Assembly (NCBI RefSeq): GCF_000235425.2
Contig: NZ_KI912266.1
Coordinates: 7,494,720-7,558,719, forward strand
From: Pseudofrankia saprophytica
GTDB lineage: Bacteria; Actinomycetota; Actinomycetes; Frankiales; Frankiaceae
DNA: 64,000 nt
Direction: 5' to 3'
Part shown: piece after piece, positions 1-64,000 of the stretch
Layout: every line of letters begins with the position of its first letter
Position numbering within the stretch: the stretch's first letter is position 1
The notes under the pieces: generated by a model
Databases searched by the model: none
What the model was told of the DNA's origin: nothing
The model's input: the letters and a program-made list of their open reading frames with translations, nothing else
Position numbers and translations under genes: made by a program

Positions 1-806
1 GGCGCCTCCTGCAGCAGCCGCTCGCAGCGGGCGTAGCGCGCGATGCCGACCCGTTCGAAGGCGAGCACCTCCTGCACGACGGTCCAGCCGCCGTCGACCT
101 CTCCGAGCACGTCCCGCTCGGTGACCCGCACGTCGTCGAAGAACACCTCGTTGAGGTGGTGCGGGCCCATCATGCAGGCGATCGGGCGGACCTCGATCCC
201 CGGCGAGTCCATCGGCACCAGGAAGATCGTCAGGCCCTGCTGCTTGCGCCCGGTCGTCGAGGTGCGGGCGAGCAGGAAGCACCACTGCGCCATGGTGGCG
301 TAGGAGGTCCAGATCTTCTGGCCGTGGATCCGCCAGGCACGGCCGCCGGTGCCGTCACCGCTCTCGTCCGGGCGGGCGGCGGTGCGCAGCGAGGCGAGGT
401 CGGACCCCGAGCCCGGCTCGCTGAAGCCCTGGCACCAGATCACCTCGCCGCGCGAGATCGGCGGCAGGTGCCGGGCGCGCTGCGCGGCCGTGCCGTGCCG
501 CATGATCGTCGGCCCGACCCAGTTGACGCCCATGTACTGGGCGCCGCGCGGCTCGTGGCTGGCCCACATCTCCTCGCGGACGACGGTCTGCTCCCACAGC
601 GACGCGCCGCGGCCGCCGAACTCCTCCGGCCAGGCCATGCACAGCAGGCCCTCATCGGCGAGCAGCCGGCAGAAGTCCTGCGCGATGGCGAGGTCGGCGG
701 GGTTGGCGGTGAACGCGCCGAGGTAGTCGGCGGGCACGTGCTCGCGCACCAGCGCGCGCAGCCGCCCGCGTAACGCGGCCGCCGCTGGGCCCAGGTCGTA
801 CTCCAT
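1..806 (-). CDS. Acyl-CoA dehydrogenase, N-terminal part (cut by window edge)
   Basis: The reverse strand is open from an ATG at 806 to the window edge, about 268 codons. It reads as the N-terminal and middle domains of an FAD-dependent acyl-CoA dehydrogenase, which oxidises acyl-CoA to the 2-enoyl-CoA. Visible family signatures are WPEEFGG near residue 60, the FAD/substrate motif QGFSEPGSGSDL, and WTSYA. The C-terminal domain with the catalytic base lies outside the window. No clear ribosome binding site precedes the ATG. The gene is divergent from a GntR regulator 66 bp away, which is the likely controller. The family call is firm; the substrate is unknown. Confidence 0.9.
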   Translation of the reverse strand, partial: MEYDLGPAAAALRGRLRALVREHVPADYLGAFTANPADLAIAQDFCRLLADEGLLCMAWPEEFGGRGASLWEQTVVREEMWASHEPRGAQYMGVNWVGPTIMRHGTAAQRARHLPPISRGEVIWCQGFSEPGSGSDLASLRTAARPDESGDGTGGRAWRIHGQKIWTSYATMAQWCFLLARTSTTGRKQQGLTIFLVPMDSPGIEVRPIACMMGPHHLNEVFFDDVRVTERDVLGEVDGGWTVVQEVLAFERVGIARYARCERLLQEA

Positions 807-833
807 GGACGCCAGACCGTAATGCAGGCCCGC

Positions 834-862
834 TAGTACGGTCAATACTTATAAGGATAGTA
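834..862. promoter_or_regulatory. Candidate GntR operator in divergent promoter
   Basis: The 66 bp between the acyl-CoA dehydrogenase and the GntR gene contain the only AT-rich stretch here. TAGTA occurs at 834-838 and again at 858-862, with TACTT between them in inverted sense at 846-850. This spaced TAGTA/TACTT pattern is what a FadR-type dimer could bind, and it could control both genes. The assignment is inference from position and symmetry only. Confidence 0.35.
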
Positions 863-872
863 AGATTGAGGT

Positions 873-1724
873 GTGCCGACGAACCGCCGCAGGGCCATCC
901 CCCCGCTACGCGTCGCCGAAGCCATCGCCGCGACGCTGCGCGACCGGATCCTGGCCGGCAACGACGCCGACGGCTACCGGCTGCCCACTCAGGAGCAGCT
1001 CGTGGAGGAGTTCGGGGTGAGCTACCCGTCCGTGCGGGAGGCGATCCGGATCCTGGAGACCGAGGGGCTCGTCACCGTCCGGCGTGGCAACGTCGGCGGC
1101 GCGGAGGTCCACCGGCCGGACCCGTCGTCCGCCGCTTACCACCTGGGCCTGGTCCTGCAGGCCGGCCGGGTCACGCTCGGCGACCTGGCAGGCGGGCTGC
1201 AACTGCTGGAGCCGCTGTGCGCGGCCGAGTGCGCCCGCCGCGACGACCGCGACACGCAGGTCGTGCCGGCACTGCGCGCCAACGTGGACCAGTCGGCCGA
1301 GCTGGTCGGGAGCGGGCCCGGCGGCAGCGGGCTCGTCGGCAGCGGCGTCGCCTTCACCGAGACGGCGCGGCAGTTCCACGAGCTCATCGTCGCGTTCACC
1401 CCGAACGCGACGGTCCGCCTCGTCGTCAGCAGCCTGGTCGCCCTGTGGTCGGCGCAGGAGGTGCGCTGGGCGGAGCTGCTGACGAGCCGCGGCGAGTACC
1501 CCGCGCAGGAGGACGCCCAGGCCGTCGTGCGCACGCACCGGCGCATCCTCGCCGAGATCGAGGCCGGCCGGGCGGCCGAGGCCGAGCGCATCTCCCGCGC
1601 CCATCTCGCCGCGTCGCAGGCGCTGCTCGTCGACCGTTTCGACAGCGACATACACGCCGCGTCGACGCGGACCTGGCAGGCCGTCGCCCCGGTCGGGGGC
1701 GCGCGGATCTCCAGCCGCGTCTGA
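873..1724 (+). CDS. GntR family (FadR/FCD-type) transcriptional regulator
   Basis: A 283-residue protein starting at GTG. Residues about 10-75 form a GntR winged helix (LPTQEQLVEEFGVS, then VREAIRILETEGLV); the remainder is an all-helical FCD-type ligand-binding domain. Members typically bind an acyl-CoA or organic acid and release DNA. The gene is divergent from the acyl-CoA dehydrogenase and convergent with an aldehyde dehydrogenase, so the dehydrogenase promoter is the probable target. The last codons lie inside a perfect hairpin. Family certain, ligand unknown. Confidence 0.88.
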   Translation: MPTNRRRAIPPLRVAEAIAATLRDRILAGNDADGYRLPTQEQLVEEFGVSYPSVREAIRILETEGLVTVRRGNVGGAEVHRPDPSSAAYHLGLVLQAGRVTLGDLAGGLQLLEPLCAAECARRDDRDTQVVPALRANVDQSAELVGSGPGGSGLVGSGVAFTETARQFHELIVAFTPNATVRLVVSSLVALWSAQEVRWAELLTSRGEYPAQEDAQAVVRTHRRILAEIEAGRAAEAERISRAHLAASQALLVDRFDSDIHAASTRTWQAVAPVGGARISSRV

Positions 1725-1740
1725 GGCTGGAGATCCGCGC
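1701..1740. terminator. Perfect 16-bp hairpin between convergent genes
   Basis: GCGCGGATCTCCAGCC at 1701-1716 is the exact reverse complement of 1725-1740, with an 8-nt loop holding the GntR stop codon. It lies between the convergent regulator and aldehyde dehydrogenase genes, so it probably terminates transcription in both directions. There is no T tract, as is common in high-GC actinobacteria. Confidence 0.75.
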
Positions 1741-1774
1741 CAGCCCGGGGGCCCGCCGTCAGGCCGTCCGCCGG

Positions 1775-3214
1775 CTAGGAGCCGGACCCGGCGGGGGTGT
1801 AGCCAAGGATGCCCTTGGTCTCCAGGTACTCGTGGAAGCCGAACTCGCCCCACTCGCGGCCGTTGCCGCTCTTCTTGTAGCCGCCGAACGGGCAGGCGAA
1901 GTCGAACCCGTCGTTGATGGTCACCATGCCGGCGCGGATGCGGCGGGCGACGGCGCGGCAGGCTTCCAGGTCGACGCCCGCGACGTAGCCGGCGAGGCCG
2001 TACTCCGTGTCGTTCGCGATCTCGACCGCGTGGTCTACGCCGTCGTAGCCGATGATCACCAGAACCGGGCCGAAGATCTCCTCGCGGGCGATCGTCATGT
2101 CGTTCTTGACGTCGGCGAAGACGGTCGGGCGGACGTAGAAGCCCCTGGTCAGCCCGTCGGGGCGGCCGGGGCCGCCGGCGACCAGCGTCGCGCCCTCGTC
2201 GAGGCCCTTCTGAAGAAGCGCCTGGATCTTCTCGAACTGGCTGGCGGAGACGACCGGACCGATCGTGACCTCGGTGTTCGGGTCGCCGACCGTGACCCGC
2301 TCGGCGGCGGCGCGCGCCGCCGCGATGGCCTCGGCCATCCGCTCGCTGGGCACCAGCATCCGCGACGGGGCGCTGCAGGTCTGGCCCGAGTTGCCCATCA
2401 TGCTCGCGACGCCCTTGGCCACGTTCGCGGCGAAGGCCTCGTCGTCGAGGATGATGTTCGGGCCCTTGCCGCCGAGCTCCTGGGCCACCCGCTTGACGGT
2501 CGGGGCGGCGTTACGCGCGATCTCGATGCCCGCCCGGGTCGAGCCGGTGAAGGAGACCATGTCGACGCCCGGGTGGGCGGACAGCGGCACGCCCACGCTG
2601 GGGCCGTCGCCCTGGACCAGGTTGAACACCCCGGCGGGAACACCGGCAGCGGCCAGGATCTCGGCGAAGATCTGCCCGCTGAACGGCGACCGCTCGGAGG
2701 GCTTCAGCACCGTCGTACAGCCGGTCGCCAGGGCTGGGAACACCTTCACGGCGATCTGGTTCAGCGGCCAGTTCCACGGCGTGATCAGGCCGCAGACGCC
2801 GATCGGCTCCCGCACCAGCAGCAGGCCGCCGCCGCGGTCCTCCTCGAAGACGAAGGTCTCCAGCAGCTCGATCGCCTTGGCGAGATGCCCGATGCCGAGG
2901 CCCACCTGGAAGCCGCCCGCGAGCGAGGCCGGCGCGCCCATCTCCTCGGTGAGTGCCGCGCCGAGGTCGGGCATGCGCTTCTGGTACTCGCCTACTACGC
3001 GCCGGAGTAACTCCAGGCGTTCCGCGCGGCTGGTGGCCGACCAGGCGGGGAATGCGTCGCGGGCGGCCGCCACGGCGCGGTCCACGTCCGCGGCCGAGCC
3101 CATCGCGACCGTGCCGGCGACCTCTTCGGTGGCCGGGTTCACGACCTCGAAGGTCTCCGTGCCGGCCGGGTCGGTCCACTCGCCGCCGATGTAGAACTTC
3201 CGGTACTCGCGCAT
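1775..3214 (-). CDS. NAD(P)-dependent aldehyde dehydrogenase
   Basis: A 479-residue protein of the ALDH superfamily, which oxidises an aldehyde to the acid through a cysteine thiohemiacetal. Visible motifs are TPWNWPLNQ, the glutamate motif ELGGKGPN, the catalytic cysteine in NSGQTCSAPSR and the C-terminal EEIFGPV. The reading frame stays open further upstream, but the ATG at 3214 begins the conserved MREYRKFYIGG and has GAGG about 12 nt ahead. It is transcribed in the same direction as the SDR and amidohydrolase upstream and may be their operon partner. Substrate not determinable. Confidence 0.92.
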   Translation of the reverse strand: MREYRKFYIGGEWTDPAGTETFEVVNPATEEVAGTVAMGSAADVDRAVAAARDAFPAWSATSRAERLELLRRVVGEYQKRMPDLGAALTEEMGAPASLAGGFQVGLGIGHLAKAIELLETFVFEEDRGGGLLLVREPIGVCGLITPWNWPLNQIAVKVFPALATGCTTVLKPSERSPFSGQIFAEILAAAGVPAGVFNLVQGDGPSVGVPLSAHPGVDMVSFTGSTRAGIEIARNAAPTVKRVAQELGGKGPNIILDDEAFAANVAKGVASMMGNSGQTCSAPSRMLVPSERMAEAIAAARAAAERVTVGDPNTEVTIGPVVSASQFEKIQALLQKGLDEGATLVAGGPGRPDGLTRGFYVRPTVFADVKNDMTIAREEIFGPVLVIIGYDGVDHAVEIANDTEYGLAGYVAGVDLEACRAVARRIRAGMVTINDGFDFACPFGGYKKSGNGREWGEFGFHEYLETKGILGYTPAGSGS

Positions 3215-3354
3215 GCCGTCACCCGTTCCTCGCTGGATATCAGGACGGCTCGGGGCTGAACCTCCCAGCAGGACGGACCGGCTCGCCGAGCCTTCTCCAT
3301 CCAAACCCGCCTCACCGCGAGGACGCAATGCGTCAATGTGGCCGTGGGAAAGGC

Positions 3355-4197
3355 CTAGCGCGCCGTCCAGCCGCCGTCGACGGCGATCGTCTGGCCGGTG
3401 ACGTAGCGGCCGGCGTCGCTGACCAGCCACAGCACCGCGCCGACGATGTCCTCGGGGCTGCCGTCATCCGGCAGCGGCGTGTTGCGCCGCAGCCAGGTCT
3501 GGCCGCGCTCGGTGTCGTAGAGATCGCCGGTGATCTCGCTGCGGAAGAAGCCGGGGGCGACGGTGTTCACCCGGATCCGGTGCCGCGCCCACTGCACCGC
3601 CAGCTCCACCGTCAGGCCCGACAGCCCGGCCTTGCTGGCCGCGTAGGACGCCTGCGGGATGCTCGGGATGCCGACGATGCCGCTGACCGACGACACGTGC
3701 ACGATCGCCCCGCGCCCGGCCGCCTTCATGTGCCCGAAGACGGCCTGGCTCAGCCGGAACGGCGCGACCAGGTTGAGTCCCAGCGTGCTGAGGATCGCGT
3801 CGGCCGTCTCGTCCTCCGCCCGGTCGCGGGAGAAGATGTTGCCCGCCGCGTTGACGAGGATCTCCGGGCCGCCGAGTTCGGCGGCCACCCGCGGGACGAC
3901 CGTGTCGACCTGGGCCTGGTCGAGCAGGTCGGCGCCGACGGCGAGCCCGCCGATCTCCTTCGCGAGCGCCGCCAGCCGGTCCTCCCGGCGGGCGACGATG
4001 GCGACCCGCGCGCCGGCCGCCGCGAGTGCCCGGGCGACGGCGGCGCCGAGCCCCGAGGACGCGCCCGTCACCACCGCCACCCGGCCGCCGAGCCGGAAGC
4101 CCTCTCCCGGCAGCGTCCCGTCAAGCGGCGACGTCTGGTCAAGCGGCGTCGTCTCGTCCATGCGCGTCGTCTCGCCGAGCGGCGTTGTCTGCGGCAC
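3355..4197 (-). CDS. SDR family oxidoreductase
   Basis: A 280-residue Rossmann-fold short-chain dehydrogenase/reductase. The cofactor motif TGASSGLG, NAAG, catalytic Ser (VHVSSVSG) and YAASK are all present, followed by the PGFF and VDGGW signatures. An upstream ATG at 4290 would overlap the amidohydrolase by 50 nt and add a low-complexity Thr-Pro-Leu leader. The GTG at 4197 has GGAGG four nucleotides ahead and is preferred; the ATG at 4161 is a third option. It is the second gene of a probable three-gene operon with the amidohydrolase and ALDH. Confidence 0.85.
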   Translation of the reverse strand: MPQTTPLGETTRMDETTPLDQTSPLDGTLPGEGFRLGGRVAVVTGASSGLGAAVARALAAAGARVAIVARREDRLAALAKEIGGLAVGADLLDQAQVDTVVPRVAAELGGPEILVNAAGNIFSRDRAEDETADAILSTLGLNLVAPFRLSQAVFGHMKAAGRGAIVHVSSVSGIVGIPSIPQASYAASKAGLSGLTVELAVQWARHRIRVNTVAPGFFRSEITGDLYDTERGQTWLRRNTPLPDDGSPEDIVGAVLWLVSDAGRYVTGQTIAVDGGWTAR

Positions 4198-4240
4198 CGT
4201 TCCTCCGGGCTGGGTCGGCTCGTCGTCGAGCGCCGGCACG

Positions 4241-5947
4241 TCAGCCCGCCGTGACGAGCTGGCCGGGACGGGCGTCGGTGAGCTGGTCATGGTCGACGAG
4301 GATCTCCCCGCCGACCAGCGTGTAGTCGTAGCCGCGGGCCCGCTGGACGAAGCGCTGCGCTCCCAGCGGCAGGTCGGCGCGCATCTCCGGCGTGTCCAGG
4401 TCGAGCCTCTCCAGGTCGATCACGTTGACGTCCGCGTGCGCTCCGGGCGCGAGCACGCCGCGGTCGCGGATGCCGAACAGCTCCGCGCCCTCGCGGGTGA
4501 GCTTGCGGACCGCGGTGGCGATGTCGAGCAGTCCGGTCTCGCGCACCCAGTGCCTGAGCAGATAGGTGGACTGGCCGGCGTCCATCGTCAGCGCGACGTG
4601 CGCCCCGGCGTCCGCGACGCCGACGACGACGTCCGGGTTGGTCAGCATCGCGGCGACGGCGTCGAGGCTCTGGTTGAGCACCGGGTAGTAGAGCAGACCC
4701 AGGCCGGCGGTGTCGGACAGGAAGTCGAGGAACGCGGCGGCGGGCGACGTGCCGCGCCGGGTCGCCTCGGCCGCCAGGCTGTTCTCCGGCCGGACGTCGT
4801 AGCTCGCGGGGCCCGGCGGCAGCAGGTAGAGCTTGCCCGGGTCCTTCGGCGCGAGCGGGCCGGACAGGCTGGTCGGCTCGTTCGCCTGCGCCACCAGCAG
4901 CGCCCGGGTGCCCTCGTCGGCGATCGCGGCGAGGCGCTCCGGGAAGGGACGGGCGGCGAGCCGCGCCCAGGCAGGCAGGGTGTCGTACGGGGTACGGCCG
5001 ACCAGCCCGTAGAGGATGCCGCTGCCGCGGGCGGACGTCTGCGGGCGCAGGTCGGCGCCGCGGGCGCGGGCGGCGGCGACCTGGTCCATCACCCAGGACC
5101 ACAGGTCCGGCCGGCGGTCGCTCTGCGTGATGGCGAAGCTGAGCGGGCGGCCGGAGGCCCGGCTGACCTCCTCCATCCAGGCGAGCTCGGCGACCGAGTT
5201 CCGCCGGGTGGGCCCGTCGCGCTCCCCGATGCGCGCGACGACCTCGATCGTGCCCCTGCCGCGGGCACCGAGCGCGCCGCCGATCGCGGCCAGCTCCTCG
5301 GGGCGGGCGAACGTTCCGGGCACCGGCCGGCCGTCCGGGACGGTGTGCATGAAGCTGCGGGAGGTGGAGAAGCCGAGCGCGCCGGCGTCGACAGCCTCGC
5401 CGACGAGCGCCGCGATCCGGGCGACGTCGTCGTCGGTGGCGGCCGCGTCCTCGAGGCCGCGCTCCCCCATGACGTAGTAGCGCAGGGCGCAGTGGCCGAC
5501 GAGGCCGCCGACGTTGACGCCCAGCGCGCGCGACCCGAGAGCGCGCAGGTAGTCGCCGTAGGTCTCCCAGCCCCAGCCGAGGCCGGTCATGATCGTGTCG
5601 GCCGGGAGGTCCTCGACGGCCTCCATCATCTCGGCGAGGTAGCGCTCCTGGCCGGGGCGAACCGGCGCGAACGTGACGCCGCAGTTGCCGAGCACCACCG
5701 TGGTCACCCCGTGCGAGCTCGACGGGCTGGCCACCGGGTCCCAGAACAGCTGGGCGTCGAGGTGGGTGTGGATGTCGACGAAGCCGGGCGTCACCAGCCG
5801 CCCGGAGGCGTCCAGCTCGCGCCGGCCCCGCTCGGCGACCGCGCCCACCTCGGTGACCCGGCCGCCGTCGATCGCGACGTCCGCCTTCCGGGGCGGCGCC
5901 CCCGTGCCGTCGACGACCTCGCCGCCGCGGATCACGACGTCATGCAT
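4241..5947 (-). CDS. N-acyl-D-amino-acid deacylase family amidohydrolase
   Basis: A 568-residue metal-dependent amidohydrolase of the D-aminoacylase type. It has the composite beta-sandwich start (VIRGGEVVDGTG), the metal motif VDIHTHLD with H60 and H62, the bridging-ligand GNCG with C89 typical of this subfamily, LVGHCALR, and the late ADAGAH motif. Family members hydrolyse the amide bond of N-acyl-D-amino acids. In actinobacteria many close relatives sit among acyl-CoA genes and have unknown substrates. It is first in a same-strand run with an SDR and an ALDH, and divergent from a TetR regulator. Confidence 0.87.
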   Translation of the reverse strand: MHDVVIRGGEVVDGTGAPPRKADVAIDGGRVTEVGAVAERGRRELDASGRLVTPGFVDIHTHLDAQLFWDPVASPSSSHGVTTVVLGNCGVTFAPVRPGQERYLAEMMEAVEDLPADTIMTGLGWGWETYGDYLRALGSRALGVNVGGLVGHCALRYYVMGERGLEDAAATDDDVARIAALVGEAVDAGALGFSTSRSFMHTVPDGRPVPGTFARPEELAAIGGALGARGRGTIEVVARIGERDGPTRRNSVAELAWMEEVSRASGRPLSFAITQSDRRPDLWSWVMDQVAAARARGADLRPQTSARGSGILYGLVGRTPYDTLPAWARLAARPFPERLAAIADEGTRALLVAQANEPTSLSGPLAPKDPGKLYLLPPGPASYDVRPENSLAAEATRRGTSPAAAFLDFLSDTAGLGLLYYPVLNQSLDAVAAMLTNPDVVVGVADAGAHVALTMDAGQSTYLLRHWVRETGLLDIATAVRKLTREGAELFGIRDRGVLAPGAHADVNVIDLERLDLDTPEMRADLPLGAQRFVQRARGYDYTLVGGEILVDHDQLTDARPGQLVTAG

Positions 5948-6113
5948 GGCTTCGCTCCCGCCGGGCGCCGCGACCTGGGATCACGGAATAAGTAAACACT
6001 CATTTCCTAATGAACCTAAGATCGCCGCCATCCGCGTGTCAAGTCATCGACGTCGACATCGAGATCAGAGACGCGACCCCATGACGGAGACAACACGAGA
6101 ACCATGATCGGAG

Positions 6114-6143
6114 CAGGTAAGATAGCGTACGTTCATTCACCTG
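6114..6143. promoter_or_regulatory. 30-bp imperfect palindrome, probable TetR operator
   Basis: The sequence starts CAGGT, ends ACCTG and is centred on CGTACG, with 20 of 30 positions symmetric. It lies 43 bp ahead of the TetR start and faces the divergent amidohydrolase, the usual place for an autoregulatory TetR site. Binding is inferred. Confidence 0.5.
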
Positions 6144-6186
6144 GCGCCGATTGCCCGACAGAGACAGCGCCATACCAGGAGGACCG

Positions 6187-6897
6187 ATGGCCGACTCGAC
6201 GGTGGAGCAGACAGTCCCGGAGTCCGGCCCGGCTCCATCCGCCGATGCCGAGCCCGAGGCCAGGCCACGGCCGCGGCGGCTGACCGCCGAGGCGCGCAAG
6301 AGTTCCATTCTAAAGGCCGCCCGGCAGGCGTTCGTAGAGACCGGCGATATGAACGGCACCACTATCAAGCAGATCGCCGAACGCGGTGGCATCAGCGAAG
6401 GCGTAATTTACCGCCATTTCGAGAGCAAGGACCAGCTCTTCTACGAGGCCGTCTTCGAGCCGCTGCGCCAGGCGATCGACGAGCTGGTGGCCGCCACCGA
6501 GGTCGTCGACCTTGACGAGCCGCTGACGCCCGAGCGTCAGCTCGAGACCCTCAACGGCCTGTACCGCCAGCTCATCTCGACGCTGGAGGAGATCCTGCCG
6601 CTGCTGGGCCTGGTGCTCTTCGGCGACCCGAAGGTGGCGCGGCGCTTCTACCGCAAGCACTTCACCGTCGCCATGGACCGGCTGGCCGAGGCCTGGCGCG
6701 AGGTCGAGGACCGCTACGGCTTCGAGTTCGAGTCCCCGGACATCTCCGCCCGCGCCGTCATGGGCATCGCCCTGGTGCTGGCCCTCGAGAGCCGGCACAA
6801 CGACCTGTTCAACCGCGACCGCGCGATCAGCCTGGTCACCCAGAGCACCGTCAAGGGCTTCTTCCCCACCCTCGAGCCCACCCGCCGCCGCCGCTGA
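6187..6897 (+). CDS. TetR family transcriptional regulator
   Basis: A 236-residue regulator. After a 35-residue disordered Pro/Glu-rich leader comes the TetR helix-turn-helix (ILKAARQAFVETG, TIKQIAERGGISEGVIYRHF), then an all-helical ligand domain. The ATG at 6187 is chosen over one at 6151 because AGGAGG lies four nucleotides ahead. It is divergent from the amidohydrolase operon, with a palindrome between them, so it probably represses that operon and itself. Ligand unknown, perhaps an acyl compound. Confidence 0.88.
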   Translation: MADSTVEQTVPESGPAPSADAEPEARPRPRRLTAEARKSSILKAARQAFVETGDMNGTTIKQIAERGGISEGVIYRHFESKDQLFYEAVFEPLRQAIDELVAATEVVDLDEPLTPERQLETLNGLYRQLISTLEEILPLLGLVLFGDPKVARRFYRKHFTVAMDRLAEAWREVEDRYGFEFESPDISARAVMGIALVLALESRHNDLFNRDRAISLVTQSTVKGFFPTLEPTRRRR

Positions 6898-6935
6898 CCG
6901 GCGCGCGGCGCCGCGCGGCGCTCCCCACCACCCAT

Positions 6936-7008
6936 GATCGCCGCCTACGTGTCGCCGTCGTCGCGATTCGGCCGAATTCACGACTGCGACAACACGTAAG
7001 CGGCGATC
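6936..7008. repeat. 73-bp palindromic element, copy 1
   Basis: The two arms begin and end with GATCGCCG/CGGCGATC and pair over about 35 nt with a few mismatches (core TACGTG and TCG..GTCGT). It lies between the convergent TetR and transporter genes, 68 nt beyond the transporter stop. A second copy of the same length and with the same core is at 31211-31283. A self-complementary GCGCGGCGCCGCGC at 6903-6916 sits just before it. The likely local role is a bidirectional terminator. Confidence 0.8.
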
Positions 7009-7075
7009 AACCGGCCCTGCGGCCGGGCGGGCGTTGGGGGCGGCGGGTAGGGCGGCGCCGTCCCCGCCGGGAGCG

Positions 7076-9982
7076 TCAGACGCCCTCGGCAGCTACCGGC
7101 TCGGGCGCCGCGGTCGCGGGCTCGGGTTCGGCGGCGACCGGTTCGGGGGCGGCGGCCTCGGCGGCGTCGGAGCTCAGCTGGCCGAGGTAGGCGGCGCGCA
7201 CGGCCGGGTCGCGCAGCACCTCGTCGGGCCGGCCGGAGGCGATGACCTTGCCGAAGTCGAGCACGACCACGTGGTCGCAGGTCGAGGCGACCACGTCGAT
7301 GTTGTGCTCGACCAGCAGGACCGCCGCGCCGGACTCGGACGCCAGCCGGCGGAACAGCGCGCTCGCGGTGCGCCGCTCGGAGCCGTTGAGGCCGGCCGCC
7401 GGCTCGTCGAGCAGCACCGCGGCCGGGCGTTGGGCCACCAGCCGGGCGATCGCCACCATCCGCCGCCGGCCCTGCGGCAGGTCGGCGACGACCGTGTCGA
7501 GCACGTCGTCGAGGCCGAGCATCGTCACCGCGGCCGCGGCGGCGTCGGACAGCCGGCCACGGCGCGGGTAGACGAGGTCGCGGACGTAGGCGAGCGCGCC
7601 ACGGCCGTCGAGCGCCGTGAGGATGTTCTCCCGGACGCTCAGGTCGTCGAACAGCTCCAGGTTCTGGAACGTCCGCCCAAGCCCGAGGCGGGCCCGCACG
7701 GGCGCGCGCAGCCCGGTGACGTCGCGGCCGAGCAGCTCGACGGTGCCGCCCGCGGTCCTGGCGAAGCCGGTGAGGGCGTCGATGAGGCTGGTCTTACCAG
7801 CGCCGTTCGGCCCGATCACGCCCACGACCCGCCCAGCGGTCAGCTCGAACGACACCCCCCCGACAGCGACCGTGCTGCCGTAGCGCACCTCGATGTCGCG
7901 CGCGACGAGCACCGTCTCCCCCGCCGGGACCGGACAGCTCGGCTCGAACGTGGCGGGGCTGGTCGCGGCCGTGGCGCTCGGTGCGCCCGGCTCCGCCAGC
8001 CCCTCCAGGTCCGCCGACTCGGTCGACTCGGTCGACCCCGCCGGTCGGCGGCCGGCGAGCCGGCGGACGAGGTGGACCAGGCCGTCCTTGATCGCCGCCT
8101 GCGCCGGGATGATGCCGCTGGGCGAGCGGACCATGGCGTCGAGGACGACCAGGCCCGTCGCGATCGGCAGCCACGCGTCGATGGAGCCGACGGACAGCCA
8201 GTCCGACACCGCGTTGGCGACCACGCCGCCCGCGGCCGCGGACGCCGAGAAGACCGCCCCGGCGACGTACCCGACGCCGCCGACGACGGTGAACGCCAGC
8301 GCCGAGATCGACCGGAACACTCCGTAGCTGGTGAAGTCCGCGATCCGGAACTGGAACGCCGACAGCGCGCCGGCGAGGCCGGCGATCCCGGCCGAGATGG
8401 CGAACGCACCGAGCTTCGCGCCCGGCACCGACACGCCGACGGACGCCGCTCCCCGCTCGTTCGCCCGTACCGCGAGGAAGCGCCGTCCTGCCTCGCCGCG
8501 GCGCAGGTTGAGCACCGCGATCGCCGCGAGCACGAAGGCGGCGAGGCACACGAGCGCGAACCGGTTCGGGTGCGCGGACGGGCTGATGCTCAGGCCGAAC
8601 AGCGACGGGTCGTGCACCGTCAGGCCGTCCAGGCCACCGGTCAGCGACGGCTGGGTGAGCACCAGGTTCTCGACCGCGAGCGAGAGCCCGAGCGTGACGA
8701 TCGCCAGGTTGACACCGCGTACCCGCACCGCCGGGGCGCCGAAGACCACGCCGAGCACGACGGCGGCGACGGTCCCGACCAGCAGGCACAGCAGGAATGG
8801 CAGGTGAGCGTCATTGCTCAGCCGGGCGGCGATGAACGCGCCGAAGCCGGCGAGCGCGGCACAGGCGACGCTGATCTGCCCGGCATAGCCGGTGACGACG
8901 ACGATCGACAGGGCGAGCAGACCGAACAGGGTGCTGTTGATCATCGCTGTCGACCAGGACGGCGAGGCGAACACCGGGATGGCGACGGCGACGAGCACCC
9001 AGATGATCGCCGTCACCGGCTTGAACCGGCCGGTGCCGGCCCGCGGCAGCCTGCCGGTCAACGCCTCGCCCCGCCCCGGCAGCGCCGCGCCACCGAGGAT
9101 GACCGCGACGATGATCACCGCGAACGGGAGCGAGGAGGTAATACCGAGATTGACGTCGTAACGGCGCATCACCGACTCGGCGACGCCGAGAGCCAGCCCG
9201 ACGGCGACGGTGATCCACACGCCGTTGAACCGGCCGACGAGGGCCGCCGCCATCGCCGGGATCACCAGCAGGGTGAGCGCGTCCGGGGTGAGGCCGATGA
9301 CCGGGATCAGCAGGATGCCGGCGAAGGCGGCCACCGCCCCGCCGACGCCCCAGGTGATGAGGCCCGTCGGGTGTGGCGAGATCCCGATCGCGCTCGCCGC
9401 GACGGGGTTCTCCCGCAGCGCGGTGGCGTTCATCCCGAGCTTGGTCTTGCCGAACATGAGCCACAGGCCGAGGGCGAGCGCGAACGTCACGATGAGGATC
9501 GCGAGCGTGTCGTTCGTGATCACACCGCTCGCGATGGTGATCTTTCCGTGCCCGAACAGCGGCGGGAGCAGGTGGGACTCGGTGCCATAGCGCTTCACGA
9601 CGACGCTCTGCAGCAGCAGCATCAGCCCGAGGGTGGCGACCACCTTGGCCATGTCCGGGCTGTTGCGCAGCAGCCGCACCACGACCAGGTAGAACAGCAG
9701 GCCCAGCACGGCGCCGGACGCCACCCCGATGGCCATGGCCGGGGCGACGGGCAGCGACGCGTGCGCGCCCCCCTCGGTGCTGGTTCCCGAGTAGAGGCCG
9801 CCGCTACCCGCGCCGCCAGCGTGCAGGTCCCAGAAGATGTAGCTGCCCACCATGCCGATGGCGCCCTGGGCGAAGTTCAGGATTCCCGACCCCCGGTAGA
9901 CCGCGACCACGCCGAGCGCGACGAGCGCATACGCGCCGCCGCCGGCTAAGCCGATCAGGGCGAACTGCCACAGCTGCGACAA
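7076..9982 (-). CDS. LivH-LivM-LivG fused branched-chain amino acid-type ABC transporter
   Basis: One 968-residue chain joins three normally separate subunits. Residues about 1-290 are a LivH permease (NFAQGAIGM), about 300-630 a LivM permease (TGYAGQIS, FAISAGIAGLAGAL), and about 690-930 a LivG ATPase with Walker A GPNGAGKTS, a degenerate signature LPQGRRRMV, Walker B VLLDEPAAGL and the switch histidine in VEHN. A Pro/Ala/Glu tail follows. The frame is open to an ATG at 10108, but that leader is low-complexity. The TTG at 9982 has AGAGGAAA ahead and starts at the first membrane segment. No LivF or binding protein is adjacent. Members import hydrophobic amino acids or other small acids. Confidence 0.9.
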   Translation of the reverse strand: MSQLWQFALIGLAGGGAYALVALGVVAVYRGSGILNFAQGAIGMVGSYIFWDLHAGGAGSGGLYSGTSTEGGAHASLPVAPAMAIGVASGAVLGLLFYLVVVRLLRNSPDMAKVVATLGLMLLLQSVVVKRYGTESHLLPPLFGHGKITIASGVITNDTLAILIVTFALALGLWLMFGKTKLGMNATALRENPVAASAIGISPHPTGLITWGVGGAVAAFAGILLIPVIGLTPDALTLLVIPAMAAALVGRFNGVWITVAVGLALGVAESVMRRYDVNLGITSSLPFAVIIVAVILGGAALPGRGEALTGRLPRAGTGRFKPVTAIIWVLVAVAIPVFASPSWSTAMINSTLFGLLALSIVVVTGYAGQISVACAALAGFGAFIAARLSNDAHLPFLLCLLVGTVAAVVLGVVFGAPAVRVRGVNLAIVTLGLSLAVENLVLTQPSLTGGLDGLTVHDPSLFGLSISPSAHPNRFALVCLAAFVLAAIAVLNLRRGEAGRRFLAVRANERGAASVGVSVPGAKLGAFAISAGIAGLAGALSAFQFRIADFTSYGVFRSISALAFTVVGGVGYVAGAVFSASAAAGGVVANAVSDWLSVGSIDAWLPIATGLVVLDAMVRSPSGIIPAQAAIKDGLVHLVRRLAGRRPAGSTESTESADLEGLAEPGAPSATAATSPATFEPSCPVPAGETVLVARDIEVRYGSTVAVGGVSFELTAGRVVGVIGPNGAGKTSLIDALTGFARTAGGTVELLGRDVTGLRAPVRARLGLGRTFQNLELFDDLSVRENILTALDGRGALAYVRDLVYPRRGRLSDAAAAAVTMLGLDDVLDTVVADLPQGRRRMVAIARLVAQRPAAVLLDEPAAGLNGSERRTASALFRRLASESGAAVLLVEHNIDVVASTCDHVVVLDFGKVIASGRPDEVLRDPAVRAAYLGQLSSDAAEAAAPEPVAAEPEPATAAPEPVAAEGV

Positions 9983-10265
9983 CGTCTTTCCTCTCGGCCG
10001 CGCCCCCGCCCCGAAGGAGGGGCCAGGGACGTTCGACGGGGAGGGGCGGCTTGCGCCAGCCCCGACGGGCGATGGCGACGGGCGGTGTGGGCCGGCCACG
10101 ACGGGCACGGCTCACGCCGAAGATCGCGGAGTGTAGTGTAACCGCGATCACATACCGTCGCAAGTGAGCCCTCACATAGTTAGCAGATCGAAAAGAGGCC
10201 CAGGTGAGCCGCCACCCGGCTGTCAGCCGGGCACCATCGACCCGTCACCCCCTGTGACACAAGCT
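9983..10265. other. Divergent intergenic region without a gene
   Basis: No convincing coding frame is present. The 11-bp motif TGTAGTGTAAC at 10132-10142 recurs as TGTAGTGTTAC at 10281-10291 in the same orientation. TAGTGT inside the second copy is a possible -10 for the ALDH gene that follows. Confidence 0.5.
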
Positions 10266-10304
10266 AGCGAGCGCTCGCTCTGTAGTGTTACGTTCGGCCG
10301 AACG
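10266..10304. promoter_or_regulatory. Two perfect 14-bp palindromes ahead of ALDH gene
   Basis: AGCGAGCGCTCGCT (10266-10279) and CGTTCGGCCGAACG (10291-10304) are each perfectly self-complementary, with centres 25 bp apart. They flank a likely -10 (TAGTGT, 10283-10288) and stand 18 bp before the GTG start of the ALDH operon. The placement is that of repressor operators, probably for TetR-type dimers. The repressor is not identified. Confidence 0.6.
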
Positions 10305-10321
10305 ATCCCTGGGAGGGCTGC

Positions 10322-11797
10322 GTGAGCGACTCGCTGATGTACCGGCGCACGTTCTACATCGACGGCGCGTGGGTGGAGCCGTCGAGCAGCGAGCTGCTCG
10401 AGGTGATCTCACCGTCCACGGAGGAGCGGGCCGGCGCGGTCCCCCTGGCCACGACCGCGGACATCGACCGCGCGGTCGCCGCGGCGCGGGCGGCGGCCGA
10501 CGAGGGCTCCTGGGCCCGCACCAGCCCGGCCGAGCGCGCCGACGTGCTCAGCCGCGCCGCCGCGGAGCTGCGCAAACGCGAGGACGACATCGCCCGCATC
10601 ACCACCGACGAGATGGGCTGCGCGGCGAGCCAGTCCAAGGCCGCGCAGACGGGCCTCGTCGCCGTCGTCTTCGACTACTACGCCGAGCTGATCCGGTCCT
10701 ACGAGTTCGAGCGGGTCGTCACCGCCGGCCCCCGGGCCGGGCTGGTGACCTCAGAGCCGGTCGGCGTCGTCGGCGCGATCGTCCCGTGGAACGCCCCGAT
10801 CACGCTGGCCGCGTGGAAGACCGCGCCGGCGCTCGCCGCCGGGTGCCCGGTGGTGCTCAAGCCCGCGCCCGAGTCGCCGCTGTCGGCCTACGTCTTCGTC
10901 GAGGCGCTCGAGGCGGCCGGCGTCCCCGCCGGCCTGATCAACCTCGTGCCCGGCGGCCGCGAGGTCGGCGAGCACCTGGTCACCCACCCCGGCACCGACA
11001 AGATCGCCTTCACCGGCTCCACCGCCGCCGGCAAGCGGATCATGAGCCTGTGCGGCGAGCAGATCAAGCGGGTCTCGCTGGAGCTCGGCGGCAAGTCCGC
11101 CTCGATCCTGCTCGACGACGCCGACCTCGCCACGGTCATCCCGGCCGTCGTCCACGGCGGCATGCACCTGTCCGGCCAGGTCTGCGGCGCGCACACCCGG
11201 GTGCTGATCCCCCGGTCCCGCTACGAGGAGGCGCTCGCCATCGCGGGCGCGGCGGCCGACGCGGAGCCGGTCGGCGACCCGCACGACCCCGCGGTCATCG
11301 TCGGCCCGCTGGTCGCCGAGCGCCAGCGCACCCGCGTCGAGGGCCTCATCGCCGCAGCGGTCGCGGACGGCGTCCGCGTCGTCGCCGGCGGCAGGCGGCC
11401 CGCGCACCTGCCGAAGGGCTGGTACGTCGCGCCGACGATCCTCGGCGACGTCCACAACGAGATGCGGATCGCCCGCGAGGAGATCTTCGGCCCGGTCCTC
11501 AGCTTCATCCCCTACGAGGACTCGGACGGCGCCGACGCGGTCCGGATCGCCAACGACTCGGACTACGGCCTGTCCGGCGGGGTCTGGAGCGGCGACCCGG
11601 CGCGGGCGCTCGGCGTCGCCCGCCGGCTGCGCACCGGCAGCGTCGCGGTCAACGGCAGCTACCCGCCCTTCCCGATGGTGCCGTTCGGCGGCTTCAAGCA
11701 GTCGGGCATCGGCCGGGAGCTGGGCCCGGAGGGGTTGGAAAGCTTCCTGGAGAAGCGCAGCATCGGTCTCCCACCGTCGCTCATCCCCGGCGCCTGA
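10322..11797 (+). CDS. NAD(P)-dependent aldehyde dehydrogenase
   Basis: A 491-residue ALDH with PWNAPITL, the glutamate motif ELGGKSAS, the catalytic cysteine in SGQVCGAHTR and EEIFGPVLSF. The GTG start is supported by GGAGGG five nucleotides ahead. It opens a run with the EthD-like protein, a second ALDH and a P450. This suggests a pathway in which a P450-generated or imported substrate passes through an aldehyde. Two palindromes upstream indicate repressor control. Substrate unknown. Confidence 0.92.
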   Translation: MSDSLMYRRTFYIDGAWVEPSSSELLEVISPSTEERAGAVPLATTADIDRAVAAARAAADEGSWARTSPAERADVLSRAAAELRKREDDIARITTDEMGCAASQSKAAQTGLVAVVFDYYAELIRSYEFERVVTAGPRAGLVTSEPVGVVGAIVPWNAPITLAAWKTAPALAAGCPVVLKPAPESPLSAYVFVEALEAAGVPAGLINLVPGGREVGEHLVTHPGTDKIAFTGSTAAGKRIMSLCGEQIKRVSLELGGKSASILLDDADLATVIPAVVHGGMHLSGQVCGAHTRVLIPRSRYEEALAIAGAAADAEPVGDPHDPAVIVGPLVAERQRTRVEGLIAAAVADGVRVVAGGRRPAHLPKGWYVAPTILGDVHNEMRIAREEIFGPVLSFIPYEDSDGADAVRIANDSDYGLSGGVWSGDPARALGVARRLRTGSVAVNGSYPPFPMVPFGGFKQSGIGRELGPEGLESFLEKRSIGLPPSLIPGA

Positions 11798-11845
11798 CGC
11801 GAAGGCACGGGCGGCGCGGCGCGGCGGAGACGAGAGGAGAGCGCG

Positions 11846-12202
11846 ATGGCTAAGGGGATCATGCTCGTCCAGGCGAGCCCGGCGAGCCCGGAGGTCGAGG
11901 ACGAGTTCAACAGGTGGTACGACGAGGACCACCTCCCCGATCTCCTCACGATCCCGGGGTTCGTCGCCGCCCGCCGTTTCCGGCTGCGGGAGGGGGGCCA
12001 CGTCCGGGCGGCCGAGGGCACGCCCCGGTACCTCGCCATCTACGAGATCGAGGCGGACGACCTCGACGCGGCGCTGAAGGCGATGCGCACCCGCCCCGAC
12101 CGGGGCGCGGTGAGCGACGCGCTGGGGATGAACCCGCCGCCCGTCACCTACATCTACGAGCTCCTCACCGAGGTCGGCAAGACCACCGAGGCCACCGCGT
12201 GA
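11846..12202 (+). CDS. EthD-like dimeric alpha/beta-barrel protein
   Basis: A 118-residue protein with a GAGAGGAGAG ribosome site. The opening KGIMLVQASP, the FNRWYDEDHLPDLLTIPGF segment and YLAIYEIE fit the ferredoxin-like dimeric alpha/beta barrel seen in EthD and related small degradation-pathway proteins. These proteins bind or isomerise small hydrophobic intermediates. Its stop overlaps the next gene's start (GTGA), so it is translationally coupled to the second ALDH. No catalytic residue can be named. Confidence 0.7.
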   Translation: MAKGIMLVQASPASPEVEDEFNRWYDEDHLPDLLTIPGFVAARRFRLREGGHVRAAEGTPRYLAIYEIEADDLDAALKAMRTRPDRGAVSDALGMNPPPVTYIYELLTEVGKTTEATA

Positions 12203-13707
12203 CGATCGCCCCGGCGGGGGCGGAGGCGCTGGCGCTCCCGTTCCTGAGCACCGGCCCGAAGAGGCTGCTGATCGGCGGCGAGTGGGTCGAGGCGGCCTCC
12301 GGCCGGACGTTCACCAGCGTGAACCCGTCGACGGGCGAGGTGATCGCCGAGCTCGCCGAGGGCGACGCGGCGGACGTGGACCGCGCGGTCGCGGCCGCCA
12401 GGGCCGCGTTCGAGGCCGGCCCGTGGCGGCGGATGACACCGCGGCAGCGCCAGGACCTGCTGTGGGCGTTCGCCGACGCGGTCCAGCGCGACTTCGAGGA
12501 GCTGCGGCTACTGGAGGCGCTCGACATGGGCGCCCCGCTCGGCCGCCCGCGCGCGAAGGCGCGCACCTCCTGGGAGGCCAGCGTCCTGCGTTACTTCGCC
12601 GGCTGGGCGACGAAGATCCAGGGCGAGACGATCCAGAACTCGCTGCCGGGGTCCGTCCTCACCTACACCCAGAAGGAACCCGTCGGCGTGGTCGGGGCGA
12701 TCGTGCCGTGGAACCGGCCGATCAGCAACGCCATCTGGAAGATCGCGCCGGTACTGGCCGCGGGCGCGACGATGGTGCTCAAGCCAAGCGAGGAGGCGAG
12801 CCTCGCCACGATCCGCCTCGGCGAGCTGCTGGTCGAGCTCGGGCTGCCGCCCGGCGTGGTCAACATCGTCACCGGCTACGGCTCGACGGTGGGCGCGGCG
12901 CTCGCCGAGCACCCGGACGTCGACAAGGTGGCCTTCACCGGCTCGACCGCCGTCGGGCAGCAGATCATCCGGGCCTCGGCCGGCAACATCAAGCGGGTCA
13001 CCCTCGAGCTCGGCGGCAAGTCGCCGGACGTCGTGTTCGCCGACGCCGACCTGGACCGCGCCGTCCCCGGCGTCTCGATGGGCGTGTTCACGAACTCGGG
13101 CCAGGTCTGCTGCGCCGGCACGCGCGTCTACGTCGAACGGCCGATCTACGACGAGTTCGTCGAGCGGATGTCGACGTTCGCGGGCGGGCTGCGCGTCGGC
13201 AACAGCGTGGACCCGGACACGGCCATCGGCCCGGTGGTGTCCGCCCGCCAGCTCGAGCGGGTGGTGGGCTACCTCGACCTGGGCCAGGCCGAGGGCGCTC
13301 GGGCGACCGCTGGCGGGCACCGGCTGACCGACGGCGACCTGGCGAGGGGCTACTTCGTCGCGCCGACGGTCTTCGCCGACGTCCGCGACGACATGCGGAT
13401 CGCCCGCGAGGAGATCTTCGGCCCGGTGGCCTGCGTGCTGCCGTTCGACTCCGTCGAGGAGGCCGTGGCCCGGTCCAACGACAGCCCGTTCGGCCTGGCG
13501 GGCGGGGTCTGGACCCGGGACGTCGGCAGGGCGCACCGGTTGGCCGGTGAGCTGCGGGTCGGCACCGTGTGGGTCAACACCATGCTCGACATGGACCCGG
13601 CCGTGCCGTTCGGCGGCTACAAGATGAGCGGCTACGGCCGCGAGATGGGCGAGCACGCGCTCGACTCCTACCTCAATGTGAAAGCCGTCTGGATCAGAAC
13701 CGACTGA
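12199..13707 (+). CDS. NAD(P)-dependent aldehyde dehydrogenase
   Basis: A 502-residue ALDH with PWNRPISN, ELGGKSPDVV, the catalytic cysteine within NSGQVCCAGTR and EEIFGPVACV. The start is the GTG at 12199, which shares four bases with the stop of the EthD-like gene; the longer open frame upstream is a shadow of that gene. It is a clear paralogue of the ALDHs at 10322 and 1775 but not a near duplicate. It is co-transcribed with the EthD-like protein and probably the P450 that follows. Confidence 0.92.
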   Translation: MTIAPAGAEALALPFLSTGPKRLLIGGEWVEAASGRTFTSVNPSTGEVIAELAEGDAADVDRAVAAARAAFEAGPWRRMTPRQRQDLLWAFADAVQRDFEELRLLEALDMGAPLGRPRAKARTSWEASVLRYFAGWATKIQGETIQNSLPGSVLTYTQKEPVGVVGAIVPWNRPISNAIWKIAPVLAAGATMVLKPSEEASLATIRLGELLVELGLPPGVVNIVTGYGSTVGAALAEHPDVDKVAFTGSTAVGQQIIRASAGNIKRVTLELGGKSPDVVFADADLDRAVPGVSMGVFTNSGQVCCAGTRVYVERPIYDEFVERMSTFAGGLRVGNSVDPDTAIGPVVSARQLERVVGYLDLGQAEGARATAGGHRLTDGDLARGYFVAPTVFADVRDDMRIAREEIFGPVACVLPFDSVEEAVARSNDSPFGLAGGVWTRDVGRAHRLAGELRVGTVWVNTMLDMDPAVPFGGYKMSGYGREMGEHALDSYLNVKAVWIRTD

Positions 13708-13815
13708 CGACCCCGCGCCCCGTGCCCGCGCCCCGCGCCTCCCGGTTCTTCCGGGCCGCGGGCCGACCTCCGTCCGCTTTCCTGGGTTTTCGAACGTTCC
13801 TGTCCTGGAGGAACA

Positions 13816-15087
13816 ATGCAGCCAACGTCCTCGGTGACACCGGACGGCCCGGCGGCGGCCGGCATGGTCGCGGCCGGCGCGCCGATGCCCGACGAATGGT
13901 GCCTGCGCGAGTTCGACCACGTCTCCCCCGAGTTAGCCCCGGTCCTGCCGGAGACCCTGGCGCGGATGCGGTCTCTCTGCCCCGTCGCGCACAGCGAGGC
14001 GCACGGCGGCTTCTGGGTGTTGACGAAGTACGAGGACGTGCTGCGCGTCGCCCAGGACTGGGAGACGTTCACCTCCACGGAGGGGTTGAACATCCCGCCG
14101 TACCGCGGCGAGGTCCGCAACATCCCGGTCGAGGTGGACCCGCCCGAGCAGCGGGTCTACAAGCGGCTCGTCAACGCGCACCTGACGCCGAAGGCGATCG
14201 CGCACTGGGAGACGCCGGCCCGCGAGCTGGTCACCCGGCTGATCGACGGTTTCATCGAGCGCGGCGCGTGCGAGTTCATGGACGACTTCGCCCGGCCGTT
14301 CCCGAGCACGTCGTTCTTCGACTTCGCGCTGCACGCCCCGCGCGACGAGATCGCGAAGGTCGCCGAGCTGGCGTCCGTGTCCTCGGTGCCCAACCATCCC
14401 CGTGCCAAGGAGGGCTGGGCTGGGCTGTCGGCCTGGATCACCAATCTGCTGGCCACGCGGCGGGGATCGGAGCCACGCGGCGACGTCGTCGACGCCGTGC
14501 TCGCGGCCGAGTACGAGGGCAGGCCGCTCACCGAGGCCGAGTCCATCGGCATCGTCCAGCTGCTCGTCCTCGGTGGTCTGGAGACCACGGCCGGCGCGCT
14601 CGGGCTGATGATGCTGCGTTTCACCCACCAACCTGAGATCCCGGCGCTGCTGCGCGCACATCCGGAACGCATCCCGACCGCCGTCGAGGAGCTGCTGCGC
14701 CTCGACTCGCCGTTCATCGCGATCGCCCGCACCGCCACCCGCGACGTCGAACTGGGCGGCCGGGAGATCAAGGCCGGCGACAAGGTCCTGCTGTACTGGG
14801 CGTCGGCCAACCACGACGGCGGCGAGTTCCCCGACGCCGAGGCGTTCGACCCGGCCCGCTCACCGAACCGGCACGTCGCCTTCGGCGCCGGCCCGCACCG
14901 CTGCCTCGGCTCCAACGTCGCCCGCCTGAACCTGCGGATCGCGCTGGAGGAGCTCACCAGGCGACTCGACGACATCAGGCTGGCCGACGGCGCGGACGTT
15001 CATTTCCACAACACCCTCACCCGCTCCCCGCACACCCTCCCGATCACGTTCCGCCCCGGCCCCCGCGTCAGCCAGCGGTCCGCCTGA
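13816..15087 (+). CDS. Cytochrome P450
   Basis: A 423-residue soluble P450. The heme-cysteine loop [10 protein letters not shown] is at about residue 362; the I-helix carries GGLETTAG with the acid-Thr pair, and EELLRLD is the ExxR helix region. It starts at ATG with GGAGG five nucleotides ahead. It would need ferredoxin and ferredoxin reductase partners, which are not in the window. As the last gene of the ALDH run it may hydroxylate the substrate whose aldehyde product the ALDHs oxidise. Confidence 0.92.
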
Positions 15088-15128
15088 TTCCACGGGCGAA
15101 CGGTGTGGCGCACGAGCATGGTCAGTCG

Positions 15129-15566
15129 TCAGTCGTCGGTCTCGCGGGAGAGGTCGAGGGCGGCGGCCAGGACGGCCGTGGCCTCGGTGCGTTCCCGTCG
15201 GCTGACAGCAGCCGTGCGCCGCGATCCCGGAGCCGTGGAACGTTCCGGGGAACAGGTGGAGCTCGACTGGAACACCAGCGGCGAGCAGCGCTTGGGCGTA
15301 GGCGATGCCCTCGTCGCGCAGCGGGTCGAACTCCATGACCAAGATGTAGGCCGGTGGCAGGCCGGCCGGTAGACCCGGACGGGGACCTCAGGGTGGTCTG
15401 GCGACCCGGGGACGTGCACGTCTCGCACGTCGATCCCGGTGGTGTCGTGTTGCTGGCCGCCACGGACCCCAGCAAGGAGTGCCCGGACGCTGGCCAGGTC
15501 GGAGAAGTCCAGCATCGGCAGCATCGGGATTACCGCGGCCAGCTCGGGATCGAACCGATAGGTCAA
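15129..15566 (-). pseudogene. Decayed alpha/beta hydrolase (Aes/HSL-type esterase)
   Basis: The N-terminal part (TYRFDPELAAVIPML, then PVRVYRP) reads in one frame from a TTG at 15566 with GGAGG ahead. Directly after it, another frame gives [16 protein letters not shown] and [12 protein letters not shown], the C-terminal catalytic Asp and His region of the family. The final AAALDLSR returns to the first frame. About 150-180 residues, including the oxyanion HGGG and nucleophile GDSAGG, are missing at the join. The gene cannot make an active enzyme. Confidence 0.75.
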
Positions 15567-15717
15567 CGTCGCCCTCCTGTCGGTACGGCCGGGGAATCTG
15601 CCATCCCTCCCGCCAGGCAACGTGTTCGGCGGAAGCGACCGTACGCTAGCGGACATAGCCTATTTGCCGGGCGTCGTCGGGTTCAGGGCGCGGTGCCGTC
15701 CGGTGTGCGGAGTGGCG

Positions 15718-16110
15718 ATGACGTGGATCCCAGGGGCGCGTGAAGATTTGGATGAGGCGGTCGCAGCACGGCATTCACCTCGCGGCCCTCAATGCCCGAG
15801 GTGCCTGCATACCCTGGCCGATCGGCCGGTCGTACACCGCCGGAACAACTGGGGCAATGCCGAGCCAAGACCGAGGCCCGAGCTGTGGTGGGAATGCCGC
15901 CAGTGCGATTGGATCGGCTACCAGCACCACGAAGGCGGACCCTTGACGGCGATGCGACGCCTTGCCGGAGAGGAGGCGACCTGCTTCTTTTGTGGCGAGG
16001 AAGAGAGCAACGTCGTCAGTGCCCCGTCGGACGAGGATGGCGGCTATCGACGAGACTGGCTGGTGTGCCTTGCCTGTGGCACCAGCAACCCGCGCCGGTA
16101 TCTTTCCTGA
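15718..16110 (+). CDS. Small protein with two zinc ribbons
   Basis: A 130-residue protein I cannot name. It has four CxxC knuckles: C26/C29 with C60/C63, and C89/C92 with C117/C120. This is the pattern of two zinc-ribbon domains. Tryptophans next to the second knuckle (LWWECRQC, CDWIG) resemble nucleic-acid or protein-binding ribbons. The ATG at 15718 has GGAG nine nucleotides ahead; an open frame from 15622 is probably not translated. Confidence 0.6.
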   Translation: MTWIPGAREDLDEAVAARHSPRGPQCPRCLHTLADRPVVHRRNNWGNAEPRPRPELWWECRQCDWIGYQHHEGGPLTAMRRLAGEEATCFFCGEEESNVVSAPSDEDGGYRRDWLVCLACGTSNPRRYLS

Positions 16111-16283
16111 GCGTCGAGCACGCCCCGCCCACTACCCGGGCGCCGCCCGGTCGGTTGAGATGTTGACCTGGCGCGCCGCTCAGGATAATCCCATGGCAGC
16201 TGTCGACTTCGCGACGTGCCCTGGTGGCGTCCGGGAGGCGACGATGTACGGATGCTCCGGGCTGTCGGGGCTGGACTGGGACC

Positions 16284-16907
16284 ATGACGGTTTCCATCTA
16301 CTCGCCCGACCGCGCCCAGGCGCAGAGCCGCGCCGGCCAGGTCGGCGGTATCCCCCGTCAGCGTGGCGAGGGCCGCCGGCGGGCCGCCGCGCCGTGTTCG
16401 CGCCGCGCCATCCGGCGGGCCGTCCCGCTGATCCGCGAGCTGACGCCGCAGGACGGCGAGGCCCTCGACGAGGTGTTCGCCGGCCTGTCGCCGCGCAGCC
16501 GCTACCTGCGTTTCCATGCCCCGCTGCACCGGCTGTCCAGCCGGTTTCGCGCGACCCTTCTCGACGTCGACGGCCAGGACCGGCTGGCACTCGTGGCCGT
16601 GGTCTGCACGCCGGAAGGCCCCCGCGCGGCCGGGACCGTCCGACTGGCCCGCACCGGGCCGGGTGAGGCCGAGGTCGCCATCGAGGTCGCCGACGCGCTG
16701 CACCGGCAGGGCATCGGCCGCCTTCTGCTGACCACCATCGGCCAGCGCGCCGCCGAGCTCGGTCTCGTCTGCCTGACCGCCGAGGTCCTCGCCGAGAACA
16801 CGCCCGCCCTGGCCCTGTTCCGCTCGGTCTTCCCCGACGGCCCCACCCGGCGCGCGGACGGCATCCTGACCCTCACCTGCCGTCTGGCCGCCGTCTCCCC
16901 GACCTGA
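16284..16907 (+). CDS. GNAT family N-acetyltransferase
   Basis: A 207-residue protein with a 45-residue basic leader followed by a GNAT fold. LIRELTPQDGEAL opens the fold, SPRSRYLRF follows, and ALHRQGIGRLLL is the acetyl-CoA pyrophosphate loop (Q/RxxGxG/A). GNAT enzymes move acetyl groups to amines; the substrate here is unknown. ATG 16284 is preferred to the ATG at 16224 because the upstream residues are low-complexity. Stand-alone gene. Confidence 0.82.
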   Translation: MTVSIYSPDRAQAQSRAGQVGGIPRQRGEGRRRAAAPCSRRAIRRAVPLIRELTPQDGEALDEVFAGLSPRSRYLRFHAPLHRLSSRFRATLLDVDGQDRLALVAVVCTPEGPRAAGTVRLARTGPGEAEVAIEVADALHRQGIGRLLLTTIGQRAAELGLVCLTAEVLAENTPALALFRSVFPDGPTRRADGILTLTCRLAAVSPT

Positions 16908-16930
16908 TCGCCCATTCCGGGAATGGCGAT
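16907..16930 (+). terminator. Palindrome at GNAT stop codon
   Basis: ATCGCC(C)ATTCC pairs with GGAATGGCGAT apart from one bulged C, immediately after the GNAT stop. It can fold as a short hairpin and is a plausible terminator. There is no T tract. Confidence 0.4.
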
Positions 16931-17055
16931 GATCGTCGACGACGGATCTCCCCAACCATGTATCAGCGGCGCCACTGACTACTCACCTTCGTCGACAGCA
17001 CGGCCGCGCCCACCGCGCGCGGCCGTCGCCGGCAGCAGGGGAGGTTGGCGACACG

Positions 17056-17790
17056 GTGACTGGTGGAACTCGGTCGGCGCCGCGCCCGGAATCCGGGTGT
17101 CCGCCGTCGGCGACCGGCCCCGGCGGGGACGACAGGCGGGACGGCCCTGAGCCCCAGCGGGCCGACGCGTCGGCACCAGCGAGCGAGGACGCGACGCTGG
17201 CGGAACTGACGCCCGGGGAGCTGGTGAGCCGGATACGCGAGGGCGACCTGTCCGCGTGGCCAGCGCTGAACGAGCGCTACATCGGCCTGCTGTGGGCGGT
17301 GGCACGCGGGATGCGTCTCGACGAGATGGATGCCGAAGACGCCATCCAGACGACCTGGCTGCGCCTCGTCGAGAACCTGGGTGCCCTGCGTGATCCCGAG
17401 TACGTCGGTAGCTGGCTGGTCACCACGGTCCGCCGGGAGTGCCTGGCGACACTGCGGCGCCGAGTACGGGTCCGCGCGGGCCTCGACCAGACGATCTCCG
17501 ACGAGCCCGCGCCACCGGACACCGGGCCGGAGGACGTGTTGCTGCTGGCCGAACGGGACGCGGCGCTGTGGCGGGCGTTCCGCCGCCTCGCGCCGCGCTG
17601 CCAGCACCTGCTGCGCGTGCTCATGGCCGACCCGCCGCCGAGCTACGCCGAGGTCGCCGCCGCGCTGGACTGCTCCCCCGGCTACATCGGCCCGACCCGA
17701 AAACGATGCCTCGAGCAGCTTCGTACCTTGTTGGCCGCCCACGACCAGCCGCCGGGTGGGTCTGATTCCGGGAGCCTGCGCCATGGATGA
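17056..17790 (+). CDS. ECF-type sigma-70 family RNA polymerase sigma factor
   Basis: A 244-residue protein with a GTG start. After a disordered 45-residue leader come a sigma region 2 (ALNERYIGLLWAVARG, DAEDAIQTTWLRLV) at about 73-115 and a sigma region 4 (CQHLLRVLM, SYAEVAAALDCSPGYIG) at about 178-225. It would direct RNA polymerase to its own promoters. The last eight bases overlap the next gene (ATGGATGA), so the two are translationally coupled. It heads the module that faces the CHAT protease. Confidence 0.88.
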   Translation: MTGGTRSAPRPESGCPPSATGPGGDDRRDGPEPQRADASAPASEDATLAELTPGELVSRIREGDLSAWPALNERYIGLLWAVARGMRLDEMDAEDAIQTTWLRLVENLGALRDPEYVGSWLVTTVRRECLATLRRRVRVRAGLDQTISDEPAPPDTGPEDVLLLAERDAALWRAFRRLAPRCQHLLRVLMADPPPSYAEVAAALDCSPGYIGPTRKRCLEQLRTLLAAHDQPPGGSDSGSLRHG

Positions 17791-18367
17791 CGACAGCACG
17801 GCCGTCCCCGTCCCCGCCGACGCCGAAGACGAGGCGACCGCGAAGGACCTGAACGCCGAAGACGCCGAGCTGCTCGCCGCGCTGCGCCGGGTCGCGACCG
17901 AGGTCGACCCCGTCTCCGACCGGGCTCGGCAGGCCGCCCGTCTCGCGATCACCTTCCTCGACCCCGATGGGGAGCTGGCACGGCTTGTCGCCGCTTCCGG
18001 CGACGAGCTGGCGGACGCGGGCCTGACCGGTGGGACGTCAGCATCTGGACGCGTCGACCCGCGGGGACGGCTCGCGCTGCGCGCGGGTGAGCCCACCGAG
18101 GGTGCGCCGCTGGTGCTGTCCTTCGCCGCGTCCGACGTCTACATCGACCTGGAGATCACCGGCCGCGGGCAGCAGGTCGACATCGTCGGCCAGGTGGTCG
18201 GCACGGCCGAGTCCACCTGCGTCATCGAGGACGCGGGCGGCGCCCGCGACGTCGCGGTCGACACGCTGGGGCGGTTCTTCGTGGAAGGGCTGCGTCGCGG
18301 GCCCATCCGCCTACGGTGCCGCTCCACCAACGGGGCCACCGTGACGACCGCGTGGACCACGGTGTGA
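17783..18367 (+). CDS. Sigma-coupled unknown protein (possible anti-sigma or protease substrate)
   Basis: A 194-residue protein. Residues 1-60 are acidic and helical (EDAELLAALRRVATEVDP, then ARQAARLAITF); about 110-190 look like a beta-sandwich (DVYIDLEITGRG, IVGQVVGT, GRFFVEGLRRGPIRL). No membrane segment or zinc site is visible. Its start lies inside the sigma gene, a position often held by a sigma antagonist. I infer it may bind the sigma factor and could be the cleavage target of the neighbouring CHAT or S8 protease; nothing in the sequence proves this. Confidence 0.65.
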   Translation: MDDDSTAVPVPADAEDEATAKDLNAEDAELLAALRRVATEVDPVSDRARQAARLAITFLDPDGELARLVAASGDELADAGLTGGTSASGRVDPRGRLALRAGEPTEGAPLVLSFAASDVYIDLEITGRGQQVDIVGQVVGTAESTCVIEDAGGARDVAVDTLGRFFVEGLRRGPIRLRCRSTNGATVTTAWTTV

Positions 18368-18374
18368 ACGCGCA

Positions 18375-18416
18375 CCGGTCGGTCCGGCCGCGACGCACCG
18401 CCGCGCCTCCGACCGG
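18375..18416. terminator. Inverted repeat between convergent genes
   Basis: CCGGTCGG (18375-18382) and CCGACCGG (18409-18416) are exact inverted arms around a 26-nt loop. They fill the 50-bp gap between the sigma-coupled gene and the CHAT gene. A weak bidirectional terminator is the simplest reading. Confidence 0.35.
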
Positions 18417-18417
18417 G

Positions 18418-21042
18418 CTAACGTCCGAGCGCCACGAACGCCAGTCCCGCCGCGAGCCCCGCCGGATCGTCGACGGCCACGGCACGAGCGACCGACAGCG
18501 CCTGTGCGAGGTCGACGCCGGCGCGCAGCCGCGCGTGCACCTCGACCATGAGCGGGGCGGTCGCCGCGTCGTTCACCGGCACGACGCTGGCCAGCAGGCT
18601 CGCTGTGCCCTTCGGGATGAGCGCACCCACCATGCCGACCAGCTCGTCGGCGCCGACTGGTACCCCGACTGCGGACTCGCAGCTCGCGAGCACCAGCTGG
18701 TACGGCGCGCGGCGCAGGCGAGCGAGGTCGTAGACGGTCAGCGGCCCGTCGTCGAGCCGCAAGGACGAGAACAGTGGGCTGTCCGCGCGGAACGTGCCAT
18801 GCGCCGCCACGTGCGCCAGCCAGGCGTCGTCGAGCAGGGCCAGCGTCCGCTCCGCCGTCGCCTGGCCGTCGCGCAGGACGACTGGGCCGGGGTAGCCGGT
18901 CGCGATCTGGCGTACCTCGGCGGCCGTCCCCTCCAGCCCGGGTCCGACCACGAGGGCGACCCTGCGCCGCCGCGGTGGGGTGGCCCGGTGCGCGGCGAGC
19001 CAGGCCGTCGCCGACGGGGCTACCCGGACCGCGCTCGTCCGCAGGCTGGGGAGCAGGGACCAGGGCACCGCGTGCAGGCTGCCGGGCGGCACCACGAGCA
19101 CCGGCCCACCGTCGAGCTCGCGGGCGGCGGCGCCGAGGAGGGTCTCCTCGAGCAGCTGGCCGGCGGCCGCGAGCCGGCCGGTGAAGCCGGGCGGTGGCTG
19201 ACCCAGCGCCAGTCGACGGAGAAGGAAGCGCGCAAACTGCACCTCCCGCTCGGCCGCGCGCACCGAACCGGCCGGGTGCAGCCGCACTCGGCCGTTGGCC
19301 ACGGTCACCACGTGCAGCAGCCCGTCGAGCTCGATGATCTCCAGCAGGCGCAGCTCGCCAAGGGCCGCGACGATCTCGGCGATCGACGGGCGGGCGGGAC
19401 CGGGCCCGCTCATGGGCGAGCGGACCGCCTCCACCCGGCGGGTGCGGGCGCGGATCGCCGCCTCCAGCCGGATCCGTCGGCCATCCAGGCCGCCGGTCGG
19501 CCGCCCTTTTTCCCGCGCCACGTCGAGCGCCTGCCCGACAGCGCGCAGCGCGGCGAGATCCGCGGTCAGCTGGGGATCGTCAGGGGGGCGGGCAGCCGGC
19601 ATCGCGAAGGCGCTGGCACGCCAGCGCTCGCTCCAGCGCAACAGCATCCGGGCGTCGCGGCGGCGCAGCGCCAGCCGCTGCGCGACGGCGGCCAGCTGGG
19701 CGCCGTGGGCGGTGGCATGCGCCCGCAGCTCCTGCGCGCCAAGGTGGCGCAGCTGGTCCTCGACAGCGGCGAGGCCGCGGCCGCAGGCCAGCAGCGTCTC
19801 CCGGTCCTGGCCCCGGCCGTTCGCCCACAGCGCCTTCGCGAGCCAGCCGGTGGCGCGGTCGATCGCGGCGCCCGAACGCCGGAACCCCGCGGCGAGCCCG
19901 AGCAGGGTCTCCGCCTCACGGCCGCCTTCGAGCGCGAGCCGGCCGGCGAACAGGTACGCCCGGGCGGCCTCGGCGGCCCGCAACTCGCCGAGCCGGTGCG
20001 CGAGGTCCGCCGCGCGGGTGGCCAGCCGCGCGTCACGGGCCCCGGTCGCATGCTGTGCGCTGAGCAGGACGAACGACGCACGCAGCTGCCACCAGGTCCG
20101 GGCCTGCTGGCGGAACAGGTCATGCGCCGCCGCGGCGCGCTGGGCGGCTACCGCCGGGCTGGCCGCGGCGAGCGCCGCGGTCGCCGCTGCGAACAGCAGC
20201 TCCGCCTTGCGGGTGACCTGCACGTTCTCCTTGGCGGCGGCCGCGATGGCTCCGTCGGTCTCCCGCAGCGCGTCGGCGGCCAGGCCTGCGGCCAGCAGCA
20301 CGTTGCACCGGTCGATCGCGAGCTCGGGCTCGGACGTGGCCAGCGCGGCGTACCGCTCGGCGGCCCTGTCGAGCAAGCGCAGCGCGGTGGGCAGCTCGCC
20401 GCGGCGCTGGGCGACCCGTGCCCTGCTGTGCCACGACCAGGCGATCTCCAGGTCCTGGCCGGCGGCCGTCAGCAGTCGTTCGGAGATCACGAAGTCCCGC
20501 TCGGCCCTGTCTGTCTGACCGAGGGCGAGGTAGGACATGCCACGGTGGGTGCGGCACCGTCCCTCCCACATGGGGTCACCCGCGGCGCGCAGCAACGTCG
20601 TCGCCCGTCCCAGGTCGCGCAGCGCCTCGTCATGGCGCCCGAGAACGCCGAGCACCGCGCCGCGCCGCATCAGGACCTGACCGCCGAGCAGCCCGTCGCT
20701 GTGCCGGGCAGCCGCGTCGAGCTGCCTGAGGCCGGCGGCGGTATGGCCGTTCAGCGCCAGGGTCGTCCCCATCGTCGCCCGCACGTCGACCAGGCGGCGG
20801 GGATCCCCGCAGGCCCGCGCCGACCGCATCGCCGCGCGCAGCTCGGCGACCGCCTCGTCAGCCCGACCGCTGTCGCGCGCCACGATCCCGAGCGTCTGGT
20901 GGGCGACGGAAAGCGCGCACGGGTCCGCGGAGGTGTCGAGCCACCTTGACGCCGCCGCCACCGCGTCGAGGGGCCGGGACAACGCGAGCGCCAGCAGCGC
21001 GGCGTGATCAGTGGCGGTATCGCCGTGGACGGGCCCGCCCAT
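18418..21042 (-). CDS. TPR-CHAT caspase-like protease
   Basis: An 874-residue soluble protein. Residues about 35-450 are helical TPR-like repeats (for example ALRDLGRATTLLRAAGDP). The C-terminal ~200 residues are a CHAT domain of the caspase fold with the dyad H748 (VAAHGTFRADSPLF) and C788 (LVLASCESAVG). GALIPKGTASLLASVVPVND is the expected following strand. CHAT proteins are cytosolic cysteine proteases switched on by partner binding. It is convergent with the sigma pair and divergent from a subtilase, and the catalytic dyad is intact. Confidence 0.9.
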   Translation of the reverse strand: MGGPVHGDTATDHAALLALALSRPLDAVAAASRWLDTSADPCALSVAHQTLGIVARDSGRADEAVAELRAAMRSARACGDPRRLVDVRATMGTTLALNGHTAAGLRQLDAAARHSDGLLGGQVLMRRGAVLGVLGRHDEALRDLGRATTLLRAAGDPMWEGRCRTHRGMSYLALGQTDRAERDFVISERLLTAAGQDLEIAWSWHSRARVAQRRGELPTALRLLDRAAERYAALATSEPELAIDRCNVLLAAGLAADALRETDGAIAAAAKENVQVTRKAELLFAAATAALAAASPAVAAQRAAAAHDLFRQQARTWWQLRASFVLLSAQHATGARDARLATRAADLAHRLGELRAAEAARAYLFAGRLALEGGREAETLLGLAAGFRRSGAAIDRATGWLAKALWANGRGQDRETLLACGRGLAAVEDQLRHLGAQELRAHATAHGAQLAAVAQRLALRRRDARMLLRWSERWRASAFAMPAARPPDDPQLTADLAALRAVGQALDVAREKGRPTGGLDGRRIRLEAAIRARTRRVEAVRSPMSGPGPARPSIAEIVAALGELRLLEIIELDGLLHVVTVANGRVRLHPAGSVRAAEREVQFARFLLRRLALGQPPPGFTGRLAAAGQLLEETLLGAAARELDGGPVLVVPPGSLHAVPWSLLPSLRTSAVRVAPSATAWLAAHRATPPRRRRVALVVGPGLEGTAAEVRQIATGYPGPVVLRDGQATAERTLALLDDAWLAHVAAHGTFRADSPLFSSLRLDDGPLTVYDLARLRRAPYQLVLASCESAVGVPVGADELVGMVGALIPKGTASLLASVVPVNDAATAPLMVEVHARLRAGVDLAQALSVARAVAVDDPAGLAAGLAFVALGR

Positions 21043-21160
21043 CAGTCAGGAGGGCGTCGAGCCCGCCATGGACGGCTCCGCCCCGTTCCCCCCATGCCAT
21101 CAACCTTAAGACCAATCCACACGACCACCACGTCATTGGCCGAAAGGGAGCTAAGCCCAC

Positions 21161-22510
21161 ATGACATCACGCGACGAACCACCAGCCCAGGAGCCAGGCC
21201 CCCGGCCAGCCCGCGGCGGCGGCCCCGGCGGCCCACCTCAGGACGAAGATCGACGTGCGGCGCGCCGGCGCCGGCGCGACCGCCGCCCGCCGACCCTCCA
21301 GCAGATCCGGCAGGCCGGACTGGTCATCGCCTATCACGGGGCGCAGGTCAACCAGCCCGCGGGATGGGGAGACGACGGGGTGGACACCTTCTATCGCGAG
21401 GAGCACCTCGTCGTCCGGGACGACTACGTCGACCGGGTCCTTCAGGTGCTCGACCTGGTCGACACCAACCGCGACCTCGCGCGCGAACGCGAGCGGCGCG
21501 TCCGGGGCGTCGTCGACGGACTCCATCTCGTCCGGATCGACCGTCCGGTCGAGGGAGCGCTGGCGCAGGTCACCGAGCGGCTCGGGATCGGCGTCGCGGC
21601 GCCGGACTACCTGCTGTCGATCACGGTTGGTGGCTTCTGCCCGGCGAGTGAGCCCGAGGTCCCACCCGTCGGGAGCCCTCCCTGGCCCCCGCCCGCGGCG
21701 GATCCCACCGCCGGCGACGGCGTGCGCGTTCTGATCCCCGATACGGGACTGGACCCGACCGCGTCCACCACCTATTCCTGGCTGCAGGGGCTGACGGGCG
21801 ATGTCGACACCCGGATCGAGATCCCGCGCTCGGGGCCGCACGTCCTGCGTCCCTATTCCGGGCACGGGACGTTCATCGCGGGTGTCCTGAGACGCGTGGC
21901 GCCGATGGCCACGGTGATCGTGCGGGACATCTTCAGCCCCGTGGGCACCGCCTTCGAGACCGATCTCATCCCGGAGCTGGTGGACCTCATCGCCCTCGAC
22001 CAGCCGGACGTCATCAGCCTCTCGGCCGGCACGACGGTCCTGAACGGGACGCTGCCGCTGGTCCTGCAGTGGTTCCAGAACGACTACCTCCCCGCGGTCG
22101 GAGGCCTGGCACTAATCGCGGCGGCCGGGAACAACGCCAGCTGCGAGCGGTTCTACCCGGCCGCCTTCGACCCGGTGTTCGCCGTCGGCGCGCTGGACGC
22201 GGCGCAGTCTCAGCGCGCCCCCTACAGCAACTACGGCTCGTGGGTCGACGTCCTCGCGCCCGGGACGGAACTCGTGAACGCCTTCCCGACCGGGACCTAC
22301 ACGACCACCGAGACAAGCTCACGGGGGCAGGTCAGGAACTTCACGACCGGCCTCGCCAGGTGGTCCGGCACCTCCTTCGCCACGCCGATCCTCGCGGGGT
22401 TGACCGCGGCCCGCATGTCGGCGGCGCAGGTGGATGGCCAGACGGCGGCGCAGTATCTGGTAAGCAACGCGCCCGTGGTCCAGGGAGTCGGCAGGGTATT
22501 GCTTCCCTGA
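21161..22510 (+). CDS. S8 (subtilisin-like) peptidase without signal peptide
   Basis: A 449-residue serine protease with the complete triad D194 (IPDTGLD), H235 (SGHGTFIAG) and S405 (SGTSFATP), and the oxyanion Asn in AAAGNN. Residues 1-185 are an Arg/Pro-rich leader and a prodomain-like part; there is no signal peptide or membrane helix, so it probably acts in the cytoplasm. The ATG has GGGAG ten nucleotides ahead. It is divergent from TPR-CHAT across 118 bp and followed by a small orphan. Its prodomain could be the cut site for CHAT activation; that is inference. Confidence 0.9.
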   Translation: MTSRDEPPAQEPGPRPARGGGPGGPPQDEDRRAARRRRRDRRPPTLQQIRQAGLVIAYHGAQVNQPAGWGDDGVDTFYREEHLVVRDDYVDRVLQVLDLVDTNRDLARERERRVRGVVDGLHLVRIDRPVEGALAQVTERLGIGVAAPDYLLSITVGGFCPASEPEVPPVGSPPWPPPAADPTAGDGVRVLIPDTGLDPTASTTYSWLQGLTGDVDTRIEIPRSGPHVLRPYSGHGTFIAGVLRRVAPMATVIVRDIFSPVGTAFETDLIPELVDLIALDQPDVISLSAGTTVLNGTLPLVLQWFQNDYLPAVGGLALIAAAGNNASCERFYPAAFDPVFAVGALDAAQSQRAPYSNYGSWVDVLAPGTELVNAFPTGTYTTTETSSRGQVRNFTTGLARWSGTSFATPILAGLTAARMSAAQVDGQTAAQYLVSNAPVVQGVGRVLLP

Positions 22511-22626
22511 CCGTGCGAAAAATGTTCGGAGGTGGCAGAGAAAAACCGATCCCGATGTATCAGGGAAGACCGCGGATCCCTCTCATTGTCGAGACCATCG
22601 GTTCTCCACCATGAAAGGGCAGAAAA

Positions 22627-23058
22627 ATGCCAGAAGCAAATGACGCGGAGCTGACCCGGGTATTCACCGCGTCGGTCAGCGCCGCCCCCGCCGTCGAGGA
22701 CGGCGAGCCGAACACCGCCGCTCCGGGCTCTCCCGCGGCCGCGCAGTTCTACCTCTTCGTCGAGGGAGTGGCCGGCAACGTCCTCGGCAACAGCGGCGCG
22801 AACTACACGCTCTACCTGGACGCCGTCGCCGAAACCACGGGCGCCCCCGCGCTCAGCCAGTTCACGCTGGCACAGGAGTTCTCGCCGACCACCTGGGTGC
22901 CGGGTGGCCTCGCCGGGAACTTCGTCACCCAGCAGGTGTTCACCGTCCCGGTCCCGACCGGCGCCCGCGGGCATGTCTACCGCTACAAGGCCAGGCTGGT
23001 CGGCGTCAGCAACAACACCGTCTCGCACAGCAGGAGCAACGAGTTCGTGTTGGTCTGA
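22627..23058 (+). CDS. Small beta-rich orphan protein downstream of S8 peptidase
   Basis: A 143-residue protein I do not recognise. It has no signal peptide, membrane helix or cysteine. Alternating hydrophobic strands (FYLFVEGVAG, NYTLYLDAV, HVYRYKARLVG) suggest an immunoglobulin-like beta sandwich. AAAGGG precedes the ATG. It follows the subtilase by 116 bp and is closed by a strong hairpin, so it belongs to that transcription unit. It could be an inhibitor, adaptor or substrate of the protease. Confidence 0.6.
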   Translation: MPEANDAELTRVFTASVSAAPAVEDGEPNTAAPGSPAAAQFYLFVEGVAGNVLGNSGANYTLYLDAVAETTGAPALSQFTLAQEFSPTTWVPGGLAGNFVTQQVFTVPVPTGARGHVYRYKARLVGVSNNTVSHSRSNEFVLV

Positions 23059-23088
23059 CCGCTCACGACTCGTCATTCGCGGAACCAT

Positions 23089-23127
23089 CGGCTGGTTGCC
23101 AGGGGCAGGGGGACTGGCAACCAGCCG
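23089..23127. terminator. Perfect 14-bp hairpin after the protease module
   Basis: CGGCTGGTTGCCAG at 23089-23102 is the exact reverse complement of 23114-23127 with an 11-nt loop. It begins 31 nt after the stop of the small orphan gene and ends the S8 transcription unit. It also faces the convergent XRE-cupin gene. Confidence 0.75.
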
Positions 23128-23192
23128 CCGCGCGTGCCCGCCGAACCGGACGCCCACAGGAGAAACGGCTTCGCGACGGAACCAGGCAGCGG

Positions 23193-23256
23193 GAACGCTG
23201 TACGTCAGGAACGCTGTATGTCAGGAACGCTATGCGTCACGAGCGCTATGCGACGG
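23193..23256. repeat. Four 16-bp tandem units over the XRE-cupin gene end
   Basis: Units at 23193, 23209, 23225 and 23241 follow the pattern GAACGCTGTACGTCAG, with one to five changes. The third and fourth units contain the stop codon and last codons of the XRE-cupin gene on the other strand. The repeat therefore looks like serial duplication of that gene's tail. Confidence 0.8.
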
Positions 23257-23955
23257 GGTGGACCGGGCGCGGATGTGGACGCGTTCGCCCTGGGGTCCGA
23301 CGAGGCTGAGAATCTCGGCGGGGCGAGGGGTCGGGTTGCTGAAGGCGTGCGGGACGCGGGTGTCGAACTCCGCCACCTCGCCGGCGGCCAGCACGAGGTC
23401 GTGCTCGCCGAGCTGCAGGCGCAGCCGCCCGGACAGGACGTAGAGCCAGTCGTAGCCCTCATGGACCTTCTGTTCCGGCTCATAAGGGGGCCAGTGGGCC
23501 GGGATGATCATCTTGAATGCCTGTAGGCCGCCGGGCCGGCGGGACAGTGGGATGACCGTCATCCCGTTCCGCACGAACGGTCGCGGGTGGATGCGCGGGT
23601 CCGCTGTCTGCGGATGACCGACCAGCTCGTCGAGCGGGACCCGGTAGGCCCGAGCCAGCGGTAGCAGCAGCTCCAAAGTCAGTTTGCGCTGGCCGGACTC
23701 CAGCCGCGACAGCGTGCTGACCGAGATCCCGGTCGCCTTCGACAGCCTCGGCAGCGTCAGGTCGCGCTCCTGGCGCAGCGCGCGCAGCCGCGGGCCCACC
23801 GCCGCGAGCACCCCGTCGAGATCCATCTCGTCGTCGTCCGGCGCCCAGGTGTCCGGGGCGTCCAACATCCCTGGCACGTCCGTCCTCGGTCCGTCGGCCT
23901 TCCTCGGCCCGTCGGCCTTCCCCGTCCGCACGCCCGGCTCCCCACGGTTCGTCAC
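23230..23955 (-). CDS. XRE family regulator with C-terminal cupin domain
   Basis: A 241-residue protein. An XRE helix-turn-helix at about 57-112 (LRALRQERDLTLPRLSKATGIS, STLSRLESGQR) is followed by a cupin barrel (HEGYDWLYVLSGRLRLQLG, VPHAFSNP). Such regulators sense a small ligand in the cupin. The GTG at 23955 is chosen because an upstream TTG at 23979 falls inside the operator palindrome; a leaderless transcript would fit. It is divergent from the oxidoreductase-methyltransferase fusion and probably controls it. Confidence 0.85.
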   Translation of the reverse strand: MTNRGEPGVRTGKADGPRKADGPRTDVPGMLDAPDTWAPDDDEMDLDGVLAAVGPRLRALRQERDLTLPRLSKATGISVSTLSRLESGQRKLTLELLLPLARAYRVPLDELVGHPQTADPRIHPRPFVRNGMTVIPLSRRPGGLQAFKMIIPAHWPPYEPEQKVHEGYDWLYVLSGRLRLQLGEHDLVLAAGEVAEFDTRVPHAFSNPTPRPAEILSLVGPQGERVHIRARSTPSHSARDA

Positions 23956-23964
23956 GCCGGAAGT

Positions 23965-23992
23965 TTGCCATCCTGGCAACGTTGTTTGTCAA
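23965..23992. promoter_or_regulatory. Palindromic operator with -35 box for XRE-cupin
   Basis: TTGCCATCCTGGCAA (23965-23979) is a perfect 6-3-6 inverted repeat. On the reverse strand TTGACA (23992-23987) lies just upstream of it as a -35 box, so a bound regulator would block the promoter. This fits autoregulation by the XRE protein and control of the divergent fusion gene. Confidence 0.6.
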
Positions 23993-24140
23993 ATCCCACC
24001 TCGATACCGGACAGTCCGATGGCGGGCGCGGGACGTCCGCGCCAGCGGCGTCGACGACGGTGCTGGCTGACGGCAGAGCCGGCCAGCGCTGGCCAGTGAC
24101 GGCGACCCGCCCGCGTCGCCGCGGATCCGAGGAGGAGCAC

Positions 24141-25889
24141 ATGACGATCGAGACCAGCCAGGTCCCGGCGGTCGAGGCGGGGACGGCCGACGAGCGGCAG
24201 TACGACGTCGTCGTCGTGGGTGGCGGCCCGGCGGGGCTCTCCGCGGCGCTCACCCTGTCGCGGGCGCGGCGCTCGGTGCTGGTCGTCGACGCGGCCGAGC
24301 CACGCAACGCCCGCGCCGGGCACGTGCACAACTACCTGGGCCGGGAGGGCACACCTCCGCGCGAGCTGCTCGCCATCGGCCGTGCCGAGGTCGCCGGCTA
24401 CGGCGGCGAGGTCGTCACCGCGACGGTCACCGCCGCCGAACACCTCGACGACGAGGGCGGTGTGGGCGAGGGTGCCGGTCCGCTCTTCCGGGTCTCGCTC
24501 GCTGACGGCCGGACGGCACGGGCCCGGCGGCTGCTCGTCGCGACCGGCCTCGTCGACGAGCTGCCCGACGTGCCCGGCCTCGCCGAGCGGTGGGGCCGCG
24601 ACGTCCTGCACTGCCCGTACTGCCACGGCTGGGAGGTCCGCGACCAGGCGGTCGGCGTGCTCGCGACCAGCGAGCTCGCGGTCCACCAGGCGCTGATGTG
24701 GCGGCAGTGGACCCCGGACGTGGTCCTGTTCCGCCACACCGCGCCCGACCTCGCCGAGGAGCAGGCCGAGCAGCTCGCCGCCCGCGGCATCGCCGTCGTC
24801 GAGGGCGAGGTTGCCGCGCTGGAGGTGGCCGACGACCGGCTCGTCGGCGTCCGGCTGCGCTCCGGCGAGGTCGTCCCCCGCCAGGCGGTGACGGTCGCGT
24901 CGCGGCTCACCGCCCGCGCCGACCTGCTCGCGCCGCTGGGCCTGCGGCCGACCGAGGCGCGCATCGGCGAGCTGCTCGTCGGCGACCGCATCGAGGCGGC
25001 CCCGGCCGGCGCCACCTCGGTGCCCGGGGTGTGGGTGGTGGGCAACGTCGCCGACGTCCAGGCACAGGTCATCTCGTCGGCCGCCTCGGGCGTCACGACC
25101 GCCGCGGCGCTCAACGCCGACCTCATCGCCGAGGACACCCGCGTCGCCGTGGAGGCGTACCGCTACCAGCGGGTCTTCAGCGAGCAGGCCTGGAGCGAGC
25201 GGCACCGGGCGCGTTCGGCCGCACACCCCGACAGCGACGACCCGAGCCCGACGCTGGCCGCGACGGCCGCCGGCCTGCTGCCCGGCACGGCACTCGACGC
25301 CGGCGCCGGCACGGGCGCGGATGCCTGCTGGCTCGCCGCCGGCGGCTGGAAGGTCACCGCCGTCGACCTGTCGAGCGCCGCCCTGGAGCGCGCCGAGTCC
25401 CGAGCCGCCCGGCTCGGCCACGCCATCACCTGGGTCCAGGCCGACCTGGCCGTCGAGCCGGCCCCCTCCACCTTCGACCTGGTCACCGCCCACTACCTGT
25501 GCCTGCCGCCGGCGCAGCGGCGCACCCTGTTCGCCCACCTCGCCGACGCCGTCGCCCCCGGCGGCACCCTCCTCCTCGTCGGCCACGCCCCGGGCGACGG
25601 CGGCCACGGCCACGTCGCCGGCCACGGGCACGGCCACGAGCACGAGCACGAGCACGAGCGAGAAGGATCGGCTCCCCAGCCTCCTGGCGGGGTCGGTGAG
25701 GCAGGCCCCGCGGCCCCCGACCCGCACCTCGCGGAGGTCGCCTGGGACGCCGCCGACATCGCCGCCGGCCTCGGCCCCGGCTGGGTCATCGAGACCGCCG
25801 AGATCCGCCCCCGGGCGGCCGAGCGCCGGGGCAACGGCCCAACCCACGACTCGATCGTCCGTGCCCGACGCGACGACGCGGCCCGGTAG
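24141..25889 (+). CDS. Thioredoxin-reductase-like FAD oxidoreductase fused to SAM methyltransferase
   Basis: A 582-residue fusion. Residues about 20-340 are a thioredoxin-reductase-like flavoprotein with VVVVGGGPAGLS and a redox-active CPYC at 158-161. Residues about 380-575 are a class I methyltransferase (LDAGAGTGADA, FDLVTAHYLCLPP, GGTLLLVGHAP). A His/Glu-rich run (HGHGHEHEHEHE) at about 495-506 is inserted in the methyltransferase and may bind metal. The ATG has AGGAGGAGCAC directly ahead. It is divergent from an XRE-cupin regulator. The coupled redox-methylation reaction is unknown; metal or metalloid detoxification is one possibility. Confidence 0.88.
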   Translation: MTIETSQVPAVEAGTADERQYDVVVVGGGPAGLSAALTLSRARRSVLVVDAAEPRNARAGHVHNYLGREGTPPRELLAIGRAEVAGYGGEVVTATVTAAEHLDDEGGVGEGAGPLFRVSLADGRTARARRLLVATGLVDELPDVPGLAERWGRDVLHCPYCHGWEVRDQAVGVLATSELAVHQALMWRQWTPDVVLFRHTAPDLAEEQAEQLAARGIAVVEGEVAALEVADDRLVGVRLRSGEVVPRQAVTVASRLTARADLLAPLGLRPTEARIGELLVGDRIEAAPAGATSVPGVWVVGNVADVQAQVISSAASGVTTAAALNADLIAEDTRVAVEAYRYQRVFSEQAWSERHRARSAAHPDSDDPSPTLAATAAGLLPGTALDAGAGTGADACWLAAGGWKVTAVDLSSAALERAESRAARLGHAITWVQADLAVEPAPSTFDLVTAHYLCLPPAQRRTLFAHLADAVAPGGTLLLVGHAPGDGGHGHVAGHGHGHEHEHEHEREGSAPQPPGGVGEAGPAAPDPHLAEVAWDAADIAAGLGPGWVIETAEIRPRAAERRGNGPTHDSIVRARRDDAAR

Positions 25890-25930
25890 GTAATCCCGGC
25901 GCGCCGGCCAAGGGGCGAAGCCTCGCCGCC

Positions 25931-25995
25931 CTGTCGTTCTCCGGCGCCTGTCGTCCTCCGGTGCCGGACTGTTCCGGCGCCGGTCGCTCAGGCGC
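25931..25995. repeat. Degenerate 15-17 bp tandem units with terminator hairpin
   Basis: CTGTCGTTCTCCGGCGC (25931) recurs as CTGTCGTCCTCCGGTGC (25948), then in more worn copies at 25965 and 25981. The last one includes the stop codon of the following methyltransferase. Within the array CCGGTGCCGG (25958-25967) pairs with CCGGCGCCGG (25974-25983) around a 6-nt loop, a good bidirectional terminator between convergent genes. Confidence 0.65.
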
Positions 25996-26812
25996 CGGTG
26001 GCGCGTGTGGCGGTCGCGACGGCCGTGGTGAAGCCCATCGTGAAGGCGCCGCCCAGGGCGTCGATCGCCGCGCCGATGGCGGGGAGCAGCGCGGCGAGCC
26101 TTTCTGGCGAAAGGAGCCTGTGGTCGCTGTGGGTCGGCAGCTGGTCGAGCCACTCGTCGCGGGTGTAGCGCCGCTCCCAGTCGAACCGCCATGCCTCGGG
26201 GTCGTCGAACGCCCCCGCACGCCGGATGCCGTCGGCCGCCCTGCCCACCGCCGTCGCGGGACCACCGGCGGCGGGACCGGTCAGGTGGCCGCCTTCGAGC
26301 TCCGGGGCCACCCGCCGATAGACCGCCGAGAGCTCCTCCGCCACGTCGGTGGACGGTCGGCCCAGGTTCCAGAACACGGCCAGTCGGCCGCCCGGCCGCA
26401 GCAGCCCCGCGGCCTTCGCCGCGCCCGCGACGGGGTCCACCCAGTGCCAGGCCTGTCCGGAGATCACCGCGTCGAACGACCGACCGGCCGGGTCCCACGC
26501 CTCGAACGGAGCCACCTCGACGTCGACACCGTGCCGCCGCGCCACGCCAGCCATCCGTGCGTCGACCTCGACCCCGAGGACCCGGCAGCCAGCGGCCAGG
26601 AACTGCCGCGCGGCGATACCGGTCCCGCAGCCGACGTCGACGACGTCGGGACCCGGGCTGCCCGCGACGATCCGGCTCACCAGCTCCTCGGGATACCGGG
26701 GGCGGGACCGGTCGTACTTCTCGGCGTCGGCGCCGAACGACTCGGCCCGCGCCCGGTTCCGGTGAAGCTCGGCTTCCGGCGAAGGCGTCTCCCCGGGCTC
26801 CGTGGCGGCCAT
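25988..26812 (-). CDS. Class I SAM-dependent methyltransferase
   Basis: A 274-residue methyltransferase. Motif I is VVDVGCGTGIAARQF at about 57-71, the acidic ribose-binding residue follows in VLGVEVD, and SFDAVISGQAWHWVDP and LLRPGGRLAVFWN are motifs II and III. This is the small-molecule type related to UbiE/trans-aconitate methyltransferases. It transfers methyl from SAM to an unknown acceptor. It is divergent from the serine hydrolase gene and convergent with the oxidoreductase-methyltransferase fusion. Confidence 0.88.
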   Translation of the reverse strand: MAATEPGETPSPEAELHRNRARAESFGADAEKYDRSRPRYPEELVSRIVAGSPGPDVVDVGCGTGIAARQFLAAGCRVLGVEVDARMAGVARRHGVDVEVAPFEAWDPAGRSFDAVISGQAWHWVDPVAGAAKAAGLLRPGGRLAVFWNLGRPSTDVAEELSAVYRRVAPELEGGHLTGPAAGGPATAVGRAADGIRRAGAFDDPEAWRFDWERRYTRDEWLDQLPTHSDHRLLSPERLAALLPAIGAAIDALGGAFTMGFTTAVATATRATGA

Positions 26813-26918
26813 ACGCCGACCCTAAGCCAGCCGTATGCCGTGGCGGCGGGCCATCAGCTTCCTTCACCGACGGCTGACTCGACCGATGAGTCGTACCGGC
26901 CATGCCAGTCCAACGGGT

Positions 26919-28094
26919 ATGGACGAGCGCATGAGCGCGAACAACCTCCAGGCACGCGTGCAGGCCGCGATCGACCGGATGGTCCGGGACGGCGCGGAGG
27001 TGGGGCTGCAGGTGGCCGTCGTGCGGCACGGTCAGCTGGTCGTCGACGCGGTGGCTGGTCAGCGCGACGCCGGGCGGCGGCTCCCGGTCCGGCCCGACAC
27101 GTTGTTCTACGCGGCCTCCACCGCCAAGGGGGTGGCATCCGCGGTGGCGCACGTGCTCGTCGAGCGGGGCGTGCTCACCGACGACCTGCGGATCGCCGAG
27201 GTCTGGCCCGAGTTCGGTGCCCACGGCAAGCGGGACGCGACACTGCGACACGTGCTGCTGCACACGGTGGGCGTGCCGGCGCCGCCGTACGACACGACCG
27301 TCGAGCAGTTGTGCGACTGGAACCACATGTGCGCCGCGCTGGCCGGCTCCGAGCCGTGGTGGGTGCCCGGCGCGCGGTTCGGCTACCACGCCCAGACCTT
27401 CGGCTTCCTGCTCGGCGAGACCGTCCGCCGCGCCTCGGGTCGCCCACTGTCGTGGTGGCTGCGCGAGGCGGTCACGACGCCGCTCGGGATCGAGGACGAC
27501 GTGCACTTCGGCGTCCCCGAGGCCCTGCTGGTCCGAGTCGCGCACCAGCACCGGCCTACCGGACCGCCGCCGGAGCCGGGCTCGCCGGAGCCGGGCTCGC
27601 CGGCCGACCGGGCGGTTCCACCGGCCATCCGGCCCGACGCGGACCTCGCCAACCGCCGCGACGTGCTCACGGCCGACCTCGTCTCCACCGGCACCATGAC
27701 CGCCCGTGGGGCGGCGCGCGTCTACGCCGCCCTGCTCGGCGACGTGGAGGGCGTCGCCCTGGTGTCGCCGGCGCGCCTCGCGGCCATGGCGACGCTCAGC
27801 CACGAGGGGTGGGACGAGGTCATGGAGGTGCCCACCACCTGGACGTTCGGGTTCAGCCCCTACCGGCCAGGCGGCGCCAGCTCGCGGCCCGGATCGACCT
27901 TCGGCATGGTCGGGTCGAACGGCTCGGCGGCGTACGCCGACCTCGACTCGGGCGTGGCCGTGGCGGTGATGCGGAACCGGTTCAGCCAGGATCTGTCCGC
28001 CGCGGCCGAGATCGACCGCATCGTGGCCGACGCGTTCCCCGGCTCCGCCAGGCCGGACAAGCCAACCACCGACGATCGGAGTAACGATGGATGA
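26919..28094 (+). CDS. Serine hydrolase (beta-lactamase/esterase EstB type)
   Basis: A 391-residue penicillin-binding-protein-fold hydrolase. The nucleophile motif S67-T-A-K70 lies in YAASTAKG, the Tyr motif in FGYHAQTFGFLLG, and the third-strand segment near STFGMVGSNG. No signal peptide is visible, which suggests a cytoplasmic esterase rather than a cell-wall enzyme. The start is uncertain between ATG 26919 and 26931. Its stop overlaps the next gene by eight bases (ATGGATGA), coupling it to the pyridoxamine-oxidase-like protein. Confidence 0.85.
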   Translation: MDERMSANNLQARVQAAIDRMVRDGAEVGLQVAVVRHGQLVVDAVAGQRDAGRRLPVRPDTLFYAASTAKGVASAVAHVLVERGVLTDDLRIAEVWPEFGAHGKRDATLRHVLLHTVGVPAPPYDTTVEQLCDWNHMCAALAGSEPWWVPGARFGYHAQTFGFLLGETVRRASGRPLSWWLREAVTTPLGIEDDVHFGVPEALLVRVAHQHRPTGPPPEPGSPEPGSPADRAVPPAIRPDADLANRRDVLTADLVSTGTMTARGAARVYAALLGDVEGVALVSPARLAAMATLSHEGWDEVMEVPTTWTFGFSPYRPGGASSRPGSTFGMVGSNGSAAYADLDSGVAVAVMRNRFSQDLSAAAEIDRIVADAFPGSARPDKPTTDDRSNDG

Positions 28095-28599
28095 CCCGGT
28101 GACCCAGCTCGACGAGCGGTTCAGCGATCCCGACAGCCAGCCCACCACCTGGGCCGCGGCCCGGGCCGTGCTCGAGGCGGCCCAGATCAGCTGGATCTCG
28201 ACCGTGCGGGGCGACGGGCGACCGCACGTCACGCCACTGGTCGCGGTGTGGCTCGACGAGGCGCTTCACTTCACCACCGGCCCGACGGAGCAGAAGGCGA
28301 TCAATCTCGCCACGAACCCCAACGTCGTGCTGACCACCGGCAGCGACGCCTGGGACCAGGGGCTCGACGTGGTGGTCGAGGGCGAGGCGGTCCGCGTCAC
28401 CGACCGGGCATCCCTCACCCGGCTCGCCGCGGCCTGGCGGACCAGGTGGGACGGCAGCTGGAAGTTCGACGTCGCCGACGACGGCTTCCACCACGAGGCC
28501 GGTGGCCTGGCGCTCGTCTTCGCGGTCCGGCCGACGAAGATCCTCGCCTTCGGCAAGGGCACCTTCACCCACACCCGCCACCTGCCCCGGGCCCGCTGA
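28087..28599 (+). CDS. Pyridoxamine 5'-phosphate oxidase family (flavin/F420-type) protein
   Basis: A 170-residue split-barrel protein. ISWISTVRGDGRPHVTPLVAVW and ALHFTTGPTEQKAINLATNP are the FMN/F420-binding strands of the PNPOx-like superfamily, and ALVFAVRPTKILAFGKG is its C-terminal strand. In actinobacteria such proteins are often F420-dependent reductases; the cofactor cannot be fixed by eye. The start codon lies within the end of the serine hydrolase gene, so the two are made together. Confidence 0.82.
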   Translation: MDDPVTQLDERFSDPDSQPTTWAAARAVLEAAQISWISTVRGDGRPHVTPLVAVWLDEALHFTTGPTEQKAINLATNPNVVLTTGSDAWDQGLDVVVEGEAVRVTDRASLTRLAAAWRTRWDGSWKFDVADDGFHHEAGGLALVFAVRPTKILAFGKGTFTHTRHLPRAR

Positions 28600-29226
28600 C
28601 TGGTTCGATGTTTCCAGCCCGGCCGGGCACTGGCTCGCGTACAGCCACGAAACTCGAGTACTGCCCGGGCGGGCGGGTGGAATCGGGAGCGCGGCGGTCC
28701 CGCCCGGTCGGTGGTGCCGGAGCAGGTCGCTCAGCTTCGACCGCGTCACCATCCCCGGAGCGCCCGGCCATTTCGCAAAATAAGATCAGGCTGACAATCT
28801 CGCTGGTCGACAGCCCGCCACCACCGGCCAGCTCTACCGCCGTCAGGCCCTGCTCCACCTGCCCCCTGCAGCCGAACACTGCAAGCCGACGCGTCCCGGC
28901 TCGTGTCCCACCAGCATTCCACCACTCGCCAGCCACCGGCCCTGAAGCCAGAGTCCCCGACGATCGCACGGCGAGAAGCTGCCGGTGATCCGGTGGGATT
29001 TTCGGAGCTGGGACTCCGAGGATCTCACCAGATCATGAACGGCCCAGCGATCTGATGGGATCTTGGGTGCGGCCTGGCGCGCTGCTACGGTTTTCCCACC
29101 AGACGATCAGATGGAGAAGTCGATCCGCGGCTCTCTGGCGGCGAACCCACGGGTCAAGTTCTGAAATGCCCCGGAACATCAGAACCTCCGGACACGCCAG
29201 GGCGGTTCGGTGGGAGCATCATCGTC
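28600..29226. other. 627-bp region without a recognisable gene
   Basis: Open frames in this stretch give low-complexity translations with no family signature. Base composition is slightly less GC-rich than the flanks. The notable content is the repeat cluster at 28987-29064. A faded relative, reading TCTGGTGGGAAAA on the reverse strand, is near 29091-29103. Confidence 0.5.
28987..29064. repeat. Cluster of a ~20-bp GATC-flanked motif in both orientations
   Basis: The 21-nt arm at 28987-29007 (starting GATCCGGTGGGATTTT) pairs with 29014-29034 at 17 positions around a 6-nt loop. A third, direct copy, GATCTGATGGGATCTT, is at 29049-29064. The family could be a remnant of small palindromic elements. 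Confidence 0.6.
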
Positions 29227-29520
29227 GTGGCGGATGATCGGGACCTGGTTCCGGACGAGTTGTTTGAGGCGCTCAGCCGCGCGGACGCCTGGTCGCAGTG
29301 GGAGGAGCAGACGGCAGAGGTTCGGTCGGTGTACGTCCGCTGGGTAGCGAAGCCGAGAAGAGCCAGCGAGCGACGCTCGCGAGCCGACGTGACGGCCTAC
29401 TACGCATTCCATGGGGCACTCGACAAGGCCATTAAACGGCCGGGGGTGTGGAATGCCCTGCTCAAACTGCTCGGGGAGGCCGACACAGGGGATACGCAGA
29501 CCGGGAACACGGATTCCTGA
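29227..29520 (+). CDS. YdeI/OmpD-associated-like small protein
   Basis: A 97-residue protein with a GTG start. The arrangement of a helical segment (LFEALSRADAWSQWEEQ), the YVRWVAKPRRASERRSR stretch and a terminal helix (PGVWNALLKLL) resembles the C-terminal helical domain of the YdeI/bacteriocin-protection family. The N-terminal beta domain of full-length members is absent. No operon partner. Function unknown; the family call is tentative. Confidence 0.5.
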   Translation: MADDRDLVPDELFEALSRADAWSQWEEQTAEVRSVYVRWVAKPRRASERRSRADVTAYYAFHGALDKAIKRPGVWNALLKLLGEADTGDTQTGNTDS

Positions 29521-29700
29521 CAGGCGCACGCCCGGACGGCCCGCCGAGACGCCCGCGGGGCGTACTCCCCTGCACGAACCAACAAATGTGCGCCTTGACC
29601 GGATGTCGGCGGCCGGGGACGACTTCTGCTCCCGGGCCTCCAACCACGTGGTCACCGCGGCGCTCGCGGCGGACGGGCTGCGCCGCAGGACGGATGGTGC

Positions 29701-29735
29701 GCCGGCCGGGAGTCCGGTGGTTGGTCCCGGCCGGC
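29701..29735. terminator. Perfect 10-bp hairpin between convergent genes
   Basis: GCCGGCCGGG (29701-29710) is the reverse complement of 29726-29735 with a 15-nt loop. It lies 31 nt beyond the glycerophosphodiesterase stop and also downstream of the YdeI-like gene, so it can serve both. Confidence 0.55.
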
Positions 29736-29765
29736 CGCCATCGTGCTGGTGCGTGCCGAGGGCGG

Positions 29766-30962
29766 TCAGCCGCCCAGGAAAGCGGCGCGGGCGAGGATGC
29801 CGACGTCGGTGTTGTCGGTGAACAGGCCGTCGATGCCGGTCCTGAGGAAGGTCACCTGCTCGTCGATGGCCCGGCCGTAGTCGCTGGCCACCGTGCCGAC
29901 GCGGTAGTCGGTGGGCAGGAAGCTGTTCTCGGCGCGGAACGTGTACGGGTGCAGGACGAGACCGGCCTTGTGCGCGTCGGCGACGAGCGTGGTCGGGGTG
30001 CCGAGGTTGCCGCTGGCGTCCCGCGGGATGATCTGGTTCTTGTCGGGCCCGATGCCGTTCGCGTACGTCGCGATCGTCTTCAGGCCGGCCGGGGTGATCA
30101 GGTCCGCGTAGGTGCGCGGGTCGCCGGCGTCGACCAGGTCGAACGGGGCGCCGGCGGCGCTGAGCAGCTGCACGGCGCGGGCCTTCAGGCCGAGCTTGCG
30201 CAGCTGGCCCAGGTTCTTCGTCTCGAAGGACTGCACGAACACGGGCGCGTTCTTGTCGTTGAGGCCGTAGCGGACCAGCGTGTCCAGCAGCCGCTTCTCC
30301 AGCGCGAGCCCGGCCTTCTGGAAGTAGGTCGGGTGCTTGGTCTCCGGGTAGACGCCGATCTCCCGGCCGAGCTCCGCCGACAGGCGCCCCCGCAGGTCGA
30401 GCACCTCGATCAGCGTCGGGATCTCGAAGCGGCCGTTGTAGAGCGTGTTGTGCTGGCGGACGTCCGGGATCCGCTCCTTGGCGCGCAGCGTCTTGAGCTC
30501 GGCGAGCGTGAAGTCCTCGGTGAACCAGCCGGTCAGGGCGACGCCGTCGAGCGTCTTCGTCACCTTGCGGGCGGCGAACTCGGGGTGGTCGGCGACGTTG
30601 GTCGTGCCGCCGATGTCGGGCTCGTGCCGGCAGACGAGGTGGCCGTCCTTGGTGGCGACGAGGTCCGGCTCGACGAAGTCGGCGCCCAGCCGGGCGGCCA
30701 GTTCGTACGAGGCAAGGGTGTGCTCTGGCCGGTAGCCGGACGCGCCGCGGTGCCCGATCACCAGGGTCGCAGGCCGCCCGGGCTTGCCCTGCCCGCTGCC
30801 CGCCCCGGCGGCAGCGGCGGCAGAGGCGGATGCGGCGGCGAGGACGGGTGCGGCGGCCAGGCCGGCGATCACACCGCGACGGCCGATCACGCGCCGGCTC
30901 GTGGCGGGCCGGTCCTGCTCGGTCAGATCCTCGGCGGCGAAGTCTTCCGTGCGACGATCCAC
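29766..30962 (-). CDS. Tat-exported glycerophosphodiester phosphodiesterase
   Basis: A 398-residue secreted enzyme that splits glycerophosphodiesters into glycerol-3-phosphate and an alcohol. A twin-arginine signal (RRVIGRRGVIAG followed by an Ala-rich helix) occupies about residues 23-56. The catalytic TIM barrel shows HRGASGYRPEHT, EPDLVATKDGHLVCRHE and ETKHPTYF near its strands, plus FTDNTD at the end. The GTG at 30962 has GGAG five nucleotides ahead and puts the Tat motif near the N-terminus; an ATG at 31151 would bury it. Likely role: phosphate or glycerol scavenging outside the membrane. Confidence 0.9.
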   Translation of the reverse strand: MDRRTEDFAAEDLTEQDRPATSRRVIGRRGVIAGLAAAPVLAAASASAAAAAGAGSGQGKPGRPATLVIGHRGASGYRPEHTLASYELAARLGADFVEPDLVATKDGHLVCRHEPDIGGTTNVADHPEFAARKVTKTLDGVALTGWFTEDFTLAELKTLRAKERIPDVRQHNTLYNGRFEIPTLIEVLDLRGRLSAELGREIGVYPETKHPTYFQKAGLALEKRLLDTLVRYGLNDKNAPVFVQSFETKNLGQLRKLGLKARAVQLLSAAGAPFDLVDAGDPRTYADLITPAGLKTIATYANGIGPDKNQIIPRDASGNLGTPTTLVADAHKAGLVLHPYTFRAENSFLPTDYRVGTVASDYGRAIDEQVTFLRTGIDGLFTDNTDVGILARAAFLGG

Positions 30963-31296
30963 AAGGTCTCCAGCGCGGCGACGTCGGCCATCGACGCCGG
31001 CGCGCCGCACAAGCCAAGCAACGACGAAGAACGTCAACGCTGCGCGCGTCTGGCCCGCAACCGTCGAGCAATCGTCCGTGGCATGAACCAGGCCGTCCTC
31101 GGGTCCCGGGCGCGACGCGCCAACGCGCCAACGCGCCAACGACTTCTCCAAACGCGGCGCCTCAGAAACCCCGGCGAGAAATCGACCTAGCGTCCTCAGC
31201 CAACCACCTTGATCGGCACCGACGTGTTGTCAGCGTCGGGATTTCGCTGCGATCGCGACGCTGACAACACGTGCACGGCGATCTCCTGGGGTGGCG
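30963..31296. other. Gene-free gap holding palindromic element copy 2
   Basis: No coding frame is convincing. The gap holds the promoter region of the glycerophosphodiesterase and the 73-bp palindrome at 31211-31283. A short direct repeat of CAACGCGC occurs near 31120-31140. Confidence 0.45.
31211..31283. repeat. 73-bp palindromic element, copy 2
   Basis: The arms share a perfect ACGTGTTGTCAGCGTCG core (17 bp) inside GATC-ended flanks. It has the same length and the same GATCGCCG...ACGTG(TTG)TC...GTCG consensus as 6936-7008. It starts 14 nt past the tautomerase stop, so here too it may act as a terminator. Confidence 0.82.
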
Positions 31297-31725
31297 TCAG
31301 GCGAGCAGGGCGGACCGGGTGGCCGCGGTGACGAGGGCGTCGCCGGTGTAGGCGACGCCGCCGATACCCCAGCCGCCGTCGGGGGCGTTGAGGATGTTGA
31401 CCCAGGTGTCGTCGCGGCCGTGGCCGTCCACAGTCAGGTCGTCGACGATGTCGGTCGCCGCGGCGATGAACGCGGCTCGGCTGGCGGGGTCGGGCAGGCC
31501 GATGTTCGGCAGCTTGAGCTCCACCATCACGAGCCGGCGATGGACGCCGCCGGCATAGATGTCCTGGGGGTCCAGGACATGGACGGTACCGCCGACGATG
31601 CTGGTGAAGAACGGATTGCCGGTCGCCTCGCTGGCCGCCATCAGGGCCTCGGTCAGCAGCGGGAGGATCTGGCGCTCGCCGGTCTCGGTGAGTTCGCCGC
31701 GCGGGGCGGTGACGGTGATGGGCAT
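31297..31725 (-). CDS. Tautomerase (4-oxalocrotonate tautomerase superfamily)
   Basis: A 142-residue protein beginning Met-Pro, so the catalytic Pro1 is exposed after Met removal (PITVTAPRGELT). It is long enough for the two beta-alpha-beta halves of a fused tautomerase (MVELKLPNIGL starts the second half region). It is divergent from a TetR regulator with a perfect 20-bp palindrome between the two, so it is almost certainly that regulator's target. Substrate unknown. Confidence 0.8.
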   Translation of the reverse strand: MPITVTAPRGELTETGERQILPLLTEALMAASEATGNPFFTSIVGGTVHVLDPQDIYAGGVHRRLVMVELKLPNIGLPDPASRAAFIAAATDIVDDLTVDGHGRDDTWVNILNAPDGGWGIGGVAYTGDALVTAATRSALLA

Positions 31726-31744
31726 GAAGGTCTCCGCTTCGGTT

Positions 31745-31764
31745 GCTAGTACGTACGTACTAGC
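31745..31764. promoter_or_regulatory. Perfect 20-bp palindrome, TetR operator
   Basis: GCTAGTACGTACGTACTAGC is exactly self-complementary and lies 19 bp from the tautomerase start and 52 bp from the TetR start. Further half-sites CACTAG (31775-31780) and GTACTAG (31788-31794) follow toward the TetR gene. This is a strong candidate for the site bound by the adjacent repressor. Confidence 0.75.
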
Positions 31765-31816
31765 GATTACCCTGCACTAGGATGGTCGTACTAGTCAAGG
31801 CGTGCGGAGGTGCGTT

Positions 31817-32395
31817 GTGGCCGACACCCGTGGCCGGATGGTCGACGCGACAGTCCAGGCGCTGCAGCGCCGCGGTGTGGCCGGGATGTCGTTCACCGAC
31901 GTTCTCCGTGACAGCGGCGCCGCCCGCGGCGCGATCTACCACCACTTTCCCGGCGGCAAGGCGCAGCTCGTCGCCGAGGCGGCGACGCGCAACGGCGAGG
32001 ACGTGCGCACCGGTCTGGCCGCGCTGCCGGCAGGCGACCCGCTCGTCGTGGTCACGGCGTTCCTCGACGCCGTCCGGCCCGTGCTGGCCGCCTCGGCGAC
32101 GGGCGGTGGCTGTGCGGTCGCGGCAATCAGCGTCGCCGATGGTGAGGGGGAGCCTGGCGACACGAACCTCCGGCGCACCGCCGCCAGCATCTTCGCGTCG
32201 TGGACCCGGACGCTGGCCGAGCGGATGGCGGCGGCTGGGCTTCCGCCCGACGAGGCGGCCGGCCTGGCCACCGCCCTGCTCATGCTTCTCGAAGGCGCCC
32301 ACGTCCTGTGCCGTGCCGCCGGAACCCTCGAGCCCTTCGAGCAGGCCGCGCACACCGCGACGGCCCTCGCCCGCGCCCGCTACGAGAGCCGCTGA
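31817..32395 (+). CDS. TetR family transcriptional regulator
   Basis: A 192-residue regulator with HTH residues TVQALQRRGVAGMSFTDVL and GAARGAIYHHFPGGKAQL at about 10-50, the YcdC/TetR_C-like type with a conserved GGGCAVAAI core. GTG 31817 is preferred over GTG 31802 because GGAGGT stands five nucleotides ahead. It is divergent from the tautomerase gene and probably represses it and itself through the 20-bp palindrome. Confidence 0.88.
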   Translation: MADTRGRMVDATVQALQRRGVAGMSFTDVLRDSGAARGAIYHHFPGGKAQLVAEAATRNGEDVRTGLAALPAGDPLVVVTAFLDAVRPVLAASATGGGCAVAAISVADGEGEPGDTNLRRTAASIFASWTRTLAERMAAAGLPPDEAAGLATALLMLLEGAHVLCRAAGTLEPFEQAAHTATALARARYESR

Positions 32396-32461
32396 CGCGG
32401 CACGTCGGCCAACACCCAGCGTCATCCACCGAGGCGCGGGCGGAGCCGGAGCCGGCGCCGG

Positions 32462-33508
32462 TCAGCGCACCTCGACGGATTCGCCGCCCGACCACTGGCG
32501 CAGGACGAGGTAGCGGCCGTGCAGGGCGCCGCGGTCGTGCTGGCCGAAGGAGAGCAGGGTGCCCTCGTGACCCTCGGCCGCCGGGACCCACTTGATCTGT
32601 TCCAGGCCCTCACGGACGCCGGCGCGGGTCAGCTCGGGAGCGCGGGCGATGCCCTCGACGACGAGCCGGCCCAGGTCGAAGCCCTTGGCGACGGCCGCCG
32701 AGCGCTCCGGCGGGACGCCGAGGCGGTGGCGCAGCGCGGCGAGCGTCGCGTTGTCGTCGGAGTACATGTCGATGTACGTCCAGCCGTCGATCGCCTGGGC
32801 GACGCCGGGCTGGCGGCCGAACATGCCGGCCGAGTTCATCACCCGCGGGCCGTCCCAGCCGGCCGCCGCCGCGGCGAGACCCGTCGCGGAAGCCGTCCGC
32901 CCCAGCCCCAGGTAGACGAGCGCGTCGACACCGGCGCCGAGGACCTGCCCGACCTGCGCCGTGACGTCCTCGGCGAGCGGCGGCAGCACCGCGGTCGCCG
33001 TGACGGCGAGGCCTAGCAGGTCCGCCTGGGCGGACAGGAACCGCAGGTAGCGCCGCCCGATCGGCGACCGGTCGTGGACGACGCCGAGGCGCCGGGCGCC
33101 GAGCGCGGCCAGGCGCTGGGCCAGCACGACGCCCTCGTCCTCGTGCGAGCCGACCTGCAGGTGGAACATCCACTCGCCGCGGGCCCGCTCCGTCCCGGCC
33201 CAGTTGATCGTCGCGATCCGGTGGTGCTCGGCCAGCGGGGCGGCGACCAACGCGTTGTCACCGATCGCCGGTCCGACGACCAGCAGCACATCCTCGTCGA
33301 CGAGCCGGGCGAAGGCCCGTTCGACGGCCGCCGCCGTACCGGACGGCAGGCCCAGGCCATACGCGGGGACGAGCTCGACGTCCCGGTCGAGCCGGCCGCC
33401 GGCGACCGCCTCGTCGGCGACGAGGCGCAGCCAGCGGGTGAGGTCCGTCGGGCTCGGCGGCCCGTCCGCGAGGTCGTCCAGTACTCCCACCCGCACCGGC
33501 GCCGCCAT
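32462..33508 (-). CDS. ABC transporter-type substrate-binding protein (LivJ-like fold)
   Basis: A 348-residue type I periplasmic-binding-protein fold: VRVGVLDDLADGP, VVGPAIGDNALVAAPL, the RRLGVVHDRSPIGRRYL lobe and ALVYLGLGR. There is no signal peptide or lipobox from the ATG at 33508 or from an upstream in-frame start. It could bind ligand inside the cell as a sensor, or use an unseen start. It may serve the fused LivHMG transporter at 7-10 kb, which lacks a binding protein nearby. Convergent with TetR. Confidence 0.75.
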   Translation of the reverse strand: MAAPVRVGVLDDLADGPPSPTDLTRWLRLVADEAVAGGRLDRDVELVPAYGLGLPSGTAAAVERAFARLVDEDVLLVVGPAIGDNALVAAPLAEHHRIATINWAGTERARGEWMFHLQVGSHEDEGVVLAQRLAALGARRLGVVHDRSPIGRRYLRFLSAQADLLGLAVTATAVLPPLAEDVTAQVGQVLGAGVDALVYLGLGRTASATGLAAAAAGWDGPRVMNSAGMFGRQPGVAQAIDGWTYIDMYSDDNATLAALRHRLGVPPERSAAVAKGFDLGRLVVEGIARAPELTRAGVREGLEQIKWVPAAEGHEGTLLSFGQHDRGALHGRYLVLRQWSGGESVEVR

Positions 33509-33619
33509 CGCACACCCCGTCCCGAAAACCACAAAGAGAGTAAATGCCTACTTATCGAGCAGCGACTGATCGCCAGTCCGCCGCCGGGCCGCCCCGAGGA
33601 GAGGTGAGACGACCGGCCT

Positions 33620-33649
33620 GTGGGCCGGCCCGCGACGGGGCCGGCCCAC
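33620..33649 (-). terminator. Perfect 12-bp hairpin after alpha/beta hydrolase
   Basis: GTGGGCCGGCCC (33620-33631) pairs exactly with 33638-33649 around a 6-nt loop, 17 nt downstream of the hydrolase stop on the reverse strand. Confidence 0.7.
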
Positions 33650-33666
33650 GGGTACCGGTGGGCCGC

Positions 33667-34536
33667 TCAGGCGGAGGCCTCGCGCCACCACTCGAGCAGC
33701 GACGGCGCGAGCAGCGGCCAGCGGGCGAACAGGCCCTCCTTGGCCGCCTCGGGGGTGTGCCGGTCGGCCCACTCGGTGTCGCCCCACGGGGGCTCGCGCA
33801 GCAGGGCGTTCGGCAGCGCGGCGGCGATCTTCTCGGACGTCTCGCGGCGGTGGTGGATGTCGCTCGCACCGCTGCGCAGCACCAGCGTGGGCAGGTCGAG
33901 CTTGGCGGCCTCCGCGTCCGACAGGCCGGGGACCAGCGCCTTGTCGTCGGGGCAGTAGACCGCCATCCAGCGCTCCAGGGTGGCCATGAACGTCTGCCGG
34001 TCCTGGTCGAGGATGCGCTGGCGGTTGCCCGGGTTGGCCTCGATGACCTCGGCCCACTCGGGCAGCGCGGCAACGGCCTCCATGCCACCGTTCCACGCCG
34101 CGACGAACGAACCGGAGCAGTAGTGCACGCCGAGGCTCATCAGCCCGTAGATACCGCCGCTGATCCACCAGATCGCCAGCCCTGCGGCGATGTCGCGGTG
34201 GCGGGCCGCGGTCAGCATCGAGACCCGGGAGCCGCCGGAGCCGCCGGCGATGATCGTCTGCCCGAGCCCGAGCTGACGGATCAGCCCGCCCAAGGCATCG
34301 GCCTGCATCTGGGATTCGGATTCGCCGGTAAAACACACATCCGAGGCGCCGGTGTTGGGACGGTCCCAGATCAGGGCCCGCCCGCCGGTTCCCTCGGCGA
34401 GTGCCGTGGCCAGCTCACGGATACCGGGCGTGTCCTTACTGTAACGGCCACCCGGAGTGATCGCCCATGCCTGACCGTCGCCCGAGCCGACGATCTCATA
34501 GGAGATCGATAAACCGTCTACGGTTGCGTATGCCAT
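33667..34536 (-). CDS. Alpha/beta fold hydrolase
   Basis: A 289-residue hydrolase. The oxyanion region is AITPGGRYSKD, the nucleophile elbow GGSGGSR lies at about residue 97, the late acid region is LPTLVLRSGASDIHH, and a His-containing segment follows near DRHTPEAA. Substrates of this fold are esters or C-C bonds; the setting among CoA-pathway genes suggests a ring-cleavage or ester hydrolase role, which is inference. Its ATG lies only 24 bp from the divergent amidohydrolase ATG. Confidence 0.85.
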   Translation of the reverse strand: MAYATVDGLSISYEIVGSGDGQAWAITPGGRYSKDTPGIRELATALAEGTGGRALIWDRPNTGASDVCFTGESESQMQADALGGLIRQLGLGQTIIAGGSGGSRVSMLTAARHRDIAAGLAIWWISGGIYGLMSLGVHYCSGSFVAAWNGGMEAVAALPEWAEVIEANPGNRQRILDQDRQTFMATLERWMAVYCPDDKALVPGLSDAEAAKLDLPTLVLRSGASDIHHRRETSEKIAAALPNALLREPPWGDTEWADRHTPEAAKEGLFARWPLLAPSLLEWWREASA

Positions 34537-34552
34537 GGGGAAAATCTAGCAT
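34524..34552 (+). promoter_or_regulatory. Promoter for leaderless amidohydrolase mRNA
   Basis: TTGCGT (34524-34529), a 17-bp spacer and TAGCAT (34547-34552) give a good -35/-10 pair ending 8 bp before the ATG at 34561, so the transcript would start at or next to the ATG. The -35 lies within the divergent hydrolase gene. On the reverse strand TAGATT (34548-34543) is a candidate -10 for that gene. Confidence 0.6.
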
Positions 34553-34560
34553 TGACGTCT

Positions 34561-35724
34561 ATGTCGAAGGACGGCTTATTTATCGTAGACGCCGACTCCC
34601 ACTGGTCCGAACGAGCCGATCTTTTCACCAGCCGAGCGCCCGCCGCCTACAAGGACCGGGTACCCCAGCCACGTGACGTGAACGGTGTGCCGACCTGGGT
34701 CATGGACGGTCACCCTATGGGGCACTTCAGCCCCGGTGGCGTCATCGCCCGGGACGGCAGCAAGGAAGAAGCCGACAAGGCCCTGTTCCACTGGACATTC
34801 GACCAGATCCACCTGGGTGCGCACGACCCCAAGGTCCGCATCGGCGTCCTGGACGACCTTGGCATCGACGCCCAGATCATTTTTCCCAGCACGATCGGCC
34901 TCGGCGGCCAGGACCTGGGCACGTCCGCCGACCCGGAGCTCACGAAGCTGACCATCCAGATCTACAACGACGAGATGGCCGAGATCCAGGAGCAGTCCGG
35001 CAACCGGCTGCTCCCGCTCCCGCTGATGCCGGCCTGGGACATCGACTTCTGCGTCACCGAGGCGCGCCGGGTGGCCGCGCTGGGCGCGCGCGGCGTGAAC
35101 ATGACCTCGGACCCGCAGGACCTCGGCTCCCCCGACCTCGGGGACCCGGCCTGGGACCCCTTCTGGGAGGCCTGCACCGAGCTCCAGCTGCCGGTGCACT
35201 TCCACATCGGCGCGAGCGTCACCGGCATGACGTTCTACGGCAAGTACCCGTGGCCGTCACACGACGCCAACACCAAGCTCGCCATCGGCGGCACGCTGCT
35301 GTTCATCGGCAATGCGCGGGTGGTGACGAACCTAATCCTCTCCGGCATATTCGACCGGCACCCCGACCTACAGACCGTGTCGGTGGAAAGCGGCGTCGGC
35401 TGGATTCCGTTCATTCTCGAGACGCTCGACTACGAGATGAGCGAGAATGCTCCCCGCCAGCTGGCCGCGATGAAGAAGCCGCCGTCGGAGTACTTCAGGA
35501 GCAACATTTACGCGACATTCTGGTTCGAGAAGAACCAGGGCAAGCTGGCGGCGCTCGTCGAGGCCGTCGGCGAGGACCGCATCCTGTTCGAGACCGACTT
35601 CCCGCACCCGACCTGCCTCTACCCCGCCCCGCTCGAGGCCGTCGCGGACAAGATGAACACGATCTCGCCCGAGGCGAAGGCCAAGATCCTCGGCGAGAAC
35701 GCCCGCAAGCTCTACCGCCTCTGA
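34561..35724 (+). CDS. Amidohydrolase 2 family metal-dependent hydrolase
   Basis: A 387-residue TIM-barrel amidohydrolase related to decarboxylases and hydrolases of aromatic and CoA pathways. FIVDADSHW takes the place of the usual HxH start; PVHFHIGAS gives the strand-5 metal histidine and ILFETDFPHP the late aspartate. The ATG 34561 is preferred to a TTG at 34552 and appears leaderless. It is divergent from the alpha/beta hydrolase and closed by a 15-bp hairpin. Likely reaction: hydrolysis or decarboxylation of a cyclic acid. Confidence 0.87.
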   Translation: MSKDGLFIVDADSHWSERADLFTSRAPAAYKDRVPQPRDVNGVPTWVMDGHPMGHFSPGGVIARDGSKEEADKALFHWTFDQIHLGAHDPKVRIGVLDDLGIDAQIIFPSTIGLGGQDLGTSADPELTKLTIQIYNDEMAEIQEQSGNRLLPLPLMPAWDIDFCVTEARRVAALGARGVNMTSDPQDLGSPDLGDPAWDPFWEACTELQLPVHFHIGASVTGMTFYGKYPWPSHDANTKLAIGGTLLFIGNARVVTNLILSGIFDRHPDLQTVSVESGVGWIPFILETLDYEMSENAPRQLAAMKKPPSEYFRSNIYATFWFEKNQGKLAALVEAVGEDRILFETDFPHPTCLYPAPLEAVADKMNTISPEAKAKILGENARKLYRL

Positions 35725-35740
35725 CACCCACGTGAACCCG

Positions 35741-35774
35741 CCGGTGCCGAGGCAGGCGGCTGCCTCGGCACCGG
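35741..35774. terminator. Perfect 15-bp hairpin between convergent genes
   Basis: CCGGTGCCGAGGCAG (35741-35755) pairs exactly with 35760-35774 around GCGG. It stands 16 nt after the amidohydrolase stop and 9 nt beyond the thioesterase stop on the other strand, serving both. Confidence 0.8.
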
Positions 35775-35783
35775 AGTGGGCAT

Positions 35784-36710
35784 TCACATACTGCTGATGT
35801 CAGGGAAGCTCCGCGTCACCGCGTGGACCGCGAGCCGGTCCTCGGCCCCGGCGTCGCGTACCTCCACCACTCCGAGGCCGTCAGACACCCGCGCCGTCGC
35901 GACCGCGGGCCCCCGCCGCACCGGGCTCAGGAACCGCAGCAGCATCGAGGAAAGTGGCACCCCGGGGGTGAGCGACAGGGCCGCCTCCTCGGCTGCGAGT
36001 GCGATCAGCCCGCCGTTGACGGTGTCCGACGAGTTGAGCCCGTTCTCCGTGCGCGCCACCGCGGCGACCCCCGGCGCGCGCACCTCGCAGCCGGCGTGCT
36101 CGGCCAGTGGGCCGCGCAGCGGCGGGCGCGGGAAGCGCAGCGTCTCGTCCTCGTCCTCCCAGCGCAGCGGCGGCATGACCAGCGACGGATCCCCCGCCGT
36201 CATGAACGCCGCCGTGCCCAGCGCCAGCGGCGTCCCGTCGGGGCGCCGGAAGTCGGTCGCGATGACGACGACCGAGCGCCCCGACTTGACCAGCCGACCG
36301 GTCACCCGGATCTCGGGCGTCTCCCAGGAACGGGTGTTGAGCTCCACGCCGAGGTCGAGCGTGACGGGCACCCGCGGCGCCAGCACGCCGATGGACAGTC
36401 GCCCACCGAGGTAGTCCGTCCAGATGGCCAGCGCCGCCATCCGCACGCAGGTCGTTCCCGGCACGTACAGCTCGGGCACCATCGGAATCGAACCGTGCAA
36501 CTCGTCGCCGACGCGGCGCACGAAGACCCGGATCGGCGCGAAGACGTGTTCCTCCGGGGCCACGTGCCGCACGTGCCGGGCACCCGGGATGCCCGGCACG
36601 TCGGCGGCCGAGACCGCGCCCGTCAGCGGGGGCGGGCCGCCCGGCGCCGGCCGGCCAGCGACGTCACCGACGAGGTCACCGGTCGTGCCGAGGTCATGCG
36701 CGGGGCTCAA
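35784..36710 (-). CDS. Thioesterase family (tandem hotdog) protein
   Basis: A 308-residue protein with two hotdog-like halves. The first half has PELYVPGTTCVRMAALAIWTDYLGG and the second NGLNSSDTVNGGLIALAAEEAAL; both resemble PaaI/acyl-CoA thioesterase folds. No ATG lies at the right place; a TTG at 36710 overlaps the SDR stop (TTGA) and is the probable coupled start. It would hydrolyse an acyl-CoA made in this cluster. The two genes form an operon divergent from TetR. Confidence 0.78.
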   Translation of the reverse strand: MSPAHDLGTTGDLVGDVAGRPAPGGPPPLTGAVSAADVPGIPGARHVRHVAPEEHVFAPIRVFVRRVGDELHGSIPMVPELYVPGTTCVRMAALAIWTDYLGGRLSIGVLAPRVPVTLDLGVELNTRSWETPEIRVTGRLVKSGRSVVVIATDFRRPDGTPLALGTAAFMTAGDPSLVMPPLRWEDEDETLRFPRPPLRGPLAEHAGCEVRAPGVAAVARTENGLNSSDTVNGGLIALAAEEAALSLTPGVPLSSMLLRFLSPVRRGPAVATARVSDGLGVVEVRDAGAEDRLAVHAVTRSFPDISSM

Positions 36711-37534
36711 AACTTGCCCAGCAGGAAGCGGACGGCCCCCGTGTCCGCCGGCCACGTCTCGGTGTTGCCCGCGGCGAAGTGGCCGGCGTCGGTGATCAGT
36801 GTGATGCCGCTGATCCCGGCGGCCGCGTCGGAGCACAGGAAGACCAGCGGGTAGCCCTGCTCCAGCGGGGTGGCCGCCTCGATGCCGACCTCGGCCCGGT
36901 AGCCGGCGCCGAACCCGAGCCAGGTCTCGGCGTTCGCCCGCGCCAGCGGCGTGTCGGTCGGCCCGGGGCAGATCGCGTTGATCCGGATGCCGCGCTTGAG
37001 CAGCGGCAGCGCCTGGGTCGCGACGTAGGCGCAGACGGCCTGTTTGCTCCACATGTAGTCCGCGTGCTTGCGCTCGATCGCCCACGCCGACGCCTCCTCG
37101 AGGTCGGCGATGGCCAGGTACTCCTTCAGCTCGTCGAGGCTGCGCTCCCAGCCAAGCCCGGCGGCCGACGAGATGAAGCCGATGGCCGAGCCGCGCGGCA
37201 GCCTGTCCGCGGCGAGCAGCTTCTCGAGCAGGTAGCGGTGGCCGAGGAAGTTGGTCTTCTCGATGCCCGGCGTGCCGTCGGCGACCCCGGCGGCGCACAG
37301 CACCGCGTGGACCGGGCCGCCGAGGGTGCCGAGCGCCGCGTCGATCGACGCCGGGTCGCGCAGGTCGACGGGGACGGCCTTGACACCGGGCACGGTGATC
37401 TCGGCGATGTCCAGGACGGTGACCTCGGCGCCGGCGGCGAGCGCGAGCTCGGCGGCGGCCGCGCCCATACCGGTGGCGCCACCTACCACCAACACGTGCT
37501 TGCCGTCGTAGCGGAACGCGTCGAATAACGACAT
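36707..37534 (-). CDS. SDR family oxidoreductase (3-alpha-hydroxysteroid dehydrogenase-like)
   Basis: A 275-residue SDR with GGATGMGAAAA as cofactor loop, FISSAAGLGW carrying the catalytic Ser, and YMWSK as the YxxxK motif separated by a long helical insert (about residues 145-170). That insert is typical of the 3-alpha-HSD/coniferyl-alcohol dehydrogenase branch. The ATG at 37534 is preceded by GGGAGA. It is coupled to the thioesterase gene and divergent from the TetR regulator. Confidence 0.88.
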   Translation of the reverse strand: MSLFDAFRYDGKHVLVVGGATGMGAAAAELALAAGAEVTVLDIAEITVPGVKAVPVDLRDPASIDAALGTLGGPVHAVLCAAGVADGTPGIEKTNFLGHRYLLEKLLAADRLPRGSAIGFISSAAGLGWERSLDELKEYLAIADLEEASAWAIERKHADYMWSKQAVCAYVATQALPLLKRGIRINAICPGPTDTPLARANAETWLGFGAGYRAEVGIEAATPLEQGYPLVFLCSDAAAGISGITLITDAGHFAAGNTETWPADTGAVRFLLGKF

Positions 37535-37751
37535 GTCGACTCTCCCTGACATAGTTGGCGCGAGGCCCGCATAGCCGGGGCCCCGGTGGCCATGGTGAAA
37601 CTGGAGTACTGGGTACCTGGTATGGCTGGCGCCCGGCGGCGGCCGGCGACCCGTCCCGGGCGGCCGGCGATCTCGCCGTACCGATGGGCACGCATCCGAC
37701 CGGCCAGTCCGGCCGGTCGGTACTGGCGGGATCGACACGCCCAATTTAATT

Positions 37752-37767
37752 TTAACGTCGACGTCAA
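37752..37767. promoter_or_regulatory. 16-bp near-perfect palindrome, TetR operator
   Basis: TTAACGTCGACGTCAA is symmetric except for one pair. It lies between the SDR-thioesterase operon and the TetR gene at 37830. Related sites occur at 38899-38914 (right half GACGTCAA identical) and, more weakly, at 34552-34567. Confidence 0.65.
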
Positions 37768-37829
37768 TGACAATCCACCGGTAGACTCGTCCCACACCGT
37801 CGGTGGGAGGAATTTCGTGGAGGATAACC

Positions 37830-38519
37830 GTGACGTCCACGGATGACGTGTCCACGGCAGCGCCGGCGGACCGGGAGAAGACCGGGGGGCCGCGCTCCCG
37901 CAAGGGCGCCGCGACCAGGGCGCGGCTGGTCAGGGCGGCGAAGGCCGTGTTCGAGGAGGACGGATTCCTCGACGCGCGAATCTCCGACATCGCCGAGCGC
38001 GCCAGCCTGTCACACGGCTCCTTCTACCATTACTTCGACTCCAAGGAGCAGATCTTCCGCGAGGTCGCGATGGATCTCGCCGACCTGCTCCAGTCGCCGC
38101 TGTCCACCGTCGTCTTCGACGCGACCTCGACGGCCTCCCCCGCCGACCGGATCCGCCAGGGCAGCCGCCAGTTCCTGCGTAACTACCAGGCCGAGGCCCG
38201 CATCATCGGCGTCATCGAGCTGGTCTGCCGTTACGACCGGGAGCTGAACATCTCCCGCCACGAGCACCTGCAGGAGAGCAACCCGCGGGTCATGCGGATG
38301 ATTCGTCAGCTCCAGCAGCGCGGCCACATCGACCCGGCGCTGGACCCGGAGCTGGCGCTGCCGGCACTCGGCGCGATGATGAACCGATTCGCCGAGATGT
38401 GGTTCGTACAAAAACTGTTCGACTATGAGTTCGAGGAGGGCGTCGAACAGTTGGCAAAGCTTTTCCTGAACGCCCTTCGGATCACCGAGACCCCCGCGGG
38501 CCAGGCCGCCGCCGAATAG
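37830..38519 (+). CDS. TetR family transcriptional regulator
   Basis: A 229-residue regulator with an HTH at about 35-80 (LVRAAKAVFEEDGF, ISDIAERASLSHGSFYHYF) and a helical ligand domain resembling the KstR2/fatty-acid group. GTG 37830 has GGAGG six nucleotides ahead. It sits at the centre of the CoA-based degradation cluster and is divergent from the SDR-thioesterase operon. Shared operator-like sites suggest it governs several transcription units here. Ligand probably an acyl-CoA (inference). Confidence 0.88.
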   Translation: MTSTDDVSTAAPADREKTGGPRSRKGAATRARLVRAAKAVFEEDGFLDARISDIAERASLSHGSFYHYFDSKEQIFREVAMDLADLLQSPLSTVVFDATSTASPADRIRQGSRQFLRNYQAEARIIGVIELVCRYDRELNISRHEHLQESNPRVMRMIRQLQQRGHIDPALDPELALPALGAMMNRFAEMWFVQKLFDYEFEEGVEQLAKLFLNALRITETPAGQAAAE

Positions 38520-38553
38520 TCGGCGGCGGCCGGCTCCGTGCCGGGGAGAATCA

Positions 38554-38587
38554 GGAATCAGTCAGACGGCGGAATCAGTCGGACGAC
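38554..38587. repeat. 17-bp tandem duplication over a gene end
   Basis: GGAATCAGTCAGACGGC (38554-38570) is followed at once by GGAATCAGTCGGACGAC (38571-38587). The second unit contains the stop codon and last three codons of the small zinc protein on the reverse strand. Confidence 0.75.
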
Positions 38588-38823
38588 GGCAGCGGCTTGG
38601 CCTGCGCGATGGACATCGCCTCGCCGTGACATACCGGCTCTCCCGCGCCCGCCTTGGCTATGAGCACCTGCGCGTCGCACACCGCGCAGGTGTAACGCTT
38701 GCCCAGCGAGACCGGGCCGCCCGGGCGCAGTTCGAGGCTCGACTCCGCCGAGATCCGGACGACGACCGCCTCCGTCCCGGTCGCGTCATCCCGCAGCCGG
38801 GCGCCGGCCTTCAGCGCTGTCAT
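38575..38823 (-). CDS. Small rubredoxin/desulforedoxin-like metal-binding protein
   Basis: An 82-residue protein. C46 and C49 (YTCAVCD) with C65 and H66 (PVCHGEAM) form a metal knuckle pair like those of desulforedoxin-type domains found beside acyl-CoA genes in actinobacteria. The preceding part is a small beta domain (AVVVRISAESSLELRPGG). It may bind zinc or iron and assist an oxygenase or dehydrogenase. It has its own operator-overlapped promoter at 38886-38914. Confidence 0.65.
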   Translation of the reverse strand: MTALKAGARLRDDATGTEAVVVRISAESSLELRPGGPVSLGKRYTCAVCDAQVLIAKAGAGEPVCHGEAMSIAQAKPLPSSD

Positions 38824-38885
38824 GCGTCCTCCAGTCGTTACTCGCTCGCCACGGGAAGGTCACCAGCTGGCCCGTGGGCCATCTC

Positions 38886-38914
38886 ACGCTAGAAGATTTT
38901 GACTCTGACGTCAA
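38886..38914 (-). promoter_or_regulatory. Promoter with overlapping TetR-type operator
   Basis: On the reverse strand TTGACG (38914-38909), a 17-bp spacer and TAGCGT (38891-38886) form a consensus-like promoter for the small metal protein. TTGACTCTGACGTCAA at 38899-38914 matches the TetR palindrome at 37752 in 12 of 16 positions and covers the -35 box. Confidence 0.6.
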
Positions 38915-38956
38915 CTTCGCGTTCCGTGGCCGGGAGGTCCGCCGCCGCGACACCGC

Positions 38957-39592
38957 TCAGCCGGCGGCGTCCTTCTCCCACGCGGCCAGGACGTCGTCGG
39001 TCGTGACGATGGTGGCGCACAACGACAGCGAGTTGCGAATCAGGATGTCGCGGTACTCCATCGGGAAGCCAGCGATCGCGTCGCGCGGGACGACGACCTG
39101 GTAGCCCAGGTTCACCAGGTCGAAGACCCCCGCCGGGATGGCGACGTTGGTCGACACCCCGACGATAACAACGGTCCTCGCCCCGAGGTTGGTCAGCAGC
39201 GCGCCGACGTCGGTGCCCCCGGCGGGCGAGACGCCGTGCAGCCGGACCGAGACCAGGTCGGACGGCTCCTGCCCGATCTCGTCGAGCACCTGGACCGCCG
39301 GGGTGCCGAGCAGCTGCCTGACCGGCGACTTCTCCGTGCCGAGGAACAGCCGGGCGTTGGTGCTGGCGCCCAGCCCGTCGGGCCGGCGCGCCGCGATGCA
39401 GTGCAGCACGCCGGCGCCCGCGGCCCTGGCGCCGGCGGCCAGCCGCGCGACGTTGGCGATCATTCCCGACGCGCGTGCCACCTCGGCGAGCGCCGGCAGG
39501 GAGCTGGGCGTGCCGATGACGCCGTTCTGGCACTCCTGGGTGAGCAGGACCGTGTGCGCCGGCCGTAACAGCTCGGTGAGGTCGACCGCCAT
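38957..39592 (-). CDS. Isochorismatase-fold protein lacking the catalytic triad
   Basis: A 211-residue isochorismatase/cysteine-hydrolase fold. The usual Asp-Lys-Cys triad is not conserved: the Asp position is E20 (LTQECQNG), the Lys position appears as Leu (VRLHG) and the Cys position is Ala (GVSTNVAIP). The fold signatures around each position are otherwise well kept, so the protein is maintained but probably binds rather than hydrolyses, or uses other chemistry. It lies four bases after the upstream SDR stop, in one operon with it. Confidence 0.82.
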   Translation of the reverse strand: MAVDLTELLRPAHTVLLTQECQNGVIGTPSSLPALAEVARASGMIANVARLAAGARAAGAGVLHCIAARRPDGLGASTNARLFLGTEKSPVRQLLGTPAVQVLDEIGQEPSDLVSVRLHGVSPAGGTDVGALLTNLGARTVVIVGVSTNVAIPAGVFDLVNLGYQVVVPRDAIAGFPMEYRDILIRNSLSLCATIVTTDDVLAAWEKDAAG

Positions 39593-39596
39593 GGCG

Positions 39597-40520
39597 TCAG
39601 GACTGGGCGAAGCGCAGGCCGGCGCCCCGGGTCTCGAACACGTCCTGCGCGAGGATCTCACCGAGCTTCGTCGCGTCCCACCGCTTGCCGCCGGAGGCGA
39701 CGGTCGCCCGCTCCGTCCAGCCGCGCATCCAGATGATCCGGTCGTCGATGACCCGGATGACCTGGCCGGTCACATGGTCGGCCTCGTCGCTGGCGAGCCA
39801 GGCGACCAGCGGGGAGCTGTTCGACGGGTCCATCGGATGGAACTCGCCGTCGGGAACCTCGTCCGGCTCGAACGCCTCCCCCATGCCGGGGATGGTGGCG
39901 GTGATCCGGGTGAGGCCGGCGGGGCCGACCGCGTTCACGGTGACGCCGGTGCGCTGCAGCTCCAGCGCGAGCGTCAGAGTGAGGCCGACGATGGCCGCCT
40001 TGGCGGCGGCGTAGCCGGACTGGCCGAAGTTGCCGCCCAGGCCCGCGCCGGAGGTGGTGTTGATGATCCGGCCGGCGACCTTGCCGCCCGAGGACTTCGC
40101 CACCGCTCGCCAGTACTTCACCGCGTGGTGGGAGGTGGCCCAGGTGCCGCGCAGGTGGACCCGGATGACCGCGTCGAAGTCCTCCGGCGGCATGTTCCAG
40201 ATCACCGCGTCGCGCACGATGCCGGCGTTGTTCACCAGGATGTCGAGCTTGCCGAAGGTACTGACGGCCCGCTGGACGAGCTCGCCGCACTGCTCGGCGT
40301 CACCGACGTCGGAGTAGTCGGTGACGGCCGTGCCGCCACGCTTCTCGATCAGCGCGACGGTCTCGTCGGCCGCTCGGCCGGCGCCCTCGCCGCGCACCGA
40401 GCCGCCGAGGTCGTTGACGACGACCTTCGCGCCCTGCTTGGCCAGTTCCAGGGCGTGGCCACGGCCGATACCGTGCCCGGCACCGGTGACGATCGCGACC
40501 TTGCCGTCGAGCAACCCCAT
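39597..40520 (-). CDS. SDR family oxidoreductase (17-beta-HSD4/FabG-like)
   Basis: A 307-residue SDR. TGAGHGIGRGHAL is the cofactor loop, NNAGIVRDAVIWNMPPEDFD follows, and TTSGAGLGG with YAAAK is the active site. The long VVNDLGGSVRGEG segment is typical of the peroxisomal-multifunctional/3-hydroxyacyl-CoA dehydrogenase branch. It would oxidise a 3-hydroxyacyl-CoA or a steroid-like alcohol. Likely in one transcription unit with the isochorismatase-fold gene, and downstream of the CoA-transferase. Confidence 0.88.
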   Translation of the reverse strand: MGLLDGKVAIVTGAGHGIGRGHALELAKQGAKVVVNDLGGSVRGEGAGRAADETVALIEKRGGTAVTDYSDVGDAEQCGELVQRAVSTFGKLDILVNNAGIVRDAVIWNMPPEDFDAVIRVHLRGTWATSHHAVKYWRAVAKSSGGKVAGRIINTTSGAGLGGNFGQSGYAAAKAAIVGLTLTLALELQRTGVTVNAVGPAGLTRITATIPGMGEAFEPDEVPDGEFHPMDPSNSSPLVAWLASDEADHVTGQVIRVIDDRIIWMRGWTERATVASGGKRWDATKLGEILAQDVFETRGAGLRFAQS

Positions 40521-40596
40521 TGCCCGCCCCTTACGTCGGTCAGCCCAGCCAGCTGATCAAGATTTTGTATAAAATATCATAAGTGAATGACGGCCG

Positions 40597-41880
40597 TCAC
40601 GCCGCTCCGCCCGCGTCGGCGTCGGCGCCGCCGTCCGCGTCGGCCACCTTGCCGAAGGCGCCGGCCGCGCGCAGGCTCGCCACCTTCGCCTCGTCGTAGC
40701 CGAGGACGCCCGCGAGCACCTCGGCGGAGTCCTCACCGGGCGACGGCGCCGGCCCCTGTGGCTCCGGGTTGCGGCCGTCGAAGCGGACCGGGAACGGCAG
40801 CTGGTCGATGACGAACTTCGACGCGGGCAGCCAGGGCAACCGGTCCCGGAACTGCGGGTCCTCCATGATCGACTTTGGGGTGTTCACCGGCGCGATCGTC
40901 GTGTTGTGCTCGCCCGCGAACCGGATCCACTCCGCCGTCGTCCGGGTGGCGAAGATCTTGACAAGCTCGACGCGTGTCTCGGTGTCGCCGCGGGCGTGGT
41001 CGGCGAACTCGGCCCCGGGGCGGCGCTCGAAGAGGTCGAGCCGGCCGACGCCCTCACAGAAGTTCCGCCAGAACTTGCGCTCGGAGGCCATGAACAGGAT
41101 GTGGCCGTCCGCCGAGGGATAGATCTGGTAGCGGACCCCGTCCTCCATGCCGGCGGTTCCCGGGGTGCGCCGCTCGTAGTTGTCGACCGGGTTGCCGGTC
41201 ACCTCGTCCTCGGGCCGCTCGTAGGCGCGCCAGCTCTCGCTGCGCAGCCAGTCCATCGCGGCGGCGGCATCGGCCTGGCCGACCTCGACGTGCGACCCCT
41301 GCCCGGTCTCGCGCGCCGCGAGCACCGCCGCGACGAGCGCGAACGCGCCGAACAGCGGGCCGGCGTGGATGCCGATCGAGGCGTGCTCCGGCAGGTAGGT
41401 GAACCCGTCATCGTCGACCGCCGGCTTCACGACACCCGCCCAGGTGTCGTAGGCGATGCCGTGGCTCGGCAGGTCGCGGTACGGGCCGGAGGCGCCGTAG
41501 CCGGAGATGGAGCACATGACGATCTTCGGGTTGATCTCGCGCAGCGCGGCGAAGCCGAGCCCACGCCGGTCGAGCGCCCCCGGCCGCATCGCCTCGACGA
41601 CGGCGTCGGCGCCGCGCACGAGCTCCCTGAAGACCTCGATGCCCGCGTCGGTGCGCAGGTCGAGCTCGATCGAGCGCTTGCCCCGGGAGATGTGCCAGTG
41701 CAGCAGTGACACGCCGTGGATGAACGGCCAGACCATCCTGCGGACGTACTCGCCGCCCGGTGGCTCCACCTTGATGACGTCCGCGCCGAGGTCGGCCAGA
41801 TGGGTCGTCAGCGCGCCCGGGCCGAGCATCGACACGTCGACCACGCGTACCCCGGCCAGCGGGGCGGTCGCATCCGGCAT
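40597..41880 (-). CDS. CaiB/BaiF (family III) CoA-transferase
   Basis: A 427-residue CoA-transferase. PLAGVRVVDVSMLGPGAL, DVIKVEPPGGEYVRR, the RGKRSIELDL strand and GQGSHVEVGQADA are family III signatures. The enzyme moves CoA between carboxylic acids through an aspartyl-CoA thioester. ATG 41880 has GAGGTG six nucleotides ahead. The C-terminus ends in an Asp/Ala/Gly-rich repeat. It is divergent from the CoA ligase, giving the cluster two ways to activate acids. Confidence 0.9.
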   Translation of the reverse strand: MPDATAPLAGVRVVDVSMLGPGALTTHLADLGADVIKVEPPGGEYVRRMVWPFIHGVSLLHWHISRGKRSIELDLRTDAGIEVFRELVRGADAVVEAMRPGALDRRGLGFAALREINPKIVMCSISGYGASGPYRDLPSHGIAYDTWAGVVKPAVDDDGFTYLPEHASIGIHAGPLFGAFALVAAVLAARETGQGSHVEVGQADAAAAMDWLRSESWRAYERPEDEVTGNPVDNYERRTPGTAGMEDGVRYQIYPSADGHILFMASERKFWRNFCEGVGRLDLFERRPGAEFADHARGDTETRVELVKIFATRTTAEWIRFAGEHNTTIAPVNTPKSIMEDPQFRDRLPWLPASKFVIDQLPFPVRFDGRNPEPQGPAPSPGEDSAEVLAGVLGYDEAKVASLRAAGAFGKVADADGGADADAGGAA

Positions 41881-41999
41881 CAAGCACCTCGCAGGTCATC
41901 GGTTCACTCGTAGGCCATCGGTTCAACGGATCGCGGGCGCAGCCGCCGTCGCACGGCGCACCACCGATCAGTACGCCATCGGTTCGCTTCCCAAGCAAG

Positions 42000-42062
42000 C
42001 GATTGGTCAAATATCGACGACAGATGTCGATCCGCCAATCGATATTGCATACCTTATATAAT
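42000..42062. promoter_or_regulatory. Nested inverted repeats and TATAAT box
   Basis: CGATTGG (42000-42006) and CCAATCG (42035-42041) enclose a second pair, ATCGAC (42013-42018) and GTCGAT (42026-42031). A consensus TATAAT is at 42057-42062, 65 bp before the CoA ligase start. The nested symmetry suggests a regulator site between the divergent CoA-transferase and CoA ligase genes. Confidence 0.5.
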
Positions 42063-42126
42063 CTACGAGCTCGGCGCAGCCGATGCGCTCATGACGGGTG
42101 CCTTCTCGACGGCGAAGGGGCGGCAG

Positions 42127-43758
42127 ATGGACGAGGCGGTTGGCACGACGGCGGACCCGGAGGCCTCGGAGGCCACGGAGCGGGTGCCCGCGACGATCCC
42201 CGCCGCGCTCGCCAGGGCGGCGGCCAGCTGGCCCACCGCCGAGGCCGTCGTCGACGGCGAGGAGCGCCTGAGCTTCGCCGACCTCGACGCCCAAACGGCC
42301 GCCGTGGCCCGGGCGCTCGTCGCCAGCGGAGTGCGGGCCGGTGACCGGGTCTCGGTCTGGGCGCCGAACGGCGCGGCCTGGGTGCGGGTCGCCCTTGGCG
42401 TCTACCGCGCGGGCGCGGTCCTGGTACCGATCAACTCGCGCTTCAAGGGCCAGGAGGCGGCGCGGGTGCTGCGCACCTCGGGCGCGCGGCTGGCGTTCCT
42501 CGTCGACGGCTTCCTCGACACCGACTACCTCGCGATGCTCGCCAAGCACCGCGACGATCTCGACGCGCTCGACGAGATCGTGCTGCTCGCGGCGCCTGCC
42601 CGCCCCGGCGCGACGGGGTGGGACGAGTTCCTCGCCCGCGCCGAGCTCGACCCGGACGGCGCGCTCGCCGCCACCGTCACCGCTCGCACGGCGGCGCTCG
42701 ACGGCGACGACGTCTGCGACATCGTCTTCACCTCCGGCACCACCGGCGCGCCCAAGGGCGCGATGCTCACCCACGGCGCGTCGACCCGCGTCTACACGGC
42801 CTGGTCGGACGTCGTCGGCCTGCGCCGTGGCGACCGTTACCTGCTCGTCTACCCGTTCTTCCACACCGCCGGGCTGAAGTCCGGGATGCTCGCCTGTCTC
42901 CTGGCGGGCGCCACACTGCTGCCGCACCCGGTCTTCGACGTGCCGTCCGTGATGAAGAAGGTCACCGAGGAGCGGGTGACGATGTTGCCCGGCCCGCCGG
43001 CGATCTACCAGACGATCCTGAACAGCGACCTGACCGGCTACGACCTGTCGAGCTGGCGGCTCGCCGTCACCGGCGCCGCGGTGGTGCCGGTCGAGCTGGT
43101 CCGCCGGCTGCGCTCGGAGCTCGGCCTGCGCACGGTCGTCACCGGCTACGGCCTGACCGAGACGACCGGGACGGCGACGATGTGCCGCCACGACGACGAC
43201 CCGGAGATCGTCGCGCGCACCTCCGGCCGGGCGATCCCCGGCGTCGAGGTCCGCGTCGTCGACGACGCCGGCACCCCGCTGCCACCGGGCTCCCCCGGCG
43301 AGATCGTCATCCGCGGCTACAACGTCATGAAGGGCTACTTCGACAACCCGGAGGCGACGGCGGAGGCCATCGACGCCGACGGCTGGCTGCATTCCGGCGA
43401 CATCGGGATCCAGGACGAGGCCGGCAACGTCACGATCACCGACCGCAAGAAGGACATGTTCATCGTCGGCGGCTTCAACGCCTACCCCGCCGAGATCGAG
43501 GCCGCTTTGCTGGAACGCGGCGACCTCGCCCAGGTCGCCGTCGTCGGCGTCCCCGACGACCGGCTCGGCGAGGTCGGGGTGGCGTTCGTCGTCCCGCGCG
43601 CCGGCGCGGCCGTCGACCCGGCGGAGGTCATCGCCTGGAGCCGCGCCCGGATGGCGAACTACAAGGTCCCCCGCCGGGTCGAGGTCGTCGACGCCCTCCC
43701 CATGAACGCCACCGGCAAGGTCGTCAAGTTCGAGCTACGGACGCGGGCCACCGCCTGA
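42127..43758 (+). CDS. AMP-dependent acyl-CoA synthetase (FadD3-like)
   Basis: A 543-residue adenylate-forming enzyme that turns a carboxylic acid into its CoA thioester through an acyl-AMP. FTSGTTGAPKGAML is the P-loop, GYGLTETTG the A5 motif, GWLHSGDIG the A7 motif, RKKDMFIVGGFNAYPAEIE the hinge, and ATGKVVK carries the catalytic lysine. ATG 42127 follows AAGGGGCGGCAG; ATG 42091 is an alternative. The closest style is FadD3 (steroid side acids), but the substrate cannot be fixed by reading. Confidence 0.9.
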   Translation: MDEAVGTTADPEASEATERVPATIPAALARAAASWPTAEAVVDGEERLSFADLDAQTAAVARALVASGVRAGDRVSVWAPNGAAWVRVALGVYRAGAVLVPINSRFKGQEAARVLRTSGARLAFLVDGFLDTDYLAMLAKHRDDLDALDEIVLLAAPARPGATGWDEFLARAELDPDGALAATVTARTAALDGDDVCDIVFTSGTTGAPKGAMLTHGASTRVYTAWSDVVGLRRGDRYLLVYPFFHTAGLKSGMLACLLAGATLLPHPVFDVPSVMKKVTEERVTMLPGPPAIYQTILNSDLTGYDLSSWRLAVTGAAVVPVELVRRLRSELGLRTVVTGYGLTETTGTATMCRHDDDPEIVARTSGRAIPGVEVRVVDDAGTPLPPGSPGEIVIRGYNVMKGYFDNPEATAEAIDADGWLHSGDIGIQDEAGNVTITDRKKDMFIVGGFNAYPAEIEAALLERGDLAQVAVVGVPDDRLGEVGVAFVVPRAGAAVDPAEVIAWSRARMANYKVPRRVEVVDALPMNATGKVVKFELRTRATA

Positions 43759-44001
43759 CCGGAGAGCCGCGGGGCCGTGGCAGGTGTCCGAGTGGGTCGA
43801 CCGCCTCTTCTGGGCGGTTCGGTCACGGTGGGCGTTCGCCTTTCCCGACGTCTGTGGTAATCATGACGACGCCGCCCCGTAACCCGGGCCAGGGCCCACG
43901 GCGGCCGGGACAAACAAGGTATGCGCGGGGCTACCGATGGGGTTGTCCAGGACTCGATGCCGTTCCTCGATGGGGACGAACCGGCGAGAGGACGGACCGG
44001 A

Positions 44002-45075
44002 ATGGCGCGCGAATGGCTGTTGGCCGTGGATCTGGGCACGACCTGGACCCGGGCCGCCTACACGACTTCCGACGGCGGCGCCCCGGTCGTCGTCCGGGTG
44101 CCGGCGACGCAGCTGGCCTGGTTCCCGACGGCCGTCGCCCGTTCCTCCGACGGGCGCTGGCTCGTCGGGGACGCGGCGCGGTCGCGCCGCATCGGCCGCC
44201 CCGACTGGTACTGGAGCGACGTCAAGCGGGAGCTCGGCCAGGACGAGCCGAGGCTGGTCGGTGGGCATCCGTTCGCTCCGGTCGAGGCCGCCGCCCAGCC
44301 AGTGCTGCACGCCGCCCGGCTGGCCCGCCGCCAGGCCGGACGCGGATTCGACCGGCTCGTGCTGTCCGCGCCGGTCTGCTTCTCGGCTGACCAGCGCGCC
44401 GCGCTGCTCGAGGTCGGGGAGAACGCCGGCTTCGCCCCCGAAACCGTCACGATCGTCGACGAGGCGGCCGCCGCCGCCCGGTCCGCACTCGGGCCGCGAC
44501 CCGAGGACGGCACCTGGGTCGTCATCGACATCGGCGGCGGAACGTTCGACGCCGCCCTCGTCTCGGCCGACCGGGGTGTGGCCAACGTGCTCGACCAGGT
44601 GGGCGACGACGCGGCGGGCGGCCGCGCCCTCGACACGGCGATCGTCGCGCGGCTGCGCGACCGCTACCAGATCGAGGACGCCGACGGCGAGGCGGAACGG
44701 CGCCGCGCCCTCTACCTGCGCGACGCCGCTCGGATGCTCCGCGAGGAGCTGTCCGAAGGCCGGGCGGCGGACGTCTTCCTGCCGGACCTCCTGTTGGAGC
44801 TCAGCCTCACGCCCGCGCAGTTACGGGACCTGGTCGAGCCCGTCATGGCCCCGGCCATCGAGAGCTGCTCGGCCATGCTGGCTCGCAACGACCTGAGCTG
44901 GGAGAAGATCAACGCCCTGGTGCTGGCCGGCGGCGCCACCCGCGGCCCGACGGTCCGCGCCCAGTTCGCCGCGCTGGCGCCGCTGCGCGACGCCGCCGCC
45001 CCGGAGCTCGCCGTCGTCCTCGGCCTGACGGTCCCCACCGAGCCGTCCAACCGGACGATTCTCTCGGTCGGGTAG
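44002..45075 (+). CDS. Minimal Hsp70-family protein (ATPase domain only)
   Basis: A 357-residue actin-fold ATPase: phosphate-1 motif VDLGTTWTRAAY, connect motif APVCFSADQRAALL, VIDIGGGTFDAAL and adenosine motif VLAGGATRGPTV. There is no substrate-binding domain or lid, so it is not a complete DnaK chaperone; such stand-alone ATPases are known in actinobacteria with unknown clients. It is convergent with a TetR gene. The last codons and stop are duplicated in tandem. Confidence 0.85.
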   Translation: MAREWLLAVDLGTTWTRAAYTTSDGGAPVVVRVPATQLAWFPTAVARSSDGRWLVGDAARSRRIGRPDWYWSDVKRELGQDEPRLVGGHPFAPVEAAAQPVLHAARLARRQAGRGFDRLVLSAPVCFSADQRAALLEVGENAGFAPETVTIVDEAAAAARSALGPRPEDGTWVVIDIGGGTFDAALVSADRGVANVLDQVGDDAAGGRALDTAIVARLRDRYQIEDADGEAERRRALYLRDAARMLREELSEGRAADVFLPDLLLELSLTPAQLRDLVEPVMAPAIESCSAMLARNDLSWEKINALVLAGGATRGPTVRAQFAALAPLRDAAAPELAVVLGLTVPTEPSNRTILSVG

Positions 45076-45096
45076 CGATTCTCTCGGTCGCGTAGG
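45057..45096. repeat. 20-bp tandem duplication over Hsp70 gene end
   Basis: Two 20-bp units (45057-45076 and 45077-45096), each starting GATTCTCTCGGTCG, differ at two positions. The first contains the stop codon of the Hsp70-like gene. Confidence 0.8.
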
Positions 45097-45108
45097 GAAT
45101 CCGCTCTT

Positions 45109-45774
45109 TCAGGCCCGCAGCGCGCGCAGGAAGAGGCGGACGGCGGCCTCGACGCGGTGGTCCGCCTCGACCGGGTCGGGCAGGACGCCGAACGAGGCGA
45201 GCCGGGCGGGCGCGCTGGAGACCATGCCGACGTATAGGTCGGCCAGCGTCTCGGGATCGTCGGTGAGCGTGATCGCTCCGGCGGCGGCGTGGCGGCGCAG
45301 CAGATCGGCGACCAGGCGCTGACGGGGTGAGCCGCCGGCGGCGCCGAGCTGGATCCGGTGGGCGAGCTCGGGGAACCGGTCGGCCTGGGCGATCGCGATC
45401 CGGCTGACCTTGATCATTGACGGGTCGAGGGCGCGGTGTAGCGCGGCCTGGCCGATGGCGGTGAGTGCGCCTTCGAGGTCGTCGAGGTCGGGCGGCTCGG
45501 GTTCTGGGAGCGGCCAGTCGGGTCGGCCCATGGCCCAGTGGAAGACCGAGGTGAACACGGTGTCCTTGCTGGGGAACCGGGCGTAGAGCGAGGCCTTCGT
45601 GGTGCCGGCGGCCTGGGCGATGGCGTCCATCGAGGTGCCCTCGTAGCCGTTCTCCAGGAACAGCCGCAGCGCGTGCTCGCGGACGTCCCGGTCGAGCCGC
45701 GCCGCCTGTTCGCGGGTCGGCCGGCCGCCACGGCGCGGCGTGGCCGTCGGGCGCGCGTCCGGTGGGGACGTCAT
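45109..45774 (-). CDS. TetR family transcriptional regulator
   Basis: A 221-residue regulator with an HTH at about 20-65 (LFLENGYEGTSMDAIAQAAG, TKASLYARFPSKDTVF) and the C-terminal domain of the TetR_C_7/AefR group. GGAGG lies just ahead of ATG 45774. It is divergent from the LuxE/LuxC-like pair with several AGACT-type sites in the 126-bp gap. It is therefore the probable regulator of fatty aldehyde formation here. Confidence 0.87.
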   Translation of the reverse strand: MTSPPDARPTATPRRGGRPTREQAARLDRDVREHALRLFLENGYEGTSMDAIAQAAGTTKASLYARFPSKDTVFTSVFHWAMGRPDWPLPEPEPPDLDDLEGALTAIGQAALHRALDPSMIKVSRIAIAQADRFPELAHRIQLGAAGGSPRQRLVADLLRRHAAAGAITLTDDPETLADLYVGMVSSAPARLASFGVLPDPVEADHRVEAAVRLFLRALRA

Positions 45775-45782
45775 GACCTCCA

Positions 45783-45848
45783 GTCTGGCAGACCTGGGCG
45801 CGGATCCCGGCAATAACTAGACTCGCGAGTCTGGTTAAAACTAGACTT
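45783..45848. promoter_or_regulatory. Cluster of AGACT operator sites
   Basis: AGACTCGCGAGTCT (45819-45832) is a perfect palindrome, extendable to 20 bp with one mismatch. GTCTGGCAGAC (45783-45793) is a smaller inverted repeat, and a half-site ACTAGACTT follows at 45840-45848. All lie between the TetR gene and the LuxE-like gene. Confidence 0.7.
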
Positions 45849-45900
45849 CTCGGTGTAGTAACCCCGCCAGGAGCCGCACCGACCTCAGAAGAGGGGCGTC

Positions 45901-47244
45901 ATGTCCGTGACGACCAGGACGACCAGGACGACCAGCAAACCGGCTACCAGCCAGGCGGCCGCGCTCGGCGAGGCCACCGTGGCGGCGCTGGATGCCCGTT
46001 TCCAGGAGCGCCGAGCGCAGGTCCCAGTGCTCGCGCGGCGCGCCAAGGCCGAGGGCGTCGAGGAGATCCGGTCCGCGCAGGACATGGTCGGGCTGCTGTT
46101 CCCGCACACGACCTACAAGAGCTACCCGGAGACGATCGTCTCCAGGGGACGGTGGAAGCAGCTGAACCGCTGGTTGGACTCGGTGTCGACCTACCGGGTG
46201 GCGGATGTGGACGTGGCGGGTGTCGAGGATCTGGATGGCTGGATCGCGCGGTTGGAGGAGCACGGCCATCTGGTGTCGAGTTCGTCCGGCACGTCGGGCA
46301 AGGCGTCGTTCCTCAACAAGACGATGGCCGACCGGGAGGCCTCCGGTCAGAACCTGCTCGACAGCCTGAGCTGGCTCGGCATGCCGCCGGCAAGGGAGTG
46401 GCACGTCGTACCGGTCGGGCCGGACACGGGCATCAGCTCGGCGATGTACATCCGCGACGTCTTCCTGAGCAACTACCGCCGCCACGACGCGCTGCCGCTG
46501 CCGGAGTCGAAGCCGGTCACCGACCATCACAAGTACATGGCCCGTCTCGGCGCGATGCGGCGGGCGATCGCGGATGGCACCGCCTCACCGGACGAGGTCG
46601 CCGCGTTCGAGGCCGAAGGCGCGGCCAGGCAGGCCGACGTCGAGGACCGGCTCCAGTTCCTGGCCGAGCAGGTGATCGCGCACAGGGACGAGAACATCTT
46701 CTTCAACTCGATGTTCCCGATGCTCTACCGGCTCAGCGAGATACTGCGCGAGAAGGGCGTGGCGCCTGGTGACATCACCGGCGCCAACGGCCTTCAGGTC
46801 GCCGGCGGGCTGAAGGGCATGACCCTGCCGCCGGACTATCGCGAACGCATCTTCGAGCTGCTCAACATCCAGCCGAGCCGCTTCCTGCACTACTACGCGA
46901 TGCAGGAGGTCAACCTGCGCAGCGTGAAGTGCCTGTCCGGCCGTTACCACGTGCCGCCGGGGCTGGTCCTGTTCGTGCTCGACAAGTTCGGCGAGACGCT
47001 CGCGCCGCTGTCCGACGGCCAGGTCGAGGGCCGGGCCGCCTTCTTCGACTTCTCCGTCGACGGCCGCTGGGGCGCCACGATCAGCGGAGACCAGATCATC
47101 GCCGACTTCGGCGTCTGCTCCTGCGGCCGCGAAGGGCCGACCGTGGCCGAGGACATCACCCGCTACAAGGACCTTCCGGACGGCGACAAGATCACCTGCG
47201 CCGGCACCATGGACGCCTACGTCCGCGGCTTCATCGACAACTGA
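45901..47244 (+). CDS. LuxE-like acyl-protein synthetase
   Basis: A 447-residue adenylate-forming protein of the LuxE family. SSSSGTSGK at 126-134 is the ATP-binding loop, and HYYAMQEVNL and CSCGREGPTV are downstream family-like segments. LuxE activates a fatty acid as acyl-AMP and holds it as an acyl-thioester for the reductase LuxC. The next gene, 11 bp on, is LuxC-like, which supports the call. No LuxD thioesterase or luciferase is present. Expression is probably controlled by the divergent TetR protein. Confidence 0.8.
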   Translation: MSVTTRTTRTTSKPATSQAAALGEATVAALDARFQERRAQVPVLARRAKAEGVEEIRSAQDMVGLLFPHTTYKSYPETIVSRGRWKQLNRWLDSVSTYRVADVDVAGVEDLDGWIARLEEHGHLVSSSSGTSGKASFLNKTMADREASGQNLLDSLSWLGMPPAREWHVVPVGPDTGISSAMYIRDVFLSNYRRHDALPLPESKPVTDHHKYMARLGAMRRAIADGTASPDEVAAFEAEGAARQADVEDRLQFLAEQVIAHRDENIFFNSMFPMLYRLSEILREKGVAPGDITGANGLQVAGGLKGMTLPPDYRERIFELLNIQPSRFLHYYAMQEVNLRSVKCLSGRYHVPPGLVLFVLDKFGETLAPLSDGQVEGRAAFFDFSVDGRWGATISGDQIIADFGVCSCGREGPTVAEDITRYKDLPDGDKITCAGTMDAYVRGFIDN

Positions 47245-47255
47245 GGGAGCGGCAC

Positions 47256-48779
47256 ATGACCATCACCGAATCCACCGCCGGTGCCGCCGCCGTCTCCCCC
47301 TCGGCCTCCTCGGCCGCCCCGGCCGCCCCGGCTGCCCCGACCGCCTCGCCCGGTCTCGCGCCGTCCGAGTCGGTGAGGCCGAAGAAGCTGAAGGTTCCGC
47401 ACGTCATCCGCGGCAAGGTCGTCTGGGGCGAGGACGTCGAATACCTGTCGCGCGACTTCGGCGTGCCGTTCGTGACGCCACGGATCAACTTCAACGAGCT
47501 GATCACACCGCGCACCCAGCAGGGGCCGGCGTTCGACGTGCCGGTGACCGACATCATCGACTACCTCGTCGAGGTCGCCCAGCATCTGGACCTGGAGCGC
47601 AACCCCTATCTGCAGGAGTCGCTGGAGCTCACGGCGCAGGTCAGCCAGATGCCCCGGCGGATGATCGAGAGCACCTTCCGCCGGCCCGGCCAGTTCCTCA
47701 CCCGCCAGTCGATGGAATTCCGGCTCGAGAAGACGTTCCGCGACCCGCGGGTCCTTGACGGTTGGGTGGAGCACACCGACTTCAACGGCCGGACGACGCG
47801 GATCCGCGCGTTCCCGCCGCGGCTCGTGCACATGCTCGCCGGCAACTCCCCGTCCGGCGCGATGACGTCGATCGCCGACGCGGCACTGGTCAAGGCCATC
47901 AACGTGTTCAAACTGCCCTCGGCCGACCCGTTCACCGCCGTCGCAGTACTACGCACCATGGCCGACATAGACCCGGAGCACCCGGTCCTGCGCTCGATGT
48001 CAGCCGTCTACTGGCGCGGCGGCGACGCCAAGATCGAAAACATCCTCTACCGCGCCCAGTACTTCGACAAAATCATCGGCTGGGGCGGCGGCGCCGCGAT
48101 CAACAACATCATCAAGTACACCGGTCCGGGCTTCCACCTCGTCGCCTTCGACCCAAAGGTCTCCATGGCGATCCTCGGCCGCGAAGCACTCGCCTCCGAC
48201 GAGACCATGCGGGAGGTCGCCGAACTCGCCGCCACCGACGCGACGGTGTTCAACCAGGACGCCTGCCTCGCCGCCCGGCACATCGCCGTCGAATGCGACG
48301 CCGACGACGACGAGGAGCTGGAACGCCTCGACCGGTTCTGCGCGGTGCTACGCGACCGGCTGAACGTCGACCGCGAATTCGCCAGCGCCGTCGGCCCCGC
48401 CACCCCCAGCGACATCCGCGAAGCCGCCGAGGGCATGCGCTACCTCGAACCCGACTACCGCGTCTGGGGCGACTACGACGGCTCCGGCCTCGTCGTCCGC
48501 TCCCCCGAACCCGTCGACTTCCACCCGACGAACAAGACCGTCAACGTCATCCCGGTCGCCTCACTCACGGAGGCGACCCACTTCGCGAACGTCGCGACGC
48601 AGACCGTCGGCGTCTACCCACCCGAGCGCAAGGCCGAGATCCGCGACCTACTCGCCACCGCCGGCGTCCAGCGGGTAGTCCGGCTCGGCAGCGCGATGAC
48701 CGGCACCATGGGCAACCCGCACGACGGCATGTACCCCCTTCACCGCTTCGTCAACTGGGTCGCCGACGACGACGCCTGA
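47256..48779 (+). CDS. LuxC-like acyl-CoA/acyl-protein reductase
   Basis: A 507-residue reductase of the LuxC family (ALDH superfamily). After a 45-residue Ala/Pro/Ser leader come AGNSPSGAMTSIADAAL, GWGGGAAINNI and the catalytic cysteine near residue 338 in FNQDACLAAR. It would reduce an activated fatty acid to the aldehyde with NADPH, together with the preceding LuxE-like protein. GAGGGAGCGGCAC precedes the ATG. The aldehyde could feed storage lipid, alcohol or signalling metabolism rather than light. Confidence 0.82.
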   Translation: MTITESTAGAAAVSPSASSAAPAAPAAPTASPGLAPSESVRPKKLKVPHVIRGKVVWGEDVEYLSRDFGVPFVTPRINFNELITPRTQQGPAFDVPVTDIIDYLVEVAQHLDLERNPYLQESLELTAQVSQMPRRMIESTFRRPGQFLTRQSMEFRLEKTFRDPRVLDGWVEHTDFNGRTTRIRAFPPRLVHMLAGNSPSGAMTSIADAALVKAINVFKLPSADPFTAVAVLRTMADIDPEHPVLRSMSAVYWRGGDAKIENILYRAQYFDKIIGWGGGAAINNIIKYTGPGFHLVAFDPKVSMAILGREALASDETMREVAELAATDATVFNQDACLAARHIAVECDADDDEELERLDRFCAVLRDRLNVDREFASAVGPATPSDIREAAEGMRYLEPDYRVWGDYDGSGLVVRSPEPVDFHPTNKTVNVIPVASLTEATHFANVATQTVGVYPPERKAEIRDLLATAGVQRVVRLGSAMTGTMGNPHDGMYPLHRFVNWVADDDA

Positions 48780-48851
48780 GGCGCTCCCGTTGCCGGACGC
48801 TCCGCGCCCGCAACCGGGCAGCGCCTGTCGGGCACTGAGCCCAACCTCCCA

Positions 48852-48868
48852 GATCGGCTTCGCCGATC
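48852..48868 (+). terminator. Hairpin after LuxC-like gene
   Basis: GATCGGC, loop TTC, GCCGATC: a perfect 7-bp stem 72 nt after the stop. It is plausible as a terminator although it has no T tract. Confidence 0.5.
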
Positions 48869-49021
48869 CGGCAGGAACCCTGCTCCCCACGTAGTTCCGG
48901 ACCCTGGCCTATGGCGGTGGTCGGGCTGGATCAAGATCGGCAATGTGGTCGCGTTGGCCCCAGCGCTGAGGCGCCGTCACCAGCGGTCGGTGGGTTGCGC
49001 GGTTTTCTCACCAGGACGGCG

Positions 49022-49405
49022 TCAGGCTGCCGTCAGGTCGATGACCTCGAACGGCTGATCCTTCCACCGGGCCGGATCAGCTGTGGCGATCTTTGCCCCC
49101 ACGGGTCGCTCGGGGCTCGGCCCGGCGGCGTGGCGGGTGTGCGCCGTTGCCCAGCTGGTGTCGCGCGCGACGGCGAGCGCGGCCGACAGGGTCAGATCGA
49201 GGACGACGATGTCGCGTAGAGACGCGATGTGCTCTGCAACGCCGCGCCGGACCCTGTCCGCCTCCACCAGCGCGCAGGTCGGAGCGTAGAGGTGCCAGCC
49301 CGGGAGGTTGTGCGCGTTATGAATCAACGTGGACGCGACGATGTTGCCGCGCCCAGCAGCAAGCATCGCCGAGTCGTCAAAGACGACATGGTGCTGCTCC
49401 ATCAC
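49022..49405 (-). CDS. PIN-domain toxin-like protein
   Basis: A 127-residue PIN-like fold: VVFDDSAMLA with the first metal aspartates, APTCALVEADRV with the conserved Glu, and KIATADPARW with the late Asp. Family members are metal-dependent RNases. The start (GTG 49405, or ATG 49402) overlaps the stop of the upstream antitoxin-like gene, the standard layout of a toxin-antitoxin operon. One usual acidic position (TAHTRHAA segment) is replaced by Thr/His, so activity may be altered. Confidence 0.72.
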   Translation of the reverse strand: MMEQHHVVFDDSAMLAAGRGNIVASTLIHNAHNLPGWHLYAPTCALVEADRVRRGVAEHIASLRDIVVLDLTLSAALAVARDTSWATAHTRHAAGPSPERPVGAKIATADPARWKDQPFEVIDLTAA

Positions 49406-49764
49406 CGGCTCGCCTGCGCCTGCGCGATGCGCCGGTCGAGGTCCGCCTGGTGCTCGGTCAGTTCCTCGTCGGTCGGGTCATAACCGTTCCACGCCTTGAG
49501 GATGGCGCGGGCCTCGCTCGACCGGGCGGCGCGCTCGTCCGGCGTAAGGAGAGAGTTGGCGAGCCTGGTGAGATAGGTGCGCAGCGACATGCCCTCGGCC
49601 TCCGCGGCCCGAGCGAGCACGTCCCGCACCTCGACCGGGACGCCGATGATGGCGTCAGCCATGCGCTGCCCCCTCGGCACAACTCCGACTCTGCGCGGGT
49701 ACAGATCCGCGCCCACCTCCGAATCGTCCACGACCGACTCGGCCACCGACAAGGCGTGGGTCAT
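49402..49764 (-). CDS. Antitoxin-like protein of PIN operon
   Basis: A 120-residue protein. The central AIIGVPVEVRDVLARAAEAEGMSLRTYL is a ribbon-helix-helix-like DNA-binding unit, and the acidic C-terminal tail (ILKAWNGYDPTDEELTEHQADL) would wrap the toxin. GGGAGG six nucleotides ahead supports ATG 49764; ATG 49662, directly before the ribbon-helix-helix part, is an alternative. The gene ends in a GTGA overlap with the toxin. Confidence 0.7.
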   Translation of the reverse strand: MTHALSVAESVVDDSEVGADLYPRRVGVVPRGQRMADAIIGVPVEVRDVLARAAEAEGMSLRTYLTRLANSLLTPDERAARSSEARAILKAWNGYDPTDEELTEHQADLDRRIAQAQASR

Positions 49765-49884
49765 TTCCGCCTCCCTCTGCCCGCTAAGGACTGATGGGTC
49801 CAGCACTGTCGGATGGGACAGTACCCGCTGACGGAACAAAGATCAAACAGCCGTTACCGTCGGCATTAGCCCAGGCAGAAGGCC

Positions 49885-50184
49885 TTAGGCGTCTGAGTGG
49901 CCCAAGCTGCGTCCTGGCGCGACAAGGTCTCGAACGGCGCGCTTCACGGCGGTCGGCTCGGGGAAACCCTGCTCACGCCGGTCCCAGACCACGGTGCCGT
50001 CAACCCGGACGACGAACACTCCGCCGGTGCCGGGAACGAGCGCCACGGCGCCAAGGTCGGTCTCGAACGTCGAGAGCAGCTCCTGCGCGAGCCAGGCCGC
50101 CCGCGGCAGCCACCGGCACCGCGTGCAGTACTCGATCTCCAGTCTCGGCTTTGCCGCGCCTGCCGGCGTCTCAACCGGCGGCAT
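49885..50184 (-). CDS. SelT/SelW/SelH (Rdx) family thioredoxin-fold protein
   Basis: A 99-residue protein with the redox motif C20-T-R-C23 in IEYCTRCRWLPRAAWLAQELL, then GTGGVFVVRVDGTVVWDRREQGFPEP. These are the hallmarks of the Rdx family, where Cys stands in place of selenocysteine. Its start overlaps the SDR stop by 14 nt, so it is the second gene of that operon. Role in thiol redox chemistry is presumed from the family. Confidence 0.85.
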   Translation of the reverse strand: MPPVETPAGAAKPRLEIEYCTRCRWLPRAAWLAQELLSTFETDLGAVALVPGTGGVFVVRVDGTVVWDRREQGFPEPTAVKRAVRDLVAPGRSLGHSDA

Positions 50185-51046
50185 GGGAGGCGGCCGCCTG
50201 GTCCACGTCGGCGAGCACAGCGGCGAGCCGGGCACGTGCCGGCCGGAAGCTGTCGGCGTGGGTGAGGATCCGCACCCGATTGGCCTCGATGCCGGCGATC
50301 GCGATCTCGGCGACCTGCGCGGCGGTGAGCACCTCGCCCGGGATGGGCTGCCGGGAGCCCGTGGCGCTCGGGGTGACCGGGGTGACCGGTTCGGAGGTCT
50401 CGGCTCCGTCGGGACGGATCGCCGCCGACGTCGCGACGAGCGGGGTGTCCACGAGGCCGGGGCAGAGGGCGCTCGCGCCGACCTCGGGCGCCGCCGCGCG
50501 CAGCTCCGCGTCGAGGGTCTCGGTGAGGCCGACGACGGAGTGCTTGACCGCGCTGTACGGGCCGAGGCTGGGCACCCGCATCAGCCCGGCGGCGGACGCG
50601 GTGTTGAGGAAGTGGCCGCGGCCCTGGGCGATCAGGGTCGGGGCGAAGGACCGCACCCCGTTGGCGACGCCGAGCAGCAGGACGTCGATGAGCCATCGCC
50701 ACGTCTGCGGCGCCTGCTCCCACATCGGCGCCTGCTTGCCGACCACGCCGGCGTTGTTGCAGACGACGTCGACCCGGCCGAACCGTTCGAGGGTGGCGGC
50801 GGCGAGCGCCTCGACGGCGTCGGGGTCGCGTACGTCGGTGACGACCGTGGCGACGCCGGCACCGGCCGCGGCGAGCGCCTTCGCGTGGGTGTCGGCCAGG
50901 GTCGCGGCGGCGCGGTCCAGCGGTTCGGGACGCACGTCGGCGAGCACGACGGAAAGCCCACGGGTGGCGAACGCCTCCGCGAGCGCGTACCCGATCCCGC
51001 TCGCGCCCCCGGTCACCACCGCGACCTGCCCGGCCTCGATCTTCAC
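50171..51046 (-). CDS. SDR family oxidoreductase
   Basis: A 291-residue SDR with TGGASGIGYALAE, NNAGVVGKQ, NTASAAGL (catalytic Ser) and YSAVK. The GTG at 51046, with AGGTGG just ahead, starts four residues before the first strand (VKIEAGQVAVVTGG); an upstream ATG at 51154 adds only a random-looking leader. After residue 190 the sequence has a Thr/Pro-rich loop. Coupled to the Rdx protein. Substrate unknown. Confidence 0.87.
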   Translation of the reverse strand: MKIEAGQVAVVTGGASGIGYALAEAFATRGLSVVLADVRPEPLDRAAATLADTHAKALAAAGAGVATVVTDVRDPDAVEALAAATLERFGRVDVVCNNAGVVGKQAPMWEQAPQTWRWLIDVLLLGVANGVRSFAPTLIAQGRGHFLNTASAAGLMRVPSLGPYSAVKHSVVGLTETLDAELRAAAPEVGASALCPGLVDTPLVATSAAIRPDGAETSEPVTPVTPSATGSRQPIPGEVLTAAQVAEIAIAGIEANRVRILTHADSFRPARARLAAVLADVDQAAASHAAG

Positions 51047-51120
51047 GGTCCACCTACTCCCACCGGCTGTTGCTAGATCAGGTTGCGACGATACGACGCC
51101 CCGGCGGCCCGGCGCCTGAC

Positions 51121-51214
51121 TTCCAGAGCCATGTCCGTCAGGTTCCAGGGCCACGTCCGTCAGGCAGCCGTCAAGCCGTCAGGCAGCCGTCAAGCCGTCA
51201 GGCAGGCGTGAAGG
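51121..51214. repeat. Two tandem arrays (22 bp x2, 19 bp x3)
   Basis: A 22-bp unit starting TTCCAGAGCC at 51121 repeats at 51143 with two changes. It runs into 19-bp units CGTCAGGCAGCCGTCAAGC at 51158 and 51177 (identical) and a third at 51196 with three changes. The third unit contains the stop codon and last codons of the P450 gene on the reverse strand. Confidence 0.85.
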
Positions 51215-52549
51215 CGACGGGTAGGGCTGTCAGGCTGCGTACGACCACGGTGGGCTGCCAGACCAGTGCGTCGGCCGGCACGGCGAGGGTGAGGTCGGGG
51301 ATCCGGTCGAGCAGCACCGTGACCGCGGTACGCGCGACGGTCTCGGCCACGTCCTGGGACGGGTAGGGGCAGCGGTGCGGCCCGCTGCCGAACGCAAGGT
51401 GCGCCTGACTGTCACCGGGTCTGACCGTCTGGTCCGGGCGGACCTGCGGATCGGCGTTCGCCGCCGCGACGGACAGCACCAGCAGATCGCCGCGCCGGAT
51501 GTGCTGTCCGCCCAGGTGGACGGGACGGGTCGCCCAGCGGCCGAACGCGTTGGAGAACGGCGGGTCCTCCCAGAGCACCTCGGCCAGGGCGTGCGCGACG
51601 GAGCGCCGCCCACCGGCGACCGGCACCGCGAGCCGAGGATCGGTGAGCATCAGCCGCAACGTGTTCCCGATCCAGGCGGTCGTCTTGGCCTGGCTCATCA
51701 GGAGCAGCATGATCAGATCCTCGAACACCTCGTCGTCGGTGAGCGCGGTCGGATGGGCCGCGAGCCCGGACAGCGTGTCCACTCCCGGGTTCGCCCGGCG
51801 CGCGGTCGTGTACGGGCGCACCATGGCGCGCAGCCGCGTCTCCGCCGCGCGCGCCTCGCCTGGCTGCATGAGCATGGCGGTCACGTCGGCCAGGAATGCC
51901 GCTGTATCCGCCGGCGAAAGCGCCAGCAGGGCCGCCCCCACCGCCATCGGGATCCGCGCGGCGTACTGGCCTATCAGCTCGGCCTTACCGTCACCCGCAA
52001 AGGCGTCGATCAAGCCGTCGGCGATCCGCTCACAACGCCGCGTCAGCTCGAACAGGTCGACAGCACCCAGCGCCTCGTCGACCGCGGCGGAATGCCGCTC
52101 GTGCTCGGCACCGTCCGTCGAGAGCACTGTGTCGGTCCAGGCGACGGGGGGCGCAGCGGCCAGTGCGGCGGCGCCAGGTCCCAGGCATTCCAGGTCCGGG
52201 AGTCCTTGCCGAAAAGGTCAGACTGGCCCGCGACGTAGTGCAGTTCCCGGTAACCGATCACCAGCCAGGCCGGGACGTCGTCATCCAGCAGCACCGGGGC
52301 GACCGGGCCGTGCTTGGCTCGCAGCTGCCGGTAGACGGCATGAGGGTCCCGGTGGAACGCCTCTCCATATAACCGGGTCGCGGCCGCATGGACCGGGTAG
52401 CGACGCGCCAGGTCGGCGGCGCGGGCCGCCTTATCCGAGCCGTGCTGGGCATAGCCCAGCCGAATCGTGTCCGGATCCGGATCCGCCAGCGACGGGGTCG
52501 ATGGGGCCGGGGTCAATGGGACCGGGACATGCGCGTTCGTGTCGGTCAT
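51198..52549 (-). pseudogene. Cytochrome P450 with a frameshift
   Basis: The N-terminal part (RLGYAQHGSDKAARAADLARRY, then DVPAWLVIGYREL) reads from ATG 52549. Near 52146-52151 (a run of six G on the + strand) the P450 reading shifts to another frame and continues with LSTDGAEHERHSAAV through the I-helix (MSQAKTTAW) to an intact heme loop FGSGPHRCPYPSQDV. One extra base in the run would rejoin the frames into a normal ~450-residue enzyme. It is either a recent loss or a sequencing error in a homopolymer. Confidence 0.82.
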
Positions 52550-52808
52550 CGCGCCCTCCTTCGGCGGACCGCGACGGCTCGGCTCACGCGGGGCCGTTCC
52601 CGTCGTGAGTCAGGCCCACGGCCGCGGTTGGTACGTACAGCCGAGGGCAGTCGCAGAGATCGCGACCAGCCTCGCAGCATTCGTCGCCGCTCGCTCGAAT
52701 CGCGATCAGTCAGCGTCAGATCCAGCCTGGGAGCGACGGACGCCACGCGGACCGGCGGTAGCATGACCGGCGGGTTCTGGGGCAACGGACGTGCGGGGGC
52801 GGGATTCC

Positions 52809-53972
52809 ATGGCGCACTGGTCGGGAGAGCCCACAAGTTCCGAGCCGGGACCCGCACAGCCAGGACCCGGGCAGCCAGGACCCGGGCAGCCGGCACCCGG
52901 GCAGCCGGCACCCACGCCCGGCCCCATTCCTGACGGCCAATCCCAGGCGGGTTACCCACCGCCGGGATATCCACCGCCGGGATATTCACCGCCGGGATAT
53001 TCACCGCCGGACCATACCCAGCCCGGCTATCCGCCTCCGGGCTACGCCCAGCCGGGTTATCCGCCGCCGGGGTACGGCCCGCCGCGGCCGGGAGTCGGAC
53101 CGCCTGGGGCGCCGCCGTGGCCCCCGGCCGGTGGCCCGGGCCGACGCCGGCGCCGGCGTGGCGTCATCGCCGCGATCGTGGGCGCGGCGGTGGTCGTCCT
53201 GGCCTCCGTGATCACGGTCATGGTCATAGTCGTCACCCAGGTGACTCGGGAGGTACACAACGCGGTCGAAACCGCCGAGCAGAGCCAGAGCCCCTCTGCA
53301 GGCGCTCCCGCCGGCACCGTTCCCACGGGTTCGGCTCCCACGGGTTCGACCGACAACGCGTCAACCAGCTCTGTTGGCGACTGCGTCTACACCAGAGAGA
53401 CCTCTGCCTCCGGTTCCCAGATCAGCCGTGGTGGGGCGCTGCCGCCGTCCGCCGCGACGGTCAGCACCAAGCCGGCGACCATGACGATCAGCACCAACTA
53501 TGGCGTGATGGTCTTCGCGCTGGACCCGGAAAAGGCACCGTGCACCGTGCATGCGCTCCTCTTCCTGGCTCAGCAGAAGTACTTCGACGACACCACCTGC
53601 CACCGCGAGACCCACGGCCCCGACGCCGGGATCTACGTCCTTCAGTGCGGTGACCCGACCGCCACGGGCACCGGTTCGCCCGGGTTCACGTACAAGAACG
53701 AGAACACCACTGGCGTCACCTACGGCCGCGGCGTGATCGCCATGGCCAACGCCGGAGCGGGCACCAATGGCAGCCAGTTCTTCATCAACTACGCCGACCC
53801 ATCCCAGGCAGGCGCCCAGGCCCTGGCCGGCGGCTACACCGTCTTCGGCCAGATAACCCAGGGCCTGGACGTCCTCGACAGGATCACCCAGCCCGGTGTC
53901 GAAGGCGGCGCCGCCGACGGCGCGCCCGCCAGCAAGCCTCAGATCCTCACCATCACCATCACCCAGCAATAG
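52809..53972 (+). CDS. Membrane-anchored cyclophilin-type peptidyl-prolyl isomerase
   Basis: A 387-residue protein. Residues 1-120 are a cytoplasmic Pro/Gly-rich region with PGPGQ and GYPPP repeats; about 122-145 form one membrane helix after RRRRRR; then an outside Ser/Thr linker and a cyclophilin domain (TNYGVMVFALDPEKAPCTVHALLFLAQ, GRGVIAMANAG, GSQFFINY). Members speed proline isomerisation in exported proteins. The usual catalytic FHR region reads DDTTCHRE, so the Arg position is kept in modified form. ATG 52809 is preferred over GTG 52791. Confidence 0.88.
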   Translation: MAHWSGEPTSSEPGPAQPGPGQPGPGQPAPGQPAPTPGPIPDGQSQAGYPPPGYPPPGYSPPGYSPPDHTQPGYPPPGYAQPGYPPPGYGPPRPGVGPPGAPPWPPAGGPGRRRRRRGVIAAIVGAAVVVLASVITVMVIVVTQVTREVHNAVETAEQSQSPSAGAPAGTVPTGSAPTGSTDNASTSSVGDCVYTRETSASGSQISRGGALPPSAATVSTKPATMTISTNYGVMVFALDPEKAPCTVHALLFLAQQKYFDDTTCHRETHGPDAGIYVLQCGDPTATGTGSPGFTYKNENTTGVTYGRGVIAMANAGAGTNGSQFFINYADPSQAGAQALAGGYTVFGQITQGLDVLDRITQPGVEGGAADGAPASKPQILTITITQQ

Positions 53973-54596
53973 CGCGCTTTGTCCCGTGCCGCCGCCTGAG
54001 GGATCGCGGTCCCGCTCAATCCCACGACCGTCCCAAACCCGATCTCCTCCGCGCCGAGCTCGAAGTCCTCCTCAACCACGCGATCAGCATCGGCCGCCTC
54101 GACCAGGACGGCGCCGTCCTCCTACGTTCCTGGTTCGACGGCATCCACGACCGCATGGCCCCCTACCAGCCCGGCATCGACAACCCAACCGAGTTCGAAT
54201 CCGCACTTCTTCGGTTCAGCATCGAAACACTCACCGTCCGCCGATAGCGGCCTTCGGGACGGAGATATCGACGGCGCCCCGCGGCCAATCCGGTCGGTTC
54301 AGCTTGCGGCCCTTGCGGCCTCGTCAGCCGCCGATTCGGAGACCGGCTCGGCGAACGGTCGTTCGCGCTCGGCTGCGACGACCTCGCGGGCGAGTTCCGC
54401 CTCGGACACGTCGAACGCTTCGGGAGCGCTGGTGCGGAGACGGCCGGATCCACTCCGGGTCGAAGGTCGCGACAGGGTGTGCCGAGTTTCCGGTGAACGA
54501 GCCCCTTCTTGCCCGTTGTCGCGGATTCCGGAAAGCGGTGACATAAGAACGGTGACATGAGGGTGATGCCGGCAGCGGTTCCACCTGGAGGCGGCG
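53973..54596. other. Region with gene remnants
   Basis: Besides the coding remnant at 54002-54247, the reverse strand from about 54430 to 54299 has a frame with coding-like codon use (FDVSEAELAREVVAAERERP) that lacks a start of its own and resembles no family I know. The stretch looks like decayed genes between two intact ones. Confidence 0.4.
54002..54247 (+). pseudogene. Start-less coding remnant (C-terminal fragment)
   Basis: A frame ending in TAG at 54245-54247 reads about 80 codons with strong third-position GC and a sensible protein character (DLLRAELEVLLNHAISIGRLDQDG, SWFDGIHDRMAPYQPG). No start codon with a ribosome site lies at its head, and the frame merges into non-coding sequence after the cyclophilin gene. 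It is probably the tail of a lost gene of unknown family. Confidence 0.5.
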
Positions 54597-55751
54597 ATGT
54601 TCGTTCTCACGAGAAGACGCTGGGCCGTGGTTTCCCTCGCGGTCGTGCTGGCCGCCGCGCTGGTGACCGGGGCCGTCTGGCTGTTCGCGGTCAGGGACGG
54701 CGGCGGAACCTCGTCGCCGACCGACCATGCCACCACCAGCGTCACGCCGGGGCCGTCGAGCACACTCGGCGGCGAACCGACGCCGACCTCCACCACCGCG
54801 ACGACGACGACCGTCCGGGTCTATTTCCACCGCGGTTCGGCCGACGCCGACCAAGTCGAGGCAGTGACCAGGACCGTCCCCCGCACCGCCATGCCGGCGA
54901 CGGCGGCCCTCGGCCAGCTGCTGGCCGGGCCGACCGAGGCGGAACGCGCCGCCGGGTACACCTCGTTCTTCTCCGCGCGGACGGCCGGGACGCTGCACCG
55001 GCTGACCGTCGAGAACGGGGTCGCCTACGCGGACTTCGCCGACCTCCGCCAGATCATTCCCAATGCGAGTTCCAGCTACGGTTCGGCCGCTCTGCTGGCC
55101 GAACTGAATGCCACGCTCCGCCAGTTCTCGACTGTCCGCTCGACCATCTACTCGTTCGACAACGACGCTGTGGCTTTCTACTCGTGGCTGCAGTTGGTGA
55201 CGCCGCGGGTCGAGGGCACGAACGCGGTCGCGGGCGTTTACGCCGCCCGCCAGTTCCTGGCCGATGTCGCGGGCATGACCGACCCGGCCGGCACTGCGTT
55301 CCGCGTGGTGGGCGCGGACAACGCCGAGGTGGACGTTTACCCACGGAGTGAGAACGGCGCTCCGGTGAAGGCCGCGGTGACGACGGTGTCGCTGCGCCGA
55401 GGCACCGCCTCGTGGTCGGTGACGGGCGCGGCCACGGCGACGATCGTGGTCGACGAGCCGGCTCGAGCCGCGACGGTCGTCTCGCCGCTGCGGGTCCGTG
55501 GCCGCGCGCTGGCCTTCGAGGGCACGGTGGCCGTGCAGGTCCTGGGCGGTCCCGAGGCGGCGGTCAAACGCCTCGGCGAGGGGTTCGTGACGGGTGGCGG
55601 CGACGTCTCGCGGCCCTTTGAGGGTAGCGTCTCCTTCAGCCCGAGGCCCTCCGAACGAGGCTGGGTCGTCTTCGCCGAGCGTTCCGCCCGCGACGGTTCG
55701 GTGTGGCGGCTGACAGCGGTCCCGGTGCTGTTCGGCCCGTCCAGCCAGTAG
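54597..55751 (+). CDS. GerMN/Gmad2 domain membrane-anchored protein
   Basis: A 384-residue protein. One N-terminal membrane helix (about 10-30) is followed by a Ser/Thr linker, then a GerMN domain (VRVYFHRGSADADQVEAVTR, ALGQLLAGPTEAERAAGY, GVAYADFADL) and a C-terminal Gmad2 immunoglobulin-like domain (VVSPLRVRGRALAFEGTVAVQVL). There is no lipobox, so it is held by its helix facing outward. These domains occur in spore-germination and cell-envelope proteins. GGAGG stands five nucleotides before the ATG. Confidence 0.85.
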   Translation: MFVLTRRRWAVVSLAVVLAAALVTGAVWLFAVRDGGGTSSPTDHATTSVTPGPSSTLGGEPTPTSTTATTTTVRVYFHRGSADADQVEAVTRTVPRTAMPATAALGQLLAGPTEAERAAGYTSFFSARTAGTLHRLTVENGVAYADFADLRQIIPNASSSYGSAALLAELNATLRQFSTVRSTIYSFDNDAVAFYSWLQLVTPRVEGTNAVAGVYAARQFLADVAGMTDPAGTAFRVVGADNAEVDVYPRSENGAPVKAAVTTVSLRRGTASWSVTGAATATIVVDEPARAATVVSPLRVRGRALAFEGTVAVQVLGGPEAAVKRLGEGFVTGGGDVSRPFEGSVSFSPRPSERGWVVFAERSARDGSVWRLTAVPVLFGPSSQ

Positions 55752-55895
55752 AAGCCCCCAGCGACCGCGGACTGCTTCCAGAGGTACACAGCCTCCGTGA
55801 GGTTCTTCGGACCTGTCTTCACGTGAGGACATCATCGACAGGCGTCGAGCCTCTACGGGTATGATCCGCGAACAGCCAGGACAACAGGAAACGAT

Positions 55896-56738
55896 GTGTT
55901 GATTTCTTTTCACCCGTCTCTTTCCGGAGGTCAGCCGGTCGCCTGGCCGGAGATGGTCAACCTGGCCGGGGAGGCAGGATTCACGGCGGTCGAGGTCCCG
56001 TTGCGGGATGCCTACCGCGACGGCGCGCCCAGAACCCGCGACCTGCTCGCGGAAGCGGGAATGGCGGCGGGTGGCGCCCGTTTCCCCGTCGAGTTCAGGG
56101 CCGACGACCGGACCTTCGCCGAAGATCTCGCCGCGCTTCCCGCGCTGGCGGGGTTCGCCGCGCGGATCGGTGTCCGTGTCATGTGCCGATCGGTCCCGCC
56201 GTCCTCCGATCTGCCCATGCATCTGGCGCTGCCCATCATCCGCGGGCGGCTCGTCCTCTGCGCCCGCGTGCTGGAGGAGGCGGGTATCAGGTTGGCGCTC
56301 GAGTTCCACAGCCCTCTGCACCTGCGGCGTGCCCGTCCTCACGAGTTTCTGTGGAGAATGGAGGACACGCTGTCCTTCGCTCGTTCCTGTGGCGAGAACG
56401 TCGGGCTGCTGCTCGACTCCTGGCACTGGTATCACGCCGGCGCCGGAACGGCGGAAATACTGGCGGCCGGCGGCGACATACTGTGCGTCGAGGTCGCGGA
56501 CGCCGCGAGCCTTCGTCCGGCGGACGTCCGTGATGACCAACGGCTTCTGCCGGGCCGCGGGGTGATCGATTTTCAGGCTTTCTTCGGGGCCCTGAGGTCA
56601 GTCGGTTACGACGGCCCGCTCACGCCGGAGGTGATCGGTTACCGGCATCCCGGACCGCCCGTCGACGCGGCGCGGGCGGCGTTGGATGCCACTCTGTCGG
56701 CACTTGATCGCCACCCTTCGTCGCCCGTGGCATCCTGA
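55896..56738 (+). CDS. Sugar phosphate isomerase/epimerase-like TIM barrel
   Basis: A 280-residue AP-endonuclease-2/xylose-isomerase-like barrel. FTAVEVPL, LALEFHSPLHL, VGLLLDSWHWYHAG and PEVIGY supply the expected metal-binding Glu, Asp and His positions. It starts at GTG 55896 with AGGAAACGAT ahead. Members isomerise or epimerise sugars, inositols or hydroxypyruvate. No operon partners give further hints. Confidence 0.8.
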   Translation: MLISFHPSLSGGQPVAWPEMVNLAGEAGFTAVEVPLRDAYRDGAPRTRDLLAEAGMAAGGARFPVEFRADDRTFAEDLAALPALAGFAARIGVRVMCRSVPPSSDLPMHLALPIIRGRLVLCARVLEEAGIRLALEFHSPLHLRRARPHEFLWRMEDTLSFARSCGENVGLLLDSWHWYHAGAGTAEILAAGGDILCVEVADAASLRPADVRDDQRLLPGRGVIDFQAFFGALRSVGYDGPLTPEVIGYRHPGPPVDAARAALDATLSALDRHPSSPVAS

Positions 56739-56928
56739 AATGACCCTGTCTTCGCTCACCTCCAGCGCACGCGGATCGCGCGCCGGGCAGCGCCCGTAAC
56801 CGTCGTATGGTCCCTGCCCAGGACGGTGGCGTGGCGTGACGCGCGGTCGGCGGCGGCCGCCAGCGGTTGGACACGACTTCCAACGGGCCACGGAGAACCA
56901 GATATGGCCCGAGGTGGAGAATCCACGC

Positions 56929-58866
56929 ATGACGGTGTGGTCACTGCTGGAGACCTGCATTCGTGACCTTGATGAACCGATCAGGCGCGGTGACATCGTC
57001 CGTTGGTTCCGCGAGCACCATCCCGAGGTGAACGAGCGCACGCTCGGAGTGCACATCCAGGGCGCCGTCGAGAACGCGCCGAACCGTGCGACGAGTCAGT
57101 TCAGCCGTCGCGCGCCGCTGTTGCGCCGGACGGACCATGGCCTCTATGCGAAGGCCACGGGCGATCTGGTGCCAGAACTGTCACCTGACTCTGCCGAGCC
57201 GCCGTCGCCGTCGCCGTCGCCGTCCGGCAGGATAGCCGCCGATCTGGTGCTGATTGGCTGTGTGAAGACCAAGCAAGCCCGGGCGGACCGGGCGGCGGAT
57301 CTGTTCGTGAGCCCGCTGTTCGCCGGTAGGCGTGCCTATGCGGAGGGCAGCGGGCTGCCCTGGTACGTGCTCAGCGCGAAGTATGGCCTGCTCGCGCCTG
57401 ACGACGTGATCGGCCCCTACGATGTCTACCTACCGGACCAACCGGCTGGCTATCGTCGAGCCTGGGGCCAGTTTGTCGGCATGCAGCTCGCCTCCCTGCT
57501 GGGAGACCTGCGCGGCCTGATGATCGAGGTCCATGCGGGCGCCGTCTATCTCGATCCGCTCCGTAGCCCGCTCGAGGAACTGGGCGCACGGCTCTCGGCC
57601 CCGCTGGGTCACCTTCGCCTTGGCGAACAACTGGCCTGGTATGGAATCACCCCGCCACCCGACGAACATCTCGAAGCCGCCGATGACCGGCTGCCACGCA
57701 CCGAGGTCGCCGCGCTGACGGCCGAGCTCACAGAGCAGCGGAGGTCACGCACCCCCACCGAGTTCCTCGCCAGTGACCGGCAGGCGCTGGACAAGCCAGG
57801 GCTCTACACCTGGTGGGTCGACGGTCCGGGCGCGCGCGATCTGACTGCCGGCCTCGGTGAGCGCGTCGCCGCCGGTCTGATCTACGCCGGCCAGGCAGGT
57901 GCTCGGCGCTGGCCCAGTGGGCGCAGGTCCACCAGCACACTGTGGACCAGGATCTCCGGAATGCACCTGGGTGGACGAGCCCGGTTCTCCACCTTCCGGC
58001 GCTCTCTGGCCGCGGCCCTGGGCGGCGCGCTCAACCTGACCGACGATGACGACCCCCAGCTCGACACCTGGATCGAACAGCACCTACGCGTCATCACCGT
58101 TCCCGTCGCCGACGTCGACGAACTCGGCCAGTTGGAAGCCACCGTTCTGGCCGTGCTCGACCCGCCGCTCAACCTGGATGGCCGGCCGGCGACACCTCTG
58201 CGCGAACGCCTGCGAGAGCGCCGTGCCTCCCGGCCGCTACACGACGACAAGACAGACGACGGGCCGTCACCTGGGCCGGAACCGACCAACGGTGGACGAG
58301 AAAGTGCAGGGCGCATGGTGAGCGGTACCTACCGCGAGGGCGACGGGGCGAGCGTCGATTTCGACGCCGCGCGCGCGGCATGGGCGGACGCCGGGCGGGA
58401 GGTGCTCATCTCGGTGGCTCGCCGATATCACGCCGTGATCACCTACGCGGAACTGGCCGAAGAGGTCCAACGGTCGTCGGGCATCCGGACCAGGATGCTG
58501 ATGATGCACTGGATCGGAGGCGTGCTCGGCCGCGTTGCCGACGAGTGCCAGTCCAGACATGAACCCCTGCTGTCCGCGCTGTGCGTCCATCAGGACGGCA
58601 CGGTGGGCGACGGCTACGGCGGCGCGGTCGAGACCAACCGCGGCTACCGACCCGACGACCTCGACGAGCATGCCGCCGAGGAACGCCTCGCCTGCCACCT
58701 GCATTTTGGCGCCGCGCTGCCACCGGATGGCGGCCGACCCGCCCTCACGCCGCAGCTCGCAGCCCGGCGCGAACGACAGATCCGCCAGCAAGCCCCGGCG
58801 CCTGCGCTCTGCCCCACCTGCCACACGCAGCTCCCGCTGAGCGGCCAATGCGATACCTGCACGTAG
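56929..58866 (+). CDS. Multi-domain GIY-YIG nuclease (wHTH, DUF6884-like, GIY-YIG, zinc ribbon)
   Basis: A 645-residue protein with at least four parts. About 1-75 is a winged helix (RRGDIVRWFREHHPEVNERTL). About 105-200 is a DUF6884-like domain (VLIGCVKTKQARADRAADLFVSPLF, YVLSAKYGLL). About 290-420 is a GIY-YIG nuclease (GLYTWW, LIYAGQAG, LWTRISGMH, FRRSL, LEATVLAVLDPPLN with the metal Glu). About 465-645 is a helical domain ending in a CPTC/CDTC zinc ribbon. It probably cuts DNA. ATG 56929 has GGAG ahead; the open frame from 56836 is unlikely. The neighbours suggest a defence role. Confidence 0.78.
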   Translation: MTVWSLLETCIRDLDEPIRRGDIVRWFREHHPEVNERTLGVHIQGAVENAPNRATSQFSRRAPLLRRTDHGLYAKATGDLVPELSPDSAEPPSPSPSPSGRIAADLVLIGCVKTKQARADRAADLFVSPLFAGRRAYAEGSGLPWYVLSAKYGLLAPDDVIGPYDVYLPDQPAGYRRAWGQFVGMQLASLLGDLRGLMIEVHAGAVYLDPLRSPLEELGARLSAPLGHLRLGEQLAWYGITPPPDEHLEAADDRLPRTEVAALTAELTEQRRSRTPTEFLASDRQALDKPGLYTWWVDGPGARDLTAGLGERVAAGLIYAGQAGARRWPSGRRSTSTLWTRISGMHLGGRARFSTFRRSLAAALGGALNLTDDDDPQLDTWIEQHLRVITVPVADVDELGQLEATVLAVLDPPLNLDGRPATPLRERLRERRASRPLHDDKTDDGPSPGPEPTNGGRESAGRMVSGTYREGDGASVDFDAARAAWADAGREVLISVARRYHAVITYAELAEEVQRSSGIRTRMLMMHWIGGVLGRVADECQSRHEPLLSALCVHQDGTVGDGYGGAVETNRGYRPDDLDEHAAEERLACHLHFGAALPPDGGRPALTPQLAARRERQIRQQAPAPALCPTCHTQLPLSGQCDTCT

Positions 58867-59271
58867 GAGCAACGCTCAGCTCGAACGTCATCCGATGAGT
58901 CTTGTCACGACCCGTTGGCGGAACGCTGCCGATGAGGCGTCCGTCGGTTCAGGGCCGTCAGCTGCAACAGGTGCGGCGGGGGCTACGCGCAGGCCTCAGC
59001 AAACCCTCGGTGGCTCCGGCCGAAAGGCGTCGAAGGAGTCAACAACCAGCCGGGGCCGGCACGCGCCGACAGGGCGTGCTCATCAGTTCCACGCCAGATA
59101 CCTGATGGCTACACCACTGACGGGTCCGTCAGCTTGTCGACGGGAAGGTGTCGGATTGCGTGGTTCAGTCAGCCGAGGCGGGATGGGCGTGGTTGGATGC
59201 GCAGGGCGATCGTCGAGTTACGGTGACGATTGGTAGCTACACATTGATGGCTGCTTCACCGGAGGTCGTGG
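58867..59271. other. 405-bp gap without a recognisable gene
   Basis: Open frames here give no family match and poor codon use. The notable features are the 16-bp palindrome at 59117-59132 and the ribosome site GGAGGT just before the STAND gene. Confidence 0.5.
59117..59132. promoter_or_regulatory. Palindrome ahead of STAND-kinase operon
   Basis: CTGACGG, GT, CCGTCAG is an exact 7-bp inverted repeat 140 bp before the STAND gene. It may be an operator or a terminator for read-through from the nuclease gene. Confidence 0.35.
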
Positions 59272-61833
59272 ATGGCGATCGCGCCGCGGTTTCGCCGGGT
59301 GGCGGCGTTGCAACGGGAGTTTGTGGACCGGGAACCGTTGCTGGACGCGTTCACGAACGAGATCGAACGGGTCCGGGCGGCGATGGCCGCTGGCGAGTCC
59401 ACGCCCCGGGTGCTGAACATGACCGGCGTCGGCGGGATCGGGAAGTCGCGGTTGCTTCGGGAGCTGCGGGTCCAGGCCCCGGAGGGCTGGCGGACCGCGG
59501 CGTTCGATCTCCAGGTGCCGGCGATGCGGCAGCAGGAGGACGCCCTCGCCGTTCTGCGCGCCGAGTTCGGCAAACAGGGGGTGCGGTTCGATCGGTTCGA
59601 CATCGCCTACGCGGTGCTGTGGCAGCGCATTCACCCGCACCTGCGGATCAGCCGGGAGACGCTGCCGTTCGTCGAGGAGAGCGGCGTGCTCACCGAGATC
59701 ATCGATTCGGTCGCCGGTATACCCGTGTTCGGCACCGCGCTCGGACTCTTGAAGGCCGCGGAGCGGGTGACCTCGGATGCGCGTCGTCGCCATCGGATCA
59801 GTCACGACGAGACCTTGTCGTCGCTCGACGACCTGCCGAACGCCGAGGTCGCCGACGCCGTCACCTTCCTGTTCGCCGAGGACCTGCGCGACGCGTCTGC
59901 CAGCCGCCCCTATGTGCTGACGATCGACACCTACGAGGCGCTGGTGCCCGCTCCGACTCGCTCGGGACGGACGCAGCTCGCAGATGTCTGGCTACGCGAT
60001 CTGGTCGCCCAGCTCGACTGCGGCCTGGTCGTCATCGCCGGCCGAGAGCCGCTGCGCTGGGATGCCTACGACGCCGACTGGCATGGACTGGTCCGAGCCT
60101 GCCCGGTCGACGAGCTGCCGATGGAGGCGCGACTGACGTTGCTCGGCGCCTCTGGGGTGGCCGAGGAGGGTGAACGGAGGCGGCTCGCGAGAGCGAGTGC
60201 GGGGCTGCCGTTCTACCTGCACCTCGCTATCGACACGGGCGACGGCAGCACAAACGCCGAGGGTACGGGTCCGATGCGGGCCCGGACGGCGACGCAACGG
60301 GAGATCCTGCAACGCTTCCTGCAGCATGTAGCGGCCGACGAGGTGCGGACGCTGGAGGTCCTCGGCGTCGCAAGGATCTTCGATCAGGAGATTTTCCAGA
60401 CGTTGACGGCGGCGCTGCGGCTTCCCGGACATGTGACGGCCTGGGAGTCGATCTCGTCCTACTCGTTCGTCTACCCGGCCGGCGACCAGCTCCGGTTCCA
60501 CCAGCTCATGGCGGGCGCCCTGCGCGACCGACTGTCCGCGCCGGCTCGCCTGGAACTCCACCGGCTGCTGCGCGATGCCTGGGAGCAGCGTGCCTTCGAG
60601 GACCCCGCAGAAGGTGGCATCACCGATCAGGAGAGGTCCCGGAGCCTGGGCGGGCGAATGCTGGCGGACCCGGTCGCGTTCCGGGAACTGGTTTTCCATG
60701 CGCTGCACGTCGGGGAGATCACCGGAGTCGAGCTGCTCGACCTGGTCGAGGTGGCGGTGCGCGGCGGGGCTGACGGCGCCGCTGGTGGCGTGCTGACCGA
60801 CCTGCGCGAGTTTCTGCGGGAGAACCCAGTCCGAGCAACGTCGGATCTGACCGAGACCGCGCGGGTGATGGACGTCGAGACGCTGCTTCGCCGCGGCGAG
60901 GCCACCCAGGCACTGGAGCTGACCCCGGACGAGAACTGGGATGTCAGCCAGTCTGTCGGGGCACGGCTCGCCGTCGCCGCCGGCCAGGCACGCCGCATCG
61001 CGGGCCAGACGACGGCCGCTCTGACGATCTACAACCGAGTGTGGGCCGGCCAGGACGACACCGCTCGGATGGGCGCCGGCCTGTGGGCTGCTGACCTGCA
61101 CATGTGCCAGGGGCGGTTCGTCGAGGCGGAACGGTTCGCGACCGCGCTGGATGCGATCGCCGAGCGACGGCATCCGGAGTGTCGCGGTGACGTGGCCCGG
61201 CTGCGTCACCTGGCGTATCGGTTCGCCTTCGACTTCCCGGCATCGGACCGTCTTCTCGACGAGGCGGCGGCCTACTACCAGGCGGCCCGGTCCTACCTCG
61301 GGAACGCGAACATCAGGACCAACCGGGCCGAGTTGCTCGCGTTCGTCGACGCGCCGGCCGCGATCCCCGAGGCACGGGCGGCCATCGAGGTCCAGACCGA
61401 GATCGGCGCGCAGCACGAGTTGGGTAAGTGCCACACGGCGATCGCCGTTGCCGAGCTGCGGCTTGGCAACCTCGATCGGGCCGAGGCGGCGTTCGACGCG
61501 GCGGTCGAGGCGTTGACCCGGGCAAGCTATCGATCGGGGCTTGCTCGGGCAAGGTTGTACCGAGGGGCGTTGGAGGCACGACGCGGCGAGGTCGGCCTCG
61601 CCCGGGAGTCGGCGCGCTGGGCGGTGAGCGAGCTGGAGGCCGCGGAGGTGTATCCGACGCTGGTGTTGTGCGCCGGAGCCGCGCTGCGAGAGCTTGGAAT
61701 CGAGGACGAGTACGTGACGGACGCCTGCCAGCGCGCCGAAAGCGCCATCCAGCCATTCGACTCTCTCGACGCCATGAAAGGTCGCATCGACGTGCTCACC
61801 CGCGACCTGCTCGGCTTCGGCGGGGCCGCCTGA
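59272..61833 (+). CDS. STAND-type NTPase with TPR repeats
   Basis: An 853-residue protein. REFVDREPLLDAF opens an AAA_16/STAND module; Walker A is GVGGIGKSRLL at about 51-61 and Walker B YVLTIDTYEAL at about 212-222, followed by an arginine-finger-like VVIAGREPL and a winged-helix part. From about 530 to 850 it is helical TPR-type repeats (ARRIAGQTTAALTIYNRVW). STAND proteins are ATP-driven switches that assemble on a trigger. It overlaps the kinase gene (TGATG), so the two are made together. No effector domain is visible in it. Confidence 0.86.
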   Translation: MAIAPRFRRVAALQREFVDREPLLDAFTNEIERVRAAMAAGESTPRVLNMTGVGGIGKSRLLRELRVQAPEGWRTAAFDLQVPAMRQQEDALAVLRAEFGKQGVRFDRFDIAYAVLWQRIHPHLRISRETLPFVEESGVLTEIIDSVAGIPVFGTALGLLKAAERVTSDARRRHRISHDETLSSLDDLPNAEVADAVTFLFAEDLRDASASRPYVLTIDTYEALVPAPTRSGRTQLADVWLRDLVAQLDCGLVVIAGREPLRWDAYDADWHGLVRACPVDELPMEARLTLLGASGVAEEGERRRLARASAGLPFYLHLAIDTGDGSTNAEGTGPMRARTATQREILQRFLQHVAADEVRTLEVLGVARIFDQEIFQTLTAALRLPGHVTAWESISSYSFVYPAGDQLRFHQLMAGALRDRLSAPARLELHRLLRDAWEQRAFEDPAEGGITDQERSRSLGGRMLADPVAFRELVFHALHVGEITGVELLDLVEVAVRGGADGAAGGVLTDLREFLRENPVRATSDLTETARVMDVETLLRRGEATQALELTPDENWDVSQSVGARLAVAAGQARRIAGQTTAALTIYNRVWAGQDDTARMGAGLWAADLHMCQGRFVEAERFATALDAIAERRHPECRGDVARLRHLAYRFAFDFPASDRLLDEAAAYYQAARSYLGNANIRTNRAELLAFVDAPAAIPEARAAIEVQTEIGAQHELGKCHTAIAVAELRLGNLDRAEAAFDAAVEALTRASYRSGLARARLYRGALEARRGEVGLARESARWAVSELEAAEVYPTLVLCAGAALRELGIEDEYVTDACQRAESAIQPFDSLDAMKGRIDVLTRDLLGFGGAA

Positions 61834-62933
61834 TGACGAGTTCCGATCCGCCGACATCGAGCTCGACTGGTTCCACGGCCGAGAATGTCCCAGCGACTGC
61901 CGCAGCCGTCGACGAGACGATGCCGGTCGCGCCACGCGCGGCCACGAACGAGCCGGACGAGCTGTATCGGCTGGCGTTGGCCTGCACCGACCGGAGCGCC
62001 GGCTTCTACAACCACAACGTCCGCATCGAGACACCGACCGGGCGCGTCGTGGTGCGCATCCCGATCCCGGGGGCCGACACCATGGACCTCACGATCTGGC
62101 CAGAGGCCGCGGTCGTGAGCGCCCTCCACCCGGCCATCCCTCGGGCGCCACGACTTCTCCACGCCAGCATCGACCCCGCCTACCAGATCGTCGAATGGGT
62201 CGATGGCGACGTCCTCGACGTGATCGCACCCCGTGGCAAGCGCGTGCCCGAACATGTCATCCCCGACGTCGGCGCCCTGTTCGCCCAGCTCGGCCAGGTC
62301 CCGCTCGACCAGCTCCCACCGCTCCCCGCCGGCTGGCCCACCGACGGCGACACCACCGCGTTCGCCCAGCGCCTCTCCACCATCACCGCAAACGTGCACG
62401 CCGCCTTCTCCGACGAGTTCGGCGACCTCTTCAAAGCTCTCCGCTTCCCGGCCGACCCCCTCGAACCCATCCTCGACCGCTGGAAAACCCTCTCCCCCAG
62501 GCCGTTCCGCCTGCTCCATACCGACATCCACCGCAAGAACCTGATCGTGAAGGGTGGGGCGACGTACTTCCTCGACTGGGAGCTGGCTCTCTGGGGCGAC
62601 CCGGTCTACGACCTGGCCGTCCACCTCCACAAGATGGCCTACCAGCCTGACGAGGAAGAGCTCGCCAGAGCGGCCTGGCGAAACGCCCTCCCCCCGGAGG
62701 CAGCCGTCGAGTGGACCCGAGACCTCGCCACCTACCTCGCCCACGAACGCGTGAAGTCCGCCATCGTCGACACCGTCCGCTACACCAAACTCATCGCCGC
62801 CGGCTCGGAGACACCCGCCGCCGAGGCCGCCCTGCTGGACAAACTCACCGCTAAGCTGCACGCCGCTCACGCCGTTTGGCGCACTGGACATGCCCCTAAC
62901 CGTGGCGATATCGAACACCGGGTCCGCGGCTGA
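61833..62933 (+). CDS. APH-family phosphotransferase coupled to STAND NTPase
   Basis: A 366-residue kinase of the aminoglycoside-phosphotransferase/choline-kinase fold. LLHTDIHRKNLIV at about 227-239 is the catalytic loop with Asp and Asn, and YFLDWELALWGDPVYDLA carries the metal Asp. The first 50 residues are a low-complexity Ser/Thr/Ala leader. Its start shares a base with the STAND stop. It may phosphorylate a nucleotide, small molecule or protein when the STAND partner is triggered; an antibiotic-resistance role is less likely in this setting. Confidence 0.85.
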   Translation: MTSSDPPTSSSTGSTAENVPATAAAVDETMPVAPRAATNEPDELYRLALACTDRSAGFYNHNVRIETPTGRVVVRIPIPGADTMDLTIWPEAAVVSALHPAIPRAPRLLHASIDPAYQIVEWVDGDVLDVIAPRGKRVPEHVIPDVGALFAQLGQVPLDQLPPLPAGWPTDGDTTAFAQRLSTITANVHAAFSDEFGDLFKALRFPADPLEPILDRWKTLSPRPFRLLHTDIHRKNLIVKGGATYFLDWELALWGDPVYDLAVHLHKMAYQPDEEELARAAWRNALPPEAAVEWTRDLATYLAHERVKSAIVDTVRYTKLIAAGSETPAAEAALLDKLTAKLHAAHAVWRTGHAPNRGDIEHRVRG

Positions 62934-63032
62934 TACACCTGCTCTACGCGCCCGGAGGTACGGTCAGAAACTTCGGAAGCTCGACGACTGGTCCTTGGAC
63001 GCCGCGGGTTTCCGAGTACCCGGACGCCGAGG

Positions 63033-63555
63033 CTACCCTTCTCGACTAGCTCGCGGGCAAGCTGCGGGCGACCCACCCGGTCTGGGGAACAAAACGGTCC
63101 GTTGACCGCTCGTGGTCGAGGCGCACCTGCGCCACAATCCCGCAGAGCCCTTGACCACGCTATGTCCGAAGACTGCCGGGCATAAGCCACGGTGCTGACG
63201 AAGTGCCAGCACAAGCTCACCGCATGGCCCTTTACCCGCTGCGCTCGTCGGCGTCAGCCTAGTTGGGAATTTTGTCGGCCAGGTGGACATCATCGCCGGG
63301 AATGTTCCGTTGAGTAGGGCAGGAGCCACGGTGTCGCGCAGAGCAGTGGTGACTCGAACAATTTCCCGGTGTGTAGCGATCTATTCGTCGAAAGCGGCGA
63401 AAGCGGCAACGATCTCACGTTGGGTTCGCAGTGGTGGAATAACAACAGGAAGCGTCTTCATAGCGTCGACAGCGAGAATGTCGATCACCTTACCCGTCAC
63501 GACGTCAGCGACCCATCGCTGGACTTCCGGATGCCGCAGACAATAGTTTAGGCAG
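63033..63555 (-). pseudogene. Type I restriction specificity (HsdS-like) remnant with amber stop
   Basis: The reverse strand from about 63555 reads YCLRHPEVQRWVADVVTGKVIDIL, then LPVVIPPLRTQREIVAAFAAFDE, the C-terminal target-recognition end of HsdS or a related fused methylase. A TAG at 63383-63381 interrupts it, yet the same frame continues with IATHREIVRVTTALRDTVAPALL, the expected following coiled coil. The N-terminal part is missing at the upper end. Codon use (GTT, ATT, CCT, CGT) is far less GC-rich than in neighbours, a sign of acquired DNA. Confidence 0.65.
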
Positions 63556-64000
63556 CCGACTGGGCCCGCGGTCAAGGGCGTCACCGCCGGTCTGTCCGCG
63601 CAGGACGCGGGGGCGGCCGTGGTCGACAGCGCCCACCCCATGATCTATTCGCTGGCTCCGCCACCCGCGTCGCCGCCGGGCGAGATCGAGCTGGACTACG
63701 TCGGGTCGGTCGCGAACGCGGCGAAGGTGCTCGCCTTGCTGCACCAGGGCGAGAAGCGGCTGGTCTTCTGCGATTCGAAGAAGACCGTCGAGGAGCTCGG
63801 CCAGGCGCTGCGCTCCCTCGGCGTGACGACGTTCCTCTCGCATGCGTCGTTGTCGGTCGACGAGCGGCGCCGGTCCGAGGATGCCTTCGCCCAGGCGCGC
63901 GACTGCGTCATCGTCTCGACGAGCACGCTGGAACTCGGCATCGACGTCGGCGACCTCGACCGTGTCGTCCAGATCAACGCCCCGGCGACCGTCGCCTCGT
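63547..64000 (+). pseudogene. DEAD/DEAH helicase lacking its N-terminal domain (runs off window)
   Basis: The frame opens after a TAG at 63544 and runs to the window end. It reads the second RecA domain of a superfamily 2 helicase: KRLVFCDSKKTVEELG (motif IV region), FLSHASLSVDERRR, and VIVSTSTLELGIDVGD (motif V). There is no Walker A or DEAH half upstream; that position is taken by the HsdS remnant on the other strand. The first ATG is at 63640, inside the domain. It is either a truncated gene or a recombination junction. What lies beyond 64000 cannot be seen. Confidence 0.72.

Follow-up and report, generated by a model that had tools for sequence, protein, structure and literature searches.

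Organization of the locus

The window, i.e. the whole stretch of 64,000 nucleotides that was analyzed, carries five neighboring genes at the positions that the earlier note had given for them: sig (17056..17790, + strand), p194 (17783..18367, +), a gene for a caspase-like TPR-CHAT protease (18418..21042, −), a gene for an S8 peptidase (21161..22510, +) and p143 (22627..23058, +). The sig product, a putative ECF54-type sigma factor of 244 aa (GTG start, GGAGG upstream, as read from the sequence), was recognized as an ECF-type sigma factor by TIGR02937 (NCBIfam, E = 1.6e-19) and Sigma70_r2 (Pfam, E = 1.6e-12), as had been proposed; likewise, the start of p194 (17783) does lie within sig (end at 17790), i.e. 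both genes overlap in the window. The protease gene matched PF12770 (E = 7e-29) plus TPRs in Pfam, and the peptidase gene matched PF00082 (E = 5.5e-22; catalytic residues D194/H235/N324/S405). Since the TPR-CHAT gene runs on the minus strand, towards p194 and away from the S8 gene, the five genes do not form a single transcript; its opposite orientation was not mentioned in the earlier note.

A consensus search found no sigma-70 promoters in the region. A promoter-like dyad precedes sig (TGTATCA-N16-CTC, 16959..16984, +) and p143 (TGTATCA-N17-CTC, 22556..22582, +) and is predicted to be a promoter recognized by the sigma factor, serving the sig-p194 operon and p143, respectively; it stands before neither S8 nor CHAT. 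Owing to its missing dyad, S8 would lie outside the feedback described below in this organism.

Conservation of the four-gene module

A scan for CHAT confirmed 496 candidates, of which the best 80 were retained, a set rich in Streptomyces (33/80 loci) and Kribbella (13/80; genera grouped by hand); genes were called by a simple codon-usage caller together with six-frame profiles made from those same loci. In this CHAT-started set all four genes (sig, p194, TPR-CHAT and S8) were present in 71 of 85 loci, a synteny count in which one contig (L019 and L040) is included twice; the duplicate L040 was left out of the residue, dyad, CHAT-upstream and distance counts. S8 was found in 84/85 of these loci, and the sig-p194 pair occurred in five simple arrangements. 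At the duplicated locus the CHAT gene is spread across two reading frames, and sig was matched a second time by a short fragment.

The reciprocal search led to the same gene set: p194, taken as the module's marker, was detected in 34 of 98 genomes sampled evenly from the class, and its 39 loci contained sig in 37, S8 in 29, CHAT in 27 and all four genes in 26 cases. Split modules were also encountered. Seven genomes (five genera) possessed a lone sig-p194 pair, six of them with one module-type CHAT elsewhere in the genome; S8 adjoins five of these six unlinked CHATs, the sixth being truncated by the contig end. For 13 loci with CHAT and no sig within 5 kb, a close sig was present elsewhere in all eight genomes checked (one genome is common to the sets of eight and seven). 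A few loci had p194 without adjoining sig. The window's genome contains 17 further CHAT genes, which belong to other subtypes (the CHAT profile itself reached only 10 matches there); no sig, p194 or S8 relative was found around them. Chance neighborhood is ruled out by synteny, the reciprocal p194 search, the split modules and this 17-CHAT control. According to gene order and sequence conservation, sig, p194, TPR-CHAT and S8 are a conserved gene-control module across many actinobacteria. The proposal of a conserved sigma/TPR-CHAT/subtilase circuit is thus borne out by synteny and conserved active sites, whereas the five-gene unit, which the earlier note had made dependent on co-occurrence in other genomes, holds for four genes: p143 is no core gene, with relatives in just two other genomes of 58 searched that do not adjoin the module. 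A protein search for p194 in the window's own genus and family was negative (0/34 genomes).

The module appears to consist of two sub-units, sig-p194 and the divergent S8/CHAT. Pair distances over 66 loci correlated with rho 0.79 for sig-p194 and 0.83 for S8-CHAT versus 0.62-0.70 for the cross pairs (p194 to S8 and CHAT: 0.70 and 0.67), a correlation that may follow from adjacency alone.

The two proteases

The H748/C788 dyad of the CHAT protease is intact in the window and retained in 86/86 relatives of at least 600 aa (from the best 80 of 496 candidates); among the S8 relatives, D, H and N are conserved in 85/85 and S in 84/85, short or low-scoring rows being excluded from these residue counts, and both sets of active-site residues thus agree with the original description. 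By the NCBIfam model NF041237 the CHAT protein does not belong to Csx29 (10.1 bits and E = 0.25, the cut-off being 300). Of 90 CHAT relatives, 59 contain a hydrophobic stretch of 19 residues at some position, and a membrane link of CHAT is therefore possible.

The S8 peptidase is probably cytosolic: the proposed lack of a signal peptide is consistent with the hydropathy scan, which covers hydropathy alone and revealed a strongly hydrophobic N-terminal stretch in 1/86 relatives. In the predicted structure, the N-terminal domain (approximately residues 78-153) follows the beta-alpha-beta-beta-alpha-beta order of the subtilisin prodomain, and the best Foldseek match in the PDB was unprocessed pro-subtilisin E (3whi_B; 414 columns, TM 0.52 by query, rmsd 6.1). 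Because of this resemblance, activation of S8 by loss of its leader, as suggested before, appears plausible from the model. Besides the prodomain-type element order and the best match, the D/H/N/S core is shared with pro-subtilisins and intracellular subtilisins; unlike these, the module S8 proteins have hardly any hydrophobic N-termini, an extra N-terminal stretch (the first 24 residues of the model are below pLDDT 50) and a conserved CPAxEP linker (residues 160-165). The Pfam domain Inhibitor_I9 was assigned to 0/48 S8 relatives at E up to 0.01, and the NCBIfam mycosin model scored 63.9 bits on S8 versus a cut-off of 278.75.

The TGTATCA promoter-like dyad

The dyad TGTATCA-N16-CTC was present in 58 of 88 loci (from the best 80 of 496 CHAT candidates), with 90 occurrences altogether, compared with at most 8 for 200 permuted heptamers; the spacing control showed a distance fixed at 16 nt with CTC as second half. 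The dyad was first met in an exploratory scan and by eye and tested afterwards; it is hence not a pre-set motif and is supported by the controls with permuted motifs and spacings. It stands before most sigma operons (often S8-sig-p194) and one local output gene, and upstream of CHAT it was found in 0/86 cases of the CHAT-started set (best 80 of 496 candidates). In Streptomyces, S8 seems to be co-transcribed with the sigma gene from one dyad. In ten of 75 sig operons no site was present, whether exact or with one mismatch. A relaxed site was present anywhere in 26/39 p194-started stretches, a raw count with no control. With this conserved predicted promoter, a point not raised in the earlier note, the circuit would amplify itself and act on a local output.

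Three further sites in the window's genome were taken as chance occurrences: site 62937 (no CTC at 15-17 nt), the site at L120 (located at a coding junction) and that at L121 (spacing of 15). In the full-text literature searched, to which the two primary ECF papers did not belong, no report of the dyad, of its p143 and sig targets or of the two sub-units was found.

p194 and the proposed control of the sigma factor

Group ECF54 has been described as comprising actinobacterial sigma factors that are accompanied by proteins with a subtilase, a CHAT or a 'carboxypeptidase' domain in their neighborhood (PMC8999054; model member SFT86700.1 of Geodermatophilus amargosae). Subtilase and CHAT genes are indeed located near sig, and as the module matches the published ECF54 neighborhood, which the earlier note does not mention, the gene association is not new. 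In the portions of PMC8999054 considered, no anti-sigma partner, promoter or regulon is named for the group; the present analysis supplements it with p194, the dyad and the predicted output gene. The 'carboxypeptidase' of that review presumably corresponds to the beta-sandwich domain of p194: with E values up to 0.1 allowed, CarboxypepD_reg was detected in 11/49 p194 relatives (strongest match 7.4e-07; window copy E = 0.034, below cut-off).

p194 is regarded as a soluble sigma partner with a helical N-terminus and a beta-sandwich C-terminal domain, and as a candidate protease substrate and putative anti-sigma factor. No hydrophobic segment was found in its relatives (0/81), which argues against a membrane anchor. 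An enzyme or a known type of anti-sigma factor was rejected in the absence of matches by fold, PDB sequence or Pfam: the best 50 of 1026 fold matches (E up to 10), the PDB sequences and Pfam comprised no known anti-sigma fold or motif, and none of the best 50 of 1026 fold matches listed reached E up to 0.001.

We put the chances at about even that the locus is an ECF54-type sigma module acting as a protease-gated, self-amplifying intracellular switch. CHAT would be made constantly and sense a ligand or partner via its TPRs, while p194 would bind and restrain the sigma factor; activated CHAT would then lead to cleavage of p194, either directly or by freeing S8 of its prodomain-like inhibitory domain. 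The released sigma factor would drive its own operon, resulting in positive feedback and in fresh p194 as a brake, and in addition one effector or regulator (p143 here). The anti-sigma role of p194 and all cleavage steps are presumed.

Unlikely, in our estimation, is the opposite arrangement, in which the proteases hold the system off, S8 and/or CHAT degrading the sigma factor itself until a signal blocks them. Proteolytic control without an anti-sigma factor is what section 3.3 of PMC8999054 prints for ECF54, and the apparent co-transcription of S8 with the sigma gene in Streptomyces is what negative feedback would have; however, this arrangement leaves no role for p194, the most constant partner of the sigma factor (37/39), and the 'carboxypeptidase' of the review is probably the CarboxypepD_reg-like domain of p194 (11/49 relatives) and not an enzyme. 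Quite unlikely, too, is that p194 serves as co-activator, adaptor or folding partner of the sigma factor, or mainly as ligand or substrate of the proteases. Such roles would agree with the missing anti-sigma fold among the best 50 of 1026 matches, with loci at which p194 is kept by S8/CHAT without adjoining sig and with p194 distances that also track S8 and CHAT (rho 0.70 and 0.67); against them, the sig-p194 pair persists where S8/CHAT is unlinked, both genes overlap in the window, and for loci without adjoining sig the sigma gene was located elsewhere in 8/8 checked genomes.

The switch with p194 as brake resembles the type III-E CASP system (Cas7-11, Csx29, Csx30, CASP-sigma) in its TPR-CHAT protease, its (here candidate) sigma inhibitor and the sigma motifs in its own locus, as far as these features are covered by the portions of PMC10028731 considered, which also confirm the cleavage of a sigma-factor inhibitor by the type III-E TPR-CHAT protease to which the earlier note refers; it differs by the inclusion of an S8 peptidase and by the small size of p194 (194 aa only). 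The logic of protease-controlled ECF sigma release is likewise that of RseA/DegS, mentioned in the same portions of PMC10028731, from which p194 deviates by its missing hydrophobic segment (0/81) and membrane anchor. Tentatively, and with the balance somewhat against it, the module might be a putatively CRISPR-free, widespread CASP counterpart. In this reading, CHAT and a subtilase that inhibits itself would act one after the other on p194, which would represent a novel class of soluble anti-sigma factors. They would thereby free an ECF sigma factor whose TGTATCA promoter is unusual and whose regulon is local: besides its own operon it would comprise a single exchangeable output, namely a small protein (like p143), a metalloprotease, a regulator of the LuxR type or possibly, for Kribbella, a small RNA. 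If true, Streptomyces and other ordinary actinobacteria would have their transcription governed by caspase-like proteases outside CRISPR. No experimentally tested member of the module was found in the literature searched; with the predicted promoter, a regulon of two sites in the window's genome and a specific candidate for the inhibitor, what had been a passing statement of a review becomes a circuit that could be rebuilt in E. coli.

Predicted local regulon and output genes

The -35 elements of ECF sigma factors are usually of the GGAAC type, from which the TGTATCA half differs. Genome-wide, the dyad did not exceed its backward control (4 versus 5 matches in the window's own genome, 54 versus 59 in 16 other genomes), and in consequence the local sites alone stand out. 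Both observations would suit binding of the dyad by another regulator or sigma factor, with p143 and the LuxR-type genes as co-regulated neighbors rather than sigma targets. This is judged improbable in view of the fixed 16-nt spacing with CTC as second half, the position of the dyad before the sigma operon and the genome-wide matches, which included seven sites at six previously unseen module copies (sig or S8/CHAT) among the 30 loci listed.

Under control by the module's own sigma factor, p143 is the likely output gene of the window: although outside the conserved core, it possesses the promoter-like element of the sigma operon. In Streptomyces this place may be taken by an AAA-LuxR regulator, and elsewhere by a LAL-type regulator, a cyclase-BTAD pair or a matrixin. 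An abortive-infection or anti-phage circuit, as envisaged in the earlier note, is very improbable despite the analogy to type III-E CASP (in the portions of PMC10028731 considered), the joint presence of a caspase-like protease and a subtilase and the patchiness in the window's own family (0/34 genomes), since PADLOC returned no specific match (S8 matched a generic 'subtilase' model, p194 weakly matched JetA1 with E = 0.03, and the other three matched nothing) and the module recurs in many Streptomyces and Kribbella (33/80 and 13/80 of the best 80 of 496 candidates) with gene-regulator outputs.

For p143, no family passed the cut-off in Pfam (Tautomerase, E = 0.095) or matched in NCBIfam, and a 14-bp hairpin of −37.1 kcal/mol, a possible transcript end, is located 3' of the gene (23089..23127, +); its z value is −1.73, and no T tract was seen. 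A profile of the small proteins encoded at the module loci L029, L045 and L060 gave E = 0.005 against L026 and did not reach p143 itself, to which these proteins showed a weak link in hhalign (E = 0.0011, yet a probability of 20). A GTATCA-N16-CTC site was observed at L110.

Conservation of the gene neighbourhood

The five genes that the earlier note had joined into a sigma factor/TPR-CHAT/subtilase circuit were all found where it had placed them: a sigma gene, ECF-type as judged from its sequence (sig, 17056-17790, +); p194 (17783-18367, +), which starts within sig, 8 nt ahead of its end; the TPR-CHAT protease gene (CHAT, 18418-21042, -); the S8 peptidase gene (S8, 21161-22510, +), whose product has the catalytic triad plus the oxyanion Asn; and p143 (22627-23058, +), an orphan in that no Pfam or NCBIfam family scored above cut-off, with a 14-bp hairpin on its 3' side. 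With CHAT running opposite to the other four genes, the unit reads sig>p194> <CHAT S8> p143>. The neighbourhood is real, conserved and already named in print: a review of ECF54 lists carboxypeptidase, subtilase and CHAT proteins as genetic context of this sigma group and proposes proteolytic control without an anti-sigma factor (PMC8999054).

Five aligned CHAT relatives served as the query for a scan of a genome collection; its best 80 of 496 candidates, together with the window and four previously found loci, gave 85 CHAT loci (84 distinct, L019 and L040 being one contig). In this set S8 was present within 5 kb of CHAT in 84 loci, p194 in 77 and sig in 72; the co-occurrence on which the earlier note had made its claim depend was borne out for four of the five genes, which stand together in 71 of the 85. 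S8 and CHAT stood head to head in at least 82/85 loci, and the sig-p194 pair was placed around them in five simple (66 loci) or in compound arrangements (5 loci). The genome of the window has 17 further CHAT genes, which served as a control: the 13 stretches that cover them (some extending under 5 kb to one side) contained no sig, p194 or S8 relative; the module CHAT profile gave only 10 matches on them, so that these CHATs represent other subtypes. This genome holds 18 CHAT-domain matches, several adjoining near 2.98-3.04 Mb.

Because the first search was steered by CHAT, a reverse search was started from p194. Its profile was positive in 34 of 98 genomes sampled evenly from the class (26/63 genera, own genome included). 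All 39 non-own matches were examined: sig was present in 37, S8 in 29, CHAT in 27 and all four genes in 26, the contig ending inside the locus in some. In seven of the remaining loci the sig-p194 pair stood alone on a longer contig (three of them in one genus); six of these seven genomes (4/5 genera) possess one full-type CHAT elsewhere, accompanied by S8 in five cases and bordered by the end of its contig in the sixth. Among the 13 CHAT loci without sig, all eight genomes checked (L028, L055, L074, L076 and L078 lay outside this check) encode a close sig elsewhere, in 1 to 5 copies; in Blastococcus (L075) sig lies just past the stretch end, next to a second CHAT, and the L057 genome was taken to be one of the seven lone-pair genomes, met from the opposite side. 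L055 carries a further S8-sig-p194 set within its stretch. For the genus and family of the window, a protein search found p194 in 0/34 genomes and a profile search in 0/5 family genomes; the module is therefore patchily inherited there.

Pairwise protein distances in 66 single-copy loci correlated most strongly for S8 and CHAT (rho 0.83) and for sig and p194 (rho 0.79), the cross pairs being lower (0.62-0.70); adjacency may contribute to these correlations.

Active sites and predicted folds

H748 and C788 of CHAT were kept in 86/86 relatives (rows below 600 aa dropped), as were D194, H235 and N324 of S8 in 85/85 and S405 in 84/85 (rows below 350 aa dropped); the sole exception (L060:8580-9890, -) has its catalytic Ser replaced by Cys. 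By hydropathy, a strongly hydrophobic N-terminal stretch occurred in 1/86 S8 and 0/81 p194 proteins, and a hydrophobic window anywhere in CHAT in 59/90.

The S8 structure was predicted confidently (pLDDT 91), with unprocessed pro-subtilisin E as best PDB match. Its residues 78-153 are modeled in the order beta-alpha-(alpha)-beta-beta-alpha-beta, which is that of subtilisin prodomains; the Pfam I9 domain was matched by 0/48 relatives. Downstream of this N-terminal domain follows a CPAxEP stretch (C 45/48, P 40/48, E 45/48, P 47/48). The p194 model (pLDDT 78) combines N-terminal helices with a C-terminal beta-sandwich; fold matches were weak (assorted beta-sandwich proteins, best E=0.0097), a Bap surface-protein domain matched in sequence (E=1.2e-4), and 11/49 relatives matched CarboxypepD_reg. 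At L054 (12595-12966, -) p194 as called lacks the helical half; there is no adjacent sig, and two TGTATCA sites lie upstream.

A promoter-like dyad

TGTATCA, first indicated by an exploratory dyad count, occurred as TGTATCA-N16-CTC 90 times in 58/88 loci (200 permuted heptamers: at most 8; next best spacing N17, 17 times). With CTC/CGT variants allowed, 108 sites were counted in the 1.16 Mb up to 6 kb from CHAT and 2 in the 0.63 Mb farther away. Among the scanned loci (best 80 of 496) the strict dyad was present in 55/80 (15/28 hand-assigned groups) and the relaxed one in 64/80 (23/28 groups). Within 400 nt upstream it was found for S8 in 36/83, sig in 18/75, p194 in 3/81 and CHAT in 0/86 cases. 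At the leader or at sig, 51/75 sigma operons carry it; in 14 of the other 24 a site that is exact or has a single mismatch lies at sig, S8 or p194 (random 450-nt windows: 25/890, with up to three windows per locus tested), and 10/75 have none there. Several CHAT genes (e.g. L027, L028, L032, L040, L043, L070) show by eye TANNNT right before the start codon, which suggests leaderless transcripts from a housekeeping-type promoter.

In the window the dyad lies at 16959 (N16) before sig and at 22556 (N17) before p143. The whole 10-Mb genome has 4 sites (N15-17) versus 5 for the backward control; the two further ones were not convincing. In 16 other genomes totals were likewise at chance level (54 versus 59). 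Of 30 sites returned as loci, 10 fell at known loci, 7 within 1.5 kb of six previously unseen module copies and 13 at neither. Streptomyces sp. GQFP (8.3 Mb) has only two strict sites, before the S8-sig-p194 operon and the gene beyond CHAT.

Proposed mechanism

CHAT, which no sigma-type site precedes, is therefore the leading candidate for a sensor that is always present; sig-p194, in Streptomyces together with S8, seems to amplify its own expression. Being the most constant partner of the sigma factor and encoded by an overlapping gene, p194 is most simply read as a candidate anti-sigma factor. Two proteases with conserved active sites are co-inherited with sig-p194, from which we infer, on sequence grounds, that proteolysis would gate the system, whichever protease cuts which target. 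Control logic of an analogous kind has been shown for type III-E CRISPR, sigma-binding motifs within its own locus included (PMC10028731).

Predicted output genes

In 31 loci the gene beyond CHAT encodes a homologous 570-720-aa protein with the dyad 30-40 nt ahead of its start (AAA-LuxR-type in L059, the only copy scanned). Elsewhere the heptamer lies upstream of a LAL-type regulator (L058), a cyclase-BTAD pair (L060), a matrixin (L081), an HhH protein (L019), a protein with a weak Big_1 match (L055) or a small, possibly p143-like protein (L029), relatives of which occur near by without own site in L045 and L060. From this placement before the sigma operon and variable local genes, we read the sigma factor as probably acting on its own gene and on a single, exchangeable output near by, predicted to be p143 in the window. 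The predicted promoter, output gene and p194 partner role render the module testable.

Further TGTATCA sites (+) face the S8 3' end in nine Kribbella loci and one of Streptomyces sp. SID13031 (L030:8463, L031:8426, L033:8520, L034:8495, L035:8516, L036:8475, L037:8422, L038:8503, L039:8513, L041:327). No ORF was called behind them; the sequence beyond has G-runs and a strong hairpin, partly compensated, and may encode a small RNA driven by the sigma factor. For the L035 region Rfam gave no family at threshold.

At L081:3547-9936 two S8-sig-p194 sets lie on either side of the matrixin-type metalloprotease gene, which has its own dyad. In L026 (9744-13762) a p143 relative stands directly ahead of an AAA-TPR-LuxR regulator gene, the sigma module being absent near by.
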